In this document: positions 1 to 64,000 of the stretch, in pieces
Layout of the letters: each line of letters begins with the position of its first letter
Numbering within the stretch: the stretch's first letter is position 1
DNA from: Chloroflexota bacterium
GTDB taxonomy: Bacteria; Chloroflexota; Anaerolineae; B4-G1; DUEL01
Direction of reading: 5' to 3'
NCBI GenBank assembly: GCA_014874475.1
Contig: JADBJJ010000027.1
Span: 1-64,000, forward strand
DNA length: 64,000 bases
Translations under genes and position numbers: made by a program
Notes under the pieces: generated by a model
What the model was told of the DNA's origin: nothing
Databases searched by the model: none
The model's input: only the letters and a program-made list of their open reading frames with translations

Positions 1-61
1 GGAATGGCGCTTTACTTCTGCGGAGGCGCGGGACTGGCTGAAGCGCCTATACCGTCAATAA
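1..61 (+). CDS. C-terminal end of an unidentified protein (partial)
   Basis: An open frame enters from the left edge and ends at the TAA at 59-61. It encodes about 19 residues (EWRFTSAEARDWLKRLYRQ), amphipathic and with coding-like composition. The stop overlaps the end of the convergent rimO gene by 7 bases. Too little is present to name the protein; this is only a plausible gene tail. Confidence 0.4.
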   Translation, partial: EWRFTSAEARDWLKRLYRQ

Positions 62-1455
62 TCATTGTGGTCAAGTACTAGGTTCCTGCTCCGTGTGCCG
101 TAAAGGTCATATTCCAGCGCGCCGGTAATCCGGACCGGTATCAGTTCTCCCATCGGAATCTCTTCCTCTATCAGCACCAGTCCGTCAATTTCAGGAGCGT
201 CCCGATAGGTGCGGCCGACGCTGAGGCCGTCCCCCTGGCCCTCTATGAGGACGTCCAGGGTCCGACCGACCAGGGCGCGGTTTTTGGCCAGTGAAATCCC
301 CTGCTGGAGTTCCATCAGGCGGGCCCGCCGCTCCTCCTTCACCTCTGGCGGGACGTCGTCGGGGAGCGCGGCCGCCGGGGTGCCCACTTCATGGGAGTAG
401 GTGAAGACGCCCACCCGGTCAAAGGCAATTTCCTCCACGAAGTCCAGCAGGGCTGCAAACTCTTCCTCCGTCTCGCCGGGGAAGCCGACGATGAAGGTGG
501 TACGGATGGCGATTTCCGGCATGCGCTCCCGCATCGCCGCGACGGTCTGGCGGACCCAGTTCATATCGGCGGGGCGGCGCATGCGGCGCAGGACCGCTGG
601 GTGAGCATGCTGCAGGGGGATATCCAGGTACGGCAGGACCTGCGGGTAGCGGGCCATAACCTCTATCAGGCGGGGGGTTACGGCACCGGGGAAGGCGTAC
701 ATGACCCGAATCCAGGGGACCTGCGGCACTCGTTCCACCAGTTGCTCCAGGAGAGTCGCCAGGCCGTCCTCCAGGCCCAGGTCGCGGCCGTAGGTGGTGG
801 TGTCCTGGGCGATAAGGATAATCTCTTTGACGCCCTGCGCGGCCAAAAGCGCGGCATCCTCCAGGATCCGCTCCGGAGGGCGGCTGACGGCGGGGCCCTT
901 GATGAGCGGGATGGCGCAGAAGGCACAGGGACGGCTGCAGCCGTCGGCTATCTTGATGTACGCACTGGCGCCCTGAATGGCGACCCGGGGGACGTCCGGG
1001 GCGTCGTCTTCGGGCGAGGTCGGGAAGACGTGGACGATGGGACCCTGCCGGTCGGGGTGGAGGAGTTGGTGGGCCACCGCCACGATTTCTCTCCAGTGGC
1101 GAGTGCCCAGGAGACCATCCACCTCCGGGACGGCCTCCAGGATGGCCTGCGGGTCCCGCTGAGACCAGCATCCAGCGACCAGGAGGACCTGGCCGGGCCG
1201 TTTGGCAGCAGCCAGTTCCCGCAGCGCGGCCAGGGATTCCGCCCGCGCCGGCTCTATGAAGCCGCAGGTGTTGACGATGAGCAGGTCGGCCCGGCGGGGA
1301 TGATCGGTGGCGCGGTATCCGGCCCGGGCCAGCAACGTCGCCATACCCTGCGAGTCCACCGTGTTCTTCGCGCATCCCAGGGAGAGGATGTAATAGGACG
1401 CGGAAGAACGCGGACGAGCACGGACGGACACGGACGGTTTATTTTGGGTTTTCAT
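55..1455 (-). CDS. rimO: Ribosomal protein S12 methylthiotransferase RimO
   Basis: Radical-SAM enzyme that adds a methylthio group to the conserved aspartate of ribosomal protein S12. The N-terminal UPF0004 domain carries cluster-binding Cys28 (SLGCAKN), Cys64 and Cys96. The radical-SAM motif CxxxCxxC is at Cys173, Cys177 and Cys180, and a TRAM domain occupies roughly the last 65 residues. The SLGCAKN motif separates RimO from MiaB. At 466 residues it is slightly longer than usual: the first 18-20 residues before the conserved YYILSLGC come from a repetitive CACGGACGG-type sequence, and a GTG at codon 9 is another possible start. It lies 58 bases downstream of dinG and may be read with it. 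Confidence 0.96.
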   Translation of the reverse strand: MKTQNKPSVSVRARPRSSASYYILSLGCAKNTVDSQGMATLLARAGYRATDHPRRADLLIVNTCGFIEPARAESLAALRELAAAKRPGQVLLVAGCWSQRDPQAILEAVPEVDGLLGTRHWREIVAVAHQLLHPDRQGPIVHVFPTSPEDDAPDVPRVAIQGASAYIKIADGCSRPCAFCAIPLIKGPAVSRPPERILEDAALLAAQGVKEIILIAQDTTTYGRDLGLEDGLATLLEQLVERVPQVPWIRVMYAFPGAVTPRLIEVMARYPQVLPYLDIPLQHAHPAVLRRMRRPADMNWVRQTVAAMRERMPEIAIRTTFIVGFPGETEEEFAALLDFVEEIAFDRVGVFTYSHEVGTPAAALPDDVPPEVKEERRARLMELQQGISLAKNRALVGRTLDVLIEGQGDGLSVGRTYRDAPEIDGLVLIEEEIPMGELIPVRITGALEYDLYGTRSRNLVLDHNDY

Positions 1456-1549
1456 TCGTATCTCTTTGTTTGGCCAGCATAGGCCATTACCTAAAGAAAA
1501 AACGAATCCATGTTTATCGGTGTCTTTCCGTGTTTTTCCGTGTTCTATT
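1396..1549. repeat. Dispersed CACGGA-type repeat around the rimO start and dinG end
   Basis: Short degenerate iterations of CACGGAC/TCCGTG lie on both sides of the rimO-dinG gap: 1399-1437 inside the first codons of rimO, and about 1512-1548 inside the last codons of dinG (its end ...TRKNTERHR is encoded by the repeat). Similar low-complexity intergenic repeats are familiar from Chloroflexota and some other phyla. They look like a spreading element tolerated at gene ends. Confidence 0.5.
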
Positions 1550-4375
1550 CAGCCACTCCGCAGCGGCGGAGGGGAGGCGGGCCAGCGGGCCCCGGCGGAC
1601 GGTAGGGCCGGGGAGGGAGTCCAGAAACAGACGACCATAGGAGCGGGTCAGCAGGCGGCGGTCAAAGATGGCCACCACTCCGCGATCGGTGCGGGTGCGG
1701 ATCAGCCGTCCAAAACCCTGCAGGAAGCTCAGGATGGCCTCCGGGACCGCGTACTGGGTGAAGGGTTCGTCAAAGGTCTCCGAGCGGGCCGCGAAGATGG
1801 GGTCGCTGGGGACGTTGAAGGGGAGTTTGGCTATTGCCAGACAACTGAGCGCCTCGCCGGGGACGTCTATCCCTTCCCAGAAACTGCGGGTGCCCAGGAG
1901 GACGGCCCGTTCGGCCGTACGGAAGTTCTCCAGCAGTTGGGTGCGGGAAAGGCCCTGCCCCTGGGCGAAGACGACGATGTCGGATTGGGCCAGCGGGGCG
2001 GTGATGGCTCGGGCTGTCGCCCTCAACTGGCTGTGGGAGGTGAAGAGCGCCAGAGCCCGTCCTTCGGTAGCCCGGAAGAGGGCCACTATGCCCTGCTCCA
2101 CTGCCCGCTGATAGCCCGGCTGGCCCGGCTCCGGGATGTCCTCCACCAGGTAGACCAGAGTGGAAGAGGTGTAGTCAAAGGGAGAATCCACGGCCAGTTC
2201 CTCGGCGTCCCAGGCGTGGAGCCGCTCCCGCAGGAAGTCAAAACTGCCGCCGGTGCGCAGAGTGGCGGAGGTCAAGATGACCGTCTCTTTTTTGTTGAAG
2301 ATGTGCTCTCGCAAGAGAGGGCCCACGTGGAGGGGCGCGGCGTGGACGGAGACGGGGGTCTGCCCAGGGCCGACTTCGGCCCAGTAGATGGTCTGGGGGT
2401 CGGGCTTGCCCATGAAGCCGCTCATCCGGGCATGAATCTCCCCCAGTGTCCGAGATAGGCCTATCAGGGAGGTGTAGAGGTCGTCCGTATTCTTCAGGCC
2501 CAGGCTGGAAAGGTCCTCCAGCGCGCCGGCCAGTTGCTGAAGGCCATCGCTGACAGCCTTCAGGGGGACGGCGGCGTCGTCCCAGGCTATTTCCACTGCG
2601 CTCCAGCCGGGCTGGGCCCGCTGGGCGGGGGTGATGCGCAGGGTGCGGGCGTAGTTACTGTCGCTCTCTTCCTCCCGCACCTCTTCCATAAATTGCTCCA
2701 ACTGGTCAAAGAAGGCGTCGGTAGTGTAGACTGCCCGCATCACCGCATGGGCGACCTGTCGGGCAAAACTTTCCACCTTCTGGAGGACGGCCTGGTCCAG
2801 GCGGGCGGCGCGACAGCGGGAGACGACCTCGCCCAGGAGGCCTGAGAGGGGCTGGGCAGCGCCCTCGCGGGGATGGCCCACCTCTTCCAGCAGGCGCCGG
2901 AGCGTCTTGCGGTCGGTGGAGAAGGAGAGGCCGCTGGTCGTCGCCGCTTCCAGGTGATGGGCCTCGTCCACCACCAGGTGGCGGTATTCGGGGATGGCTC
3001 GGCTCCCCACCGCGACGTCCGCCAGCAGGAGAGCGTGGTTGACGATGACCAGATGGGCCGCCTCCGCCGCTTCGCGCGCGCGGTAGAAGAAACAGTCCCG
3101 CCGGAAGAAGCGGCACCGCTCCGGGTCGCAACCGTCAAACTCCGCCGAGAGGTTCTGCCAGATCGCCCGTTCAGTGGGAGTGGGGAGGAAGAGGCTGTCG
3201 CCGTCGCCGTCTATGGTGTTGGGGAGCCAGATGAGCACCCGGGCCAGGACGTCCATTTCCTCCGGTGAGGAGGGGCCGACCTGTCGGAGCGCTGCCAGGC
3301 GGGCGGGGCAGAGGTAGTGGGAACGGCCCTTCAGCACCGCGGCGCGGAAGTCTGTGCCCAGCACGCGCGCCAGATCGGGCAGGTCTTTGCGGTAGAGTTG
3401 CTCCTGGAGGTTGATGGTGTTGGTGGAGATGACCACCCGTTCGGAGTTCTGAACGGCCCAGTGGAGGGCGGGGATCAGGTAGGCCATAGACTTGCCGACG
3501 CCGGTGGGGGCCTCCACAATGAGTTGGCGCCCTTCGTTGAAGGCTTGCGCCACGGCCTGGAGCATCTCCACCTGCTGAGGACGATGCTCGTAGCCGGGGA
3601 AACGGCAGGCGAAGAGGCCGTCCTCCTCCAGGAGGGCGGCCAGCCCTTCCGGGTCTATGGGCGTGCGCTGGGGGGCAGGCTCCAGCGGCCTCGCCTGGGG
3701 GGCGACAGTGAAGAGCGGCGCGCTCTCTGGACGGCCGCGCTTGGCTGCCAGTTGCGCGCCGATGGTACCGCTGACGACGCCCCGGGAGACCTGCCGCAGG
3801 GCCAGGCGGAAAAATTCGGCGGGATGCCAGTCTACCCGCTCGCCCAGGCGAATCAGTTCCTCCAGCAAGGAGGGAGGCAGGGCACAGGCCCGGTCAAAGA
3901 GGGCCAGAAAGAGTTGCTGGACGGTCAGAGCGTCGTCCAGCGCGCGGTGGGAGACGGGCGGAGGAAAGCCCAGCAGGCGCGCCAATTCGCCCAGACTGTA
4001 CCGCCGGGCGTCGGGGGCCAGGAGGGTGGCCAGTTTGAAAGTATCCAGGTACCGGTTGGTCTGGAGGACGCCGTGGCGGCGGAGGAAGGCCAGGTCAAAA
4101 TCCACGCTGTGCCCGACCAGCATCCGGTCGCCCACGAAGGCCGCCAGGCGGGGGAGGACGGAGGCCAGGCGCGGCGCATCGGCTACATCCTCATTCCGGA
4201 TGCCGGTGAGGATGGTGATTTCGTGGGGGATGGGACGGGCCGGGTTGATCAGGGTGCTGAATCGGTCCAGCACCTCCTCGCCGCGAAATTTAACGGCGCC
4301 GATCTCTATGATGGTCTCGCGCGCGGGATCGGTGCCCGTCGTCTCCAGGTCCAGGGATATGAAGACAGGCAGCAT
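1514..4375 (-). CDS. dinG: DnaQ-type exonuclease fused to DinG-family helicase
   Basis: A 953-residue superfamily 2 (XPD/DinG-like) helicase with an N-terminal DEDD 3'-5' exonuclease domain, the arrangement of Gram-positive DinG. Exonuclease residues visible are Asp9 and Glu11 (ExoI), Asp94 (ExoII), and His143 with Asp147 (ExoIII). The helicase part has Walker A at 288-296 (EAPTGVGKS) and a DEAH box at 470-473. Cys356, Cys416, Cys421 and Cys428 are spaced like the iron-sulfur ligands of XPD/DinG proteins. Whether the helicase is active cannot be told from sequence; the Gram-positive homologue acts as a nuclease. The start lies 6 bases after the M23 peptidase stop, so the two are likely co-transcribed. 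The last residues derive from an intergenic repeat. Confidence 0.93.
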   Translation of the reverse strand: MLPVFISLDLETTGTDPARETIIEIGAVKFRGEEVLDRFSTLINPARPIPHEITILTGIRNEDVADAPRLASVLPRLAAFVGDRMLVGHSVDFDLAFLRRHGVLQTNRYLDTFKLATLLAPDARRYSLGELARLLGFPPPVSHRALDDALTVQQLFLALFDRACALPPSLLEELIRLGERVDWHPAEFFRLALRQVSRGVVSGTIGAQLAAKRGRPESAPLFTVAPQARPLEPAPQRTPIDPEGLAALLEEDGLFACRFPGYEHRPQQVEMLQAVAQAFNEGRQLIVEAPTGVGKSMAYLIPALHWAVQNSERVVISTNTINLQEQLYRKDLPDLARVLGTDFRAAVLKGRSHYLCPARLAALRQVGPSSPEEMDVLARVLIWLPNTIDGDGDSLFLPTPTERAIWQNLSAEFDGCDPERCRFFRRDCFFYRAREAAEAAHLVIVNHALLLADVAVGSRAIPEYRHLVVDEAHHLEAATTSGLSFSTDRKTLRRLLEEVGHPREGAAQPLSGLLGEVVSRCRAARLDQAVLQKVESFARQVAHAVMRAVYTTDAFFDQLEQFMEEVREEESDSNYARTLRITPAQRAQPGWSAVEIAWDDAAVPLKAVSDGLQQLAGALEDLSSLGLKNTDDLYTSLIGLSRTLGEIHARMSGFMGKPDPQTIYWAEVGPGQTPVSVHAAPLHVGPLLREHIFNKKETVILTSATLRTGGSFDFLRERLHAWDAEELAVDSPFDYTSSTLVYLVEDIPEPGQPGYQRAVEQGIVALFRATEGRALALFTSHSQLRATARAITAPLAQSDIVVFAQGQGLSRTQLLENFRTAERAVLLGTRSFWEGIDVPGEALSCLAIAKLPFNVPSDPIFAARSETFDEPFTQYAVPEAILSFLQGFGRLIRTRTDRGVVAIFDRRLLTRSYGRLFLDSLPGPTVRRGPLARLPSAAAEWLNRTRKNTERHR

Positions 4376-4381
4376 AGAGAA

Positions 4382-5503
4382 TCAGGGCAAGTAGGACAGC
4401 GGGTCTTGCGGGGCGCCGCCGGAGCGGATTTCAAAGTGGAGGTGGGGGCCGCTGGACCAGCCGGTGCTCCCGCAGTACCCGATGATTTGTCCCTGATAGA
4501 CCGACTGTCCGCAGCCGACGGCCAGTTCGCTCAGGTGGGCGTAGCGGGTGGTGAAGCCGTTGCCGTGAACCAGTTCCACCAGAAGGCCGTACCCGCCGTT
4601 CCACCCGGCAATGGTGACCACGCCATTATCTGCGGCGTAGATGGGGTCGCCCTGGCGACAGGCGAGATCCAGGCCGATGTGGCCGGGGTTGCGCCGGTCG
4701 TAGAAGTACCAGCCAGAGACCCGTCTGCTGCCGGTGGGGGAGACAAACCAGCCGTTGGCGCCTGGGCCGGTGAAGGAGACGCCCTGGCAGATGCCGGAAC
4801 TCCGCCGGGCCGCGCCGGCGACGGGCTTGGGCGGCGGTGGAGTCAGTTCTATGTATTTATCCTTCCCGCCGACGACCATCAGTTGTTGGCCCTCGGTCAG
4901 CGGCTGGCCCTCTTTCAGGTCATTCCATTCGCTATAGAGGGCCGATGGGTCCACCCGATATTTGGCCGCGATGGATTCTACCGTCTCGCCGGTGGCGACG
5001 GTGTGGTAGACGCCGTCCACTGGCGGGATGTAGAGGGTGAGACCCGGCTGAATCAGCCAGGGCGCGTCCCAGACCGCCTCGCGGTTGGACCAGATGAGGG
5101 TCCAGATGGTGATGCCGAACTGGGCGGCGATGGAGGAGAGGGAATCGCCTATCTGGACGGTGTAGGTGATGACAGCGGCGCGTGGGCGGTCCGGGATAAT
5201 GGTGTGGGGGAGGACGGCGCGAGATAACGGCGGGACCGGCGTGGGCGCCCAGACGCGGGCCAGCGGCTCCGTCGGCAAGGGCTGGGGCGCCAGTCCCTCT
5301 AAGGAAGGCCCGCCCAGGGCCTGAGTGGGGGGACGGCCTCGCCCCACGGTCAGGATGAGCAAAGCGGCCAGAAGGACGCTCAGGTGAGCCGTGAGCCGGC
5401 CCATAAGAATGCGGCCGCGCGGCTCATGCAAGCGTTCCCACCACGGGACCCGCCCTCTGTTGTTCCGGGCCTCGTCTGCCCGAGGAGTCTCCGCTGTTTC
5501 CAT
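4382..5503 (-). CDS. Membrane-anchored LysM / M23 peptidoglycan peptidase
   Basis: A 373-residue cell-wall hydrolase. One membrane segment (about 40-53) follows a basic cytoplasmic tail. After a Pro-rich linker come two LysM peptidoglycan-binding modules (about 112-160 and 165-212) and a C-terminal M23 (LytM-like) zinc endopeptidase domain (about 270-367). Zinc ligands visible are His275 and Asp279 in HIGLD, and His356 in the HLH motif (His354 is the other catalytic His). These residues are complete, so it is probably an active peptidase rather than an EnvC-type activator. It has its own strong promoter with almost no leader (see 5512-5540) and is followed by dinG. Confidence 0.93.
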   Translation of the reverse strand: METAETPRADEARNNRGRVPWWERLHEPRGRILMGRLTAHLSVLLAALLILTVGRGRPPTQALGGPSLEGLAPQPLPTEPLARVWAPTPVPPLSRAVLPHTIIPDRPRAAVITYTVQIGDSLSSIAAQFGITIWTLIWSNREAVWDAPWLIQPGLTLYIPPVDGVYHTVATGETVESIAAKYRVDPSALYSEWNDLKEGQPLTEGQQLMVVGGKDKYIELTPPPPKPVAGAARRSSGICQGVSFTGPGANGWFVSPTGSRRVSGWYFYDRRNPGHIGLDLACRQGDPIYAADNGVVTIAGWNGGYGLLVELVHGNGFTTRYAHLSELAVGCGQSVYQGQIIGYCGSTGWSSGPHLHFEIRSGGAPQDPLSYLP

Positions 5504-5511
5504 TTGAGTTT

Positions 5512-5540
5512 ATTATACCATTGGAGAGCGGGGAGGGCAA
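5512..5540 (-). promoter_or_regulatory. Sigma-70-type promoter of the M23 peptidase gene, apparently leaderless
   Basis: On the minus strand TTGCCC (5540-5535), a 17-base spacer and a perfect TATAAT (5517-5512) are followed after only 8 bases by the ATG (5503). Initiation 6-8 bases past the -10 would give a leader of 0-2 bases. No Shine-Dalgarno sequence can fit. Confidence 0.75.
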
Positions 5541-5544
5541 CTTT

Positions 5545-6588
5545 TCAGTTGCCCCGCCAGCGCGCAGCGATGGCGGTATATAGCCGGTGGAAGGCCGGGC
5601 GCAGTGGCCGTTCCCACGCTCCCACCATGCGGACCAGCCGCCCTCCGAACCCTCGCTTGAAGCGATACACTCCCCACAGGCCATCCTGACGGCGGGTGAA
5701 TTCCGCCTCCAGATGTTCTTCGTCCTCGTCGGGCACTCCCCAGAGGTCATATTCGGTGCAGCCCCGGGAGCGGGCCCAGCGCATCGCTTCCCACTGGAGT
5801 TGGTATGTGGGCATCTTTTCCCGATGGGCATCGCCCGAGGCGCCGTAGAAGTACCAGGCCCGTCGCCCCAGGGCGAAGACCATTAGGGCGGCCACCGGTT
5901 CTCCCTCTACCCCCGCCATCAGCAGGCGCGCTCGGTCCCGAGGGACGAAGAGACGATAGGCCCGTTCATAGTAGGCCGGCGCATGGACGCCAAAGCGGTC
6001 CCGCGCTGCCGTCTCCGCCATCAGACGGTGAAACGCCGGGAAGTCGGACTCCGTCCCTTCCCAGACGGTTACCCCCTTCCGCTGGGCCAGCCGGATGTTG
6101 TAGCGGGTCTTGGGCTTCATCGCGGCCAGGATGTCTGCCTCATCCCGACCGATGTCCACCACCAGCGTCCGCCGGGGCTGGATACTTCCCAGGGGCGACG
6201 GTCGGAATCCCGATACGGTGAGGATTTCATGCCAGCGCGGCTCGTCGGGGAGGTTGGGCTCTATGATGAGGGTGATGGCCTGGCGGGCCCGGGCGATCGC
6301 CGCCAGGGCGTCTATCAGTTCCGCTCTCTCGTCCGATCGCTCCCAGTCCACCAGCGGGCCGCGCGGCACGTAGGCCAGCACCCCCAACCTCAGCGGCAGC
6401 GGACGGTAGAGGACCAGCGCGCCGGCGCAGGGAACACCGTCTTCCAGAACCGCCACCCGCTGGGGAGCCCAGCCGAACGCCGCTTTTAACTCACCCCACT
6501 CCGCCGTCTGGAGGATGTGGGCGCAAGGATGAGCAGCAACGAAGTCATCCCACTCCTGCACCGGGAGGTCGGTGCGGATTTCCCTCAT
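5545..6588 (-). CDS. FemAB/FemX-like peptidoglycan bridge aminoacyltransferase
   Basis: A 347-residue protein of the FemABX acyltransferase family (double GNAT fold), which uses aminoacyl-tRNA to add amino acids to the lipid II stem peptide. Typical features are the N-terminal HILQTAEWGELK segment, the YVPRGPLVDW segment near residue 100, and the C-terminal aromatic YDLWGVPDE motif. The start ATG overlaps the stop of the upstream methyltransferase gene (ATGA), so the two are coupled. The next gene encodes the M23 wall hydrolase, which supports a cell-wall role. Some family members act on other substrates, so lipid II is inferred. Confidence 0.85.
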   Translation of the reverse strand: MREIRTDLPVQEWDDFVAAHPCAHILQTAEWGELKAAFGWAPQRVAVLEDGVPCAGALVLYRPLPLRLGVLAYVPRGPLVDWERSDERAELIDALAAIARARQAITLIIEPNLPDEPRWHEILTVSGFRPSPLGSIQPRRTLVVDIGRDEADILAAMKPKTRYNIRLAQRKGVTVWEGTESDFPAFHRLMAETAARDRFGVHAPAYYERAYRLFVPRDRARLLMAGVEGEPVAALMVFALGRRAWYFYGASGDAHREKMPTYQLQWEAMRWARSRGCTEYDLWGVPDEDEEHLEAEFTRRQDGLWGVYRFKRGFGGRLVRMVGAWERPLRPAFHRLYTAIAARWRGN

Positions 6589-7406
6589 CTCTCTCTCCGG
6601 GCCACTACCAGCAGCCCACCCCCCTTCTCACCTTCGGGGACGTCCATTTCATAGAGGTCTCTCCAGGCGCGGGAGAAGTGGCGGACCACCCACCGGGCCA
6701 GCCATCGCTGGTGGGGCAGGCCTTGCAGGCGGGGGGAGACCAGCAGCCCCCAGAGGGACCGCCGTCCAATGCCGAAGCGCTCGTTCATCAGGTCCCAGAG
6801 ATGCTCCACGGCCTGGGGGACATAGTAGCGGGTTTTCTCCACCGCCATCCCGCCCTGCGCCAGAAGTTCGGCCCATTCGGCTGGGGAATGGTAGTGGTAG
6901 TGGGCCAGGCGGGCGTCCACTTCGGCCGCGTAGGCCCGGGCGCTGGCATCTTTTCCTGCCGCCTGACGGGACTGGTAGAAGTAGAGCAGTTGGTGGAAGG
7001 CGTCGGAGGGGACGGTGAAAATGAACCGGCCGCCCGGCCGCAGAACCCGTCCCGCCTCGGCGACCACCGGGGCCACGTCGGGGATGTGCTCCAGGACGGA
7101 GTTGCTGAAGATGGTGGCAAAGGCGCCGTCCCGATACGGGAGGCGATGGCCATCGGCCCGCTGGACCCAGCGGTAAACTCCGAAGCGAGCGGCCCTTCGG
7201 ACCTGCTCCGCCCAGGGGTCTATGCCCGCGTCCACGCCGCCGGGCCCAAAGAGAATACCGGCGATCAAGCCATCGCCGCAGCCCAGGTCCAACAAGGGGC
7301 GGGGGTATGATTCCTGCGCTGCGGTGCGCAGTTCCACGGCTCGCCACAGGGCGACCGGAGGAGCGAACCAGTACGCCTGCAATGAAAGGGTCAAATAATC
7401 CGGCAT
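6585..7406 (-). CDS. Class I SAM-dependent methyltransferase
   Basis: A 273-residue Rossmann-fold methyltransferase (Methyltransf_11 type). The SAM-binding glycine loop LLDLGCGDG is near residue 40, the SNSVLEHIPD acceptor motif near 105, and LRPGGRFIF follows. The substrate is unknown. It resembles the methyltransferase at 30079-30921 in length, in the layout around the SAM motif, and in the C-terminal AxxR end, so the two are likely paralogues. It is transcribed away from the ZIP gene and coupled to the FemAB gene by a 4-base overlap, so a wall or envelope substrate is possible. Confidence 0.85.
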   Translation of the reverse strand: MPDYLTLSLQAYWFAPPVALWRAVELRTAAQESYPRPLLDLGCGDGLIAGILFGPGGVDAGIDPWAEQVRRAARFGVYRWVQRADGHRLPYRDGAFATIFSNSVLEHIPDVAPVVAEAGRVLRPGGRFIFTVPSDAFHQLLYFYQSRQAAGKDASARAYAAEVDARLAHYHYHSPAEWAELLAQGGMAVEKTRYYVPQAVEHLWDLMNERFGIGRRSLWGLLVSPRLQGLPHQRWLARWVVRHFSRAWRDLYEMDVPEGEKGGGLLVVARRER

Positions 7407-7412
7407 ACAGAT

Positions 7413-7441
7413 ATTTTAGCATGGCCTCGCTGGAGCGCCAG
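7413..7441 (-). promoter_or_regulatory. Possible promoter of the methyltransferase-femAB operon
   Basis: On the minus strand CTGGCG (7441-7436), 17 bases, then TAAAAT (7418-7413) lies 6 bases before the ATG at 7406. The -35 is weak (3 of 6). The -10 and its closeness to the start match the other apparently leaderless genes here. Confidence 0.4.
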
Positions 7442-7459
7442 CCCTGAATCATCCTGCTC

Positions 7460-7488
7460 TTGACAGAATTGGCATCCTCTGTCATACT
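7460..7488 (+). promoter_or_regulatory. Sigma-70-type promoter of the ZIP gene, apparently leaderless
   Basis: A perfect -35 TTGACA (7460-7465), 17-base spacer and CATACT (7483-7488) lie 10 bases before the ATG at 7499. The same TTG could be read as an upstream start codon giving 13 extra residues, but it coincides with the -35 box, so the shorter protein is preferred. The predicted leader is 2-4 bases. Confidence 0.7.
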
Positions 7489-7498
7489 TGTCTCCACT

Positions 7499-8269
7499 AT
7501 GGAGCAACTTTTCCGTGAACTATTCGGTGATAACTTCACCCTGATGGGAATCATGGGGTCTGTGGTGGCCGGCTTCGCCACCGGAGTTGGCGCGCTGCCG
7601 GCTCTGTTCATCCGGCAGGTCCCGGAGCGGATGCTGGACGGGCTGCTGGGCTTCGCCGCCGGTGTGATGCTGGCTGCAACGGCCTTCAGCCTCATCATCC
7701 CGGCGATAGAACTGGGAGGAGTCGGGCCCGCAGCGGGCGGCATTCTGATCGGTGCCCTCTTCCTGGCCTTTCTGGACCATATCCTGCCTCATACCCACTT
7801 CATCAAAGGGGCTGAGGGGCCGGCATCCCATTTGCGCCGAGTCTGGCTGCTTGTCATCGCCATCACCCTGCATAACTTCCCTGAAGGGCTGGCCGTGGGC
7901 GTGGGGTTCGGCTCAGGCCGTCTCTCCGAGGCACTGGTGCTTATGATCGCCATTGGCCTGCAGAATATGCCGGAAGGTCTGGCCGTCGCGCTGCCGCTGA
8001 TCCGGGAGCGATGGCCGCGCAGCCGCGCGCTCCTCTACGCCTTTGGCTCCGGGATGGCGGAGCCGATCGCTGGTCTCCTGGGTCTCCTGGCGATCGCCTG
8101 GATGCACGCTCTCCTCCCCTGGGGGCTGGCCTTTGCGGCCGGCGCGATGCTCTACGTCGTCTCTGACGAAATCATCCCCGAAACCCACAGCCGGGGATTT
8201 GAGATGGAGGGGACCTGGGGGGTGATCGTCGGCTTCCTGGTGATGATGGTGCTGGATAACGCTCTGTAA
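7499..8269 (+). CDS. ZIP-family divalent metal transporter (ZupT/GufA-like)
   Basis: A 256-residue integral membrane protein that would import zinc or another divalent cation. It has about eight hydrophobic segments. TM4 carries the metal-site motif HNFPEG (His125-Gly130) and TM5 carries QNMPEG (155-160), the pattern of the GufA branch, where the TM5 His is replaced by Gln. A His-containing loop (DHILPHTHF, about 93-101) lies between TM3 and TM4. ATG 7499 is chosen because an in-frame TTG at 7460 is part of a consensus promoter. It lies 20 bases before the lactate permease gene. Confidence 0.9.
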   Translation: MEQLFRELFGDNFTLMGIMGSVVAGFATGVGALPALFIRQVPERMLDGLLGFAAGVMLAATAFSLIIPAIELGGVGPAAGGILIGALFLAFLDHILPHTHFIKGAEGPASHLRRVWLLVIAITLHNFPEGLAVGVGFGSGRLSEALVLMIAIGLQNMPEGLAVALPLIRERWPRSRALLYAFGSGMAEPIAGLLGLLAIAWMHALLPWGLAFAAGAMLYVVSDEIIPETHSRGFEMEGTWGVIVGFLVMMVLDNAL

Positions 8270-8289
8270 CCGGGTTCGCAGAGGCGTGG

Positions 8290-9822
8290 ATGGCCTTTCT
8301 CCTGGATTGGCTCTTAGCATTGACTCCTATCGCCGCCGTGCTGGGGCTGATGGTGGGGTTGCGCTGGAGCGGGGTGCGGGCTGGCCTGGTGGGATGGCTG
8401 ATGGCTCTCGCTATCGCCGCCTTGCGCTTCGGTGCCGGTCCCTCCCTCCTTCTCTGGGCCCAGGTGCGCGGCCTGTTCTTTTCTCTTTTCGTCCTCTACA
8501 TCATCTGGTCCGCCCTGCTCTTCTATCGGGTGACCGACGAGGCCGGGGCGGTTGCCGCCATTGGCCTGAGCCTTCCCCGCCTGACGGCCGACCGGGCGCT
8601 CCAGGCGCTCATCCTGGGTTGGGCCTTCAGCGCGTTTCTCCAGGGCGTAGGCGGTTTCGGCGTCCCCGTCGCTGTACTGGCCCCACTCCTGTTGGGGTTG
8701 GGCTTCCCTGCCGTTCCCGCTGTTGTCATCCCCTCCATCGGCCATTCCTGGTCGGTCACTTTCGGCTCCCTGGGCTCTTCGTTCTACGCGCTGATGGCCG
8801 CCACGGGCCGACCCGGTGAGGAACTGGGCCCGCCATCGGCAGTGCTTCTGGGACTGGCCTGCTTCCTGTGCGGCGCCGGAGTGCTCTGGGCAGCAGGCGG
8901 CCCCCGCGCACTCCGTCACGGGTGGGTCCCCCTGCTTCTCATCGGGGCGGCGATGGCTGGGACTCAGTATATCGTGGTCCGGGCCCGGATGTGGGCCATC
9001 GGCGGGATGTGCGCAGGACTGGTCGGCATCGGCGTCAGCGTCCTCTGGGCCCGATTCTTCACTTCCTCCGCTACTTCCAACCCGGACCCGCCCGGCAGTA
9101 TGAGAATCCAGATGGCGCTGGTCCCTTACGGCATTCTGATCGCTATCGTCTTCCTTGCTCAACTAGTGCCGCCGGTGGAGGAGTTTCTGGGACGGACGGT
9201 CCTCCGTGTGGCGGTGCCCGAACTGGTCACCGCGCGCGGCTGGCGGACGCCGGGGGGGGTCACTACCGGCATTCCCATCTTCGGCCACGCGGGGGCGCTT
9301 CTCATCTACGCCTCGCTGATGACCTTCGCCCTCTATGCCCGCCAGGGGCGCTACAAGCCGGGGGTCCTCCGCCGCATCGGACGGGACGTCGTCCGGCGGG
9401 CCCTCCCTGCCAGCCTGGGCATCGCCACTATGGTCGGCATGTCGGTCACCATGGAACACGCCGGGATGACCTATCACCTGGCTGAAGGGGTTAGCCGGGT
9501 GATGGGGTCGGCGTTTCTGCTGGCCTCTCCCTTCGTCGGTGCCCTGGGTGCTTTCATGACTGGCTCCAACACCAACTCCAACGTCATCTTCGGCGCATTC
9601 CAGCAGCAGGTGGCGACGCTGGCGGGGCTGAACCCCGTCCTGGCCTTGGCTGCTCAAACGACCGGCGGCGCCGTCGGCGGGATGTTTGCCCCGGCCAAAA
9701 TCATTGTCGGCTGCGCAACGGTCTGCGCAAGCGAAGGACAGACCATGCGCAAGGCCTTTATCTATGGGACAGCCATCCTGGCTATCATTGCCCTGGTGGT
9801 TGCCCTCTGGGGGCTAAAGTGA
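8290..9822 (+). CDS. L-lactate permease family transporter (LldP/LctP)
   Basis: A 510-residue polytopic permease of the LctP family with 12 or more hydrophobic segments. Family hallmarks are VGGFGVPVAVLAPLL near residue 120, the IPSIGHSWSVTFGSLG segment near 150, and the C-terminal SNTNSNVIFG motif near 420. It would take up lactate or glycolate by proton symport. No lactate dehydrogenase gene is adjacent, so the substrate is inferred from family. Its stop overlaps a possible GTG start of the next frame, but the real queG start is probably further down. Confidence 0.9.
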   Translation: MAFLLDWLLALTPIAAVLGLMVGLRWSGVRAGLVGWLMALAIAALRFGAGPSLLLWAQVRGLFFSLFVLYIIWSALLFYRVTDEAGAVAAIGLSLPRLTADRALQALILGWAFSAFLQGVGGFGVPVAVLAPLLLGLGFPAVPAVVIPSIGHSWSVTFGSLGSSFYALMAATGRPGEELGPPSAVLLGLACFLCGAGVLWAAGGPRALRHGWVPLLLIGAAMAGTQYIVVRARMWAIGGMCAGLVGIGVSVLWARFFTSSATSNPDPPGSMRIQMALVPYGILIAIVFLAQLVPPVEEFLGRTVLRVAVPELVTARGWRTPGGVTTGIPIFGHAGALLIYASLMTFALYARQGRYKPGVLRRIGRDVVRRALPASLGIATMVGMSVTMEHAGMTYHLAEGVSRVMGSAFLLASPFVGALGAFMTGSNTNSNVIFGAFQQQVATLAGLNPVLALAAQTTGGAVGGMFAPAKIIVGCATVCASEGQTMRKAFIYGTAILAIIALVVALWGLK

Positions 9823-9837
9823 AGCCGGGCGCGGATT

Positions 9838-9880
9838 CAGGGCGAGAATCCGTGCCCATCCGCGTTGATCCGTGTCTGAT
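9838..9880. repeat. Dispersed ATCCGTG/ATCCGCG repeat before queG
   Basis: A tract of ATCCGTGCCCATCCGCGTTG followed by ATCCGTGTCT. It can be read as an N-terminal extension of queG (SVPIRVDPC), but it is the same sort of low-complexity repeat seen at the rimO and dinG ends. Confidence 0.45.
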
Positions 9881-10823
9881 GATGGAAGAACTCCAAGCCC
9901 AGGCCCGTCGCCTGGGATTTGACCTGGTGGGCGTGGCTCCACCCGTCCCGCCCCCGGAGGCCGTTCGTGCCTACCGGGAATGGCTGGCGGCGGGCTACCA
10001 TGGCGATATGGCCTATATGGCCCGCCCGGACCGGGTCGCCCGGCGGGAGGATCCAGCCCTCCTCCTGCCCGGGGTTCGGGCCGTCGTCTGCGTGGCCGTC
10101 AACTACTACCCCGGCGACGCGCTGCCTCCTCCAAAGGAGGCCGGGCCCATCGGCCGCATCTCCCGCTACGCCTGGGGGGTAGATTATCACCACTGGATGC
10201 TCTCGCGCCTGGAGGAACTGGCGGCCTTCATCCGGGAGTGGACCGGCGGAACGGCCCGCCACCGCGCCTACACGGACACCGGCCCCGTCCTGGAGCGGGC
10301 ACTGGCAGCCCAGGCCGGGCTGGGCTTCATCGGCAAGAACACTTGTCTCATCCATCCCCGATTCGGCTCCTGGCTGTTTCTGGGGGAGATACTGGTGGAC
10401 GTGGACCTGCCCTTCACGGGGCCGCCGATGCGGTCCCGTTGCGGCACCTGCACCCGTTGCCTGGATGCCTGCCCGACCGGTGCGCTGGTGGCCCCATATG
10501 CGCTGGACGCCCGCCGCTGCATCTCCTACCTGACCATTGAATTCCGAGGCGATATCCCTCCCGGCCTGCGGGACCGGCTGGGGAACTGGGTCTACGGCTG
10601 CGACATCTGCCAGGAGGTCTGCCCATGGAGCCGCTTCGCCCATCCGACCGCCGTCGCTGATTTCTTCCCCGCCTCTCCAGAACGGGCCGCCCCGTCGCTG
10701 ACCGACCTGCTGGTGCTGGACGAGGAGTCATTCCGACGGCGTTTTGGGGGTAGCCCTATTGCCCGTATCGGGCCGGAGCGATTGCAGCGGAACGCCCGGG
10801 CTCTTCTCCGTTGGTCGACGTAG
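9879..10823 (+). CDS. queG: Epoxyqueuosine reductase QueG
   Basis: Cobalamin- and iron-sulfur-dependent enzyme that reduces epoxyqueuosine to queuosine in tRNA. Counting from ATG 9879, the catalytic Asp is at 133 (YTDTGP), followed by the IGKNTCLIHP segment. Two 4Fe-4S clusters are bound by C188xxC191xxC194xxxC198 with C214 and C241xxC244xxxC248. At 314 residues it is shorter than typical QueG because the C-terminal HEAT-like tRNA-binding region is missing, as in many non-proteobacterial versions. An upstream GTG (9819) adds 20 residues made of repeat sequence and is judged unlikely. Confidence 0.93.
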   Translation: MMEELQAQARRLGFDLVGVAPPVPPPEAVRAYREWLAAGYHGDMAYMARPDRVARREDPALLLPGVRAVVCVAVNYYPGDALPPPKEAGPIGRISRYAWGVDYHHWMLSRLEELAAFIREWTGGTARHRAYTDTGPVLERALAAQAGLGFIGKNTCLIHPRFGSWLFLGEILVDVDLPFTGPPMRSRCGTCTRCLDACPTGALVAPYALDARRCISYLTIEFRGDIPPGLRDRLGNWVYGCDICQEVCPWSRFAHPTAVADFFPASPERAAPSLTDLLVLDEESFRRRFGGSPIARIGPERLQRNARALLRWST

Positions 10824-10864
10824 CGCAGGCCGTTAGGTTGCCCGAAGCAGGACAAGGAGCAGTA

Positions 10865-13741
10865 ATGAACGGTCAATTCAGGTCACCTGTTGCCAGCACT
10901 GGAGCGTGGAGAGCCTGGAGATTCCCCGCGCTGGTCCTCCTGCTCCTCTGGCTTCTTCCCCTCCGCGCGGCCCCTCCGCTGCTGGAGAGTTCACCGGATC
11001 GCCTGGTAGTGGAATGGACTCCGCCTCTGCCCGATTTTCGTCCGCTCCCCGATGGGTCTGTAGAACTGGTTGCCGAAGGCTACGAAATCGACGAGCGGCC
11101 CGGCGCATTGCGGCTCCCTTTTGCTTCCTCGCTGATTGCTGTACCACCGGGCGCGACCATCTCCCTCCGTATCCTCTCCGCCCGGACGACCGTCATCCCA
11201 CTCCCTGCTCCCATCGCTGTGGCCCCGGAACCCATCGGGGTAGTATGGAATGAGGGGTATCCGGCAGGGCTGGCCTACGCCCCAGCGACCCGGGCTATTC
11301 AACCCCCCTCAACTCCGGTTATCCTGGAGGAGATCGGCACCGCCCGGGGCGTTCGGCTGGCCCGACTCATCTTCTATCCCGCCCTTCCCAAAGGAAGGAA
11401 TCTGCAATTTTTCCGGCACATTCGGGTGGAAGTCCGTTTTTCCGGAGGGACCGGCGCCGGTGTCTCCAGCGACGACCCTCTCTTTTCCGCGTTGCGTCGC
11501 GCCGTCCTCAATCCGCAGCATGCCATTCCTGCCCCCTCTACTGCGCGGCCTGCGGCGGAAGCGCTTTCCCCCCAGGGCGGCCCGCGCTGGGCCTTTCTGG
11601 AGATTTCCCGGCCCGGTCTCTATCGGGTAACGTACCAGGACCTCCAGTCCCTGGGATTTGCAGGGGCGAATCCGGCAAACCTTCGTCTGTTCCGGGGTGA
11701 TGAGGAAGGAGCGTACGAGTGGGAAGGGGATGGGGACGCCGTCTTTGAGCCTGGCGAGTCCGTCCTCTTCTACGCTGAACCCCGCTTTAGCCGCTGGACA
11801 GGCGTGGACGTCTATCGGCTGGAAGTGAGCGAAAGTGCCGGCCTGCGGATGTCCTCCCGCTCCACCGACCCGACGGGGCTTCCCGCCGGAGTCCCGTGGG
11901 TGGAGCAGACTTTTGAGAGGAACCGCATTTACACGCCTCTCAACTTTACGCCCAGAATTCCCCCAGGCCGGGACGGCGACCGCTGGGTGTGGGACTCTCT
12001 GGCGCTGGGACGTTCCGCCGTATTTTCTACCATCTTCTCCCTCAACGCAGATGCCTCCTCCGCCGCGACCCTCACCCTCTGGCTGATTGGCTACACTTCT
12101 GTCGCGGCCAGTCCCGACCATCGTGTGGATGTCGCCCTCAACGGCGTTTCCCTGGGGCGCGTGGAATGGGATGGGAAAACTGCGGTCACTGCGACCCTCG
12201 GTATCCCGCCGGGCGTCCTGACTTCCACCAGCACCCTCCAACTCTCACTGCCGGGCATTCCCGGCGTCAGTGTAGAGGGTGCCTGGCTGGACGCGTTCGC
12301 CTTTCGCCTGGCGAGTGGCACCGCCTCGTGGGGAGAACAGGTCATTTTTGCCACCTCTCTTTCTTCCGGAAACACCCCGCGGGTCTACACCGTCCGACTC
12401 AACCCTTCCCACGCCTACCGGGCCTATGATATCACAGACCCTCTGCGCCCCATCCGAGTTCTGACGATCCGAGTAGAAGGAGATCGGGTCACCGTTCCCG
12501 ACCCTGGAGATCAGCCGCGTCGGTACCTGGTGGCGACCGGAGAGGCTATCCGCGCCCCTGATCGCGTCCGCCCACGGGAAGACCTCTGGGGCTTCCGCGC
12601 TGCCGGCGGCGCGACCGGCGCAGATGACCTGATCATCACCCATCCGGCCTTCGCTGAGACGTTGGGCCCCCTGGTGGACCTCCGCCGGTCCCAGGGTCTC
12701 TCTGTCGCCGTCATCAATGTCCTGGGCATTTATGACACTTACGGCGATGGCCGGCCTGATCCGGAGGCCATCCGTCGCTTCATAGCGGACGCTTATGCCA
12801 ACTGGAACCCCCGCCCGACCTACGTTCTCCTGGTCGGGGATGGCTCCTACGACCCGAAGCGGTATCGCACCGAATCGCCCCCCACCTTCATCCCGCCGTA
12901 CCTGGCCGACGTGGACCCACAAGTGGGGGAGACCGCCGCCGACAACCGCTACGTCTGCGTGGACGGGGACGACAACCTCCCTGACCTGCTCCTGGGCCGC
13001 CTGCCAGTGAAGACAGCCGATGAAGCCCGCGCCGTCGTCCAGAAAATCGTGGACTACGAGGCTCACCCGCTCCCGGGTGGCTGGAACGGGACGGTGCTCC
13101 TGGTCGCCGATGACCCGGACGATGCCGGAAATTTCCCAGCCCTCTCCGATGCCACGGCGGCCTGGGTGACCGACCCGTTCACCGTGACCCGGCGGTACTG
13201 CCCGAAAGATACATGCGCATCCGAGGCCTCTAACCTGCACGCGACGTTGCTGAACGACTGGAACAGAGGCGCTCTCCTCATTCAGTACTTCGGTCACTCC
13301 TCCTGGCAACAATGGGCGACAGAGCGACTGTTTCACCTGGATGACCTTCCCTCTCTCCACAACCGTCGCCGCTATCCGGTCCTGGCCGAGATGACCTGTT
13401 TTACCGGTGCGTTCCACCACCCTGAGCCGACGCTGGACGAGGCCCTGGTTACCCTCCCGGATGCGGGCGCGGCGGCGGCCTGGGGCCCGACGGGCCTGGG
13501 AACCAGCCTCGGGCACAGTCGCCTTGCCGAGGGCTTCTTCCGGGCCGTCTTTTCCGATACCGTCGGGACGGTTGGCGAGGCGACGCTGGCCGGGAAACTG
13601 AATCTGGTGGGGGTGTCTCTGGAGAGAGAGATGCTGGACACGTACGTTCTGCTGGGCGACCCGGCGCTCCGGTGGAATCGGACCATTGTCCCCTGGAGCG
13701 CGCACCTGTATCTGCCGCTGGTGATGCGAAACTCTCCCTGA
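10865..13741 (+). CDS. Secreted C25 (gingipain-like) cysteine peptidase
   Basis: A 958-residue exported protein. An N-terminal signal segment (hydrophobic core at about residues 19-33) precedes a long beta-rich prodomain-like region. The C25 caspase-fold domain (about 590-930) begins at ITHPAFAETLGPLVDLRR. The probable catalytic pair is His811 (YFGHSS) and Cys845 (MTCFTG). VLLVGDGSYDP and the conserved AAWGPTG segment support the family. The protein ends HLYLPLVMRNSP, the LPLV-type motif shared with other exported proteins here, instead of the C-terminal sorting domain of Bacteroidetes gingipains. ATG 10865 is chosen because AAGGAG lies 10 bases upstream; the frame stays open to 10811. Confidence 0.88.
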   Translation: MNGQFRSPVASTGAWRAWRFPALVLLLLWLLPLRAAPPLLESSPDRLVVEWTPPLPDFRPLPDGSVELVAEGYEIDERPGALRLPFASSLIAVPPGATISLRILSARTTVIPLPAPIAVAPEPIGVVWNEGYPAGLAYAPATRAIQPPSTPVILEEIGTARGVRLARLIFYPALPKGRNLQFFRHIRVEVRFSGGTGAGVSSDDPLFSALRRAVLNPQHAIPAPSTARPAAEALSPQGGPRWAFLEISRPGLYRVTYQDLQSLGFAGANPANLRLFRGDEEGAYEWEGDGDAVFEPGESVLFYAEPRFSRWTGVDVYRLEVSESAGLRMSSRSTDPTGLPAGVPWVEQTFERNRIYTPLNFTPRIPPGRDGDRWVWDSLALGRSAVFSTIFSLNADASSAATLTLWLIGYTSVAASPDHRVDVALNGVSLGRVEWDGKTAVTATLGIPPGVLTSTSTLQLSLPGIPGVSVEGAWLDAFAFRLASGTASWGEQVIFATSLSSGNTPRVYTVRLNPSHAYRAYDITDPLRPIRVLTIRVEGDRVTVPDPGDQPRRYLVATGEAIRAPDRVRPREDLWGFRAAGGATGADDLIITHPAFAETLGPLVDLRRSQGLSVAVINVLGIYDTYGDGRPDPEAIRRFIADAYANWNPRPTYVLLVGDGSYDPKRYRTESPPTFIPPYLADVDPQVGETAADNRYVCVDGDDNLPDLLLGRLPVKTADEARAVVQKIVDYEAHPLPGGWNGTVLLVADDPDDAGNFPALSDATAAWVTDPFTVTRRYCPKDTCASEASNLHATLLNDWNRGALLIQYFGHSSWQQWATERLFHLDDLPSLHNRRRYPVLAEMTCFTGAFHHPEPTLDEALVTLPDAGAAAAWGPTGLGTSLGHSRLAEGFFRAVFSDTVGTVGEATLAGKLNLVGVSLEREMLDTYVLLGDPALRWNRTIVPWSAHLYLPLVMRNSP

Positions 13742-13765
13742 ACTGAGCGGTGATGGATTCCCGAT

Positions 13766-13794
13766 TTGCCTCCTCCGCCCATCAGGGGTACAAT
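13766..13794 (+). promoter_or_regulatory. Sigma-70-type promoter of the prs gene
   Basis: TTGCCT (13766-13771), 17-base spacer, TACAAT (13789-13794). Initiation near 13801 leaves a leader of about 58 bases before ATG 13859. The same TTGCCT/TTGCCC form of -35 box is used at 5540 and 51088. Confidence 0.65.
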
Positions 13795-13858
13795 GAAGAA
13801 GAGAGCAGGAATGCGGCGGCCTTTCTTGAAGCCGCAGCAGATACCAGAGGAGCGGAGG

Positions 13859-14812
13859 ATGCACGGCATGATCAAACTGTTCAGCGGTAGCGGTTGTCCG
13901 GAACTGGCCAAAGAAATCAGCGATTACCTGGGGATTCCCCTCTCTGGACGGGACATTATCCGATTCCCCAACGAGAACATCTTCGTCCGTCTCCACGAGA
14001 GCGTTCGCGGGCAGGATGTCTTCCTGATTCAGACGACCTCCTCGCCGGTGAACGAGAACATCATGGAACTGCTCATCTTCCTGGATGCACTGCGGCGGGC
14101 CTCCCCGGACCGGATCACGGCGGTGATCCCGTACCTGGCCTACGCGCGGTCGGATAAGAAAGACCAGCCCCGGGTGCCCATCACCGCCCGTCTGATCGCT
14201 GATATCATCGGTGTCGCTGGGGCCAACCGGTACATCACCCTGGACCTGCATGCCGACCAGATTCAGGGATTCTTTAGCATCCCCGGAGACGCACTGACGA
14301 CCTTCTCCATACTCTCTGACTATCTGCGGGAGAAGCGACTGGAGAACGCCGTGGTGGTCTCGGCGGACCTGGGCTTTGCCAAAAAGGCGCGCAACTTTGC
14401 TGAAGAACTGGAACTGCCGCTGGCTATCGTGGAGAAGCGACGGGTGGCCCGCGATACTGAAGCGTTGACGCTCGTGGGGGACGTGGCGGGCAAGGACGCC
14501 GTCATTGTGGACGATGAGGTGAATACGGCCGGGTCTATTGTGAACGCCGTGCGGATCGTCCGGGAGAGCGGGGCGCGCGATATCTACCTCTGCTTTGCCC
14601 ATGCCATTCTGGCTCACCCGGCGGTGGAGCGTCTGCGGGACCTGAATATCAAAGAGATTGTGACCACTAACTCTATTCCCATTCCGCCGGAGAAGCGGTT
14701 GCCGAATATGAAGATTTTATCGGTAGCCCCGCTGCTGGGTGAGGTCATTCTGCGGGTGCATGAGGGCCGTAGCGTGGGCGAGGTTTTCCGACGATATCAT
14801 CGGTACCAATGA
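13859..14812 (+). CDS. prs: Ribose-phosphate pyrophosphokinase
   Basis: Makes PRPP from ribose 5-phosphate and ATP for nucleotide, His and Trp synthesis. The 317-residue protein has the N-terminal KLFSGSG segment, FPNENIFVRLHESVRGQDVF, the catalytic-loop region LDLHADQIQGFF (about 125-136), and a PRPP-binding loop IVDDEVNTAGSI near 220. That loop differs from the usual VDDMxDTAGT. ATG 13859 follows GCGGAGG; a second ATG three codons on (13868) is possible. An independent promoter lies upstream. Confidence 0.92.
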   Translation: MHGMIKLFSGSGCPELAKEISDYLGIPLSGRDIIRFPNENIFVRLHESVRGQDVFLIQTTSSPVNENIMELLIFLDALRRASPDRITAVIPYLAYARSDKKDQPRVPITARLIADIIGVAGANRYITLDLHADQIQGFFSIPGDALTTFSILSDYLREKRLENAVVVSADLGFAKKARNFAEELELPLAIVEKRRVARDTEALTLVGDVAGKDAVIVDDEVNTAGSIVNAVRIVRESGARDIYLCFAHAILAHPAVERLRDLNIKEIVTTNSIPIPPEKRLPNMKILSVAPLLGEVILRVHEGRSVGEVFRRYHRYQ

Positions 14813-14981
14813 GTGGCGATGCACGGTATCTTTCTCCCCGGATAGGGTCAAGCCGACAAAGCACGTCCATTTCGGCGCAGAGATAAGGGGCGTTGCGCGC
14901 AGAGCGCCCGATGCCGGACGCCGGATATCAGAGGGGCTTCTGCTTTTTGTTTCCTGTTTCCCGCCTTTTGGAAAGGAGGAG

Positions 14982-16637
14982 ATGATGGAACGGCCGTGGC
15001 TTGCCCACTACGACCCGGGTGTCCCTCATCAGATAGAAATCCCCGATATCCCTTTCACCGCTATCTTTGAGCGCACCGCCTCCCGATCCCCGGATGTGAC
15101 CGCCGTCTATTTCTATGGGCACCGCTGGACATACCGGGAGTTGGACCGGATGACCAACCGTTTTGCCAATGCCCTGATCGGTCTGGGGGTTCGGCCCGGC
15201 GACCGGGTGGCGTTGCTACTGCCCAACTGCCCTCAGTTCGTCGCCGCCTACTTCGGGGCCTGGAAGGCTGGGGCGGTGGTCACCCCGGTTAACCCCCTCT
15301 ATGCCCCCGGCGAGATTGCCCACCACCTGAACGATGCCGGGGCGGAGACTCTGGTCGTCCTCTCCCGTTTCTACCCCCGGGTGCAGGAGATTCGGGGAGA
15401 GACGCTGCTGCGGCGGGTCATCGTCACGGAAATTAAGGAGTACATGGGCATCCCCGCCCGCTGGCTTTATGCACTCCTGAAGGAGCGGGCTGCCGGGGAC
15501 CGGGTAGCCGTGGCTCCAGGGGACTACCAATGGGGGAGTTTGCTGCGCGGCGCGCCGGAAACGCCGCCGTCGGTGAGCGTTGAGCCGGACGATCTGGCGC
15601 TCTTGCAGTACACCGGCGGGACGACGGGCGTCCCCAAAGGCGCGATGCTCACCCACCGCAACCTGGTCGCCAATATCACCCAGGCCCACGCCTGGATTCA
15701 GCCCGTCTTGCGGGAAGGGGAGGACAAAATCCTCTGCGTTCTGCCCTTCTTCCACCTCTATGGCATCGCCGCCTGTCTGCACTTAGCCGTCCTTCTGGGT
15801 GCGACGATGATTCTGCTCCCCCGCTGGGATGTGAAGGAGGTCCTGCGGACCATTCACCGACTCCGTCCGACTCTGTTCCCTGGCGTGCCGACGATGTACA
15901 TCGCCATCAATCACCACCCGGACCTGGGCCGGTACGACCTGAGTTCGCTGCGCTTTTGCCTGAGCGGGGCGGCCCCGTTGCCTGCTGAAGTCCAGCGGGA
16001 GTTTGAGCGGAGGTCCGGCTGCCGGATGGTCCAGGGGTACGGGATGACGGAGGCCTCACCGGTCACTCACCTGACCCCGCTGGTGGGGGAGACGCCACTG
16101 CGCAGTACGGGCCTGCCTGTCCCCAATACCGATGTGCGCATCGTGGACGTGGAGACGGGTCAGCAAATTCTGCCGCCCGGTGAGGAGGGAGAAATCATTG
16201 TCCGGGGGCCGCAGGTGATGAAGGGGTACTGGCAGATGCCCACCGAGACCGCCAACGTCTTGCGGGACGGCTGGCTCCACACCGGCGATATCGGCTATAT
16301 GGACGAGCGGGGTTTCTTCTACGTGGTGGACCGGAAGAAGGATATGATTATCAGCGGCGGGGCCAAAGTCTTCCCGCGCGAGGTGGAGGAGGTGCTCTAC
16401 CAGCATCCCGGGGTGCGGGAGGTGGCGGTGGTGGGCGTGCCCGACCCGTACTGGGGGGAAGCGGTCAAAGCCTACATTGTGCCCCGCGAGGATGTCCATC
16501 TGGATGAGGCCGAAGTGATCCAGTTTTGCAAGGAACGGCTGGCAGCCTATAAGGTGCCCAAGTCGGTGGAGTTCCGGGACCAGTTGCCCAAGACGCTGGT
16601 GGGGAAGATTCTGCGGCGGGCACTGAGGAATTCGTGA
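14982..16637 (+). CDS. Long-chain acyl-CoA synthetase (FadD-like AMP-binding enzyme)
   Basis: A 551-residue ANL-superfamily ligase that activates fatty acids to acyl-CoA through an acyl-AMP. The P-loop-like motif YTGGTTGVPKGAML is near residue 210, GYGMTEASP near 350, the DGWLHTGDIGY hinge region near 425, and the C-terminal catalytic Lys in KTLVGKILRR near 545. ATG 14982 follows a strong AAAGGAGG; ATG 14985 is equally possible. An open frame extends further upstream through non-conserved sequence. The acyl-CoA dehydrogenase gene starts 30 bases downstream, which fits fatty acid beta-oxidation. Confidence 0.92.
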   Translation: MMERPWLAHYDPGVPHQIEIPDIPFTAIFERTASRSPDVTAVYFYGHRWTYRELDRMTNRFANALIGLGVRPGDRVALLLPNCPQFVAAYFGAWKAGAVVTPVNPLYAPGEIAHHLNDAGAETLVVLSRFYPRVQEIRGETLLRRVIVTEIKEYMGIPARWLYALLKERAAGDRVAVAPGDYQWGSLLRGAPETPPSVSVEPDDLALLQYTGGTTGVPKGAMLTHRNLVANITQAHAWIQPVLREGEDKILCVLPFFHLYGIAACLHLAVLLGATMILLPRWDVKEVLRTIHRLRPTLFPGVPTMYIAINHHPDLGRYDLSSLRFCLSGAAPLPAEVQREFERRSGCRMVQGYGMTEASPVTHLTPLVGETPLRSTGLPVPNTDVRIVDVETGQQILPPGEEGEIIVRGPQVMKGYWQMPTETANVLRDGWLHTGDIGYMDERGFFYVVDRKKDMIISGGAKVFPREVEEVLYQHPGVREVAVVGVPDPYWGEAVKAYIVPREDVHLDEAEVIQFCKERLAAYKVPKSVEFRDQLPKTLVGKILRRALRNS

Positions 16638-16667
16638 AGGGGGAAATTAGAGTAAAAAGGGGGTGCG

Positions 16668-17819
16668 ATGATAGATTTCCGACTCACCGAGGAGCAGGAG
16701 CGCATCCGGCGGCTGGCTCACGAGTTCGCCGAGCGGGAAATCCGGCCCGTGGCCGCCCACTACGACGAGACGGAGGAGATGCCCTGGCCCATTATGGAGA
16801 AAGCGGCACGGGTCGGGCTGACTTCGTTCCAGTACCCAGAGGAGTACGGCGGGGGCGGGATGACGAGCGCTATCGTCGCCTGCCTGGTGGCGGAGGAACT
16901 GGCCTGGGGATGTCTGGGCATCGCCACGGCCATCGCCGGCGCCGGCCTGGCAGCGGTGCCCATCATGCTGGTGGGAACGCCTCAGCAGAAGGCCCGCTAC
17001 CTCCCCCGCTTCTGCGAGGGCGTTTATCTGGGCTCCTTCGCCCTCACCGAACCGGAGGCCGGGTCGGACGCAGCGTCGCTCCGCACAACTGCCGTCCGTA
17101 AGGGCGACCGGTATATCCTGAACGGCCAGAAGCGGTTCATCACCCACGGCGGCATCGCCGACCTCTACGTCATCTTCGCCACCGTCGCGCCAGGGACGGG
17201 CCACCGGGGCATCACAGCCTTCATCGTGGAGAAAGGAATGCCGGGCCTCTCGGCGGGGAAGAAGGAGAAGAAAATGGGGATGCGCGCCTCCCACACCGGC
17301 GACGTCATCCTGGAAGATGTGGAGGTACCGGTGGAGAACCGCCTCGGGGAAGAGGGACAGGGCTTCTATATCGCTATGCAGTCCTTTGAACATACCCGCC
17401 CGATGGTGGCGGCGATGGCGGTGGGGGTGGCCCGGGCCGCCTACGAGTACGCGCTCCAGTACGCCCGGGAGCGGGTACAGTTCGGCAAGCCTATCATCAC
17501 CAAGCAGGCTATCCGCTTCCTGCTGGCGGACATGGCGACGGAGGTAGACGCGGCCCGCCTGCTGGCCTGGCGGGCGGCGTGGATGGTGGACCAGGGGATG
17601 CCCGCCAACATCACGGCCAGTATGGCCAAAGCCTTCGCCGCCGACGCCGCCATGCGCATCACCACAGACGCGGTGCAGATTCTGGGCGGCTACGGCTATA
17701 TGCGGGAGTACCCGGTGGAGAAGTGGATGCGGGACGCCAAAATTCTGCAGATCGTGGAGGGGACCAGCCAGATTCAGCGGGTGGTCATCTCTCAGATGCT
17801 GGCGATGGGGATGGAGTGA
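16668..17819 (+). CDS. Acyl-CoA dehydrogenase
   Basis: A 383-residue FAD enzyme that oxidises acyl-CoA to enoyl-CoA. Signatures are the N-terminal helical domain (FRLTEEQERIRRLAHEFAE), the flavin-contacting segment ALTEPEAGSDA near 126, and the C-terminal YGYMREYPVEKWMRDAKI. Glu364 in IVEGTSQIQ is at the position of the catalytic base of short- and medium-chain enzymes. It follows the acyl-CoA synthetase directly and probably forms an operon with it. Confidence 0.95.
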   Translation: MIDFRLTEEQERIRRLAHEFAEREIRPVAAHYDETEEMPWPIMEKAARVGLTSFQYPEEYGGGGMTSAIVACLVAEELAWGCLGIATAIAGAGLAAVPIMLVGTPQQKARYLPRFCEGVYLGSFALTEPEAGSDAASLRTTAVRKGDRYILNGQKRFITHGGIADLYVIFATVAPGTGHRGITAFIVEKGMPGLSAGKKEKKMGMRASHTGDVILEDVEVPVENRLGEEGQGFYIAMQSFEHTRPMVAAMAVGVARAAYEYALQYARERVQFGKPIITKQAIRFLLADMATEVDAARLLAWRAAWMVDQGMPANITASMAKAFAADAAMRITTDAVQILGGYGYMREYPVEKWMRDAKILQIVEGTSQIQRVVISQMLAMGME

Positions 17820-17822
17820 GGC

Positions 17823-17892
17823 TGAAACGGGAAGAGTGAAACGGGAAGAGTGAAGCGTGAGGGGTGAAACGGGAAGAGTGAAACGGGAGGGG
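17823..17892. repeat. Five tandem copies of a 14-base repeat
   Basis: Five consecutive 14-base units based on TGAAACGGGAAGAG: 17823-17836, 17837-17850, 17851-17864, 17865-17878 and 17879-17892. Units 1, 2 and 4 are identical, unit 5 differs at two positions, unit 3 is diverged. The array ends 11 bases before the ATG of the large membrane protein and supplies its purine-rich upstream region. Confidence 0.85.
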
Positions 17893-17903
17893 CGAGGTGT
17901 GAG

Positions 17904-20900
17904 ATGCAATGCCTGCGGTGTGGTCGGGATGGCTGGACGCCTTCGGCACCCTGCCCCGATTGCGGGTTCTCCGGGCTGTCTGAGGCGACGGAGGAACTAA
18001 CCCACATCCGCTATCTGCTGGCGGAACTGGAGAAGTGGGAATGGTCAGATGTGCCCCGGATGGTGCGGGAGCGGTTGCGGGCCCGCTACGTTCGCCGCGC
18101 CCGGGAACTGGAGGTCGCCCTGGGCCTGCGCTCACCCCCGCCGACCCCCGAAGAGGCCCGGGAGATTTTCCAGGAACTGGCCCACCTGGAGGAACTCCGC
18201 CGCTCCCTGCGCCGGTGGGAGGGACGCGGCTGGATAAGGCCCGAGGCGGCCCTGGAGCGCTTCCGGCAACTGGAAGAGGCCATCGCCGCTCGACGCGCCC
18301 GCCTGAACGAGGCGATGGAAAGCGGCGTTGCGTTACCATCAGCAACCCCTCTCCAGGGATCGGCATACCTGGCCTTCCTGCGGGATGCACGGCAAGAGGC
18401 GGACCGGCTCAATGACGCGGGCGCCTGGACCGACGAGAAGGGTTTTCAGAGCGCGGTGGCCGAACTGGAGCGGGCCATCGCCGGTGTGGAAGCCCGGCTG
18501 GGCCTGCGCCCACCCCCCGCGCGCCCCCGTTCGGTTCCAGCCCCGAAAGCGCCCCCTGCCGCCGCACCTCCTGCCCGTCCGCCCAGGGAGCCGCTCACCT
18601 GGGACCTGGTCTGGCGCACTCTCCTCTCCGAACGCACCCTCCGCACCCTCCTCTTCATCGGCGCCTTTCTGATTTTTGCCTCGGCGGTCACCCTGGTCAT
18701 CTACAATTGGGAGCGCTTCTCCCCCTGGGGCCAGGTGGCCATCCTCTCTGCCTTCACCTTCTTCTTCTACGGCCTGGGCTGGTACGTCCGGGGGCCGATG
18801 AGGCTGCGCAACTCGGGAATCGCCCTCACTGCCTCCGCCTCCCTCCTGGTCCCAGTGGATTTCTACGCTATCTACCTCTCCGGCGGTATTTTCCCCAGGG
18901 AGGCCTGGGCCGAGGTCTGGTGGCTGACCTCTGCCATCTGTCTGGTGGCCTATAGCATCACTGCCTGGCGGGTGCGGGCGGAGTTCTTCGGGTATCTCTT
19001 GGGGACGGCGTTGGGGAGTCTGCTCTGCGCGTCCCTCCAACTGGTGGGAGTCTCTTCTGACGTCTGGTCGCCATACCTGGGCGGGCTGGCGCTGGCCCTG
19101 CTGGTGCTGGAGGCCCGCTGGCCGACTATCCTGCGGCGCCCGTTCCGCCACCTGGCGCTGCTGACTTCGCTGGCGGCCGCTCTGCTGATGTTGGGCTTCT
19201 GGCTGGCCGGTCAGGGCGACCGGTTCCCGTTCCGGGTGGCGCTGGCTCTGGACTGGTGGCTGGCGGCGGCGGCCTACGGGCTGGCAACGGCGCGCTCCCT
19301 CCAGCCGATTTTCCTCTCCGTCACCTGCGCGGCGCTGCCGCTGGCCTCCTTTACCACACTGACGCTGGTTCTGGAGCCAATGGGGGCGCCGGCGGCTTGG
19401 CACGCGCCCGCGCTGGCCTTCTGGACTCTGGTTTATGAGACGGTGGGGTTCCGTCTGGCGCGCGCGGACGGGAACGCGCGGGCTTCTCTGGCGCGCGTCC
19501 TCCTGGGCTGGGCGGTGGGGCTGGGCGTGCTGGCGGCCGGGTGGGGGCTGACGGATATGGCCGCCGCCTCGGCGACCCACGCCGTCCTGGCCGTCGCGGC
19601 CGCGCTGGCGGCCGCCCTCTGGGAGCAGCCCCGCCTCCTTCCCCTGGCCAGCGCGCTCTCCCTCTCCGCACTGGCCACCGGTGCCTCCACTCTGGGGCTG
19701 GAACTGGCCGAGTACGGCCTCCCCCCTGCCTCCCTGGCCCTACTCCACCTGGAATTGGCCCTTCTCCTGCGGCGGGCAGAGCGATACACTTCGTACCTCT
19801 ACGGCAGCACGTTGGCCCTGAGCGGGCTGGCGTTGCTCCCGCCGCTTTTTGTGGAAGACCGCCGCTGGCTCCTCTACACCCTGGGGAATACCATCGCCCT
19901 CTCCGGCTGGATGGCAGCGCTGGCCCACAGCGGCCAGCACCCCGGCCTGAACCGCCTCTTCCCCCGCCGGAGTGTCCTCCACTGGATCACGGCTCTCCCC
20001 CTGCCTCTCTGGTTCGGCCTCTTCTGGCACGAAGTCATCCGCCCGGTGGACGCCTGGCAGGGACTGGCGATGACCGGCTTGGCGGCATTCCTCCTTTGGC
20101 TATGTCTCTGGCTGGCCCGCCGCGACCCGGCCTACCGCCTCCCCTGGCATATTTCCAGTATCCTGGCCGGAGTGAGCGGCGTCGTCCTTTCCCTTTATCA
20201 CTACGACCGGTTGCCGGTGGCTCTCAATCTGCTGGCAGTCTCTGCCCTGGCCTTCGCCTACGCCGTATCTCTGCGCCAGCCGGGGTGGCTGGCAGTGGGC
20301 GGGCTGGTCCTCCCCTTCGGGTACGGCCTGTTCCTGGACCATCTGGGATTTCCCACCGACCCGCTCGCAGTGGCGCTGACCGTCCCTCCGGCCCTCTACC
20401 TGCTGATCGGAGCGTACCTGGAGGTCCGGCGGGGAGTGGAGCGGTCCTTCCTGATGCCCTTCTACGGCGCGGCCCAGGTGGTGGCCTTTGTCGCTTTTGT
20501 GGGACTTTGGGTGCGGGTCTCCGAGGCTCCCGAAAGCGACCCCACGCTCCTCTGGGCCGCCGGGGGGCATCTGATTCTGATGCTGGCCTACGGGACATCG
20601 GCCTGGTACCGGGGGGCCCGGGAGTCAGCGGCCGTCCGTATCGTGGGGGAGACGGTGGCCTCATCGGCGGTGGCGGCTTTCTATGCCCACATCGCGGCCT
20701 GGCTGGGGGTCGGGGCCGGGGGATTGCTGGCCGCTGCCTACAGCCAGGGACGGGGCTCCTCGGCGGTCAAAGCCGCTCTGCTGGCCGTGGCCTACGTCCT
20801 GATGGAACGGGCGCTCTTCGCCCTGCGCGACCGTCAGCCCCTGGCCGGGCGAGCCTGGCCGATTTACCGCCGTCCCTTGCTGATCGCCGGTTGGGCCGTC

Positions 20901-21152
20901 TCTGGTGGGGCCGTCTTCCTGGCCCTGGTGCGCAACCTGCTCATTCTGGGCGGCGGGCCGGTTCGGGAGAACTGGTCCATCGTGGCGTTACTGATGATAG
21001 TTGCCCTGTACGCGGCGTCGGCCCGAATGTTTCGCCGTCCGGTTTTCCTCTGGATCGCTTCCCCGCTTCTTATTGCTCCCTGGACGCTGCTCACCCATCA
21101 GGGCTGGTACATCTGGGAGCCGCCTCCGGCACCCCGCTACGCGCTGGCATAG
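17904..21152 (+). CDS. Giant polytopic membrane protein, first part (ends at in-frame amber)
   Basis: A 1082-residue frame. A zinc ribbon (C3xxC6, C17xxC20) opens the protein, followed by a soluble, partly coiled-coil region with two related EhLGLRxPPxxP repeats (about 70 and 195) and a Pro/Ala linker. From about residue 240 there are roughly two dozen hydrophobic helices. The block around LLFIGAFLIFASAVTLVIYNW resembles DUF2157/SCO7613-type membrane proteins; its function is unknown. The frame ends at TAG (21150-21152) in the middle of a hydrophobic helix. The same frame continues without a gap into the next entry, so this is probably one protein of about 1914 residues interrupted by a TGG-to-TAG change. 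Confidence 0.75.
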   Translation: MQCLRCGRDGWTPSAPCPDCGFSGLSEATEELTHIRYLLAELEKWEWSDVPRMVRERLRARYVRRARELEVALGLRSPPPTPEEAREIFQELAHLEELRRSLRRWEGRGWIRPEAALERFRQLEEAIAARRARLNEAMESGVALPSATPLQGSAYLAFLRDARQEADRLNDAGAWTDEKGFQSAVAELERAIAGVEARLGLRPPPARPRSVPAPKAPPAAAPPARPPREPLTWDLVWRTLLSERTLRTLLFIGAFLIFASAVTLVIYNWERFSPWGQVAILSAFTFFFYGLGWYVRGPMRLRNSGIALTASASLLVPVDFYAIYLSGGIFPREAWAEVWWLTSAICLVAYSITAWRVRAEFFGYLLGTALGSLLCASLQLVGVSSDVWSPYLGGLALALLVLEARWPTILRRPFRHLALLTSLAAALLMLGFWLAGQGDRFPFRVALALDWWLAAAAYGLATARSLQPIFLSVTCAALPLASFTTLTLVLEPMGAPAAWHAPALAFWTLVYETVGFRLARADGNARASLARVLLGWAVGLGVLAAGWGLTDMAAASATHAVLAVAAALAAALWEQPRLLPLASALSLSALATGASTLGLELAEYGLPPASLALLHLELALLLRRAERYTSYLYGSTLALSGLALLPPLFVEDRRWLLYTLGNTIALSGWMAALAHSGQHPGLNRLFPRRSVLHWITALPLPLWFGLFWHEVIRPVDAWQGLAMTGLAAFLLWLCLWLARRDPAYRLPWHISSILAGVSGVVLSLYHYDRLPVALNLLAVSALAFAYAVSLRQPGWLAVGGLVLPFGYGLFLDHLGFPTDPLAVALTVPPALYLLIGAYLEVRRGVERSFLMPFYGAAQVVAFVAFVGLWVRVSEAPESDPTLLWAAGGHLILMLAYGTSAWYRGARESAAVRIVGETVASSAVAAFYAHIAAWLGVGAGGLLAAAYSQGRGSSAVKAALLAVAYVLMERALFALRDRQPLAGRAWPIYRRPLLIAGWAVSGGAVFLALVRNLLILGGGPVRENWSIVALLMIVALYAASARMFRRPVFLWIASPLLIAPWTLLTHQGWYIWEPPPAPRYALA

Positions 21153-21170
21153 GTTGTATTAGCGGGGCTG

Positions 21171-23651
21171 TTGTGGCTGGCGAGTCTGGCCCTCCGGCGC
21201 CCCTACCGAACCCCGCCGGAGGTGACGGCCCATCTGCTGCTCCCCCTCGCGCTCCTCTGGGGGGCCGGAGACCCGAAGACCTCCAGCGGTACCTTCGGCC
21301 TGGGGGTGGCGTTCTACGCCGCTGCTGCCTTCGCCGACCATCGGCGGGGGCGGACGGGTGGGGCGGCGGCCCGTTTCCTGTACCCTGCCGCTTTCCTGTT
21401 TCCCGTCTGGGGGCTCTACCTGCTGGCCCGTTTCTACCCCCACCTCCCGCAGACTCACTTCGGCGTCCTGCTTCTGCTTCTCTCGCCGGTCCTCTTCATC
21501 CTGGCGCGCCTGTTGCGCCGCGTTCAGCCCGCCGACGCGTTTCCCGCCTACCTGGCCGCATACGCCTGTGCGATTGCCGGCACTGCGGTGGTCAGCGCCG
21601 ACCGTCCGCTGCTGGCGCTGGCGTTGCTCTGGGATATGGGGCTGGCGCTGGTTTCGGCCTGGGTCCTGAAGGGGCCGGCCTGGGGGTATCCGGCGGCGGC
21701 TTGCCCGGCTGGGGCGCTCCTCCTGGCGCTGGCCGAGCGGAAGTTCCCGCCCGACTGGCGCGGCCTGTGGCTGGTGGGACTGGCGGCTGCCTATCTGCTC
21801 ATTGCCTGGGCGCTCCGCCGTCTCCCCATCCGCCGGTACGCTCCCCCGTGGATGATCGTCGCCTACACCGTTCTGGCGCTGGGGCTGCCGGTGGCCGGGT
21901 ACGAGCCGCTGGCGGCGGCGTGGACGTTCGGGGCGGCGGCGGTCCTCTACGGCCTCTCCGCCTTCTGGCTACGGGAGCCGCTCCTCCTGATGCCGGCCAT
22001 GGGGCTAGCGCCGGTTCCCTACATCGTCGCCCTGGACCGGACCGGTTGGATTCCTTGGGCCGACTGGGGGCTGGCGCTGTGGCCGGGCATTCTGGCGGCG
22101 GGCGGGCTGGGGTGGGTTCTGGAGCGGTATCTGGGGGACAGGGCACCTTTCCCGTGGGAGTCGCCGGGCCGATGGCTGCCCGAGGCGGCTCGGCGACTGG
22201 TGGGCTGGTGGCCCCTGGCGCCGTATCTGGTGGCCGCGCTGGGTGTCGTAACGGCCATTGCCTGGTCGTGGGATTTTCCCCTCCGGCGGATGCTGGCCTT
22301 TCTGCTGGCCGCCCTTGCTTGCGGCTGGGCCCTGGCCCACTTCCGGCGGCGGGGCTGGCTGGTGGCGCTCCTGGCGGCAGTCCACGGCGCCTGGTGGAGT
22401 GCGGTGGCGGGGGCGGCGCTGGGGCTGATCCCTCTGCCCTCCCCCTGGCCGGCCCGCCTGGGCGACCCGGCCTGGCGGGCGTTTGCCTTTCTCCCAGTCA
22501 CCCTGCTGATGGCACTGGGAGGGTTGGCCGTCCAGCGCCGGTGGGGAGAAGCCCCGCCCTTCGGTGAGCGCCGGATGGCCTGGCCCGGCTGGTCGCGCCC
22601 CTTCTTCTGGTTTCTGCTCTGGGACGTGGCCGCCGTCCAGATGGTTGGCGTCCGCAACGCCCATCCGGGGACGCTCATCAGTCTGGCTCACGCCGTTCTG
22701 CTGGCGGCTCTGGCGATGGTGTGGGGGCGGAAATCCCTGGCCTGGGGCGCGGCCGCGCTGGGGTTCGTTGCGCTGGTGGAGCGGCTCTTCTGGGTTGCTG
22801 CCCCAGAGACGGATGTTCCGGTGGCCCTGGCGCTGCTGGCCCTGGCCTACGGCACGGTCGGGTACTGGATGGAGTACTTACGGCGGGGGCGAAAAGGGAC
22901 GCGCTTCTGGGACGTGCTGGAGGAGCCGCTGGAGGTCGGCGGTCAGATTCTGGCCGCTACGGCCATCGCTTGGGCGCTGGCCGCCGGGCTGGAGGTCTGG
23001 CGGTGGCTGGTGCGCGCGCTCCTGGGCTACCCTTTCCCCACCGGCGAGGATATCCTTCTGGTGCAGATGGTGGTGCTGGTGCTGGCGCTCACCGGCCTGA
23101 TGTACCTGGCCGCGTCGCTGGTTCGCCGCTGGTACTGGCGGGGATACGGGGCGGTGGCGATGCTCCTGATCGCCTGGAGCCTGGAGTGGTTCCTGGTCTG
23201 GGGACGGCGGGAGGTGCAGTGGTACGCCGTCCCTGCCGGACTGTACCTCTTGGGGGTCGGATGGCTGGAGTGGCGGCAGGGGCGCCGGACCCTGGGGCGC
23301 TGGATTGACCGACTGGCCGTCCTTCTGCTCCTGGGCACTTCCTTCTACCAGTCACTGGCGGAGGCCAACGGCTGGCCCTACGGGCTGCTGATGGGCGCGG
23401 AGGGGCTGTTGCTGGTCTGGTGGGGGAGTGCCCGACGGCAGCGGCAGTTCCTTTACATTGGGACGATGGGGGTGGTCCTGGCCGTGACCGGCCAGTTATT
23501 GCGGCAACTTTTTACGGTGACCAACGCCTGGATCGCGTTCGGCGTGCCCGGTTTGGTGATTCTGGCGGTAGTCATCTGGATTGAGCGGCGGCTGGAGTAC
23601 CTGCGCGCGGTCTCGGAGGAGTGGAAGGCGCGGCTGGAGAAGTGGGAGTAA
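21171..23651 (+). CDS. Giant polytopic membrane protein, second part (after in-frame amber)
   Basis: This 826-residue frame is in the same phase as the preceding one and begins 18 bases after its TAG. The nearest start is a TTG (21171) with no good ribosome-binding site, so independent translation is doubtful. The protein is nearly all hydrophobic helices (about 20) with short basic loops and ends with a cytoplasmic coiled segment (ERRLEYLRAVSEEWKARLEKWE). Composition and codon usage match the upstream part. If the TAG were TGG, residues on both sides would form one continuous helix (ALA-W-VVLAGLLWLASLAL). Confidence 0.7.
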   Translation: MWLASLALRRPYRTPPEVTAHLLLPLALLWGAGDPKTSSGTFGLGVAFYAAAAFADHRRGRTGGAAARFLYPAAFLFPVWGLYLLARFYPHLPQTHFGVLLLLLSPVLFILARLLRRVQPADAFPAYLAAYACAIAGTAVVSADRPLLALALLWDMGLALVSAWVLKGPAWGYPAAACPAGALLLALAERKFPPDWRGLWLVGLAAAYLLIAWALRRLPIRRYAPPWMIVAYTVLALGLPVAGYEPLAAAWTFGAAAVLYGLSAFWLREPLLLMPAMGLAPVPYIVALDRTGWIPWADWGLALWPGILAAGGLGWVLERYLGDRAPFPWESPGRWLPEAARRLVGWWPLAPYLVAALGVVTAIAWSWDFPLRRMLAFLLAALACGWALAHFRRRGWLVALLAAVHGAWWSAVAGAALGLIPLPSPWPARLGDPAWRAFAFLPVTLLMALGGLAVQRRWGEAPPFGERRMAWPGWSRPFFWFLLWDVAAVQMVGVRNAHPGTLISLAHAVLLAALAMVWGRKSLAWGAAALGFVALVERLFWVAAPETDVPVALALLALAYGTVGYWMEYLRRGRKGTRFWDVLEEPLEVGGQILAATAIAWALAAGLEVWRWLVRALLGYPFPTGEDILLVQMVVLVLALTGLMYLAASLVRRWYWRGYGAVAMLLIAWSLEWFLVWGRREVQWYAVPAGLYLLGVGWLEWRQGRRTLGRWIDRLAVLLLLGTSFYQSLAEANGWPYGLLMGAEGLLLVWWGSARRQRQFLYIGTMGVVLAVTGQLLRQLFTVTNAWIAFGVPGLVILAVVIWIERRLEYLRAVSEEWKARLEKWE

Positions 23652-23698
23652 GGACTGGTCTTGATGTGGCCTCTGGAGAATTTGTGGGGGGCAGATAG

Positions 23699-23740
23699 CG
23701 CAGGCCGCCAGGCCTGTTGATGGGCAGGCTAACAGCCTGC
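23699..23740. repeat. Two REP-like inverted repeats
   Basis: CAGGC(23701-23705)...GCCTG(23712-23716) and a perfect GCAGGCT-AAC-AGCCTGC (23724-23740) form two adjacent hairpins of related sequence. They look like a paired palindromic repeat rather than a terminator, as no T-run follows. Confidence 0.6.
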
Positions 23741-23791
23741 GCCACGTCTATCCGATTTCATCGGCGTCCTATCCGCAGAGAGGAAGGTCGG

Positions 23792-25180
23792 ATGAGAGAG
23801 TCACTGGATGACCGATTCCAACCGGAAGGGGTTGAAAGGGAGGGGGAAACGACCACCGAACCGGAGGTATCTTCATCCCCTCTTCAGGCTGGTGTCCCCC
23901 GCTGGGCGAAGACGCTGGTGCTGTTGTGGGGGCTCCTGTTGGCGTCTCCCACGCTGCTTATGGGGGTGGCGCTTTGCTGTGTGGTGATCAGCATCCTGTC
24001 CTCCGCCCGTTCCACGGTGGAGGATACTCTCTTTGTGCTCATCCCCTTTAGCGTGGGGGCAGTCTGCGGCGGGGGGATGTTCTGGCACGGGATACAGGCG
24101 CTGCAGGGGAAGCCTTCTCGTCCCCTCCGTCTCCCCCCGGTCTGGGCGCTGGTCGGCGGCTTTGTGGTGGCGATGGCGACCGGGCTGGGGTTGGCGCAAA
24201 TCCGGGTGGCGGGTGTGTTGCTGGCGCCCCTATTCATCCTGGTGGCGGCGGCGCTGGCCCCTATTGCCGCCGTTGCCTGGGCGGTGGACGCCCGCCCCGG
24301 AGGGCTTACATGGCGACGGGCGATGGTCGCCTTCGGCGCTGGAGCCACGGTCTCCGTTCTGCTGGCGCTGATGCTGGAATGGCTGTTCCCCTACGCGGTC
24401 CTGTGGGGGGTTCTGGACCTGGGTGAACCGATCCGCCGGGCGGTGGAGGAAGTCGTCCGGTTGCTGGCAGGGCAGAAGGTGGCCCGGGCGCTGACCCGTC
24501 CGATCTTCCTGCTTGCGCTTCTGAACTACGCGGTCTGGGTCCCGCTGGTGGAGGAGACGGTCAAATCGGTCGTGCTCCTGCCCCTGCTCTGGGGGCGGAG
24601 GGATGGCCAGCCTCTGCTCTCCTGGCGGGAAGCATTTCTTCTGGGGACGGCGGCGGGCGCAGGGTTCGCCGTCCTGGAAAACCTGGTGTACGTGCAGATG
24701 GCGGGGGATGAGTGGGGAGGTGTACTGGCTGTCCGGGCTTTGGGGAGTGCTGTCCATCCCCTGGGCACCGGTCTGACGGCCCTGACCTGGTACGCGCTGG
24801 CTCCGGGCCGGAGGGAGGAGCGTCCCCCGCGCTGGGCGGCTGGATTCGGGCTGGCCCTGGTCCAACACGGGATATGGAACGGTGGGATTCTTCTCTGGTC
24901 GGCGCTCTCGGGGACCCCGTTCTTCGGGATTGTGCAGGAGACGCGGGTGGTGGGGACGGGGATTGCGGTGGGCCTCCTGGCGCTGCTGATGGTGTGGGGC
25001 GCGGCGGCGGCCTGGGGCCTGCGCATCATTTCCCGACGGCTGGCGGGGGAAGAGGCCTATCTGTATCCGGCGCTGCCGGAGGTGCCGGTGGAGCGGGCGG
25101 TCGCGCTGTGGGCGGTGGTCTGTCTCGTGGTCCTGCTCCCGCTGGGGTTGGCTCTGCTGCGGGAATGGTGGGGGAAGTGA
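23792..25180 (+). CDS. PrsW-family intramembrane metalloprotease
   Basis: A 462-residue membrane protein with an acidic, low-complexity cytoplasmic N-terminus and about nine hydrophobic segments. The PrsW/CPBP-like active-site motifs are present: VEETVK near residue 255, AVLENLVY near 295 and SAVHPLGTG near 320, the Glu and His residues being candidate zinc ligands. PrsW proteins cut membrane-bound targets such as anti-sigma factors. No anti-sigma gene is adjacent, so the target is unknown. ATG 23792 follows GAGAGGAAGG; the frame extends upstream to 23717 through repeat sequence. Confidence 0.82.
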   Translation: MRESLDDRFQPEGVEREGETTTEPEVSSSPLQAGVPRWAKTLVLLWGLLLASPTLLMGVALCCVVISILSSARSTVEDTLFVLIPFSVGAVCGGGMFWHGIQALQGKPSRPLRLPPVWALVGGFVVAMATGLGLAQIRVAGVLLAPLFILVAAALAPIAAVAWAVDARPGGLTWRRAMVAFGAGATVSVLLALMLEWLFPYAVLWGVLDLGEPIRRAVEEVVRLLAGQKVARALTRPIFLLALLNYAVWVPLVEETVKSVVLLPLLWGRRDGQPLLSWREAFLLGTAAGAGFAVLENLVYVQMAGDEWGGVLAVRALGSAVHPLGTGLTALTWYALAPGRREERPPRWAAGFGLALVQHGIWNGGILLWSALSGTPFFGIVQETRVVGTGIAVGLLALLMVWGAAAAWGLRIISRRLAGEEAYLYPALPEVPVERAVALWAVVCLVVLLPLGLALLREWWGK

Positions 25181-25181
25181 T

Positions 25182-25739
25182 ATGCGTGGCGTGTTCCGTT
25201 CCCCTCACTTCTACGTTGCTCTGGCCCTGACCGTCGCCGCCGTCCTGGCCTGGGCGTCGGCCCTCCGCCCGACGGGCCCCCTCTATCAGGCGCAGCCCAT
25301 TCTGGAATCCGATCTGGCCGACCTGCGGAACCGTCTGATAGAAGGTGGGCACAGCGGCGAGACGTTTGAACTGCATATCACCGACCAGGAGGCGGCCGAG
25401 ACCATCGCCTGGTTTCTGGACCGTCGCCCCGAGGTTCCCTTCCGGTATCCGCGCATTGCGTTTCACCCCGGCGAGATAGAGGCGTGGGGAGTTGCGATAG
25501 TGCTGGGGCTGGAACTTTCCATCCACGGCCGGGCGACCATGCACCTGGAGAACGGGATTCCCATTGTTCGGCTGACGGAACTGGGAGTAGCGGGCGCGCC
25601 GGTGCCGGGATTTGTCCTTCAGGCCATCCAAGATGCAGTCTACCAGCAGGTGGACCTCTCCAACCGGCCGTTGCCCGTCGTCTTCACTGCGCTGGAGATT
25701 CGGGAGGGAGAGATGTGGGCAGAGGGGGTGATCCGGTAG
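25182..25739 (+). CDS. Small membrane-anchored protein of unknown function
   Basis: A 185-residue protein with one N-terminal hydrophobic anchor (about 10-27) and an extracytoplasmic alternating strand/helix domain, LELSIHGRATMHLENGIPIVRL being clearly beta-like. The general layout (anchor, then a curved beta sheet) is reminiscent of YpmS/DUF2140 or DUF2993 lipid-binding proteins, but I cannot confirm either family. It starts 1 base after the PrsW-like protease stop, so it is co-translated and could be a partner or substrate. Confidence 0.7.
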   Translation: MRGVFRSPHFYVALALTVAAVLAWASALRPTGPLYQAQPILESDLADLRNRLIEGGHSGETFELHITDQEAAETIAWFLDRRPEVPFRYPRIAFHPGEIEAWGVAIVLGLELSIHGRATMHLENGIPIVRLTELGVAGAPVPGFVLQAIQDAVYQQVDLSNRPLPVVFTALEIREGEMWAEGVIR

Positions 25740-25801
25740 CGGGATTCAGACCACCCGCCCGTCCTGCGGCGGGCGGATTCGGTCCGCCGCCTGGGCAAAA
25801 C

Positions 25802-25829
25802 TTGCGCAATACAGGATTCCGGATATACT
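25802..25829 (+). promoter_or_regulatory. Candidate promoter for the polysaccharide export genes
   Basis: TTGCGC (25802-25807), 16-base spacer, TATACT (25824-25829). The -10 is good (5 of 6) and the -35 modest (3 of 6). It is the only clear promoter-like site between the anchored protein and the ABC permease. Confidence 0.45.
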
Positions 25830-25834
25830 TAAAT

Positions 25835-26014
25835 ATGCCCGTTTTCCATCCTTTTGCGGGGGGCGAATTCGACGAGCACCTGCCGATAACTCGGCGCTTC
25901 GGCGATCCGCTTGTGGGCGCGTTTGAAATTCGGCCGCGTGTCGGATCGCACCTGCGCCTGCGTTCAAAGTATGCGACTGAACCGGTAGAAGCCTGTAGGA
26001 CTTTCATCCGTTAA
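25835..26014 (+). CDS. Possible small protein of 59 residues
   Basis: The ATG at 25835 lies 5 bases after a -10 box, the arrangement of other leaderless genes here. The product (MPVFHPFAGGEFDEH..., ending CRTFIR) has no membrane segment and no family I recognise. The minus strand is also open over this stretch, so it may be a non-coding repeat. Low confidence. Confidence 0.2.
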   Translation: MPVFHPFAGGEFDEHLPITRRFGDPLVGAFEIRPRVGSHLRLRSKYATEPVEACRTFIR

Positions 26015-26029
26015 GCCGAGCGAAGCGGA

Positions 26030-26911
26030 ATGTCTGTCACAGAGACTTGCACTGAGGGGCCTTCTATGACCGGTCATCTCACATCTCCACTCACCACCCC
26101 CATGATCTACGATTCGGCCCGCCGCCCGCCGTCCTGGTGGGAGGAAATGGTAGAGGCCTGGCGCTATCGCGACCTGATCGTTCAGTTGGTCTCTCGGGAT
26201 ATCAAATCCCGCTACAAGCGTTCGGTGCTGGGCGTGGCCTGGACGATGCTGAACCCCCTGATGATGATGATCGTCCTCAGCCTGGTTTTTTCCCACCTTT
26301 TCCGGGTTACCCTTCCTCACTATCCGGTGTACGTGCTCTCGGCCCTGGTGCTGTGGAACTTTTTTGCCCAGAGCACTACAGCGGCGATGAATCAACTGGT
26401 TTGGGGTGGGGCGCTCCTCAACCGAATCTACCTCCCCCGGACCATCTTCGCCCTCTCGGCTCTCGGTACCGGCCTGGTGAACCTGGTCCTTGCGCTGGTC
26501 CCGCTGGCCCTCATTATGGCGCTGACCGGCGTTCCATTCCGACCGGCTCTGATCTGGCTGCCGGTGCCGGTCCTGCTGACGGCTATGTTTGCCCTTGGCC
26601 TGGGATTGGCCCTCTCCACCCTCGCCATCTCATTCCCCGACGTGGTGGATATGTACCAGGTTGCGCTGATGGCCTGGTACTTTTTGACCCCCATTCTCTA
26701 TCCGGCAGAAATTCTGCCCGAGACGTGGCGCTGGGTGCTCAATCTGAACCCAATGCACCATCTGGTAGAGGTCTTCAGAGCACCGATACACGCGGGATGG
26801 ATGGCGGGCCCCAACACTCATCTGGGCGCTATTGTGGCCGCGGTGGGGATGCTGGTAATCGGATGGATCCTCTTCACTTCTCGGGCCGACGAAATTGCTT
26901 ACCGGATATGA
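26030..26911 (+). CDS. Polysaccharide ABC exporter permease (Wzm/TagG type)
   Basis: A 293-residue ABC-2 family permease with a cytoplasmic N-terminus and six hydrophobic segments from about residue 70. Family motifs are LVSRDIKSRYKRSVLGVAW (about 49-67), just before TM1, and the YLTP-like WYFLTPILYPAEILP near 220. Such proteins, with a Wzt partner, export completed lipid-linked polysaccharide. The Wzt-like ATPase gene begins 3 bases downstream. Later in-frame ATGs at 26066 and 26102 are alternative starts. Confidence 0.9.
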   Translation: MSVTETCTEGPSMTGHLTSPLTTPMIYDSARRPPSWWEEMVEAWRYRDLIVQLVSRDIKSRYKRSVLGVAWTMLNPLMMMIVLSLVFSHLFRVTLPHYPVYVLSALVLWNFFAQSTTAAMNQLVWGGALLNRIYLPRTIFALSALGTGLVNLVLALVPLALIMALTGVPFRPALIWLPVPVLLTAMFALGLGLALSTLAISFPDVVDMYQVALMAWYFLTPILYPAEILPETWRWVLNLNPMHHLVEVFRAPIHAGWMAGPNTHLGAIVAAVGMLVIGWILFTSRADEIAYRI

Positions 26912-26914
26912 GGA

Positions 26915-27709
26915 GTGGGAAATTTGGAAACCACGGTGATGGTCGGCCTGGCCGTAGTCGCAACTGTATCGGAACCTGAAGTTGTCATCCGTCTGGAAAA
27001 CGTCTCGGTGCGCTACCGCGTGCCGACGGAGCCGGTGGGTTCTTTCAAAGAGTATATGATCCGCCGCCTTCAGCGACGGGTCAACCACCGCGACCTTTGG
27101 GCTCTGCGGGGAGTCACTCTAAGCGTCCGCAAAGGGGAAATTTTCGGCATCATTGGCCGCAACGGGGCCGGCAAGAGCACTCTGTTGAAATCAATCGCCC
27201 GGGTGCTGCGACCGACCGAGGGACGGGTGTGGGTGAAAGGGCGGGTGGCACCCCTTTTGGAGATCGGCGCCGGCTTCCACCCTGAACTGACCGGGCGGGA
27301 GAACGTCTATCTCAATGCCACCATGCTGGGCCACTCGCGGCGGGAGATTGAGGCCCGTTTCTGGGAAATTGTAGAGTTTGCCGAACTGGGGGATTTCATT
27401 GACGCTCCCCTGCGGACCTATTCCACGGGGATGATGGCACGGCTGGGCTTTGCCGTCGCCACGGCGTGGGAGCCGGAGATTCTGATTGTGGATGAAATCC
27501 TGGCGGTGGGAGATGAAGCATTCCGCCGCAAGTGCCAGGCCCGGATGGAGCAATTCCGACAGAATGGCGCCACCGTGCTTCTGGTCTCTCACAACCTGGC
27601 CCAGGTACAGGCGATATGCGAACGGGCTGCCTGGCTGGATCGCGGGGAGGTTCGGGCCTTGGGGCCGGCGGCGGATGTGGTGAGGCGGTATCAGCAGGCG
27701 AATGTTTGA
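26915..27709 (+). CDS. Polysaccharide ABC exporter ATPase (Wzt/TagH type, short form)
   Basis: A 264-residue ABC ATPase: Walker A GRNGAGKST near 82-90, the Wzt-type VAPLLEIGAGFHPELTGREN segment, signature YSTGMMARL near 170, Walker B ILIVDE and the switch His in LLVSHN. It lacks the C-terminal carbohydrate-binding domain of O9a-type Wzt, so export is probably not gated by a terminal sugar cap. The frame opens with GTG 26915; TTG 26924 is better spaced from AGGAG (26910-26914). Confidence 0.92.
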   Translation: MGNLETTVMVGLAVVATVSEPEVVIRLENVSVRYRVPTEPVGSFKEYMIRRLQRRVNHRDLWALRGVTLSVRKGEIFGIIGRNGAGKSTLLKSIARVLRPTEGRVWVKGRVAPLLEIGAGFHPELTGRENVYLNATMLGHSRREIEARFWEIVEFAELGDFIDAPLRTYSTGMMARLGFAVATAWEPEILIVDEILAVGDEAFRRKCQARMEQFRQNGATVLLVSHNLAQVQAICERAAWLDRGEVRALGPAADVVRRYQQANV

Positions 27710-27732
27710 CCGGATGGGTGGAGAGCGATGAT

Positions 27733-28547
<815 letters not shown>

Positions 28548-28638
28548 TAGGTAACTTTGTTCGATCGGCATCACGGTACTGTAATCTGCGCTGCTGTCAA
28601 CCCATATCGCGCCGCACGCAATCAGGTGCGAGCCATAG

Positions 28639-28668
28639 TTGGAGAGGATCGCTTCATCTTGGTATATT
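28639..28668 (+). promoter_or_regulatory. Weak promoter candidate before the NoeA-like gene
   Basis: TTGGAG (28639-28644), 18-base spacer, TATATT (28663-28668). It lies 22 bases before the first start codon of the AT-richer gene block. Confidence 0.35.
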
Positions 28669-28690
28669 CTGATGACTCTCCTATCAGAGA

Positions 28691-30052
28691 ATGAGGAGGA
28701 GGATGATCTTCCACGAAAATATGGAGCTATCTAGAGCCGAATGTGAGTTTGAGCCAGGTTCAGCTGTAGATCCAGTGGGGCGCATCTTCAGGTATCAGGG
28801 ACGCATCTTGCGCGGTATATTCCCACCTTATGTGGACAGCACACTACAAGTGCTTTCATTAGCAGAGAAAAACCGATGGTTTGAATTAGGACTGATCCAC
28901 ACGTGGAGAACAAATTACACAATGCCTGAGTTCCCTTTGATTCTTGAACACAAGCGAGTACCTTTCGTGACCTTGAGAGCCGAGTGGCCAGCAGAAGCTC
29001 TAAGAGAAGCGGCACTATGCTATCTAAGGGTGGCAACTGCCTTGGCCGATGCTGGCCTCTGTCTAAAAGATGCCCATACTTGGAACGTGCTTTTTGATGC
29101 CACAAAGCCTTATGTCATTGATTGGGGTTCCATCCGACCAATTTCTGAGTTAAACTGGGACTTCTGGTATTCTGAGTTTCGCAAGTACTTTCTTGTCCCA
29201 CTAGTCTTGTTTTCACTAGGACAAGCCAAACTGGCCCGATCTCTGCTCCGTGAACATATTGTGGGTGTGGGCAATTACCTCTTAGAATTACCCTGGACCC
29301 AGGTCTTTCCAGAACAACCATACCTCATTTGGCAGAATAGAGGCCGCTCTTCGCCGCGGCAGGTGTTTGAGAGCCTAGCAGACTATGTGGCTAGCTTGTC
29401 TATGCCGCGATTTGAAGGAGAGTGGGTCCAATATGAGCAGCCTCGCCTTAACAGCTTAGCAGAGCTTGATAAGGCTCGTCCCAAAGATCGCATTGTTCAC
29501 GATTTGATCACTGTTGACCCGCGCTCAACAGTTATAGATATCGGGTGCAATTGGGGGTTGCATAGCGAAATCTGCGCTCGTTTGGGCAAGCAGGTAGTTG
29601 CAGTGGATATTGAAGAAACCTGTGTGAATGAGTTGTTTTGCCAGACGCGGCGTTCGAGACTGAATATCTTGGTGTTATATATGGATTTTCTCTGGCCTAT
29701 GGGAGAGTCAGGAATCGTGAACAGTATACCTTCGGCGCCAGACCGATTGGCGTGTGACACCGCTTTAGCTATGGCCCTAGTGCACCATTTGGTTTTTAAG
29801 CGACACGTTAGCTTTGAAGCCATTGCGTATGGTATAAGTAGATTTACAAAACGCAGGGCGATTGTTGAATTCGTCCCAGCGGACGATTATCATGTCTCCT
29901 TGTGGTCACCGGAAAGGATACCTTGGTACAAGCTCGAAAATTTTGTCACGGCTATGAAGCGTTATTTCAAGAATTACACAATCCTTTCTTCGGATCCAGC
30001 ACCGCGGAAGATCATAGTGTTTGAGGGAAAGAAATCACAGGGTGACACTTGA
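28691..30052 (+). CDS. NoeA-like protein: kinase-like N-terminal half plus methyltransferase
   Basis: A 453-residue two-part protein. The N-terminal half (about 20-230) has FEPGSAVDPVGRIFRYQGRILR, typical of NoeA-family proteins, and a loop DAHTWN...VIDWG (about 126-144) that resembles the HxDxxxxN/IDWG catalytic loops of aminoglycoside- and choline-kinase folds. The C-terminal half is a class I methyltransferase (VIDIGCNWG near 282). The substrate is unknown; the glycan locus suggests sugar or lipid modification. ATG 28703 has GAGGAGGAGG right before it and may be the real start. Codons are visibly AT-richer than in the genes to the left. Confidence 0.72.
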   Translation: MRRRMIFHENMELSRAECEFEPGSAVDPVGRIFRYQGRILRGIFPPYVDSTLQVLSLAEKNRWFELGLIHTWRTNYTMPEFPLILEHKRVPFVTLRAEWPAEALREAALCYLRVATALADAGLCLKDAHTWNVLFDATKPYVIDWGSIRPISELNWDFWYSEFRKYFLVPLVLFSLGQAKLARSLLREHIVGVGNYLLELPWTQVFPEQPYLIWQNRGRSSPRQVFESLADYVASLSMPRFEGEWVQYEQPRLNSLAELDKARPKDRIVHDLITVDPRSTVIDIGCNWGLHSEICARLGKQVVAVDIEETCVNELFCQTRRSRLNILVLYMDFLWPMGESGIVNSIPSAPDRLACDTALAMALVHHLVFKRHVSFEAIAYGISRFTKRRAIVEFVPADDYHVSLWSPERIPWYKLENFVTAMKRYFKNYTILSSDPAPRKIIVFEGKKSQGDT

Positions 30053-30078
30053 GGCCTGGCGTCCTAAATTAGTGAACG

Positions 30079-30921
30079 GTGAAAACGCTAATGAAGCAGA
30101 GACTTCTGTTTTTGGAAGAAGTTCTGACTGGCTACGATGCAGTTAGCCAGCTTTACTCTTACATTCCGCCAATGTGTATCTGGCGAGCGTGGGAATATGC
30201 TGCTTACCAACGATACAGCCTACCTGAGCCTGTGCTGGACATCGGTTGCGGCGACGGGCGCTTTTTCCGTCTGGTATGGCCCCAGATAAATGCTGCGGTT
30301 GGGGTGGACATAGATCCTGGCGTATGCGATGCCGCGCGAGGCTCTGGCGTGTACCAAGAAGTGTATGCGGTGCCGGCTCATCAGTTGCCGGTGCACCTTG
30401 AGAATTTCGCCTCCGCTTTCGCTAATTGTTCTTTAGAGCATATGGATCACCTGTCAGAGGTCCTGAGTAGCATTTATCGCGCTTTACGTCCCGCGGGGCA
30501 GTTTCTGCTGAGTGTGGTGACAGATAAATTTCTCAAATGGGCTACATTGCCTGGGTTAATAGATCGAGCAGGCGTCCCTGAACGCGCAGAGGCTCTACAA
30601 GCGGAGTACGTGGCTTATCATCATCTGGTCAATCCACTCCCTACCGAGGCTTCGGTTCAGTCTCTGGAAGACGCAGGCTTTGATGTGCTTGAGCACGTTC
30701 CAATCATGCCAGAAATGACCAGCCGACTCTTTCTTTTTTTGGATCATTTGTGGCATATTCAGCAGCCGGGCGGCGAATTGGGTGAAGTGTTGTACAAATA
30801 CTTAACGACTTTGCCCCAGTTCCAGGTGGCTTTCCGCCAGGTCCTGGCCGGTGTGTTGCAAATGGAACGTGATTGGTCTAATGGCAGTGGAGCAATCTTC
30901 TGGGCGCGGAGGAAGGAATGA
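30079..30921 (+). CDS. Class I SAM-dependent methyltransferase
   Basis: A 280-residue Methyltransf_11-type enzyme: VLDIGCGDGRFF near residue 53, FANCSLEHMDH near 117, LRPAGQFLLSV near 138. Overall architecture resembles the methyltransferase at 6585-7406, although the DNA is AT-richer. It begins with GTG 30079, or possibly ATG 30091. The stop overlaps the next start (ATGA). Probably methylates a sugar or intermediate of the surface glycan. Confidence 0.82.
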   Translation: MKTLMKQRLLFLEEVLTGYDAVSQLYSYIPPMCIWRAWEYAAYQRYSLPEPVLDIGCGDGRFFRLVWPQINAAVGVDIDPGVCDAARGSGVYQEVYAVPAHQLPVHLENFASAFANCSLEHMDHLSEVLSSIYRALRPAGQFLLSVVTDKFLKWATLPGLIDRAGVPERAEALQAEYVAYHHLVNPLPTEASVQSLEDAGFDVLEHVPIMPEMTSRLFLFLDHLWHIQQPGGELGEVLYKYLTTLPQFQVAFRQVLAGVLQMERDWSNGSGAIFWARRKE

Positions 30922-33900
30922 GCCGGATCGGGTGCTGGTGTGGAAATACGAATCTGCTTCCCTTTTCTCAGGGGTACCTTCGGTGCCCTTCATGTGAGAC
31001 TTTAGTTTTTGAACAGACGCCGTCTGAGATCTCACGCGTGATAGATGATGAAGATGATTTTTATGGCCGCCACTATTGGTTCTCTCACCAAGAACAGTTA
31101 GGGTATCCTGATATTATTGTGCGTTCACGAACGGACCTTCCCGAACGTTGCTTATATTGGCTTCGAACATTATTAAAATACAAACTGCCCCCGGCGAAGG
31201 TGTTGGAACTTGGAAGTGGCCATGGAGGATTCGTGGCTATGTTGCGCTGGGCAGGCTTTGATGCCACCGGTCTGGAACTCAGCTCATCAATTGTAGACTT
31301 GGCCCGCCAGACCTTCAAAGTGCCAATGCTGCTGGGACCTATTGAGGATCAACGTCTCAAACTACGGTCATTGGATGTCATTGTTTTGATGGATGTACTG
31401 GAGCATTTGCCCGACCCAACAGGTACAATGCGGCACTGTATGGACTTGCTCAAACCTGATGGCATCTTGGTTATTCAGACCCCTTGTTATCCAGAGGGAA
31501 AATCCTATGAGGAAATGACAACCGACAGGGACCGCTTTTTGGAACAATTGAAAGCCAATGAGCATCTCTATCTCTTCAGTCGTAATTCCATCCGGAGGTT
31601 TTTTCAACACATAGGGGCTAATCATCTGGCATTTGAACCTGCAATCTTTGCCCATTATGACATGTTCCTGATCGCAAGCCGGATTCCTATCGCAACTTTC
31701 CCGGCGGCGGAGATTGAGCAGGCACTATGTCGTACCCCCAGTGGACGGATAGTGCAGGCTCTGCTGGATCTGGATGACCAATACCGCGCATTGAAGGAGC
31801 AATTTGCCGAGTCTGAGGCTGATCGGGCAGCGCGCTTAGAAAATATGCGCCGTCTGGAACGACTGCTGGCTGAAGCAGAGCGTGATCGGGCCGCGCGCCT
31901 GGGCGTCATTGAAGCGCAGGGGGCGGAGATTGCCCACCTGCAGGGAGAGGTGCACCGCTGGCTGGAAGAGAATCAGAAACTATGGGCCCGGGTTGGGGAG
32001 TTGGAGGCACAGCGGAACGAATGGCAGGCCCGCTGGGAGGAGCTGCGGCAGCAATTTGAAGCCGTGGAGACCGACCGGGCGGCGCGGCTGGTGGTGATTG
32101 AGGCGCAGGGGGCGGAGATTGCCCGCCTGCAGGGAGAGCGCAACATCCTACAAGAGCAGCTGAATATAGCGCAATGCGCAGTACAGGGGCTTCGGGCCAG
32201 CCGCGCCTACAGACTCCTGCGCAGAGCAGGGCGATGGAAATGGTTAGAGCAAATGCTGAACCGAGCATTTCCCGTCTTCCCGCAGATTGATGCGACTCAA
32301 CAGCGGAACGGGAAGCAAAGGCCTCCTGGTAAAAGGGTGCGCGTGGCAGTTGATCTCACCCCTATGCTGCCAGGCGGAGAAAACGGCGGCGCCAAACTGG
32401 TATCTGTAGAGTTAATTAGACATCTCAGCCGGGCTGCTCCCAATTGGGATTTTGTCCTTTTAACGTCTGATAAAGCCTATGAGGAATTGGCTTCTTTAGA
32501 GAGTACTAACGTGCGGCGTTTTCGTGTTACCGACCATAGAAATCTCTTGCGTCCAAAACTTCTGAGGGTAAGGAATAAATTATGGGAAAAGCTTGCCATT
32601 ATCTTGCCATATCCCGCCTTGACGAAACTTAAATCAATCTATCGGCTAGTATCTCACCAACCTCGACGAAGCGGGTTGCTTCGGCAAGTCGGCGCAGACT
32701 TGCTTTTTTGTCCTTTCACTGCTCCGTTCTTTTACGAGCCGCACGTACCCGTGGTTTCCATCGTGCATGATCTCCAATACGTCTATTATCCTCAATTCTT
32801 TAACGCAGATGAGCGCTATTACCGAGATAAACATTTCAAAGAGGCTTGCAAGTTGGCTGACAAACTCGTTTGCGTTTCAGAATATGTTCGCAAGTCTGTG
32901 CTGGAGAATAGCGATATAAGCCCGGACAGAGTAGTCACAATCCATACGCGTTTATTTTGCCGGCTGGAAAAACCTTCGCCCGACAAAGTTGTCCAGGTAT
33001 TAGATCGCCTGGGGCTTAAGGCTGGCCGGTTTCTTCTCTATCCGTCTAACTTCTGGCCGCACAAGAATCATTGTATGCTTCTGACGGCTTTTGGTATGTA
33101 TAAGGCTTGTCACCCTGAATCCGATCTAAAGCTGGTATGTACGGGTGCACCCAGCGCACGGATGGAATATTTACGCGATGCAACTGAACGTATGGGCCTT
33201 ATAAAATGGGTTGTATTTCCGGGCTATGTGCCAAATGATGAGTTTGCGACTTTGATGGCTTCTTGCCTGGCGCTTATCTTTCCCTCACTTTATGAAGGAT
33301 TTGGAATGCCGGTTCTGGAAGCAATGGCCTTTGGTAAACCAGTGCTATGTAGTAATGTGACCAGCCTGCCAGAAGTTGCTGGCAATGCTGCGCTCCTCTT
33401 TGACCCTAGAAGGCCTGCGGAGATTGTAAGCGCTATTGAGCGCATAGAAAATGATCCGCAATTGGTTATGCAATTGGTAGAACGTGGGTATGAGCATTTA
33501 AGCACTTTTGGTGGCCTGGAGGAAATGATTCGGGAATATCTACAAATATTCCACGATGCTTTGAAGAGGGGCCGTTCTTTCACAAATGCGCTGCAAGGAT
33601 TGTATCCAGATGGGTGGACAGGCAATCGGCTCATTGTTACCTGCAGCGCAGACTCGGGCCTACGTCATCTGGAAATGGTGTTGCACGTCCCTCCATATCA
33701 TCCACATCGTGGCGTCCTTGTGAGTACGGTTATAGGGGAAAGGGTCTTCGGAACTCAGGAAATCAGACAGGGACAAACAGTGTTGATCCAGCAACCGTTG
33801 CCACCCAACGGCGGATTTGTTGAGTTTTTGATTGAACCGACCTTTCAGCCCAAAGCATATGGGATGAACGACGATGAGCGTGAGTTAGGATGCCTCTGCT

Positions 33901-33974
33901 ATGATTGCAAAATAGTCTCTGGTAACAAAGTGATCTCCCTGCGGGAAGGAGGACACGATGTCGCTGATCGTTAG
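30918..33974 (+). CDS. Methyltransferase - coiled coil - GT4 glycosyltransferase fusion
   Basis: A 1018-residue multidomain protein. Residues 1-30 form a likely zinc ribbon (C6, C8, C23, C26). A class I methyltransferase follows ([10 protein letters not shown] near 95, [11 protein letters not shown] near 157). A coiled coil spans about 285-420 and contains two copies of [22 protein letters not shown]. A GT-B (GT4) glycosyltransferase spans about 470-855, with HKNH near 718 and [17 protein letters not shown] near 793. A beta-rich tail closes the protein (about 880-1018). Such architecture resembles chain-length or capping enzymes (WbdD-like: modifying domain plus coiled-coil ruler), which is inference. 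The coiled-coil DNA is much GC-richer than its surroundings. Confidence 0.85.
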
Positions 33975-34854
33975 CGTGATTACGCCCTCCTATAATCAAG
34001 GCCGCTTTATTGAACGCACCATTCAAAGTGTGCTTTCCCAGGACGTTCAAGGTCTTGAGTATGTTGTCTTTGACGGGGGGAGCACAGATAACACGGTTGA
34101 AATTCTTAGACGATACGACGCGCACTTACGATGGGTCTCAGAGAGGGATAGAGGTCAGGCTCACGCAGTTAACAAAGGCTTGAAGGCTACTTCTGGTGAA
34201 GTGATCGGCTGGTTAAACTCAGATGATATCTATTACCCAGGCGCAGTGAAGGTCGTATGTGAATATTTTGAGGCCAATCCAGATGTAGATGTAGTATATG
34301 GAGATGCTTATCACATTGATGAACAGGATAATATCATTGAGCCTTATTATACTGAGCCCTGGAACTTTGACCGGTTAAAAGAGGTGTGCTACCTGTGTCA
34401 GCCAGCGGTCTTTTTTCGACGCAGAGTGGTTGATCGCTTCGGGTTTTTAGATGAACGGTTACATTATTGTCTGGATTATGAGTACTGGCTACGGCTGGCA
34501 ATTGGAGGAGCAAGGTTCGCATATTTGCAACAGGTTCTGGCTGGTTCTCGGCTTTATGCTGAGACCAAGACCTTAGGTGCACGGATAAAAGTGCATCGGG
34601 AGATCAATGATATGATGCGTGAGCGATTAGGGCAAGTTCCTGACCGCTGGCTATTTAACTACGCCCATGCTGTTTTGGATGTAAAGGGTTTCCGTCGCGA
34701 AGCCCGCTTGCGTTTTGCTGTAGCCGTATCGATGCTCTCTCTGTACACCGCACTGCGGTGGAATAAGAGAATATCCCGGAGTATGCTCAAGACGACTGCC
34801 CGCTGGATCGGCGGTAATGCCCAAGCTGTGCTGAAAGGAGTGCTCGCAAGATGA
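33958..34854 (+). CDS. GT2 family glycosyltransferase
   Basis: A 298-residue GT-A enzyme with the N-terminal [21 protein letters not shown] motif, DGGSTDNT, and WLNSDD (the DxD-equivalent metal site near residue 87). [10 protein letters not shown] marks the acceptor region near 175. It closely resembles the GT2 at 40318-41250 along its whole length. The start overlaps the previous gene by 17 bases. It lacks membrane segments, so it acts at the cytoplasmic membrane face. Confidence 0.9.
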
Positions 34855-36755
34855 GAATAGGGTTTGATATTAGCCAGACCGGACGGCTGAAAGCAGGATG
34901 CGGCTATTTTGCATACAGCCTGATCCAAGCCCTGGCAGAAGTTGACTCCGAAAATGAATATATCCTTTATCCTACGTTCGGCGATGCCTTTTGGGATCCC
35001 GACTGGCCTACCACTACCTGTCAGATTGACAAACCTAATTTCCGGCGAGGATTGGGCCACAGAACGTTTGAATCGGTGAGGCTTTTTTGGGGCAATCCAC
35101 CAGCCGATTTTGAAACGCAACTTGGTGATCCGGATATCATCCATTCTAACAACTTTTTCTGTCCTACACAGTTGAAGAAGGCCCGCTTAGTCTATACACT
35201 TCATGACCTTGCGTTCATAGAGCATCCCGAATTAACCACAGAGCAAAATCGCATAAATTGTTTCACCAGTGCTTTTAACGCCAGTCTTTATGCGGACGCG
35301 ATCATCGCTGTCTCAGAGTATACACGTTGCAACTTTCTTGAGATTTTTCCCCACTATCCGGCCGACCGTGTGGTTGTTGCATACGAAGCCTCCCGTTTCT
35401 CCGGCGGATCAAAAATCATCAGGCCTATCGGTCTTCCGCCACTTGAGCCTGAGCGTTTTTGGCTAACTGTGGGCACTGTGGAACCTCGCAAGAATCATAA
35501 ACGCTTGCTCTATGCTTACGCCAAACTGAAGGCGCACCTTGGGCAGACATTTCCCTTAGTCCTGGCAGGTGGTAGGGGATGGTTGATGGACGATTTTGAG
35601 AAGGTGATAGACGATCTGGGTCTGAGGCAGGATGTGCTCCTGTTGGGCTATGTGGAAGACGAAGTCCTTCAGTGGCTCTATCAGAACTGTTTCGCGTTTA
35701 TATACCCCTCACTGTTTGAGGGCTTTGGTCTCCCAGTGATAGAAGCGATGAGCCAGGGAGCGCCGGTGATTGTCTCAAACACCACCTCGCTACCGGAAAT
35801 AGTTGACTCTGCAGGACTACTGGTGAACCCGCTTCAGGAAGACGAGATTTTCCAGGCTATGCTAAAGTTGTCTACGGGTGAGGTCAGTCGCGAGGTTCTG
35901 AAAGATATGGCGATAAGGCGGGCTGCTGCCTTTTCATGGACATCCACCGCCAGAGTGGTGTTGGAAGTGTATAGGGGGGTGGCTTCGCGCAGAAACTCAC
36001 TTCCAGTAGAGAGCGTTACCCCGCTTTTGCAAGATGTGTACCAAGTGTGGGATCACCTGGGGCGAGTTGATCCCTTGTGGGCAGTGTTGACCCATCCCGA
36101 GAAAAAGGGGGGGAAATGGGATCTTGAAGAGTTCTTTGAAACAGGGAAGAGAGATGTTCGCAATTTACTACAATATCTGCACTCGTTGGGAGTGTATCTG
36201 GATTTTGGCAAGGCTTTGGATTTCGGTTGCGGAGTAGGCCGGCTGACGCAAGCACTGGCTGAGCATTTTCAGGAAGTCCATGGGGTGGATATTGCGCCTT
36301 CTATGGTGGAAACAGCCAAAAGCCTGGATAGGTCTGAGGGTAAATGCTTTTTCTATCTGAATCTCGCTGAGAACTTACGCTGTTTCCCGGACAACACGTT
36401 TGACTTTGTCATTACCCTGATCACGCTACAACACATTCCCAAACCATGCGCACTGAGATATATTGCGGAATTTGCGAGGGTTGTTAAGCCGGGTGGGATA
36501 GTTGTTTTTCAGATCCCTGATTCTTTTAAAGGAGCGTCACCACCCACGCAGCCGTCATCGGCAGTCGCACTCGCGACTCACAGTAGCGACAAACGCGAGC
36601 CGCAGATGTTAATGTCCAGCGTGCCATACGCCGAAGTGGTTCAAACTCTGGCCGAGAACAGGATGAGGTTGATAGACGTAGTTGAGGACAATTGTGCAGG
36701 TCCGGAATGGCTTTCTTACAGATACTGTGCCATGAAACTCTGGCCCTCTTCTTGA
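34851..36755 (+). CDS. GT4 glycosyltransferase - methyltransferase fusion
   Basis: A 634-residue bifunctional protein. An N-terminal GT-B GT4 domain (about 1-380) has [27 protein letters not shown] near 206 and [20 protein letters not shown] near 290. A class I methyltransferase follows (about 430-634; [19 protein letters not shown] near 455, [10 protein letters not shown] near 524). Domain order is opposite to the fusion at 30918-33974. It probably adds a sugar and methylates it or the chain. Starts with ATGA overlap. Confidence 0.88.
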
Positions 36756-37045
36756 GCAGAGATTGGCTGCGCTGGACCTCTGGACGGGGCGAGATGCGCG
36801 TCCAGGTCCAGGATGATGCTGAGGCTCTGTTACACGGAGAACTCTACTCAATCCGATGCCCGAATACTGTGGACGTGATCGTCAATAGCCGGAGGATCAT
36901 GTCGCTGGATGTGAACCAGGAGGGCTTTGCTCCTTTCGGGCCGATTCGGTTGAACTTGTGCCAGGGCGAGAACGCGATTGAGGTGATCAGCCATAACCCG
37001 CGACCACCACACCAGCAGATAATAGACCACTGGCAGTGGCGGTGA
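36752..37045 (+). pseudogene. Orphan copy of a C-terminal WRWT/SHNP beta domain
   Basis: The reading frame across 36752-37045 matches the C-terminal domain of the next gene (37138-39210): RDWLRWTSGRGEM against QDWWRWTDGRGLL, PNTVDVIVN against PNRVDVLLG, GPIRLNLCQGENAIEVISHNP against GPLTLPLKTGENTIEFVSHNP. Similarity begins exactly at the stop of the GT4-methyltransferase gene. The frame can only start inside that gene, out of phase, so it has no credible start of its own. It is most likely a leftover from a duplication or deletion. Confidence 0.65.
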
Positions 37046-37099
37046 GGAACCTATTCGTTGAAATTACTTGATTGGACTTTGGACAAAAAGAGGCCTATC

Positions 37100-37133
37100 C
37101 CGGCGGTTAGCCGGCTCATTAAGGAGGTCTCCT
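37100..37133 (+). promoter_or_regulatory. Hairpin plus sequestered ribosome-binding site before the GT-C gene
   Basis: CCGGC(37100-37104)-GGTTA-GCCGG(37110-37114) forms a hairpin. It is followed by a strong AAGGAGGT (37121-37128), itself inside the small dyad AGGA...TCCT (37122-37133). ATG is at 37138. The structure could tune translation of the membrane enzyme; function is inferred. Confidence 0.4.
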
Positions 37134-37137
37134 GCCG

Positions 37138-39210
37138 ATGGATCATAGTGAGAATGTTGGCAAGTACAAGGCAATAGCATACGTACTTATAATAGTTTTA
37201 ACTACTCTGATTATGATGCCCCGTTGGGCATTCTCAGAATTTGGCTTGCTGGATGACGGCGTAACTCTTGACCTCGCTCCCCATATTCTGGAAAAGCTTT
37301 CTGTTGGCAATATAGGTTATTTGCTGCAGTTAGAGACCTATAGAGGCAGATTTCGTCCCTTCTATTGGCTGTATTACTCCATCCAGTATCCTCTATGGGG
37401 CAGGACTCCATTTGGTTATTTCGTAGTGCAGTGGTTGAATTTAATGTTCACAGGGATAGCAGTTTATGCCCTTGTTGAAATGGCCTCACGAAACACAGTT
37501 GCGGGACTGGCAAGTGGCGTGCTATATGTACTATCTCCCGTAGTTGTGGAGAATTATTTCACCTTATCCAAACCGGAACCAGTGCTTGTCTTATCGCTTG
37601 TTCTATCGATCCTCCTGATGTTTAAGGCCGCTGAAGCGCAATCTAATTTTACAAAGAACGCATTCTTTTGTGGGGCGGCTCTGTTTCTTGCTCTTGGCTA
37701 CTTGACCAAAGAGACAGCTATATCAATGACCTTGATCAGCGGTCTATGGTTCATCGGTATCGCACTCCGAAAGCAAGCGTCTGAAAATTCAATTCTCTAC
37801 CCAATGGTCAAGCGTTGTTTCCTGGTTAATGTGATCTATATCATTATCGTTATCTTAGCAAGGACTGTGCTGGAGATAGCCCCAGTTGCGAAGGGAGAGT
37901 ATTCGCAATACTACATTTTTACGCCGGACAACCTTTCCCGTTCTCTCTTGAAACATCTCGGATGGCATCTGCGGGATTTCGGTTATCTCTTTATCATAAT
38001 GGCCTTCCTCATCAGTTTGAGGATGATTCAAAGGGGACAAATATTACAGCGACAGGAAAAGGTAGTCTTGATAGGAAGTGTCATTTGGATAGCGGGTCAC
38101 ACTTTGATAATGCTTCCCTGGCATTCAACGCTTGAGTACTTTCTGCTTCCGGTCTCTTTGGGAACCGCAGTCTTTGGCGGGATTGGTGTCAGTATTATAT
38201 TAAGATATGCACTGACCAATGGTATTTCTGTGCTTGTGAGATCTTTATCTCGCATAAGCCTGATCAGCGTATTGTTGATTGGCTATATTGCTTTGATAAA
38301 TGGAGGCATCAACGGCTTTGTTCAAATTGCTGTTGATTCAGCCAATGCGGCCCTTATGCGCTATTTGGCATCATCTGTGCCAATAAATGGGGTCATTTTG
38401 GTTAATCTCCCGGAGCCCAATGAGTATGTTCTTGAAATGGGGTTGCACTTGCGAATCATGTATGATAGGCCGGATATTCAAGTGAGATATTTTGGTAGTT
38501 TTGATTTAACCGGTGATGTAGATGCTTTTATTGTCACGCCAGTTATGGTCAACCAGCTTATCCCATCGGTACGCATAGCTGTATATGAGAGCGGGGCAAA
38601 GACATGGGAACGCAACCTTCAGACCTATCCCGTTGAGGCCGTTCATCAAATCATTTTGAGGGTGCAACTCTTGACAATACACCTTGAGCAAGTAATCTGC
38701 CCCGTACTGACATGGTCTGATACCCGAGATCCTTTCTATTGTGAGGTCAAGAGGCCTTTCGTAAATACGCGCGTTTTTGAATTTGGCTGGAAAATCTATC
38801 GGGTAAGAGAGGCAGTGTGCCGGTCCCAGGCTGGGGAAGGTTGGTATGATCTTGAACGCGCAAATCAAGACTGGTGGCGCTGGACGGATGGACGGGGACT
38901 GCTGAAGGTCTTCGTCAACCAGGACACAAGCATCACACTTTCGGGAGAGATCGCTTCCATCCAGCGTCCCAACCGTGTGGATGTTCTGCTTGGTGGCGAG
39001 AAGGTAGCGACATTGAATATGGATGACCAGGAGTGGTGGTTGCCCCTTGGGCCATTGACGCTTCCGCTGAAGACAGGGGAAAACACCATTGAGTTCGTCA
39101 GCCACAACCCGGCTATCACAATTCCCACAGATAGCCGCCCGCTGGCAATCGCTGTTAAGAATTTACATCTTCAAACAGAAGACGGTCAGGTCTGCGAATT
39201 GCAGCCCTGA
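37138..39210 (+). CDS. GT-C-like membrane glycosyltransferase with C-terminal WRWT domain
   Basis: A 690-residue polytopic protein with about eleven hydrophobic segments in the first 410 residues. After TM1 comes an acidic pair in GLLDDG (about 37-42), and a KPEPVL and GYLTKETA pattern follows (about 142 and 188), as in GT39/ArnT-like lipid-linked sugar transferases. The rest is extracytoplasmic and ends in a beta domain (about 570-665) with WWRWTDGRG and ENTIEFVSHNP. A second, orphan copy of that domain lies just upstream. The DNA is among the AT-richest in the window. Confidence 0.72.
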   Translation: MDHSENVGKYKAIAYVLIIVLTTLIMMPRWAFSEFGLLDDGVTLDLAPHILEKLSVGNIGYLLQLETYRGRFRPFYWLYYSIQYPLWGRTPFGYFVVQWLNLMFTGIAVYALVEMASRNTVAGLASGVLYVLSPVVVENYFTLSKPEPVLVLSLVLSILLMFKAAEAQSNFTKNAFFCGAALFLALGYLTKETAISMTLISGLWFIGIALRKQASENSILYPMVKRCFLVNVIYIIIVILARTVLEIAPVAKGEYSQYYIFTPDNLSRSLLKHLGWHLRDFGYLFIIMAFLISLRMIQRGQILQRQEKVVLIGSVIWIAGHTLIMLPWHSTLEYFLLPVSLGTAVFGGIGVSIILRYALTNGISVLVRSLSRISLISVLLIGYIALINGGINGFVQIAVDSANAALMRYLASSVPINGVILVNLPEPNEYVLEMGLHLRIMYDRPDIQVRYFGSFDLTGDVDAFIVTPVMVNQLIPSVRIAVYESGAKTWERNLQTYPVEAVHQIILRVQLLTIHLEQVICPVLTWSDTRDPFYCEVKRPFVNTRVFEFGWKIYRVREAVCRSQAGEGWYDLERANQDWWRWTDGRGLLKVFVNQDTSITLSGEIASIQRPNRVDVLLGGEKVATLNMDDQEWWLPLGPLTLPLKTGENTIEFVSHNPAITIPTDSRPLAIAVKNLHLQTEDGQVCELQP

Positions 39211-39241
39211 AGGGCTAAATCCCATTTCGGAGGAGGCAACT

Positions 39242-40258
39242 ATGGACTGGAAAGGCATAAATGTCTTGGTCACCGGTGGTGCTTCGTTCATCGGTTCGCA
39301 CCTCACCGACGCGCTGGTTGAGCGGGGTGCCAGGGTGCGCATTGTGGATGATCTCTCCAGCGGCAAACTGGAGAACATCCAGCATCACCTGGCTCAGGGC
39401 ACGGTGGAATTTATGCAGGCGGACCTGCGCGAGCCGGGCATCGCACGCGCAGCGATGAAGGATATTCAGATTGTGTTTCACCTCGCAGCCGATCATGGTG
39501 GACGCGGATACGTGGACCTGCACCAGGCCGGGCCGGCCTCCAACCTGTTTTTGGATGGATTGGTCTTCTGGGAGGCCCGCCGGGCCGGAGTGGAAAAGGT
39601 GATTTTTGCTTCATCGGGTTGTGTGTACCCCAACTTTTTACAAAGCGATGTAAACCGGGAGATATACCTGACCGAAGATCTGGTCAAACCGCCCTATGAC
39701 GCTGACAACATGTACGGCTGGGCTAAACTGATGGCCGAACTGACGTTGAAGGCCTGTTACAGCGAATACGGCATGAAGGCGGCCTCGTGTCGCTACTTTA
39801 CGGTGTATGGCCCGCGCGGGGTAGAGAACCACGCGGTCATCGCGATGATTGCCAGAGCCTTCATCGGCCAGAACCCCTTTGAGGTATGGGGGGATGGCAC
39901 ACAGGTGCGCAACTGGACGTACATTGATGACATCGTGCGCGGGACAATTATGGCGGCCGAGAAAATTGACGATGGCACCGCAGTCAATCTGGGAACAATG
40001 GAGCGGGTGCGGGTGATTGATGCGGTGAAGATGGTGCTGGAATATACCGGCCATCAGGCCGAAATCCGCTTCCGACCGGATATGCCCACCGGCCCGTTGA
40101 ATCGCGTGGCCGATAACTCCCTGGCCAGGAAACTGCTGGGGTGGGAGCCGCTGGTGCTGTTCCAAGAAGGGCTCAAACGCACCATTGATTGGTATTTCGC
40201 AACCAAAAACCGGGAACAGGTGCGAAAGGTGCTGGAGCGGATGTTGACCGAGCGCTGA
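39242..40258 (+). CDS. NAD-dependent nucleotide-sugar epimerase/dehydratase
   Basis: A 338-residue extended SDR. NAD-binding motif GGASFIGSHL (residues 12-21), the SSGCVYP Ser region near 124, and the catalytic YGWAK (Tyr near 157). It resembles UDP-glucose 4-epimerase and GDP-mannose 3,5-epimerase relatives; the exact sugar cannot be told. ATG 39242 follows GGAGGAGG. The frame extends upstream into the previous gene, but that part is not conserved. GC content rises again from here. Confidence 0.9.
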   Translation: MDWKGINVLVTGGASFIGSHLTDALVERGARVRIVDDLSSGKLENIQHHLAQGTVEFMQADLREPGIARAAMKDIQIVFHLAADHGGRGYVDLHQAGPASNLFLDGLVFWEARRAGVEKVIFASSGCVYPNFLQSDVNREIYLTEDLVKPPYDADNMYGWAKLMAELTLKACYSEYGMKAASCRYFTVYGPRGVENHAVIAMIARAFIGQNPFEVWGDGTQVRNWTYIDDIVRGTIMAAEKIDDGTAVNLGTMERVRVIDAVKMVLEYTGHQAEIRFRPDMPTGPLNRVADNSLARKLLGWEPLVLFQEGLKRTIDWYFATKNREQVRKVLERMLTER

Positions 40259-40317
40259 AAGCCGGGTTATTTGGAAAATCCAACCTGCCAGGACGGTGTT
40301 GCCACAAGGTGGTTGGC

Positions 40318-41250
40318 ATGACCGGTCTGCCGTTAGTCTCTATTGTTACACCTTCACTCAACCAGGGCCGTTTTATCGGTGACACAATTGAGTCGGTACT
40401 AGGCCAGGATTACCCTCGCATTGAATACATCATCGTAGATGGTGGTTCCACGGATGAGACCCTGACTTTGCTCCAGAGTTACAGCAATCGGTTGCGCTGG
40501 ATATCCGAACCGGACGGGGGACAAAGTGCGGCGATTAATAAAGGCTGGCAGCAGACAACCGGGGAAATCGTTGCCTGGCTAAATTCTGATGATACCTACC
40601 TGCCCGGGGCGGTCAGCCAGGCGGTGGCTTTTCTCCAAGATCACCCTGAAGTGGATGCTGTCTACGGCGACTGTGATTACATAGACCTGAAAGGCCGTTT
40701 TCTTCGGCCGTACCCTGCTCGCCCTTTCGATTATCTGGAGATGGTGCGTACAGCGGTCAACTATATCCCGCAGCCCGCCACGTTTATCCGTCGGCGTGCG
40801 TTGGAGCCCCTCGGATACCTTGATGAAACACTTCATTATATCATGGATTTTGACTGTTGGCTGCGGTTGGGGGTCCAACATGCTCTGGCTTATCTACCGG
40901 TGCGCTTGGCAATGTTGCGCCTGCATCCAGAGGCCAAATCTGTCCGCAAGATTGATGGTTTTTCCCGCGAATTCGTTTATGTTTATCAACGCCTGTTTGC
41001 CCTACCCAACCTGCCAGCAACTGTGCGTGCGATAGCAACCGAAGCGATGAGCAACGCTTACTACCTGGCCGCTTATTTTTCCTTCTGGGCCGGGAGTGTG
41101 GAAAGAGCCCGTTATTACGGGTTTCAAGCCTGGCGTCTGCGTCCGTTCAGATTTCGTCGCCTGTTGCCTTTCTTGGTGCTGGGGGAACTGGGACTAAAAC
41201 TGGCACGAAAATTGCGCGGTAGCCCCTTTGACGAGGGTGTTAATCCTTGA
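40318..41250 (+). CDS. GT2 family glycosyltransferase
   Basis: A 310-residue GT-A enzyme: SIVTPSLNQGRFIGDTIESVL, VDGGSTDETL, GQSAAINKGW and WLNSDDTY (metal site near residue 89). Same subfamily as the gene at 33958-34854. ATG 40318 is chosen because it directly precedes the conserved strand; an open frame runs upstream to 40189 inside the epimerase gene. It is coupled to the next gene (TTGA overlap). Confidence 0.9.
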   Translation: MTGLPLVSIVTPSLNQGRFIGDTIESVLGQDYPRIEYIIVDGGSTDETLTLLQSYSNRLRWISEPDGGQSAAINKGWQQTTGEIVAWLNSDDTYLPGAVSQAVAFLQDHPEVDAVYGDCDYIDLKGRFLRPYPARPFDYLEMVRTAVNYIPQPATFIRRRALEPLGYLDETLHYIMDFDCWLRLGVQHALAYLPVRLAMLRLHPEAKSVRKIDGFSREFVYVYQRLFALPNLPATVRAIATEAMSNAYYLAAYFSFWAGSVERARYYGFQAWRLRPFRFRRLLPFLVLGELGLKLARKLRGSPFDEGVNP

Positions 41251-43526
41251 GATACATGCTGAACACCGTTGCCCTTCTCTACGATCCCTTCCTCCACATA
41301 GGTGGCATTGAAACACACCTGCTTTCTCTGCTGCGCTATGGCACTCGGAATCGGTATCGCTGGCTGGTATTCGCCCTGTCCTCTCCCACCTTTCAAGCAC
41401 AAGCCGAGGCCTCAGGCGCGCGGGTGGTTCCCTGGCGACCGGCGTACCAGTTAGACGTTGCAGCATTGATCCGCTTGCTGCATCTGCTACGCGTTCATAG
41501 TGTCAACCTGGTTCACGCACACAGCCCACGCGCGGCCTTCTTTGGCCGGGTGGCTGCCTGCTTATTGGGATTGCCGGTTGTCGTCACCGTGCATCTCCCC
41601 CCATACTATTATGTTCGTGGACAGAACGCTCGTGCTCGCTGTAAGCGTTGGCTCTACCGTCACATTGAACGAGTCCTGAACCACAGGTTTTCTGATCGTC
41701 TCATTTATGTCTCCTCGCGCGTCGGCTGGGAGGCGATTGAGTGCGGCCTGGCGCCGCGCGAGCGCACGACGGTCGTCGAGAACGGGATTGACCTGGCACC
41801 CTTTGCGGACCGCGGGCGGAGACAATCTTTGCGCGAGGCGTTGGGCGCCTCGCCAGCAACAACTGTGCTGTGCTGTGTCGGCCGACTTGCCGAACAAAAG
41901 GGCATTGATGTTTTGCTGGAAGCGTTCTATGCACTGGAACCCCAAAAGCGGGAGTTACGCCTCTGGCTGGTCGGCGATGGCCCGCTGCGGGCTGCGCTGG
42001 AGACAGGGGTGCGTCAACTGGGCCTGGAGGCAAACGTGCAGTTTCTGGGCTTTCGTGACGACGTGCCCGACCTGCTGATGGCCAGCGACATTTTTGTCCT
42101 CCCCTCGCGCTACGAGGCCATGCCGATAACCGTCTTGGAGGCGATGGCGGCAGGGTTGCCCTGTGTGGTGACCGATGTGGGGGACAATGCCGAACTGGTA
42201 GAGGATAGCGTCGCTGGCCGAGTTGTACCCCCAGAAGACCCCGCGGCGCTGGCGGCGGCGTTGAGTCAACTGTTGACCACCCCGGCATTGCGCCGAGCGA
42301 TGGGGGACGCGGCCAGGCAAAAGGCACAGCACTACACTGCAGAGCGCATGGTGGCAAGCACGCTGGCTGTCTACGAACAGGTGTTGGGCCGTTCACTGGC
42401 TGTCCCATCGTGCGCGCAAGGTAAAGTTAATGGCGCGGAAGGCCCAATGCCAGGAGGCGGACCAACTTGCACATTGGCCGCCATCATCCCGGCCCACGAT
42501 GAGGCGTTGGTCATCGAGGGAACCGTGGCACGGCTGTGCGTGCAGATGCCGCTAGGTGCCGTCTTTGTCGTCGCCGACAACTGTACCGACGACACCGCCG
42601 TAGTCGCCTGCCGCGCCGGGGCGCGGGTCTGGGAACGGCGCCAGCCGGATCGTCCAGGCAAGGGTGCCGCCCTGCGCTGGTTCTTTGAAAATCCCCAGGC
42701 CGAACTGGCCGGATGTACCTATGTCTGTATCTTTGATGCGGACTCCATCGTGCACCGAGATTTTTTCACCCACATCCGGCGGGCTCTGGAGAGCGGCGCC
42801 GAAGTGGTCCAGGGGTTTGTACAGCCGGTAGGGTTTCACACCTCCGTTGCCGCCACCCTTGCCGCCTACTCGGAAGTGCTCTCTCAGGTGCTGGACGATC
42901 GCCTGCGGGCCCGGCTTGGCTGGTCGGTGCCGCTGCGGGGTACGGGGATGGTCTTCCGCACCGACCTGCTGCGGGATCTGCTTTTATCTGTACATACCCA
43001 AACAGAAGACGCTGAACTGACCCTGCTGCTGGCCGAGCGGGGCATCCGGGTTCATTTCGCGCCGGAGGCAGTGGTTTTTGATCCCAAGCCGCCGGATGCG
43101 GCGCTGGTCTCCCGCCAGCGGGCGCGCTGGTTGCGGGGGCTGGCGCAGGTCTGGCAGGATTACCGGCCTCTGATTTTGCGCCTTCTCTTGCGCGGGCCGG
43201 CATGCTGGTGGCTGCTGCAAGCGGTACTGCTCAAGCCCAAGACCCTGCTATCCGCTCTCAAAGCGGCCCTTCTGCTGGGAACGCTGATTTTGCCGCTCTC
43301 CAACCTCTGGCGCTGGGCGGCGGCGATATGGTTGCTGACCGACGTTCTCTACTACGCACTGGGCCTGATTCTGGTGCCGGGCGCCGATCGCGGCCGTTAC
43401 GCCCGGGCTCTGCTGCTGGCGCCGGTTTATCTGGGGGTGTGGGGACGCAGTCTGATCACGGCTTGCCGCCATCGGGCAGGATGGTTGCGGGTGCGGCCGG
43501 AGGATGCGGGCCCGGCGAGCAGTTAA
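41247..43526 (+). CDS. GT4-GT2 fusion glycosyltransferase, membrane-anchored
   Basis: A 759-residue fusion. The N-terminal GT-B GT4 domain (about 1-385) has GGIETHLLSLLRYG, GRLAEQKGIDVLLEA near 212 and SRYEAMPITVLEAMAAGLP near 287. The GT2 domain (about 408-650) has AAIIPAHDEA, IFDADS (DxD near 495) and RQRARWLRG (QxxRW near 623), the signature of processive membrane GT2 enzymes. About three hydrophobic segments follow (650-745). It could therefore transfer two different sugars in succession. It begins with TTG 41247, overlapping the previous stop, or with ATG 41256. Confidence 0.88.
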   Translation: MRYMLNTVALLYDPFLHIGGIETHLLSLLRYGTRNRYRWLVFALSSPTFQAQAEASGARVVPWRPAYQLDVAALIRLLHLLRVHSVNLVHAHSPRAAFFGRVAACLLGLPVVVTVHLPPYYYVRGQNARARCKRWLYRHIERVLNHRFSDRLIYVSSRVGWEAIECGLAPRERTTVVENGIDLAPFADRGRRQSLREALGASPATTVLCCVGRLAEQKGIDVLLEAFYALEPQKRELRLWLVGDGPLRAALETGVRQLGLEANVQFLGFRDDVPDLLMASDIFVLPSRYEAMPITVLEAMAAGLPCVVTDVGDNAELVEDSVAGRVVPPEDPAALAAALSQLLTTPALRRAMGDAARQKAQHYTAERMVASTLAVYEQVLGRSLAVPSCAQGKVNGAEGPMPGGGPTCTLAAIIPAHDEALVIEGTVARLCVQMPLGAVFVVADNCTDDTAVVACRAGARVWERRQPDRPGKGAALRWFFENPQAELAGCTYVCIFDADSIVHRDFFTHIRRALESGAEVVQGFVQPVGFHTSVAATLAAYSEVLSQVLDDRLRARLGWSVPLRGTGMVFRTDLLRDLLLSVHTQTEDAELTLLLAERGIRVHFAPEAVVFDPKPPDAALVSRQRARWLRGLAQVWQDYRPLILRLLLRGPACWWLLQAVLLKPKTLLSALKAALLLGTLILPLSNLWRWAAAIWLLTDVLYYALGLILVPGADRGRYARALLLAPVYLGVWGRSLITACRHRAGWLRVRPEDAGPASS

Positions 43527-43529
43527 AAA

Positions 43530-43624
43530 GAATCCTCTTTGTATGCTTGTGCTGTACGGGAGAAACCACCAAACCACCAAGCCACAAAGATTGAGATAAT
43601 CCTCTTTGTGTCTTGGTGGTTCCC
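43530..43624. repeat. Intergenic inverted and direct repeat (ACCACCAAG type)
   Basis: AACCACCAAGCCACAAAGATT (43572-43592) pairs imperfectly with AATCCTCTTTGTGTCTTGGTGGTT (43598-43621). The right arm has a partial direct copy at about 43534-43551. An AACCACC duplication lies before the left arm. This is another dispersed non-coding repeat type. Confidence 0.6.
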
Positions 43625-43673
43625 TCAGTGCGATTTGTGCCCCCTGCGACTCTGCGACCCGTTCAACGGAGGT

Positions 43674-43701
43674 TTGCATTAAGCCAGGAATCGCGTATAA
43701 T
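43674..43701 (+). promoter_or_regulatory. Promoter with perfect -10
   Basis: TTGCAT (43674-43679), 16-base spacer, TATAAT (43696-43701). It precedes the broken HEPN gene and could now drive the glycosyltransferase gene at 44050. Confidence 0.55.
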
Positions 43702-43781
43702 TTACCCCGCTGAAGGGGGGCGATGGCGAAAGGGCTATCCGCTCCTGCGTTTCCCCCGCTATGACCTGACCAGACCGGACG

Positions 43782-43992
43782 ATGAACAGAGCCCACGACT
43801 GGCTGGAGCAGGCGAAACGAGACCTGGAGCACGCTCACCAAAGTAATTGGCTTGAGGTACTTTGAGTGGGCCTGCTTTGCGGCCCAGCCGGCGGCCGGGA
43901 AAGCCCTCAAGGCGCTCCGCCTGTGGCTGGGGAGGGATATGGCTTATGGACAGGGACCGGATGCAGGAGCGTTGGCGAGAGGACTTGGCTGA
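43782..43992 (+). pseudogene. Frameshifted HEPN-domain gene remnant
   Basis: ATG 43782 starts MNRAHDWLEQAKRDLEHAHQ, a typical HEPN N-terminus, which stops at 43863-43865. The domain continues in another frame from about 43858 as YFEWACFAAQPAAGKALKALRLWLG, the second HEPN helix, and ends at 43990-43992. A frameshift near 43845-43860 has disrupted the gene. No recognisable MNT partner remains beside it. Confidence 0.72.
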
Positions 43993-44049
43993 AGCGAGGG
44001 ATCGAAAAGTTTTCGGAAGCCGAACGTTTTACCACTTCACTGGTATCCG

Positions 44050-45231
44050 TTGACTGATGGAGGGCTTTTGAACATCGTCTTCCCGTATCTGGCTCGCTGG
44101 CGTTCGGCCAACCGCTCCCGCTACCACCATCTCCTGGAGGGAATGGCTCGGAGAGGCCATCGCGTCTGGGTTCTTCAGCCTCCCCCGCTTCCGGATGCCC
44201 AGGAGACGAACTACACGGAAATAGAGGCCCCGCTCCCTGCCAATTTGACCCTGGTAGATCTGCCAATTCCCACTCCTCTCTGGCGGACTCGCTTTCCCTT
44301 GAATAAACTGGTGAAGAAGGGGTTGGCCACCCTGGTGGCCCACCGGGTCATCCGCCATTTGGCCGAGCGTTGCCCTATAGATATCCTACTTTTGTATAAT
44401 ATTCCCCACGTGGCACTGACGCGCGCCATATCGGCTGCGGTCGTGATGGACGTGGCCGACGACCTGCTGGCGATGCTGGCGCACGAGGCGGGGTCTGCCC
44501 GAAGGGTCGTTCTGCCGCCCGCCCGTCGGGCCTTTGCCCATCTCCTGGCCTCCGCCCATCTGGTGACCTGCTCCTCATCGGTCCTGGCCGAGCGGTTGGG
44601 AAACGGGGTGCGGTGGCTGACCAACGGGGCCGACCTGGAGGCCGTCGCCCTGGCAGATGGGAGGGCGGTTCGCTCCCACTACCCGCATCCGATTGTCGGC
44701 TATGTGGGGGCCTTTGAGTACTTTGTGGACTTTGACCTGGTCTTGGATACGGCAGCCCGGTTGCCCCACTGTACCTTCTTGCTGGTAGGGGGAGGGCGAA
44801 ACTGGTCCCAGGTGCAGAAAGAGGCTCTGGGCCGGGGATTGGCAAACGTCCACCTGATCGGTCCGGTTCCATACTCCCAGGCGCTGGCCGCCGTTGCGGC
44901 GATGGATGTCGCGCTGCTACCTCTGCGTCTCGGTCCGGTGGCTGATGGCACCTGCCCGCTGAAACTTTTCGAGTATCTGGCGCTACGCCGGCCCGCCGTC
45001 AGCACCCCAACAGCGGAACTCTGCCGCATTGCCGTCGAGTGGGTCTTTTTCGGTCAGACCGCCGAGGAGTGGGCGGCGATCATCCGGGAGTTGGTAACAG
45101 AGCCTTCTCGGGCAGCCGAAAAGGTTCGGCGAGGTTATGCGGCTGTTCAGTCCCACTACTGCTGGGACCGACTGACGGAGCAACTGGAGGCCTGGATGGA
45201 AGAAGCGATGCAGAGGAGACGTGCCTCGTGA
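44050..45231 (+). CDS. GT4-like glycosyltransferase
   Basis: A 393-residue GT-B enzyme. N-terminal IVFPYLARWRSANRSRYHHLLEGMARRGHRV, donor-domain VGYVGAFEYFVDF near 217, LVGGGRNW near 246, and CPLKLFEYLALRRPAVST near 305, typical of GT4 enzymes acting on nucleotide sugars at the membrane. TTG 44068, 4 bases after GGAGG, is a likelier start than TTG 44050. Its end overlaps the wecB-like gene by 4 bases. Confidence 0.85.
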   Translation: MTDGGLLNIVFPYLARWRSANRSRYHHLLEGMARRGHRVWVLQPPPLPDAQETNYTEIEAPLPANLTLVDLPIPTPLWRTRFPLNKLVKKGLATLVAHRVIRHLAERCPIDILLLYNIPHVALTRAISAAVVMDVADDLLAMLAHEAGSARRVVLPPARRAFAHLLASAHLVTCSSSVLAERLGNGVRWLTNGADLEAVALADGRAVRSHYPHPIVGYVGAFEYFVDFDLVLDTAARLPHCTFLLVGGGRNWSQVQKEALGRGLANVHLIGPVPYSQALAAVAAMDVALLPLRLGPVADGTCPLKLFEYLALRRPAVSTPTAELCRIAVEWVFFGQTAEEWAAIIRELVTEPSRAAEKVRRGYAAVQSHYCWDRLTEQLEAWMEEAMQRRRAS

Positions 45232-46475
45232 AGGTCCTGGCTGTCTTCGGCACCCGGCCGGAAGCGATCAAACTGGCACCGGTGATCCGTGAACTGCGTC
45301 GGCGGTCGGCGGAACGGGAAATCCACTGCCGGATTTGCGTCACGGCCCAGCATCGGGAGATGCTGGATCAGGTGCTGGGTCTTTTCCGGATCGTACCCGA
45401 TGATGACCTGGAAGTGATGAGTGATCGTCAGACGCCCGCTCATGTGGCCTCAGCGGTGCTGGCCCGCCTGGAGCCCGTCCTGCGCCGAGAGCGGCCGGAT
45501 TGGGTTCTGGTCCAGGGGGATACCACCACGGTGGCGGCAGCCGCGTTGGCGGCTTTTTACGCCGGGGTGCGGGTGGGGCATGTAGAGGCCGGCCTGCGCA
45601 CATACGATAAATGGCAACCCTTTCCCGAGGAGATCAACCGCCGCATCGCCGGCGTGATCGCCGATCTGCATTTTGCTCCCACCGAACGGGCCTGCCAGAA
45701 TCTGCTGCGGGAGGGTGTGCCAACAGAGTGTGTGCGGGTCACCGGGAATCCGGTCATTGATGCCCTGCAATGGGTGGCCGGGTTGCCGCCAGATGTGGAG
45801 ACAACGGCCCTATTGCAGCAATTGGGTTTCAGCGAGATCTCGGGGGCGCAAACCGCTGGTCATGCGTCCCAGGAATCCGCTAACCGGATTCCCGTCTCCC
45901 GCGGCCCGCAACCTTGGGACCGTCGCTTGCGGCTGATCCTGGTGACGGCCCATCGGCGCGAGAACTTCGGGCGGCCCCTGGAGAACATCTGTGAGGCGCT
46001 TCGTCGGATCGCGGAGCGTTATCGGGATAGTGTACGCATTGTCTACCCGGTGCACCTGAACCCCAACGTGCGGGAGCCGGTGCACCGACTGTTGGGCAAT
46101 ATACCCAATATCACGCTGTTACCGCCTCTGGGCTATTTGTCGCTGGTACATTTGATGAAGCGCTCCTATCTCGTGCTGACAGATTCTGGCGGTATCCAGG
46201 AGGAGGCGCCGGGTTTGGGCAAGCCCGTCCTGGTGTTGCGGGCGGTCACCGAACGGCCGGAAGCGGTAGAAGCGGGAACGGTGCAGATTGTGGGAACCGA
46301 TCCGGAGCAAATCGTCCGTCAAACCGTCCTTCTTCTGGAGGATGAGATGGCCTACCGACGGATGGCGTGTGCGGTGAATCCCTACGGCGACGGGCGGGCC
46401 AGCCAGCGCATTGTGGCGGCGTTGCTGGGGGAGCCTTTCAGTCCCTTCGTTCCTGTAGAGGACAAGTCCTTTTGA
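45228..46475 (+). CDS. wecB: UDP-N-acetylglucosamine 2-epimerase (non-hydrolysing)
   Basis: A 415-residue enzyme that interconverts UDP-GlcNAc and UDP-ManNAc. VFGTRPEAIKLAPVI (6-20), QHREMLDQVL, GDTTT near 92, VGHVEAGLRTYDKWQPFPEE near 112, VTAHRRENFG near 240 and SGGIQEEAPGLGKPVLVLR near 318 are all present. A stretch of about 15-20 extra residues lies before VTAHRREN. GTG 45228 overlaps the previous stop (GTGA). It indicates ManNAc or a derivative in the surface glycan. Confidence 0.94.
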   Translation: MKVLAVFGTRPEAIKLAPVIRELRRRSAEREIHCRICVTAQHREMLDQVLGLFRIVPDDDLEVMSDRQTPAHVASAVLARLEPVLRRERPDWVLVQGDTTTVAAAALAAFYAGVRVGHVEAGLRTYDKWQPFPEEINRRIAGVIADLHFAPTERACQNLLREGVPTECVRVTGNPVIDALQWVAGLPPDVETTALLQQLGFSEISGAQTAGHASQESANRIPVSRGPQPWDRRLRLILVTAHRRENFGRPLENICEALRRIAERYRDSVRIVYPVHLNPNVREPVHRLLGNIPNITLLPPLGYLSLVHLMKRSYLVLTDSGGIQEEAPGLGKPVLVLRAVTERPEAVEAGTVQIVGTDPEQIVRQTVLLLEDEMAYRRMACAVNPYGDGRASQRIVAALLGEPFSPFVPVEDKSF

Positions 46476-46486
46476 GAGGCCCATAG

Positions 46487-47944
46487 ATGAGATTGGAGGC
46501 CGCTCTTAAACCCAGATACTGGAGATGGGCTCTGAACCTCTCCGAGCGTCGCTGGATGATCGTCCTGAGCGACGTTCCGGCTGTTGTGCTGGCTGCCGGT
46601 TTGGCGCTGGTCTTTTGGAGTTGGACCGACCATCGGGCGGTCACCTTGGCCTGGATTCAAGCCCGTGTTGCCTGGATCCCTATTCTGACCGGGCTGTGGG
46701 TCGTCATGGCCTTCCTGACCGGTGCTTATGCACCGCCGGAGATTTATCGCCCCGAGCGGCGGTGGGAGGTCCCCTTGCGCACGGGCCTGTTGGTGGCGCT
46801 GACCTATATTCTGCTGTACTTTGCCGCCCCGCGCACTCTGCTACCTCGGCTGGTCATAGTAATCTTTGTGATCCTGGCGGTGGGGGGCACAGTGGCGCTG
46901 CGCTGGGGAATGGTCCATCTGGCCCATACCTTGCCTCTGCGTCGCAATGTGCTCATTGTCGGAGCCGCAGAGGTTGGGCAAAGCCTTGCGGAACTGCTCC
47001 TGGATCGGCCAGAGTTGGGCTACCGCGTGGTCGGCTTTATAGACGACGATGGGGCGAAACGGGACCTCGTCATTGAAGTCCGCGGCAACCATAACAGGAG
47101 TTGCTGCCTTTCCGTTCTGGGAACCTCAGAGGATATGCCTACCCTCGTTCGGGCATTGGGAGTCCATGAAATTGTGCTGGCGATACGGGGTAAAATCGAA
47201 TTGCCGCTGTTCCAGAGTCTGCTGACATGTTCCGAACAGGGCGTCACCATCACCCCGGCTGTCACGTTATACGAGCATCTAACCGGCCGGGTACCGGTGG
47301 CCTACGTGGGGGAGAACTGGAACATCGCGCTCCCATTTCAGCAGCCAGGGGCGGGCCTCTTGTACCCCATGCTCAAGCGGTGGGTAGATGTAGTTGGAGC
47401 CTCCCTGGGCCTGCTGTTTTTCGGACTGCTGCTTCCGTGGCTGGCTCTGGCCATCAAACTGGATTCGCCCGGGCCGGTATTCTACCGTCAGGTGCGGGTT
47501 GGTCAAGGGGGGCGTCCTTTCGTCCTCTGGAAGTTGCGCACCATGCGAGCCGATGCCGAGGCAGATGGGCGGGCCGTGTGGACGCAGGAGGAGGATCCTC
47601 GTATTACCCGGGTGGGCCGATGGTTGCGCAAGGCCAGGTTGGACGAGTTTCTCCAGTTCTTGAATATCCTCAGGGGGGAAATGAGCGCCGTGGGGCCCCG
47701 CCCGGAACGGCCAGAACTGGTGGCAGAATTGGAAAAACAAATCCCCTTTTATCGCCTGCGGCATGCGGTAAAGCCGGGGATGGCCGGCTGGGCGATGATC
47801 CATTACGATTATGTGGACAGTCTGGAAGATGCTCAGGTCCGGCTGGAGTATGACTTGTATTACATCAAGCATCAGTCTATATGGCTGGACCTCCAGATAT
47901 TGCTTCGGGCTGCCTTTCACCTGGTAGCCCTGAAGGGGCGATGA
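46487..47944 (+). CDS. Polyprenyl-phosphate sugar-1-phosphate transferase (WbaP/WcaJ type)
   Basis: A 485-residue initiating phosphoglycosyl transferase that loads the first sugar phosphate onto undecaprenyl phosphate. Four hydrophobic helices (about 22-145), a Rossmann-like CoA-binding domain (NVLIVGAAEVGQSLAELL near 155), and the catalytic C-terminus (about 290-485) with KRWVDVVGASLGLL, SPGPVFYRQVRVGQGG, LWKLRTM, KARLDEFLQFLNILRGEMS and VGPRPERPELV. The Arg/Lys and Asp-Glu active residues (KARLDE) are intact. Confidence 0.94.
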   Translation: MRLEAALKPRYWRWALNLSERRWMIVLSDVPAVVLAAGLALVFWSWTDHRAVTLAWIQARVAWIPILTGLWVVMAFLTGAYAPPEIYRPERRWEVPLRTGLLVALTYILLYFAAPRTLLPRLVIVIFVILAVGGTVALRWGMVHLAHTLPLRRNVLIVGAAEVGQSLAELLLDRPELGYRVVGFIDDDGAKRDLVIEVRGNHNRSCCLSVLGTSEDMPTLVRALGVHEIVLAIRGKIELPLFQSLLTCSEQGVTITPAVTLYEHLTGRVPVAYVGENWNIALPFQQPGAGLLYPMLKRWVDVVGASLGLLFFGLLLPWLALAIKLDSPGPVFYRQVRVGQGGRPFVLWKLRTMRADAEADGRAVWTQEEDPRITRVGRWLRKARLDEFLQFLNILRGEMSAVGPRPERPELVAELEKQIPFYRLRHAVKPGMAGWAMIHYDYVDSLEDAQVRLEYDLYYIKHQSIWLDLQILLRAAFHLVALKGR

Positions 47945-49167
47945 TTATGGGAAAAGAAGACATTCCTGTAGCCATCATCGGCGCCTCTGCGGCCGGCCTC
48001 TTCGCCGCCTGCCATCTGGCCCGGCGGGGCGTGCCCGTGCGGGTGTTTGAGGCGCAGACCCCCTTTCAGCCTGAGGAGCGTACCCTCATCGTCACGCCGG
48101 CCTTCCTGCGCCTGGTGGATTTTGATGTCCGGGATGCCGTCCTGAACCGGGTGACCACTTTTGAGTTAATCTCCCACCGTCAGTCCGTCCGCATCCCCCT
48201 GCGGGAGGCCGATGTGATTCTGGACCGCGCCCGCTTCCTCCATCTCCTGGCCTGCCGGGTGCAGGAGGCCGGGGGGGAAGTCCTTTTCGGCTACCGGTTG
48301 AAGGGCATCATAAGAGGGGGACCGCGGTACATGCTCGGCTTTGCGGCGGGGCCTGGGCGGGAGCGCTGGGTCCCGGCCATCCGCTTCTTGGGCGCCGACG
48401 GGGTTGGCAGTACCGTCGCCCGTCTCCTCGGGCAGGATAGCCTGGAGCGGGTCGCGCTTTCTCAAGCGCGCGTCCCTCTCCCTGCCGACCTGCCAGCCGA
48501 TACGGTGCGGGTGTGGTTTGACCGCCGCACTACCCGCTTCTTCTACTGGCTGATCCCCGAGTCGCCGCGCTTCGGCGTGGCGGGCCTCATCGCCGAGGCT
48601 CCACAGGAAGCCCGGTTGTTGCTGGAGCGCTTTTTGCAGGCGCAAGGGCTGGAAGCCATCGCCTGGCAGGAAAGTGCGGTTCCCCTTTTCCCGCTCCTTG
48701 CCCATCGGGCCCCCAGGGGGAACGGTCACATCTTGTTGGCGGGAGACGCCGCCGGGCAGGTAAAGGCAACAACCGTGGGTGGGCTGGTGGCCGGAATGCG
48801 CGGGGGCCTGGCGGCAGCGCAGGCGCTCCTGCGGGGGACTTTTTACGATGCCGAACTGCGCCCGCTGAACCGGGAACTGGCCCTCCACGCCCTGATCCGG
48901 TGGGTGCTGGACGGCTTCACCAATGAGGACTATGACACTCTGTTGAGCCTTCTGAACGCGCGCGGGCTGGCGGTGCTGGGCCGCTACCATCGGGATGAAT
49001 TGGGGTGGGCCCTCTGGCGGCTGCTCCTCTCTCAGCCCCGCTGGCTGTGGCTGGGAGCGAGGGCATTGGTCCAGCGAACGAGAGCCCCCATCCGCCCGAG
49101 CATCGGCGGAGCAATGCGGGAACAATCTGCCCAAAGCGGACCACTCCGGGATGAAACGTTGGGTTAG
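47941..49167 (+). CDS. Geranylgeranyl-reductase-like FAD oxidoreductase
   Basis: A 408-residue flavoprotein. FAD-binding GASAAGLFAACHLARRG (about 13-29), a central substrate domain, and GDAAGQVKATTVGGL near 269, the motif of geranylgeranyl reductases and related monooxygenases. In a glycan operon it may saturate the isoprenoid carrier lipid, as reductases do for dolichol-type carriers; that is inference. ATG 47941 overlaps the previous stop (ATGA); ATG 47947 is an alternative. Two Glu/Asp-free hydrophobic patches near the C-terminus suggest membrane contact. Confidence 0.8.
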   Translation: MIMGKEDIPVAIIGASAAGLFAACHLARRGVPVRVFEAQTPFQPEERTLIVTPAFLRLVDFDVRDAVLNRVTTFELISHRQSVRIPLREADVILDRARFLHLLACRVQEAGGEVLFGYRLKGIIRGGPRYMLGFAAGPGRERWVPAIRFLGADGVGSTVARLLGQDSLERVALSQARVPLPADLPADTVRVWFDRRTTRFFYWLIPESPRFGVAGLIAEAPQEARLLLERFLQAQGLEAIAWQESAVPLFPLLAHRAPRGNGHILLAGDAAGQVKATTVGGLVAGMRGGLAAAQALLRGTFYDAELRPLNRELALHALIRWVLDGFTNEDYDTLLSLLNARGLAVLGRYHRDELGWALWRLLLSQPRWLWLGARALVQRTRAPIRPSIGGAMREQSAQSGPLRDETLG

Positions 49168-51016
49168 GAATTTGCGTCACAGCGGAGCGGGACGCGCGAC
49201 CGTGCGTCTCCTCCGGACCGGGCTCTACCGGATGAGTGGGCTGGAGTGGCTGGTTGTAGGTGCCGCGGCCCCTCTTCTGGTTTTCCCCACTCTCCGCCCC
49301 CGATGGACGGCGATAGCCCTGGGCGTGCTGGCAGCGATGTGGCTGTTGCGCTGGCTGGTGCGACGGGAGCCTTGGCCGGTCACGCCGTTCAACGGCACGT
49401 TGCTGCTCTTCGTGGTGATGATTCCGATAGCACTGAGGGCTTCAGCATTCCCGGACGTCACCTGGCCTGAGATCGTCAGAGTGGTGTTGGGATTGAGTGT
49501 TTTTCGCGCTGTAGCGTCGGTTGCACGCGATCGGCGCTCGCTGGGCCTGGTATCGCTCATCTTCTGCTTGATGGCGTTAGTACTGATCGCAATAGGAATG
49601 GTGGCGACCCAGTGGTCAGGATATGGTAAAGTGGGCACTTTACAAGGGCTGACCAGTCATATCCCGCACTTGATCGCCACACTTCCCGAAGATCAGGGCC
49701 CCTCTGGTGTCAATCCCAATCACCTTGCCGGCGCTCTCGTTTTATACCTGCCGCTCTCGGCTGTGGTGGCGGTCAGAGGGAGCACGTTTTGTCAGAGACC
49801 GCCTGTCCTCTCAATATTGCTGCTCTTGGGGGGGGTGACGTTCTTTGCCCTTGTGACTGGGACTCTGGTACTTACCCAATCCCGCAGTGCCTGGATCGGC
49901 AGCACAGCAGGGCTGATCGGGCTGGTAGTCTTGGCTGGCGTGACCGCTTTTCGCCGCTGGGTGCGAGTGCTGAGTGGTAGCCTACCGGTGCTGGCCATCA
50001 TTGGCCTGATTGTAGTGGCTCTGCAGGTTGGCCCTGAACGAATCCTTGTCCTGCTGGACCCGGGCAATTCGGCCGGGGGGCTCCAGACCTCGGTGGGGAT
50101 AATCACTCTGAGCGACCGGATGCGAATCTGGATCAGGGCGATATATGTGATTCATAATTTTCCCTTCACTGGTTGCGGGCTGGGGGCTTTCCAGCAGGTG
50201 GTGCACTTCTATCCCATATTCTCGGTTGGACTGGACACCGAGCCCCCCCACGCCCACAATATCTTCCTCCAGACCGCGCTGGACCTGGGGATTCCGGGCC
50301 TGGTGGCCTATCTGGCTCTGCTGATAGTGGCTCTGGCGGTCTGCTGGCGGGCAGCGCGCAGGAGAGACCCGCTGGTCCGCCCGCTGGCCCTGGGCCTGGC
50401 CGGAGGGCTGATCGCGCTTCACACCTACGGGATGACCGATGCCCTGGCCCTGGGCTCCAAGCCCGCGGTTGTCTTCTGGTTTGCCCTGGGCCTGATCGCT
50501 GCCCTGTCGAACGTTTCCCGAAAGGAGAGAGCCGAGCCTCAGGTCGCGGAAACTCCCATCGCATCCTCTCCGGCCAGCCGGAGTGCTGCTCGGTGGGCGG
50601 TCGTCGGCGCACTCTTGCTGATCACCGTGCTAATCTTTGCCGGCGGCTCCATCGGCTGGCGCGCGTTGCGGCGGGCCGGCGCTCCCCCCACCGCGCCATC
50701 CCTTCGCCTGTCCCTCTACCCGGACGCTCAAGACGTCAGCCTGCGCGCAGAAATCCCGGCCGCCAATGCCGGCTGGGCGGGCCTGCTGGAGGTCGCCACC
50801 TTTGTCTCCACCCATCCCCTCGCCGAGGTGGTGGCCTTCTACACCGACTCCCTGGCCGAGGAGGGATGGGTAGCGGAGGTTCAGGCCGGAGACGAGAACA
50901 GTTGGGAGAGCATCTATCGGCGGGATACCGGGCAGGAGGTGTGCTTGCTCAATGCGTTCCGGATGGAGGGCGAGACCCGGGTGTCCATCGTCTGCGGGGA
51001 TAAAGCAACGCCCTGA
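49151..51016 (+). CDS. O-antigen ligase/polymerase family membrane protein with extra C-terminal domain
   Basis: A 621-residue Wzy_C-family protein with about twelve hydrophobic segments up to residue 500. The family motif PPHAHNIFLQTALDLGIPGL (about 364-383) contains the conserved His. After the last helix (ALLLITVLIFAGGSIGW, about 482-498) comes a soluble domain of about 120 residues (FVSTHPLAEVVAFYTDSLAEEGW...) outside the membrane, not normal for ligases. It begins 17 bases inside the flavoprotein gene. It would polymerise or attach lipid-linked glycan. Confidence 0.85.
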   Translation: MKRWVRNLRHSGAGRATVRLLRTGLYRMSGLEWLVVGAAAPLLVFPTLRPRWTAIALGVLAAMWLLRWLVRREPWPVTPFNGTLLLFVVMIPIALRASAFPDVTWPEIVRVVLGLSVFRAVASVARDRRSLGLVSLIFCLMALVLIAIGMVATQWSGYGKVGTLQGLTSHIPHLIATLPEDQGPSGVNPNHLAGALVLYLPLSAVVAVRGSTFCQRPPVLSILLLLGGVTFFALVTGTLVLTQSRSAWIGSTAGLIGLVVLAGVTAFRRWVRVLSGSLPVLAIIGLIVVALQVGPERILVLLDPGNSAGGLQTSVGIITLSDRMRIWIRAIYVIHNFPFTGCGLGAFQQVVHFYPIFSVGLDTEPPHAHNIFLQTALDLGIPGLVAYLALLIVALAVCWRAARRRDPLVRPLALGLAGGLIALHTYGMTDALALGSKPAVVFWFALGLIAALSNVSRKERAEPQVAETPIASSPASRSAARWAVVGALLLITVLIFAGGSIGWRALRRAGAPPTAPSLRLSLYPDAQDVSLRAEIPAANAGWAGLLEVATFVSTHPLAEVVAFYTDSLAEEGWVAEVQAGDENSWESIYRRDTGQEVCLLNAFRMEGETRVSIVCGDKATP

Positions 51017-51087
51017 CTGTACAACACCCGTAACTGTATAATCCATAAATCCGAGTAATCTGCGGTTAGAAATCTGAACCTCAACGG

Positions 51088-51116
51088 TTGCCTCTCCCTC
51101 TCCTTCGCATTATAAT
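51088..51116 (+). promoter_or_regulatory. Sigma-70-type promoter of the small membrane protein, apparently leaderless
   Basis: TTGCCT (51088-51093), 17-base spacer, perfect TATAAT (51111-51116), then only 8 bases to ATG 51125. The layout matches those at 5512-5540 and 7460-7488. Confidence 0.7.
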
Positions 51117-51124
51117 ATCACCGT

Positions 51125-51424
51125 ATGGAGATAGACTTTCGCTTGGTAGCCGTAAACGCCCTGTGGATTCTGGGTCCGGCCCTTCTTCTGGCAACAGTCA
51201 GTTGGACCTATTGGGCCGCGCAGGAGGAGCGGCTTTGCTTTTGGGAAGCAGCCCGTCGGCCCGCGAGCCGGTGGGCGGCGGGGGCAGGCCTGACCCTTTT
51301 TTGCGCCGGGCTGGCGGCCACCGCCAGCCACAGGTGGGAGCAAATCCTCTGGGCTTTGCTGGCTCTGGTGTTGGGCATATCTGTGGCAGGGGCTGGGATC
51401 ATCCCCAGGCGGAAACGACCATGA
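51125..51424 (+). CDS. Small membrane protein of unknown function
   Basis: A 99-residue protein with three hydrophobic segments (about 9-28, 47-64, 70-91) and a basic C-terminus (PRRKRP). I recognise no family. It has its own promoter with no room for a Shine-Dalgarno, and its stop overlaps the nucleotidyltransferase start (ATGA), so the two are translated together. Confidence 0.7.
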   Translation: MEIDFRLVAVNALWILGPALLLATVSWTYWAAQEERLCFWEAARRPASRWAAGAGLTLFCAGLAATASHRWEQILWALLALVLGISVAGAGIIPRRKRP

Positions 51425-51852
51425 ACGCTCCGCACAACCGGGTTGCTCTGAACGACCTGGCCCAACGATACGGCCTGGGGGCGATCTACGCCTTTGGCAG
51501 CCAGGCGCAGGAGGTGGTCGTCTGGCTGGAAGGTGCCCCGCTTCAGGTACCGCCTTCTTCCGACGTGGATATCGGCGTCCTGCCCGCACCTGGCCGTCGT
51601 CTCACGGTGGAAGAAAAGGTGGACCTGACGACGGAACTGGAGGACCTGCTGGGTGTGGCACGAGTAGACCGGGTCGTCTTGCCGGAGGCGCCGCCGTTTC
51701 TGACGCTGGATGTCGTCTGCGGGGAACTCCTCTGTGCGACCGATCCCGATACCGAAGCGGAGTATAAATTATACGTCCTGCGGCGGGCGGGCGACCTGGC
51801 CCCCTTTGAGCGACGGCGCCGACGGATGATCCTGGCCGGGGAGAAGCCCTGA
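51421..51852 (+). CDS. MNT-type nucleotidyltransferase domain protein
   Basis: A 143-residue nucleotidyltransferase-fold protein. The GS...DxD motif is present (AFGSQAQE...SSDVDIGVL, about 25-54), but about 20 residues rather than 10 separate GS from DVD. A third acidic residue may be in RVDRVVL near 88. No intact HEPN partner follows; only a 36-codon coding-like fragment (51865-51972) is left. Its upstream partner is the small membrane protein. Confidence 0.78.
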   Translation: MNAPHNRVALNDLAQRYGLGAIYAFGSQAQEVVVWLEGAPLQVPPSSDVDIGVLPAPGRRLTVEEKVDLTTELEDLLGVARVDRVVLPEAPPFLTLDVVCGELLCATDPDTEAEYKLYVLRRAGDLAPFERRRRRMILAGEKP

Positions 51853-51864
51853 TGATGCCGTCCA

Positions 51865-51972
51865 AATTGCTACGAAATCTGCATCAGAGGCTTGGAAGAC
51901 GTAGAGCGTCTGACCCAGGCGCTGGAGCGTTGGATACAATCTCACCCGGAGCAGATAGATGAGGAGTGGTAA
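51865..51972 (+). pseudogene. Coding-like remnant after the MNT gene
   Basis: A 36-codon frame without a start codon encodes NCYEICIRGLEDVERLTQAL then ERWIQSHPEQIDEEW and stop. It reads like the C-terminal helix pair of a small protein, possibly the lost MNT partner. It overlaps the start of the next gene. Confidence 0.3.
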
Positions 51973-52936
51973 AAGTGCCCGCTGGACGGGTTGGGCCCGA
52001 TGGGTGCTGGGGCTGGGGGTGGCCGTGCTCTCCGTCTGGCTTCTGGCCCGGAATGTGGAATGGACCGCCACTCTGGCCGCCCTGCGCAGCGCCGATTACC
52101 GCTGGGTCGCTCTGGCGGTGCTGGCGATTATTGCCACATTCTTCACCCGTACCGCCCGCTGGCAGGCCCTCCTCTGGCATACCCACGTCCCTGCCCGCCC
52201 GGCGATGACGGCCCTTCTGGTCGGCCAGGTGGTCAACCTGGCCCTGCCGATGCGCAGCGGCGACGTCGTGCGGGCGATGTGGATCGCTTCGGAGAACGAC
52301 GCCGGCGCGCCGGAGGCGCTGGGCAGCATCGCCGTGGAGAAAGTGTGGGACCTGCTGGCCCTTCTCCTCTGCGGGCTGATCCTGCTGGTCTGGGTGCCAC
52401 TGCCGGACTGGTTCGCCCGTTCCACCGAGGGCACCGCCCTGGCCCTGTTGGTGGGTGGAGGAGTGCTCTGGGCCGGATTGCACTGGCAGGAGACCCTCTT
52501 TCGCTGGGCAGGTCGGCTCCTGGCTCGCTTCCCTGCCGGATGGGACCGCACCCTCCTTCCCCTCCTGCGTCGCTTGACTAATGGCCTGGAGGGGATCCGT
52601 CGTCCGGGTGTCTCGGGTCGGGCGCTTCTGTGGACAATGCTCACCTGGGGGTTGGGTGCTCTGGCCAACTGGGCCGTGATGGCTGCCTTTAGCATCCCGT
52701 TGGCCGTCGCTGCCCTCTTCCTTTTAGCCGCCCTGATGGTCGGTGGGACGGTCCCCACACCGGGACGGCTGGGACTGTTTGAGGGCATCTGCGTACTCTC
52801 CCTGGGCCTCTTTGGCATTCCCGGCGACCAGGCGCTCGCCGTCGGGCTGGTCCTCCATGGGGTGGTGATGGGGCCACCGCTGATCGGTGCGGCTCTACTG
52901 GTTCTCTGGCCACGTTCCAATCCCAGGAGACGCTGA
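51959..52936 (+). CDS. YbhN/lysylphosphatidylglycerol-synthase-TM family protein
   Basis: A 325-residue polytopic protein (about eight helices) of the UPF0104/LPG_synthase_TM family. The family pattern is RTARWQALLW near 62, LVGQVVNLALPMRSGDVVRAMW (about 85-107) and the VPTPGRLGLFEG segment near 262. Members occur beside glycosyltransferase genes and are suspected of lipid-carrier handling or flipping. It overlaps the next gene by 1 base (TGATG). Confidence 0.85.
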   Translation: MRSGKSARWTGWARWVLGLGVAVLSVWLLARNVEWTATLAALRSADYRWVALAVLAIIATFFTRTARWQALLWHTHVPARPAMTALLVGQVVNLALPMRSGDVVRAMWIASENDAGAPEALGSIAVEKVWDLLALLLCGLILLVWVPLPDWFARSTEGTALALLVGGGVLWAGLHWQETLFRWAGRLLARFPAGWDRTLLPLLRRLTNGLEGIRRPGVSGRALLWTMLTWGLGALANWAVMAAFSIPLAVAALFLLAALMVGGTVPTPGRLGLFEGICVLSLGLFGIPGDQALAVGLVLHGVVMGPPLIGAALLVLWPRSNPRRR

Positions 52937-53973
52937 TGAACTTGCCCGAATTTTCTGTCATCATCCCTGCTTACCAGGCAGAGGCGACGATCGGTCGCTG
53001 TGTGACCGCTCTCAATGCCCAGACGATGCCCCGGAGCCGGTACGAAATCATTGTTGTAGACGACGGTTCCACCGACCGGACGGCGGCGGTGGCCCTGGAG
53101 GCCGGTGCCGACCGGGTGGTGACCATTCCCCATAGGGGCCCTGGAGCGGCCCGGAACGCCGGGGCGGAAGTTGCCCGCGGGGATATTCTCCTTTTCACAG
53201 ATGCCGATTGCGAACCTCTGCCGGACTGGTTGGACCAGATGACCGCTCCTTTTGCCGATCCGCAGGTTGTGGGGGTCAAGGGGGCCTATCGGACCCGTCA
53301 ACGGAGCCTGATCGCGCGCCTGGTGCAACTGGAGTACGAGTTCCGCTACGAGCGCATGGCCCGCCTGCCGACCATTGATTTCATTGACACCTACGCGGCG
53401 GCTTACCGGCGGGACGCCTTTTTCCGGTACGGCGGTTTCGCCACCGATATTCCCGTCCCGTCGGTGGAGGACATTGACCTTTCCTTCCGTATGGCCCAGG
53501 CAGGACACTTGTTGCTCTTCCGGCCCGCCGCGCGGGTCTGGCATAGCCATCCGGCGACCCTGAAGGCGTATCTGACCCGCAAGGCCCGCTACGGCTTCTG
53601 GCGGGGGCTCCTCTACCTCCGGCATCCGGAAAAGCGGAAGGGAGATACCCACACTGACCCGGCGCTGAAATGGCAGTTTCTCCTGCTGGCAGGTACGCTG
53701 GCCCTCGTCGGCGGAAGCGTCTTCTGGCCCCCTTTGTTTCCGGCTTCTGTGGGCACCTTGCTGGCCTTTTTCCTGACCACCGTTCCGTTTGCCTGTTGGG
53801 CCTGGCGTCGGGATCGGGCTGTGGCGCTGGTCTGGCCCTGGGTGACCCTTCTGCGGGGGCTCCTGCAGGGCATCAGCCTGGCGGCAGGGCTTTTGTATCA
53901 CCGCTGGCTCCACCTGATGGCCCGCCCGCGGCCAGGGCAGGTGATGGAATCCCGATCCGATCCCAGACCATGA
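52936..53973 (+). CDS. GT2 family glycosyltransferase with membrane segments
   Basis: A 345-residue enzyme: SVIIPAYQAEATIGRCVTAL, VDDGSTDRTA near 37, FTDADCEPLPDW (DxD near 92) and the SVEDIDLSFRMAQAG motif near 175. Three hydrophobic segments (about 236-325) follow, so it is membrane-bound. It probably extends a polyprenyl-linked sugar. Its end overlaps the DUF2723 gene by 4 bases. Confidence 0.88.
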   Translation: MNLPEFSVIIPAYQAEATIGRCVTALNAQTMPRSRYEIIVVDDGSTDRTAAVALEAGADRVVTIPHRGPGAARNAGAEVARGDILLFTDADCEPLPDWLDQMTAPFADPQVVGVKGAYRTRQRSLIARLVQLEYEFRYERMARLPTIDFIDTYAAAYRRDAFFRYGGFATDIPVPSVEDIDLSFRMAQAGHLLLFRPAARVWHSHPATLKAYLTRKARYGFWRGLLYLRHPEKRKGDTHTDPALKWQFLLLAGTLALVGGSVFWPPLFPASVGTLLAFFLTTVPFACWAWRRDRAVALVWPWVTLLRGLLQGISLAAGLLYHRWLHLMARPRPGQVMESRSDPRP

Positions 53974-55406
53974 ACCAGTCCGGTTGGTTGATATCCGTAC
54001 TCTATAGCCGGCGATCCGCAGTCTGCAGTCTGCTCCTGGCTACCTGCTATCTACTGACCCTCCCGCCCACTCTCTCCTGGGCCCACTACGGCGCCGATGG
54101 GGGCGATCTGGCGACGGCCATCGCGTACGGCCGTCTCCCCCACCCACCGGGCTTCCCGACCTACCTGCTCCTGGGAGCCGCCTTCATACAGGTGCCGTGG
54201 GGCGACCCGGCCGCACGGCTGAACCTGTTCTCCGCTCTCTCCGCTGCTGTCGCTGCCGGGCTGACGGCCGCCGCCGTCCGTCGGCTTTCCTCTTCCGTCG
54301 CTGTCGCCGTCGTCGCTGGCCTCTGCCTGGGACTGGCCCCCCTCTTCTGGTCGCAGGCCCTCATCACCGAGGTCTATGCCCCTGCTGCGCTCTTCTCAGC
54401 GGCCCTTCTCTTCCTGGCCTGCAGCACAGACTGTCGGCCTGCAACCGCGGCCGGCCTTCTGGGTATCCTCTGGGGACTGGGCATCGGTGTCCACCCGACC
54501 CTTCTTTTCCTGGCTCCGCTGACACTGGGGCGATCTCTTCGTCCCGCTTCCGATGCCACCCTTGCCTCCTGCATTCCTGTTTCCGGCTCTCTTGCCTCTT
54601 GCATTCTTGCTGCCCTGCTGACGGTCGGTTTGCTGTATGGTCCCGTCCTGCTGGCCTGGGGGAAGGCTCCCTCCCCCTGGGTCAGCCTGGACAACCCGGC
54701 CGACTGGTGGGCGTATGTCAGCGGTCGCCTGTATCACCATTATGTCTTCGCTCTCCCGGCCCCTTTCTGGCCGCAGCGGCTCCTGGCCTGGCTGGGGCTC
54801 CTGGCCCGTCAGTTCACTCCGATTGGGGTGCTGCTGGCCGGCTGGGGATGGGAGCGCCTGTGGCGGGAGCACCGTCCCCTGGCCCTCTCCACCGCGCTGA
54901 CGTTCGGCCTGTTCAGCCTCTACGCGATGGGTTACCATACTGCTGATTCACTGGTCTACCTGGTCCCTGCCCTGCCGGTTGCCGCGCTCTGGCTGGGCCT
55001 GGGACTGCACCGGGCCGCGGAATGGTTGCGCACACGTCGGGCTGTAGCCGTCCATCTCCTCTGGCTGCTCCCTCTACTCCAACTGGCGCTCTTCTGGCGC
55101 TCTACGGATATCCACGACGACCGCTCGGCCATCCGCTGGGCTCAGGAGAAACTGGAATCTGCCCCCCCGCGGGCCATTCTGCTGACGGCCCAGGACGCTC
55201 ATACCTTCGCCCTCTGGTACGCCTGCGACGTTTTGGGCATACGGCCCGACATTGTTGTGGTGGACCGCGACCTATGGGGGCATCCCCCGTATCGGCGAAT
55301 GTTGACGGCGTCCCTGGGCGAGGCCATCCTGAATCCTGCTCTTTCGCCGTACGAGGCCGGGCAGGCCTCCGATCGCCCCATCGTGGAGGTAACCGATGAC
55401 CCGTAG
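53970..55406 (+). CDS. DUF2723-family membrane protein (GT-C-like)
   Basis: A 478-residue polytopic protein. The DUF2723 start motif PPTLSWAHYGADGGDLATAI (about 32-51) has the Asp residues expected of GT-C transferases, followed by GRLPHPPGFPTYLLLG. DUF2723 relatives include protein O-glycosyltransferases, so it may move a sugar from a polyprenyl carrier to a protein or glycan. Codons 8-30 and about 195-215 are made of low-complexity repeat sequence (see 54561-54606). An open frame continues upstream inside the GT2 gene. Its end overlaps the DUF4012 gene by 11 bases. Confidence 0.8.
   Translation: MNQSGWLISVLYSRRSAVCSLLLATCYLLTLPPTLSWAHYGADGGDLATAIAYGRLPHPPGFPTYLLLGAAFIQVPWGDPAARLNLFSALSAAVAAGLTAAAVRRLSSSVAVAVVAGLCLGLAPLFWSQALITEVYAPAALFSAALLFLACSTDCRPATAAGLLGILWGLGIGVHPTLLFLAPLTLGRSLRPASDATLASCIPVSGSLASCILAALLTVGLLYGPVLLAWGKAPSPWVSLDNPADWWAYVSGRLYHHYVFALPAPFWPQRLLAWLGLLARQFTPIGVLLAGWGWERLWREHRPLALSTALTFGLFSLYAMGYHTADSLVYLVPALPVAALWLGLGLHRAAEWLRTRRAVAVHLLWLLPLLQLALFWRSTDIHDDRSAIRWAQEKLESAPPRAILLTAQDAHTFALWYACDVLGIRPDIVVVDRDLWGHPPYRRMLTASLGEAILNPALSPYEAGQASDRPIVEVTDDP
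54561..54606. repeat. In-frame direct repeat inside the DUF2723 gene
   Basis: CTTGCCTCCTGCATTC (54561-54576) recurs as CTTGCCTCTTGCATTC (54591-54606), 15 of 16 bases identical and exactly 30 bases apart. It encodes LASCI twice, so the reading frame is kept. Confidence 0.7.
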
Positions 55407-57315
55407 ACATTGGGCCTGGCTGCTGCTGACACTGGGCATGGTGCTCTCCCTGGTCTGGGCTGGCCGCCTGGCGGCGACCGCCCTTTCGCTCCGGCGACAC
55501 CTGGCCGAACTGGAAGCGCTGGCCCGTACTCCGGAGGGACTGGACCCCAAGACAGCCTGTACGTTGGTCGGTTCTCTGCGCCGGGACGTGGAAACGGTGC
55601 GCCGGGAGGCCGGGTGGCTCGTCTCCCTGGCACCGGGCCTGGGGTGGCTGCCGAAGGTAGGGGGCGACCTCCGGGCCGCCCCGCACCTGCTGGAGATGGC
55701 CGACGGTCTCTCCGAGGCGGGCGCCATCGCCTGTGACGCACTGAAGCCGGCCCTGGACGGGCTGGAGGGGGAGAGTTTCTCTTTGGAACAGGCTATCCGT
55801 CTCCTGGCCGAAGCAGGCCCCGACCTGGAACGGATGGGGGAGGCCGTCGCCCGGGCGGAGGCTGCGTGGGAACAAATAGAGGTTTCTCATCTCTCGCCCC
55901 GTATGGCCCGGCGGGTGCTCCTGATCGGGCAAATGCTGCCGTGGTTGCGGGATGGACTGGCACTGACGACGGTGGTGCCGGACCTGCTGGGCCTGGACGG
56001 CCCCCGCACCTACCTCCTCATCGCCCAGAACGAGGACGAGCGTCGCCCCACCGGAGGCTACATCACCGGCGTGGGCGAGGTGCGGGTGGAGGGCGGCCAG
56101 GTGGTGTCTATCACTTTCCGCGATAGTTATGCCGCCGACGACTTTTCCCAGCCCTATCCCGACTCTCCGGAGCCTATGCGACGCTACATGGGCATAGACC
56201 TGTGGGTCTTCCGCGATAGCAACTGGTCGCCAGACTTCCCCACCGCTGCCCGACAGGCGATGGCCCTCTACCGGCCGGGGTATGCGGTATCGGTGGACGG
56301 AGTGATCGCTGTGGACCAGTATGCTCTCCAGCAATTGCTTGAGGCCGTCGGCCCTGTGGCGGTGGAGGGATTAGAGGGACCGGTCACTGCGGAGAACGTC
56401 ATCCCCTACATCCGCCGCGCCTGGGCGCCTGCCGACGGCTCGCTGACTGCGGAGTGGTGGCAGGGGCGCAAGTCCTTTATGGGACCACTGGCCGAGGCGG
56501 TCTGGAAGCGTGTGCAGGAGGGCAACGTGGACCGGCGCCGCCTGGCGGAGACCCTGGCGCGCCTGCTGGACGAGAAGCACCTGCTGGTCTATCACCCACA
56601 TCCGGCCGTTGCCCCTCTTCTGGCCGAACGGGGCTGGGACGGCGCTTTGCAACCGGGTCGGGGCGACTTTCTGATGGTGGTGGACGCCAACGTCGGCTAT
56701 AATAAAGCCAGCGCCAAAGTCCAGCAGACCATCACTTACGAAGTGGACCTACGCCGTCGGCCTCCGCAGGCCACGTTGACGCTGGTTTATACGCACACGA
56801 GTGGTGCGGACTATCCGTGTATTCCCGAGTTCCGCTACGATCCGGTCTACGAGCAGATGATGGATCGCTGTTATTGGGATTACCTGCGGGTCTATGTGCC
56901 TCAGGGGAGCCGCCTGGTGGATGCTCCTCCCATCCCGATTCCGGGAGAGGCGCTCTGGTGGGGCGAACCGGAGTCCGGCGAGGTGAGCGTCCGTCCGGCG
57001 CCGGAAGGGCCGTTTCTCTCCCTGGAGACGATCGTCCTTCTGCCGCCCGGCGCCGTCCAGACCCGCGCCTTCACCTGGGAGTTGCCGGATGAAGTGATTC
57101 GCTGGGATGGCGAGGAGGGCCTCTACACCCTCCGGGTCCAGAAACAACCGGGCACCGTCGGCCATCCCCTGATCGTTCGCGTGCGCCTGGATGATGGGGT
57201 CACCCTGCAGGCCGCCGACCCTTCTCCGTCAGCAGTAGATGGTTCTTATGTCGTCTTTGAGACCCGATTGGACCGGGATAGAGAGTTCCGTCTGCGTTTC
57301 AGGAGGGAAGAATGA
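55396..57315 (+). CDS. DUF4012 domain-containing exported protein
   Basis: A 639-residue protein with one N-terminal membrane anchor (about 6-28), a helical region, and a DUF4012 domain marked by LLIAQNEDERRPTGGYI (about 206-222), FRDSNWSPDFPTAARQAM near 273 and DGVIAVDQYALQQLL near 303. The function of DUF4012 is unknown, but it is often encoded beside polysaccharide genes in Chloroflexota and Actinobacteria, and resembles LytR-CpsA-Psr-associated proteins. It sits between DUF2723 and the secreted proteins. Confidence 0.88.
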   Translation: MTRRHWAWLLLTLGMVLSLVWAGRLAATALSLRRHLAELEALARTPEGLDPKTACTLVGSLRRDVETVRREAGWLVSLAPGLGWLPKVGGDLRAAPHLLEMADGLSEAGAIACDALKPALDGLEGESFSLEQAIRLLAEAGPDLERMGEAVARAEAAWEQIEVSHLSPRMARRVLLIGQMLPWLRDGLALTTVVPDLLGLDGPRTYLLIAQNEDERRPTGGYITGVGEVRVEGGQVVSITFRDSYAADDFSQPYPDSPEPMRRYMGIDLWVFRDSNWSPDFPTAARQAMALYRPGYAVSVDGVIAVDQYALQQLLEAVGPVAVEGLEGPVTAENVIPYIRRAWAPADGSLTAEWWQGRKSFMGPLAEAVWKRVQEGNVDRRRLAETLARLLDEKHLLVYHPHPAVAPLLAERGWDGALQPGRGDFLMVVDANVGYNKASAKVQQTITYEVDLRRRPPQATLTLVYTHTSGADYPCIPEFRYDPVYEQMMDRCYWDYLRVYVPQGSRLVDAPPIPIPGEALWWGEPESGEVSVRPAPEGPFLSLETIVLLPPGAVQTRAFTWELPDEVIRWDGEEGLYTLRVQKQPGTVGHPLIVRVRLDDGVTLQAADPSPSAVDGSYVVFETRLDRDREFRLRFRREE

Positions 57316-57854
57316 AGAGATACCTTTTGGGATTCACTCTGGTTGTTCTATTGATTCTCAGCCTGGCGATTGGGCCGGCTATCTGGGCGGCGCCGGGGCA
57401 AAGTCCCCACCGCCAGACCGTGCCGACGCGGACGCCAGTACCGCCTCCGGAGCCGACCAGTCCGCCACCGCCACCGCAACCGGAGCCCACCAGCCCGCCA
57501 CCGCCACCACCACCGCCGGAGCCGACTGTCCCACCTTCGCCGACCGCATCGCCGGTACCCACGGCCGTTCCCACGAAGGTCCCGCCGTCGGCCACGCCCA
57601 CCGTCCCCGCGTCTCCCACGGCGACCCTGACGGCCACGCCGGTGCCGGCGTCCCCCACTCCGACCGCCACCGCGACTGTAACACCGACGGCCAGCCCAAC
57701 GGTCCCGCTCCTTTCCCCCACCGTCTCACCGACGGCAGCCGGCGGCGAGGCAACCCCGACCCGCGGTCCGGGATTCCCGGTTCTGCTGGCTGCGGGCCTG
57801 CTCCTGCTCGTGGTGGGTGGGGTCTTGTTGGCTGTTGGGAGACGGCATGCGTAG
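57312..57854 (+). CDS. Pro/Thr-rich exported protein with C-terminal membrane anchor
   Basis: A 180-residue protein. Signal segment (7-27), then about 120 residues of Pro, Thr, Ala, Ser and Val (PPPEPTSPPPPP, later TPTATATVTPTAS), then GFPVLLAAGLLLLVVGGVLLAVGRRHA. The layout is that of a wall-spanning stalk with a sortase-type tail, but no LPXTG precedes the helix (RGPGFP instead). The Thr/Ser content makes it a likely O-glycosylation target. Coupled both sides by 4- and 8-base overlaps. Confidence 0.85.
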   Translation: MKRYLLGFTLVVLLILSLAIGPAIWAAPGQSPHRQTVPTRTPVPPPEPTSPPPPPQPEPTSPPPPPPPPEPTVPPSPTASPVPTAVPTKVPPSATPTVPASPTATLTATPVPASPTPTATATVTPTASPTVPLLSPTVSPTAAGGEATPTRGPGFPVLLAAGLLLLVVGGVLLAVGRRHA

Positions 57855-59151
57855 CAGGATTCCCCGCTGGCTGGGTTGGGTGCTGGTAGGGGCCGGGGTA
57901 CTGCTGATTTTGATTGCCGCGCCCGACATCTGGCGCGCGGCCGTCCCGCTCTTCTCCCCGACGGCAGAGCCCTTCATTCCCACGCGCACCCCTGCCGCTT
58001 CTCCCACAGTTGTCCTGCCCTCACCCCTGGCACAGCCGGCCCAGATTCCAACCTCACCCGCCAGCCGGTCCGGCGAAGGTTCTCCAACCATTGCACCGCC
58101 AACCCGATCCCCAATGATGCCTTCAGCCACCCCGACGGGTAAGGTGTCTCCCCCGGCGCCCACCCTTTTGGCCATTGAGCCCACCCGCGTCCTGCCCTCG
58201 CAACCCGCGCCATGGACGTTCCACGGCCTCCCCCGCTGGGGAATCGGAGTTGCCGTAGGGCCTGTTTCAAGGTACAATATAACGCCACTCCGACTGGGGT
58301 GGTATCTGGACTGGCACGTGCACTCCAACCCGCCTCGGCCAGGGGGTGTGGAGTACGTCCAGGTGGTGCGGCTGAGAGACGGGCAGTTACAGCCGGGTGC
58401 GGACACCCTGGCGGCGACGGCTCGGGCCAATCCTGGTTCTCTTTGGCTGATCGGCAACGAGCCGGACGTGAAGTGGCAGGATAATACGGACCCCATCACG
58501 TACGCACGCCTGTACCATGAGGCATATAGGGCCATCGAAGAAGCCGACCCCACAGCCCGGATCGCCATCGGCGGGGTCTCCCAGCCGACGCCGCTGCGGC
58601 GCCGCTACCTGGACGCCGTACTGACTGCCTACCGGGAGCAGTTCGGCTCCGAGATGCCGGTGGACGTCTGGAACGTGCACAACTTCATCCTGCGGGAGGA
58701 GCGAGGGTCTTGGGGGGTGGACATCCCGCCGGGACTGCCCGATGACCGCGGCATGCTCTACGAGATTGACGACTGTGACAATCTGGAGATTTTTCGTCGG
58801 CAGGTTGTGGACTTTCGGCGGTGGATGGCGGAACGCGGTTTTCAGAACCATCCCCTCATCGTCTCCGAGTACGGCATTCCGATGCCGGAGGATTACGGCT
58901 TCCCGCCGGAGCGGGTGATTGCCTTCTTGCGGGGCACATTTGAGTTCTTTTTGACGGCATCCGATCCGTCCCTGGGCTACCCCGGGGACGGCTACCGCCT
59001 GGTTCAGCGCTGGGCCTGGTACAGTCTGGACGCTCCTGACACCTACTACCCCCAGGGCCGTCTTTTTGACCCCGCCACTGGCGCAATGACAGCGGTGGGG
59101 GAGGGGTGGGTCAGCATAGTAGAGCAGTTCATCAGCGGAGGTGAGAGATGA
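57847..59151 (+). CDS. Membrane-anchored TIM-barrel glycosidase-like protein
   Basis: A 434-residue protein: N-terminal anchor (8-26), Pro/Thr/Ser linker (to about 120), then a beta/alpha-barrel with two candidate catalytic Glu, E205 in LIGNEPD and E341 in VSEYGIP, as in clan GH-A enzymes (Asl1/GH128-like is possible). It shares long stretches with 61656-63176 (LWLIGNEPD, PVDVWNxHxFILRE, DNLEIF, YGFPPERVxAF, YRLVQRWAWYSL), so they are paralogues. Likely acts on surface glycan. ATG 57847 overlaps the previous stop by 8 bases. Confidence 0.82.
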   Translation: MRSRIPRWLGWVLVGAGVLLILIAAPDIWRAAVPLFSPTAEPFIPTRTPAASPTVVLPSPLAQPAQIPTSPASRSGEGSPTIAPPTRSPMMPSATPTGKVSPPAPTLLAIEPTRVLPSQPAPWTFHGLPRWGIGVAVGPVSRYNITPLRLGWYLDWHVHSNPPRPGGVEYVQVVRLRDGQLQPGADTLAATARANPGSLWLIGNEPDVKWQDNTDPITYARLYHEAYRAIEEADPTARIAIGGVSQPTPLRRRYLDAVLTAYREQFGSEMPVDVWNVHNFILREERGSWGVDIPPGLPDDRGMLYEIDDCDNLEIFRRQVVDFRRWMAERGFQNHPLIVSEYGIPMPEDYGFPPERVIAFLRGTFEFFLTASDPSLGYPGDGYRLVQRWAWYSLDAPDTYYPQGRLFDPATGAMTAVGEGWVSIVEQFISGGER

Positions 59152-60209
59152 AGCGCTATTCCGGAATCGTCGCATTACTGCTGGGGGTAGCAGGGGTACT
59201 CGCTTTTGCATCTGTGGTCGTGGCCGATGGCCCGCCCCTGCTGACCGAATACCCCGTGCCCGGCGGGCCCCTTTACGTCAGTGTGGAGGCGCCGGGGCGT
59301 ATCTGGTTCACCCTGCCCGATCAGAACTGGATCGGGCGACTCATTGTAACTTCTACTGTGGATTACAGCGTGGTCACCTACACTATCCCCACCCTCAACA
59401 GCCGGCCCTATGACCTGAAATACGCATCCGATGCGGTCTGGTTCACCGAGTTTTCGGGCAACAAGATCGGTCGGCTGAATCCGGCTGACGGTGCGGTAAC
59501 CGAGTTCTCTATCCCGACTCAAGGTAGCCAGCCCACCGGCATTGACGTGTTGGCCGGGAATCCCACTACGGTCTGGTTCACCGAGCGAAGCGGGAACAAA
59601 TTGGGGCGGCTGGTGGTGACCGGTACAGCAGACTACTCCTTTACCGAGTTCCCATTGCCTGAATCGTACCCCAATGCTGAACCGGAGGACCTTCATATCC
59701 AACACGCCGATAGCATCTGGTTCACGGCGCCGGGGGTAAATCGTATTGGGAACTTGAAGCCCTCTCAGTGGCCTTCAACCAACGCGTTTGTCTTTGTGTC
59801 TACCGGCGGGGGGAGCCGACCGTGGGCGATTAAGGTGGATGCTGAGGGGTATCCATGGTTTACGGAACGGGTCGGCAATCGCATCGGGCAGTTCTTCCCT
59901 CAAACTATCGCCAACATTAATTGGTACACGCTTACTTTAACTCCCAGCGGGCCTTATGATTTGGCTGTTGGCGCTGGATATGTTTGGTTTACCGAAGCGG
60001 ACGGGAATCGCGTGGGGCAACTGCGCGCCCAACCCAGGATGATCCGCCAGTTCGGACTCCCTGCAAACAGCCAACCGAGGGGTTTAGCAGTGGATGCCAA
60101 CGGCTGTGCCTGGATCGCTCTGAGTGGGCGAAACAGCATTGCCGCCTGGTGTCCCCCGTACTTCCGCTTCGTATACCTGCCGTTGACTCTGAAAAACTTC
60201 GGTCCGTAG
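59148..60209 (+). CDS. Exported Vgb-like beta-propeller with LPLT tail
   Basis: A 353-residue protein with a signal peptide (about 5-25, VVVADG cleavage region) and repeated blades VWFTExxGNxxGRL, as in virginiamycin B lyase (Vgb)/NHL-type propellers, about six or seven copies. It ends VYLPLTLKNFGP, the LPLV-type motif also found at the C25 peptidase C-terminus. Antibiotic lyase function is not indicated; a binding scaffold is more likely. Four-base overlap with the upstream gene. Confidence 0.85.
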   Translation: MKRYSGIVALLLGVAGVLAFASVVVADGPPLLTEYPVPGGPLYVSVEAPGRIWFTLPDQNWIGRLIVTSTVDYSVVTYTIPTLNSRPYDLKYASDAVWFTEFSGNKIGRLNPADGAVTEFSIPTQGSQPTGIDVLAGNPTTVWFTERSGNKLGRLVVTGTADYSFTEFPLPESYPNAEPEDLHIQHADSIWFTAPGVNRIGNLKPSQWPSTNAFVFVSTGGGSRPWAIKVDAEGYPWFTERVGNRIGQFFPQTIANINWYTLTLTPSGPYDLAVGAGYVWFTEADGNRVGQLRAQPRMIRQFGLPANSQPRGLAVDANGCAWIALSGRNSIAAWCPPYFRFVYLPLTLKNFGP

Positions 60210-60216
60210 GGGAAAA

Positions 60217-61659
60217 ATGATGCCTGTGGATAGAACTTTAAAGGTCCTGGCAACCGGAACTCTCGTTGTACTGATTCTGATCGGGATGCTTCTGGCTCTT
60301 GCACCACGCATGGGTGCCCCGCAGGTTCAGGCCGAAGGCGGGGTTCTTTCTTCTATCACCCGCACCCTTTTCCTCCCCGCGGTCTTTTCCAACTATGAGC
60401 CGCCGGTGCCCACGGTATTCGGGGTGCAGATGTATGGCAACCTGACGTCTCCTTCAGCCGGGCTCACCCATACTTACGATGCACGGGTCTATTGGGTGCG
60501 CTGGCCAATGGCCTGGTCGGCCATAGAGCCGGTGGATACGATTCCGGCAAATTACAATTTCGGCTACTACGATGCCAACATTCTTGCCGCGACCCAAACG
60601 GGGCTGCAACTCATTGTGACCATTGTTAGCAATCCTGGATGGGCAGCGACCTATGCGAATGGCCCCATTGATAAGGTAGATATTGGCGAATTCACCGAAT
60701 TTATCGGCACAGTTGTGGAACGCTACGACGGGGACGGGTGGGAAGATGCCCCAGGGTCTCCGGTGGTGGATTACTGGGAGTTCTATAACGAGCCGGACGC
60801 TGGTGACCGCCTGCGCGCCGAATACGGGGTCAGTTATTGGGGACACTTCGGTGCCGAATATGCTCGGATGCTTTGTGCAGTTTATCCGGTCATGAAAGCC
60901 GCGAATCCGCGGGCTCAGGTGGCGCTTGGAGGGTTGGCCTACGACTGGTTTGAGGACCAGGGGGGGCCTTTCGTTAGGGAATTTCTTGATGATGTACTGG
61001 CAGCAGGGGGAGGAAATTGTTTCGACCTGATGAACTTCCACTACTATCCAGCCTTTGAACCGGTTTGGGCTCCATATGGCCCTGGACTAAGCGGAAAAGC
61101 CAATTACCTACGAGGCAAGTTGTTTCAATATAATTTGGAAAAACCATTAATTTGCACCGAAACAGGGTGGTTCAGTGGAGATATCCCTGGCCCGAGCAGT
61201 CCAGAGATTCAGGCGTCCTATGTTCCGAAGCTTTTTGTCCAATCCCTTGCCTCTACGGTGAAACTGACAATTTGGTTTGCGTGGATTGATCCTGCTGGCT
61301 ATGGGGATTGGGGCTTATTAACTCGTAACTTAGAACGAAAACCCGCTTTTAGTGCTTATAGGACAGCAGCTAAAATTATGGGACGGGCCGTTTTCCGGCG
61401 TATGCTCTCCCCTGGCGATCTGGGGAGTCCGGCTCTGGAGGGTTATCTGCTGGTGACTCCCGATGGACGGGACCTCTATGTATTATGGTCCAATGATGCG
61501 GCAATTCGCACAGTTGCTTTTCCCCTGACGCGGGCTCGCGTGACCAATCTATACGGCAATACGGTCTTTCACGTAAACGATGGTGATGATGGGATGCTGG
61601 ACGGACGAATTAGGCTCTCGGTAGGGCCTAATCCCATTTATGTGGAGGCCGCACCATGA
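60217..61659 (+). CDS. Exported TIM-barrel glycosidase-like protein (GH39/GH5-like)
   Basis: A 480-residue protein. N-terminal hydrophobic segment (about 10-30), then TLFLPAVFSNY at 50-60 (LPLV-type motif), then a catalytic barrel with E192 in FYNEPD and E315 in CTETGW as acid/base and nucleophile candidates of clan GH-A. It is distinct from the flanking paralogous pair. ATG 60217 and ATG 60220 are both possible. It starts 7 bases after the propeller stop and overlaps the next gene by 4 bases. Confidence 0.82.
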   Translation: MMPVDRTLKVLATGTLVVLILIGMLLALAPRMGAPQVQAEGGVLSSITRTLFLPAVFSNYEPPVPTVFGVQMYGNLTSPSAGLTHTYDARVYWVRWPMAWSAIEPVDTIPANYNFGYYDANILAATQTGLQLIVTIVSNPGWAATYANGPIDKVDIGEFTEFIGTVVERYDGDGWEDAPGSPVVDYWEFYNEPDAGDRLRAEYGVSYWGHFGAEYARMLCAVYPVMKAANPRAQVALGGLAYDWFEDQGGPFVREFLDDVLAAGGGNCFDLMNFHYYPAFEPVWAPYGPGLSGKANYLRGKLFQYNLEKPLICTETGWFSGDIPGPSSPEIQASYVPKLFVQSLASTVKLTIWFAWIDPAGYGDWGLLTRNLERKPAFSAYRTAAKIMGRAVFRRMLSPGDLGSPALEGYLLVTPDGRDLYVLWSNDAAIRTVAFPLTRARVTNLYGNTVFHVNDGDDGMLDGRIRLSVGPNPIYVEAAP

Positions 61660-63176
61660 TCGGCCGCGTTGGCCTGCGAATTGCACTGGCTTTTATCGGC
61701 GGCGGGATCGGAGTGGCATTGGCCTTGCTCATTGTGAGGCCTCCCCATCCCTGGGCTCAGACGGTTTGGATATCTCCATCTGGGGAGACGGTAACTCACA
61801 CCATTCACATTCCCCTGGTACTGAAAAGTTACGTTCCACCATCGGGTCGCCTGTGTCGTTTCGGCGTGGGCGCTGGACCTGACATCGGTTCTTACGCGGT
61901 AAATGGCCTGCGGATCGGGTGGTATATAGACTGGACTGCGACCGTTTCGCCGGCGCGTCCGGGGGGAATTACCTATGTGCCGATGATTCGGCTCAAACAG
62001 ACAGGTCCCAATTCTTACTCTTATTTTCCCAGCGGGTCCGCTCTTTCGGCCACCGTTGCGGCCCATCCCGGCGCTTTATGGCTAATCGGCAACGAGCCGG
62101 ATCGGAGACACTGGCAGGACAGCCTGGAACCTCATCTCTACGCCCGGGCCTATCACGAGTTGTATTACTTGATCAAGAGCATAGACCCTCAGGCTCAGAT
62201 AGGGGCCGGGGGAATTGTCCAGCCCACTCCTTTACGTCTTCAATATCTGGATATGGTGCTGGATAACTATCGGGCGTTCTATGGGAAGCCGATGCCGGTA
62301 GATGTCTGGAACATCCACGCCTTTATCCTGCGGGAGCGCAGTTGCGATTATTTTCCCGATGATTGCTGGGGTGCAGAAATTCCACCGGGCATAGACGCCC
62401 CTGAAGGGATGCTGTACGGAATTCAGGATAACGACAATCTGGAGATTTTCAAGCAACATATTGAGTGGTTTCGGGAATGGATGGCCCAACGGGGATACCA
62501 GGACCGTCCGTTGATTATCACCGAGTTTGGCGTTCAGATGTGGCCTGATTATGGTTTTCCACCAGAACGGGTCAACGCCTTTATGAACGCCACCTTTGAT
62601 TACCTGATGACAGTGACCAGCACGTTGGGCTACCCGGCAGACGATTACCGGCTGGTACAGCGCTGGGCGTGGTACAGCCTGAACGACGACAACTTTAATG
62701 GCTGGCTGTTTGATCCAGACAGCCGTGACCGGACCGTTTTTGGAGATAACTTTGCAGCATATACATCCCGCGTCCCCCCGGTGGTCAACTTACGGCCGAT
62801 CAGGGTATGGACGGATCCACCTCTGCCCTTTTCAGCCGGAGAACCGGTTACGCTCACAGTATATGCTGAAATTGTGAACAATGGTCATGTTGGCTCTGAT
62901 GGATCTGTCGTGGTGCGTGTTTATGAAGGCAACCCTGAAGAGGGAACATTGATTGCTCCTGATCTGACAATTCCTCCAATAGATGGGTGTGCCACGAAGG
63001 TGAAAGTAGAAATTACCTGGCGTAATGTGTCCCCTGGACTGCACTTCCTCTACATAGTTGTAGATCCCGCTAACAACATTTCGGAAGCAAATGAAATGGA
63101 TAATGTACACTCAGTTCCCGTTCTTATAGCGAGTTACCGACAATGGCTACCGATGGTATCGCGGTCTGAGAGGTAA
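61656..63176 (+). CDS. Exported TIM-barrel glycosidase-like protein with CARDB-like domain
   Basis: A 506-residue paralogue of 57847-59151. Signal/anchor (about 9-27), the motif HIPLVLKSY at 51-59, barrel with E147 (LIGNEPD) and E290 (ITEFGV), then a CARDB-like beta domain (about 380-490: VYAEIVNNGHVGSDG, DPANNISEANEMDN) and a terminal QWLPMVSRSER. So an LPLV-type motif is present at both ends. Probably cell-surface attached and glycan-active. Confidence 0.82.
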   Translation: MIGRVGLRIALAFIGGGIGVALALLIVRPPHPWAQTVWISPSGETVTHTIHIPLVLKSYVPPSGRLCRFGVGAGPDIGSYAVNGLRIGWYIDWTATVSPARPGGITYVPMIRLKQTGPNSYSYFPSGSALSATVAAHPGALWLIGNEPDRRHWQDSLEPHLYARAYHELYYLIKSIDPQAQIGAGGIVQPTPLRLQYLDMVLDNYRAFYGKPMPVDVWNIHAFILRERSCDYFPDDCWGAEIPPGIDAPEGMLYGIQDNDNLEIFKQHIEWFREWMAQRGYQDRPLIITEFGVQMWPDYGFPPERVNAFMNATFDYLMTVTSTLGYPADDYRLVQRWAWYSLNDDNFNGWLFDPDSRDRTVFGDNFAAYTSRVPPVVNLRPIRVWTDPPLPFSAGEPVTLTVYAEIVNNGHVGSDGSVVVRVYEGNPEEGTLIAPDLTIPPIDGCATKVKVEITWRNVSPGLHFLYIVVDPANNISEANEMDNVHSVPVLIASYRQWLPMVSRSER

Positions 63177-63181
63177 AGGGA

Positions 63182-63331
63182 ATGAGGCTATGGGTGCCTG
63201 GGTTGTTAGGCGTGGTGATCATCGGCGCAATCCTCTATGTATGTAAGCGGCTTTGGTGCATAATTGCGCTACAAACAAACGTGAGCAGCACTCTCTGTTT
63301 CTTGATGACTGTTGCCGGCTCCATTGGGTGA
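63182..63331 (+). pseudogene. Truncated start of a further exported protein
   Basis: ATG 63182 follows AAAGGGA and encodes MRLWVPGLLGVVIIGAILYV, a classic membrane anchor like its neighbours, then runs into non-conserved sequence and stops at 63331. The transposase remnants begin here, so insertion has cut off the gene. Confidence 0.55.
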
Positions 63332-63336
63332 CCGGT

Positions 63337-63750
63337 TCAGGTCACCACACAACTGTCCGGCATCCCCAGATGCGTTATGATGTTCAACGCCTAGCAGCGA
63401 ATCAACACCTGGGTACGCTGCACAGGGAGCAAACGGGCACTCAGATGGTCCCCAAAGATGGTTTTCCGGCGAAAAACGGCCCTCTCCGCCAACGAACCGC
63501 GATGATAGTGGCAATGCCTCTCCCAGGCACGGCGACCGTGCTTCCGAATATAGCACAGATTCTCGTCGCGCGGATGGGGCGGCTCTGGAGCATTAGCGTG
63601 TCGCCAGATGCGGGCATCTCGCCGGGGTGGAATTGCGATCGCCACCCCAGGGCTGTGGTTCTGCAGGGCCTCACACACTTCCCGCCGTTCATAGGCCCCG
63701 TCACCGGCTGCGCTGGCAATGGGCTGCTCGACTTGCTTCAGCATGGGCTC
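63337..63750 (-). mobile_element. IS5-family transposase remnant (C-terminal part)
   Basis: Read on the minus strand from about 63750: EQPIASAAGDGAYERREV (DDE region, Asp), VAIAIPPRRDARIW, PRDENLCYIRKHGRRAWERH, YHRGSLAERAVFRRKTIFG (YREK-like region: Y..R...E), then a stop (63391-63393) where the usual ALN..T.LGMPDS tail continues in the same frame to TGA at 63337-63339. The 5' half of the gene is missing, so it is inactive. Confidence 0.78.
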
Positions 63751-64000
63751 GACCGGTATCGGGGGAGGTGATGGCGGCGCAGATGGGTGGTGCGAAGTGT
63801 CCCCAGAGTCCCCTTGTCGTGGATGTCTTTCACATCGGCCTGGATGAGAGGGAAGGGTCTCCCGACTTCCCAGACCCACAAGACGGGATAGACGCTTTGC
63901 CGCCGCCGGCGTTGAGGCCGAAGGCCGTGGCGCCGCAGGATGGGGCGGATGGTGTGGGGGGAGAGGGTCACCCCGCGTCCCTGGAGGTACAGCGCCAGCC
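63751..64000 (-). mobile_element. IS481-like transposase fragment (partial, runs off the window)
   Basis: The minus-strand frame entering at 64000 reads LYLQGRGVTLSPHTIRPILR then RHGLRPQRRRR (helix-turn-helix) and GRPFPLIQADVKDIHDK (first Asp of the DDE core), RTTHLRRHHLPRY, ending where the IS5-like remnant begins (near 63750). The end is out of frame, so it is truncated. Confidence 0.7.

Follow-up and report, generated by a model that had tools for sequence, protein, structure and literature searches.

Among described systems, SCO7613 of Streptomyces and the NCBIfam family NF047321 (SCO7613 C-terminal domain-containing membrane protein) provide the comparison for the gene considered here. 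In PMC8313934, deletion of SCO7613 is linked to PHA accumulation, and glycerol transport by this protein appears there as speculation only. As regards the decoding of stop codons, PMC13092985 describes anticodon stems of four pairs, mainly in connection with UGA; the tRNA-Trp of the genome studied here is unlike these, having five pairs.

The window analysed here is a stretch of 64,000 nucleotides, the first of a contig of 398,297 bases, in a genome of 3.0 Mb and 32 contigs. The downstream half of a giant gene in this window scored 55.4 bits against NF047321 and thus passed the curated cut-off of 45; of the 14 sequences in alignment A1, 8 matched the same family at E<=0.001. The family model spans the last ~180 residues only, and the window gene is interrupted; the full-length read-through window protein gave no match to NF047321 at E<=0.001, the C-terminal half alone being matched.

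The interrupted gene and its neighbourhood

The reading frame runs on the + strand from the ATG at 17904 to a stop codon whose last base is 23651 and comprises 1915 codons with a single internal TAG at 21150-21152, which occupies the position of residue 1083. The preliminary description of this DNA had claimed an in-frame amber splitting a protein of about 1914 residues, an unchanged phase over the TAG and a poor independent start of the second half. All three were borne out: there are 1914 sense codons besides the TAG, the frame is the same on both sides, and the first candidate start after the stop is a TTG at 21171 (the seventh codon), followed by the first ATG only 161 codons on. The features of the locus are as follows.

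17904..21152, + strand: giant membrane-protein gene, upstream part (1082 codons plus TAG), recognised from homologues
21150..21152, + strand: in-frame TAG, residue 1083, at a Trp column in all covering homologues
21153..23651, + strand: downstream part with the C-terminal SCO7613_CTERM domain, 832 codons plus stop (55.4 bits, cut-off 45)
23717..25180, + strand: PrsW-family intramembrane protease-like gene (PF13367, 68.6 bits, cut-off 23.5)
25182..25739, + strand: gene of a 185-aa protein, conserved neighbour, no family match

At its N-terminus the upstream part carries a CxxC...CxxC arrangement, which we take to be zinc-ribbon-like, and the upstream half matched its own genome at one place, namely itself. 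Because homologues align continuously over the TAG point, the frame is, as judged from the alignments, more than two ORFs adjoining by chance. Between 17904 and 25739 the giant gene heads a trio, being followed by the genes for the PrsW-like protease and the 185-aa protein, both intact. Of 22 loci, 19 have a relative of the PrsW-like gene nearby and 21 a relative of the 185-aa gene, some loci without a neighbour being short contigs. No known family was found for the 185-aa protein in the family searches.

The preliminary description had also claimed that the residues around the TAG would complete a membrane helix if the codon were TGG (Trp), and a helix at this site is supported by prediction with modest confidence. 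An AlphaFold2 model of residues 850-1915, built with 12 sequences (mean pLDDT 66.1), positions residue 1083 as the eighth residue of a predicted helix at 1076-1096 with a local pLDDT of about 70, and the hydropathy scan peaks at 1079-1097. Searching the PDB by sequence gave no match to the giant membrane protein, and a Foldseek search against the PDB, with a query model of mean pLDDT 66, returned nothing at E<=0.001.

As for its distribution, the giant gene had no match in the other 12 genomes searched (six of the same genus and six of the same family). Counting the own genome, matches were present in 5 of 48 genomes of the order, 3 of 100 sampled from the class and 14 of 201 sampled from the phylum; the family of genome G085 contributed 5 of 14, and that of genome G109 1 of 10. 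A profile search of genome contigs, based on the alignment, retrieved 22 loci, every one with a title naming Chloroflexi or a Chloroflexi-type group and almost all of them from MAGs, while a contig search with the upstream half alone as query found no relative. The gene seems to be frequently gained or lost, since it was found in none of the other 12 genomes searched in this family but is present in more distant ones.

The tryptophan column and other broken copies

At the column of the TAG, Trp is present in all 23 covering homologous loci, which include three distant ones (G238, G278 and L153), and all are open there, with no stop or frame break; locus L154, which covers the last 121 residues only, was omitted from this large alignment. 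A first, smaller alignment had given Trp in 10 of 10 covering sequences. Full-length homologues with Trp at this position, to which the preliminary description had pointed as a check, are therefore at hand, and homologues consistently made of two genes, which it had named as the contrary case, were not encountered, none of the 23 covering loci being split here. A naturally split gene was ruled out on the same count. The two annotated proteins should best be treated as halves of one.

Two of the 22 loci of the profile search are broken, at different places. In the homologue of HGW-Chloroflexi-1 (PHCA01000030.1, genome G109, locus L143, also L025) an in-frame TAG is located at L143 5228-5230 (L025:1809-1811), in the column of window residue 339, which holds Trp in the 20 other covering sequences and in the window. 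This homologue shares with the window gene the presence of just one amber, in frame and at an invariant Trp column; the two differ in that its amber lies elsewhere and Trp is retained at the column of the window's TAG. The homologue of Chloroflexi bacterium CFX6 (L148) has a frameshift near residue 770, at about 6671-7040 of L148. Such differing break sites would be expected of mutations or errors that arose independently.

Among the Trp/TAG columns of the window protein 9 are invariant when all rows are counted, and both ambers are situated on these; when the three distant rows are left out, 24 of 102 are invariant. That both ambers fall on invariant Trp columns is a curious coincidence, noticed post hoc; by our own very rough arithmetic, random hits on Trp codons would do so with a probability between 1 in 100 and 1 in 20. 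In G109 no CUA tRNA was seen among 44 ARAGORN calls out of 46 Rfam matches, and a literature search on HGW-Chloroflexi-1 found no paper.

Meaning of UAG in this genome

TAG terminates 75 of the 292 predicted genes on the 398-kb contig. The contig was scanned for split genes by codon usage rather than homology, with the resulting table read by eye, and among its 35 same-frame consecutive gene pairs the pair at 21150 alone has coding-like codon usage after the stop and no near start; the remaining pairs have a start nearby or a weak coding score beyond the stop. The suppressor tRNA reading UAG, suggested as a check in the preliminary description, was not detected: the anticodon CUA occurs in 0 of 44 tRNA genes, which were found with Rfam in the own genome and all read by ARAGORN, in an assembly of 97.7% completeness where a tRNA gene may have been missed. 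The tRNA-Trp has the anticodon CCA, and its anticodon stem is complete with 5 bp.

RNA folding downstream of the TAG was no better than that of shuffles (z = +1.24), 181 of the 200 shuffled sequences folding at least as well, and an RNA readthrough signal 3' of the TAG was dropped from consideration. A stop conserved at the TAG column, as programmed readthrough would need, was seen in none of 23 homologues. A change of the genetic code was rejected, given that no CUA tRNA is among the 44 found, that TAG serves as an ordinary stop and that the scan of the 398-kb contig showed no second in-frame split gene. Thus neither reassignment nor suppression of UAG is supported, nor is a structured signal for readthrough. 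With regard to the preliminary description, its derivation of the TAG from a Trp codon agrees with Trp in 23 of 23 loci, and its proposal of readthrough was not upheld.

Two side observations concern tRNA genes. ARAGORN called a tRNA-Ser (gct) at window 22769-22836, within the giant-gene reading frame; it is likely false, given this position and its absence from the Rfam list of the genome. Furthermore, tRNA-Ile (GAT) and tRNA-Ala (TGC) were not found among the 44 tRNA genes of the own genome (G000). As these two are often sited within rRNA operons, the assembly may lack such an operon.

Age and cause of the stop, and comparison with relatives

Columns invariant in close relatives, counted with the three distant loci omitted, are retained by the window protein at 77 of 81 positions before the TAG and at 68 of 73 after it, so that no decay of the downstream half is seen beyond the TAG and any loss would be recent, retention being equal on both sides. 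In this frame TGG codons make up 208 of the 249 single-transition nonsense targets, and a Trp codon is therefore the expected target. Taken together, a recent real nonsense mutation or strain variant at the invariant Trp codon is the reading that we consider probable and favour over a consensus error. In its favour are also the patchy occurrence of the gene, as would suit a dispensable one, the breaks of other copies at other places and the lack of any sign of UAG reassignment. A single-base change would recently have interrupted one long gene of a giant multi-pass membrane protein; UAG would end translation after residue 1082, just inside the predicted membrane helix, and the cell would be left with at best a truncated and probably non-functional protein. 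The downstream half would not yet have had the time to decay.

An error of the consensus or the assembly, or the inclusion of a minority strain variant, with the living gene having Trp and making the full-length protein, is possible but less probable in our estimation. It would give the same picture, since there is no other decay: the rest of the gene and the two conserved downstream neighbours are intact. In addition, most relatives carrying the gene are MAG records, and the two other broken copies also come from draft assemblies. It has to be set against this that among the 292 predicted genes of the 398,297-base contig the codon-usage scan made no other in-frame split evident, and nonsense errors, the kind that the scan covers, are therefore not common there. 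The division of probability between a real change and an error is a matter of judgement.

The remaining readings are all improbable. Separate synthesis of the halves, restarting at TTG 21171 or later, and their joining in the membrane would agree with the TTG seven codons past the stop and with a break near the start of the predicted helix, but a restart at this TTG drops the first part of the very helix that holds the site, the first ATG is distant, and no covering homologue is split. Still less probable is readthrough of UAG by a suppressor or near-cognate tRNA yielding some full-length protein. Conserved residues are lost no more often in the downstream half, and a second family member has an amber at a different invariant Trp, as such readthrough would allow; against it are the sense Trp in 23 of 23 homologues, the 44 tRNA genes with no CUA and with a CCA-bearing tRNA-Trp of normal stem, the 75 genes ended by TAG and the unremarkable downstream fold. 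Slightest of all is the chance that some Chloroflexota tolerate UAG as a Trp codon in this gene family through low-level readthrough that inserts Trp, an idea that arises because two members from different families, the window gene and L143, are otherwise intact in frame and have one TAG each, at columns where every other covering homologue has Trp.

Homologues can tell a mid-gene stop that is a lesion from one that belongs to the biology of the gene, and here the invariant Trp marks an isolated nonsense codon, for which an ordinary lesion or an error would, on the sequence evidence, be the best reading. The nearest homologue, the full-length protein of L133 (JAOAAG010000121.1, also L003), is about 55-56% identical to the window protein over 1346 shared columns. 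Around the site its sequence is PRYALA-W-MVLAW, against PRYALA-TAG-VVLAG in the window, with Trp instead of the stop and an unbroken frame at that point. In this Chloroflexota MAG, as in the window, the gene is accompanied by the PrsW-like and 185-aa neighbours, and the more lasting point is that this trio, which joins a many-helix giant membrane protein to the PrsW-like protease and the 185-aa protein, is conserved across Chloroflexota.

Follow-up and report, generated by a model that had tools for sequence, protein, structure and literature searches.

In the Klebsiella pneumoniae O7 wzm/wzt operon, ORF6 carries an N-terminal methyltransferase (MT), a coiled coil and C-terminal glycosyltransferases (GTs) in one polypeptide; it was shown to be a terminator, and the strategy has been called widespread (PMC11231755). 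In the E. coli O9a pair WbdD/WbdA, a coiled-coil ruler about 20 nm long (PMC5082667) bears the MT at its distal end, with elongation at the membrane end, WbdD itself holding MT and kinase in one chain with no GT, and export being gated by the cap through the carbohydrate-binding domain (CBM) of Wzt. Klebsiella O12 WbbB combines terminator, coiled coil and polymerase GTs within a single chain, the terminator being a Kdo transferase (GT99) and not an MT, and Geobacillus WsaE, encoded beside wzm/wzt, fuses an N-terminal O-methyltransferase to two rhamnosyltransferase domains, a coiled coil being unmentioned in its description (PMC2943079). The E. coli O101/Onovel32 wzm/wzt cluster encodes an MT-coiled-coil protein with no GT in the chain, and Onovel32 still exports polysaccharide when that gene is broken, which indicates that its export is not gated by the cap (PMC13168486). 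Wzt bears a CBM in all terminated examples, and the O1/O2a transporters, which are without one, exported O3a in a recombinant (PMC11231755).

A locus that resembles each of these in part, and differs from each in its domains, lies in a 64,000-nt stretch of DNA (the window) from a Chloroflexota bacterium whose own genome is labelled G000. Coordinates that carry no contig or locus label are positions in the window, and the genes of the locus are as follows.

26030..26911, + strand: Wzm-type ABC-2 permease (PF01061, E 2e-23)
26915..27709, + strand: Wzt ATPase, 264 aa, without a C-terminal carbohydrate-binding domain (Pfam finds ABC_tran alone, no Wzt_C)
27748..28525, + strand: MNT nucleotidyltransferase / HEPN-like pair, separating the exporter from the biosynthesis genes (NTP_transf_2 / MntA-type matches)
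28691..30052, + strand: NoeA-type kinase plus methyltransferase, 453 aa (tblastn, residues 23-424 against annotated NoeA, E 5e-21)
30079..30921, + strand: separate methyltransferase gene, MT2 (PF08241), overlapping the start of the fusion gene
30918..33974, + strand: MT-coiled coil-GT4-beta-sandwich fusion, 1018 aa (ORF, Pfam, AlphaFold2 (AF2) and fold comparison)
33958..34854, + strand: GT2 glycosyltransferase of the cassette (PF00535, E 3e-28)
34851..36755, + strand: GT4-methyltransferase fusion, 634 aa (Pfam GT4 199-354, 6e-28; MT 456-553, 4e-21)
36756..37137, + strand: eroded 3' portion of an additional gene of the 37138 membrane-protein type (tblastn 46-59% in two frames, E 2e-24)
37138..39210, + strand: membrane protein ending in a beta domain; the low-GC block closes with it (GC 0.46, GC3 0.49)

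The first-pass annotation had described two MT/GT fusions in opposite order, one with a coiled-coil spacer, together with a Wzm/Wzt exporter whose Wzt is without a sensor domain. All of this is borne out: both ORFs have exactly the coordinates given and both Pfam domains, the exporter genes lie upstream of both fusions, and the spacer is predicted as a helix (see below). Missing catalytic residues in the MT parts had been named as one objection that would undo the proposal; on our reading of the sequence both fusions contain the SAM-binding and GT4 EX7E motifs, so this objection falls. The same annotation had passed over the NoeA-type gene at 28691-30052 and the third MT gene at 30079-30921, and the operon holds four MT domains and one kinase in total.

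The 1018-aa fusion can be divided into the following parts.

30918..31727, + strand: Zn-ribbon and SAM-methyltransferase domain, residues 1-270 (PF13489, E 1e-22)
31737..32198, + strand: predicted continuous helix / coiled coil, residues 274-427 (AF2)
32199..32333, + strand: basic amphipathic helices and linker, residues 428-472, a candidate membrane-proximal element (AF2 helices 429-450)
32334..33578, + strand: GT4 (GT-B) glycosyltransferase domain, residues 473-887 (PF00534, E 6e-28)
33600..33947, + strand: C-terminal beta-sandwich, residues 895-1010 (AF2 strands 899-1007)

The Pfam matches themselves span residues 73-235 (MT, E 1e-22) and 704-859 (GT4, 6e-28), and the MT, with the SAM motif ELGSGHGG, is 49-67% identical to that of nine orthologues. 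AlphaFold2, run on a 12-row alignment, returned a model with a mean pLDDT of 72.6 in which a single unbroken helix, residues 274-427, leads from the MT domain to the GT-B domain at 474-887; the confidence of the helix is modest (block means of about 47-72), and at 0.15 nm per residue its 154 residues would measure ~23 nm, as against about 20 nm in WbdD. The GT4 domain comes directly after the coil and, in a VIA fold comparison covering the GT domain, matches MshA/BshA (Z 33.3 against 3c4q). Residues 427-444 have a muH of 0.52 and a net charge of +5, and the basic helices of 428-472 may lie close to the membrane. Sequence and model thus give the fusion the features of a terminator, with an intact N-terminal MT, an extended coil and a GT at what would be the membrane-proximal end. 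The Pfam search found no kinase in the 1018 residues, and the combination of MT, kinase and coil in one chain that characterizes WbdD is therefore absent.

The nearest parallel is ORF6, in which MT, coiled coil and GT likewise share one polypeptide encoded in a wzm/wzt operon. As described, the ORF6 chain also includes a kinase, a CBM-like domain and two GT2 modules (MT-kinase-CBM-coil-GT2-GT2), whereas the window fusion contains a single GT4 together with a Zn-ribbon and a C-terminal beta-sandwich, and is accompanied by a separate kinase-MT and a Wzt without a CBM. Compared with that description, the window fusion is by its domain set not an ORF6 orthologue. Since MT-coiled coil-GT terminators have already been published, we regard it as a variant and not as a new kind of protein.

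On balance we think it probable that the 1018-aa fusion is both the chain-terminating and the chain-elongating enzyme of a Wzm/Wzt-exported polysaccharide, that its rod sets chain length, and that the cassette to which it belongs has been joined to a sensor-less exporter. The C-terminal GT4 would add sugars near the membrane onto a lipid-linked chain, and in this way would polymerize it, while the N-terminal MT at the far end of the rod would methylate only chains long enough to make contact; because methylation would be confined to chains that reach the MT, the length of the rod would fix how long the chains become. Phosphate or methyl groups would be added by the NoeA-type kinase-MT and the other MTs. 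As the exporter has no cap-sensing domain, the obligatory link between capping and export has probably been lost. We more tentatively entertain a narrower form of this proposal, in which a cap-and-ruler terminator works with an ungated exporter, length being fixed either by the rod alone or through contact between terminator and Wzm/Wzt, and rulers being tuned by whole heptad-register units.

To place the fusion among its relatives, 84,980 species genomes were scanned with 30918-33974 as the query. The scan matched orthologues that have either the MT and coiled coil (MT-CC) or the MT-CC-GT arrangement, in Caballeronia (L032), Desulfocapsaceae (L033), Verrucomicrobia (L034), three Legionella (L035, L037, L038) and two Chlorobiaceae (L036, L039). 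A class-level search added one Chloroflexota genome (G129), which brings the carriers to 2 of 298 class genomes when that of the window is counted. Searching the genus Legionella yielded no additional MT-CC alleles (2/45), and tblastn against plasmids, with the fusion or with its MT alone, yielded just unrelated GT4s and weak MTs. The MT-CC cassette is sporadic and apparently mobile. MT2 immediately precedes MT-CC in L032, L033, L037, G129 and the window, and is 69% identical to the gene in the same position in G129; the orthologous MT and coil with MT2 directly upstream place the window locus within the MT2/MT-CC(-GT4) cassette family. The GT2 at 33958 is 56-60% identical to the neighbouring GT2 in L032, L034, L035, L036 and L039. 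In L032, L036 and L039 MT-CC and GT4 are distinct ORFs, which makes the fusion optional, and the same freedom between split and fused forms is seen on comparing WbdD/WbdA with WbbB (PMC11231755). The C-terminal beta-sandwich (895-1010), an unnamed domain with a conserved DGW.G motif and no Pfam or PDB match, recurs in L032, L034 and L035.

Among the ten orthologues, the window included, the spacer (measured from the MT to the GT module, or to the C-terminus where the two are split) varies six-fold in length, from 52 to 331 aa; that of the window is 191 aa, and that of G129 is cut by the contig end. In the window coil a DRAARL block recurs at residues 302, 323 and 386 (31821, 31884, 32073), at spacings of 21 and 63, or 3 and 9 heptads. 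When lags of self-match were scored against a null that preserves heptad phase, 8/10 sequences rose above the null, and the best lag of all eight fell on a whole number of heptads: 63 in the window, 56 in L034, 21 in L033, L032 and L036, 28 in L037 and L038, and 42 in G129. L034 has further lags of 165 and 186 that are not multiples of 7 and reflect a four-residue shift. L037 and L038, from two Legionella species, have MT-CC genes that are 88.7% identical in DNA and differ, apart from the start site, by one clean internal gap of 84 bp, or one 28-aa unit of four heptads; an in-register tandem repeat of 28 aa is present in four copies in one gene and five in the other. Such variation in heptad steps is what a ruler, or a rod tuned in length, would look like at the level of sequence. 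As a mere tether could also gain repeats, the length series bears on ruler action indirectly.

The exporter tells a different story from the cassette beside it. GC content of Wzm/Wzt is host-like (0.59-0.61, GC3 0.71-0.74), unlike that of the genes from 28691 to 39207 (GC 0.46-0.52, GC3 0.47-0.54). The window Wzm is 37-39% identical to Chloroflexota Wzms and only 24-28% to cassette-linked ones. Six other loci have a Wzt next to the cassette (L032, L033, L034, L037, L038, G129), and in every case that Wzt bears Wzt_C above the Pfam cut-off. A tree was built from five of these six together with a partial Wzt from the Desulfocapsaceae contig C54, which we assume to belong to one split gene with the L033 Wzt. 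The cassette Wzts form one clade (support 100/99.9) with the window Wzt outside it, and placing the latter with G129, or with G129 and L034, was rejected (p 0.0007 and 0.0013), whereas the MT-domain tree groups the window, G129 and L034 at 100/100. The foreign GC and the discordant phylogeny are most economically explained by a foreign cassette joined to a different, sensor-less exporter, and we suggest that the kinase-MT, MT2, MT-CC-GT4, GT2 and GT4-MT genes were probably acquired horizontally and then joined to Wzm/Wzt. In the tree the window Wzt may branch as a remote sister to the cassette clade (93/94, unstarred), and for this reason an early loss of Wzt_C may have occurred in it. A remnant of Wzt_C behind the short Wzt has no room, with the Wzt stop at 27709 and the next ORF at about 27748. 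Relocation of the CBM into the beta-sandwich of the fusion was also rejected; hhalign could not link the beta-sandwich to Wzt_C (probability 0.3%), and L032 and L034 hold both the beta-sandwich and a CBM-bearing Wzt.

These comparisons leave little of the earlier proposal, in which a novel mode of length control would go with short Wzts, as the architecture has been published (PMC11231755) and the Wzt found next to such fusions is a long one with the sensor in 6/6 loci, the short Wzt of the window being a phylogenetically foreign exception. What is supported is the terminator-type architecture with its intact motifs and coiled-coil spacer, and the missing sensor of the Wzt; the heptad-multiple variation of the spacers is what a ruler would predict. 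The novelty, the link to short Wzts and a role for the GT4-MT fusion are not supported. Having no CBM on its 264-aa Wzt (no Wzt_C), the window system is not classed as cap-gated export, though the fusion probably works like such a terminator. L. maceachernii may be a second case of a terminator cassette with a CBM-less exporter, as it has an MT-CC-GT and a genome without Wzt_C, and its Wzm/Wzt, which lacks a CBM, lies at a distance of roughly 100 kb, apparently on the same contig. Two Chlorobium orthologues have no linked Wzm/Wzt, and their genomes gave no Wzt_C or Wzm match, which indicates that an ABC exporter is not obligatory for the MT-CC family.

The MTs might instead decorate internal sugars of a heavily O-methylated glycan, with the coil serving only to oligomerize or tether the enzyme and length emerging as elongation and export compete, in the manner of Klebsiella O2a. 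We rate this as possible, if rather doubtful. Four MT domains in one operon also fit such decoration, as does a Wzt without a sensor, and the CBM-less O1/O2a transporter exports whatever the chain end, its product length being a balance of export and elongation (PMC11231755, PMC10629545). Counting against the ruler itself are methylation by WsaE in vitro, which is independent of chain length (PMC2943079), the modest confidence of the helix and the two L034 lags outside the heptad register. A pure tether, however, poorly explains the six-fold range of in-register repeats, and decoration leaves unexplained why the cassette elsewhere travels with the clade of CBM-bearing Wzts.

It is unlikely, in our estimate, that the kinase-MT at 28691 is the true terminator, making a methyl-phosphate cap as WbdD does while the fusion MT acts elsewhere in assembly. 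Its combination of kinase and MT is like that of WbdD, its catalytic residues are conserved (R41, K126, D127, N132, D144 and D283, G285, N287, G289 are invariant in five relatives), and it comes first in the cassette both here and in Caballeronia L032; against this, it is a separate gene without a coiled coil, and it was not seen near L033, L034, L037, L038 or G129, all of which keep MT-CC. It is a full-length homologue of the NoeA / Lani_1194 kinase-methyltransferases (about 24% identity), a biochemically uncharacterized family in which NoeA acts on nodulation factors (PMC9758233). As a WbdD homologue it was rejected, since a profile match was obtained to the MT domain of WbdD only (E 0.003) and NoeA fits far better.

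A cap sensor could finally be supplied in trans. A second Wzt of 402 aa with Wzt_C is encoded at about C22:65237-66442 (L046:9238-10443), about 38 kb downstream and just beyond the window, and the only other Wzm found in the genome is unlinked, on C27 (G000:C27:102977-103747, L063). We regard it as quite improbable that this Wzt partners the window Wzm or forms a heterodimer with the short Wzt. In favour, it is the sole Wzt_C protein of the genome, it stands without a Wzm beside it, and its ATPase part shares 54% identity with the short Wzt. Against this, the C27 Wzm is conserved (87-91%) in two sister genomes, of which G101 likewise keeps this Wzm unlinked and encodes a Wzt_C protein on a different contig, and the CBM of the C22 Wzt is only 17-22% identical to cassette CBMs. 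The recurrence of this arrangement in G101 suggests that the C22 Wzt is probably part of an older split pair, and an older, unlinked O-antigen-type ABC transporter is the more likely explanation of the two orphans. An MNT/HEPN or MNT/HepT-type pair stands beside each of the two Wzts of the genome, after the first and before the second (L046:8440-9243); in the window, where we read the HEPN-like ORF as 27998-28525, the pair sits at the joint of exporter and low-GC cassette.

We consider the natural series of spacers in heptad steps and the mismatch of cassette and exporter to be the most useful additions made here. Current models require that a cap-and-ruler terminator be matched by a sensor in the exporter, and the natural pairing of a terminator cassette, probably moved, with a sensor-less exporter makes the two steps separable for study. 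The ruler idea has so far reportedly been tested with engineered coils in WbdD. The orthologues constitute a natural ruler series of 52 to 331 residues with related catalytic domains, including the near-identical L037/L038 pair that differs by one 28-residue unit, and would allow the idea to be tested on natural variation.

The second fusion, GT4-MT at 34851, is a local joining of parts that are separate elsewhere, judging from its two halves: the GT4 half matches free-standing GT4s next to the cassette in L032, L034, L035 and L036 (45-63% identity), and the MT half matches proteins of other Chloroflexota whose frames span 247-334 aa (39-47% identity). It is most simply a decorating enzyme and has no evident part in length control. 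Immediately downstream, the frame-shifted remnant at 36756-37137, just before an intact copy, is by its sequence a scar of recombination or deletion, and the C-terminus of the intact 37138 protein is 39-47% identical to two proteins of G129. Between its CBM-bearing Wzt and MT2, G129 also encodes a 695-aa fusion of a Wzt_C-type CBM and a sulfotransferase (L047:3792-5876, G129:C111), in which a Wzt-type CBM is carried by a modifying enzyme.
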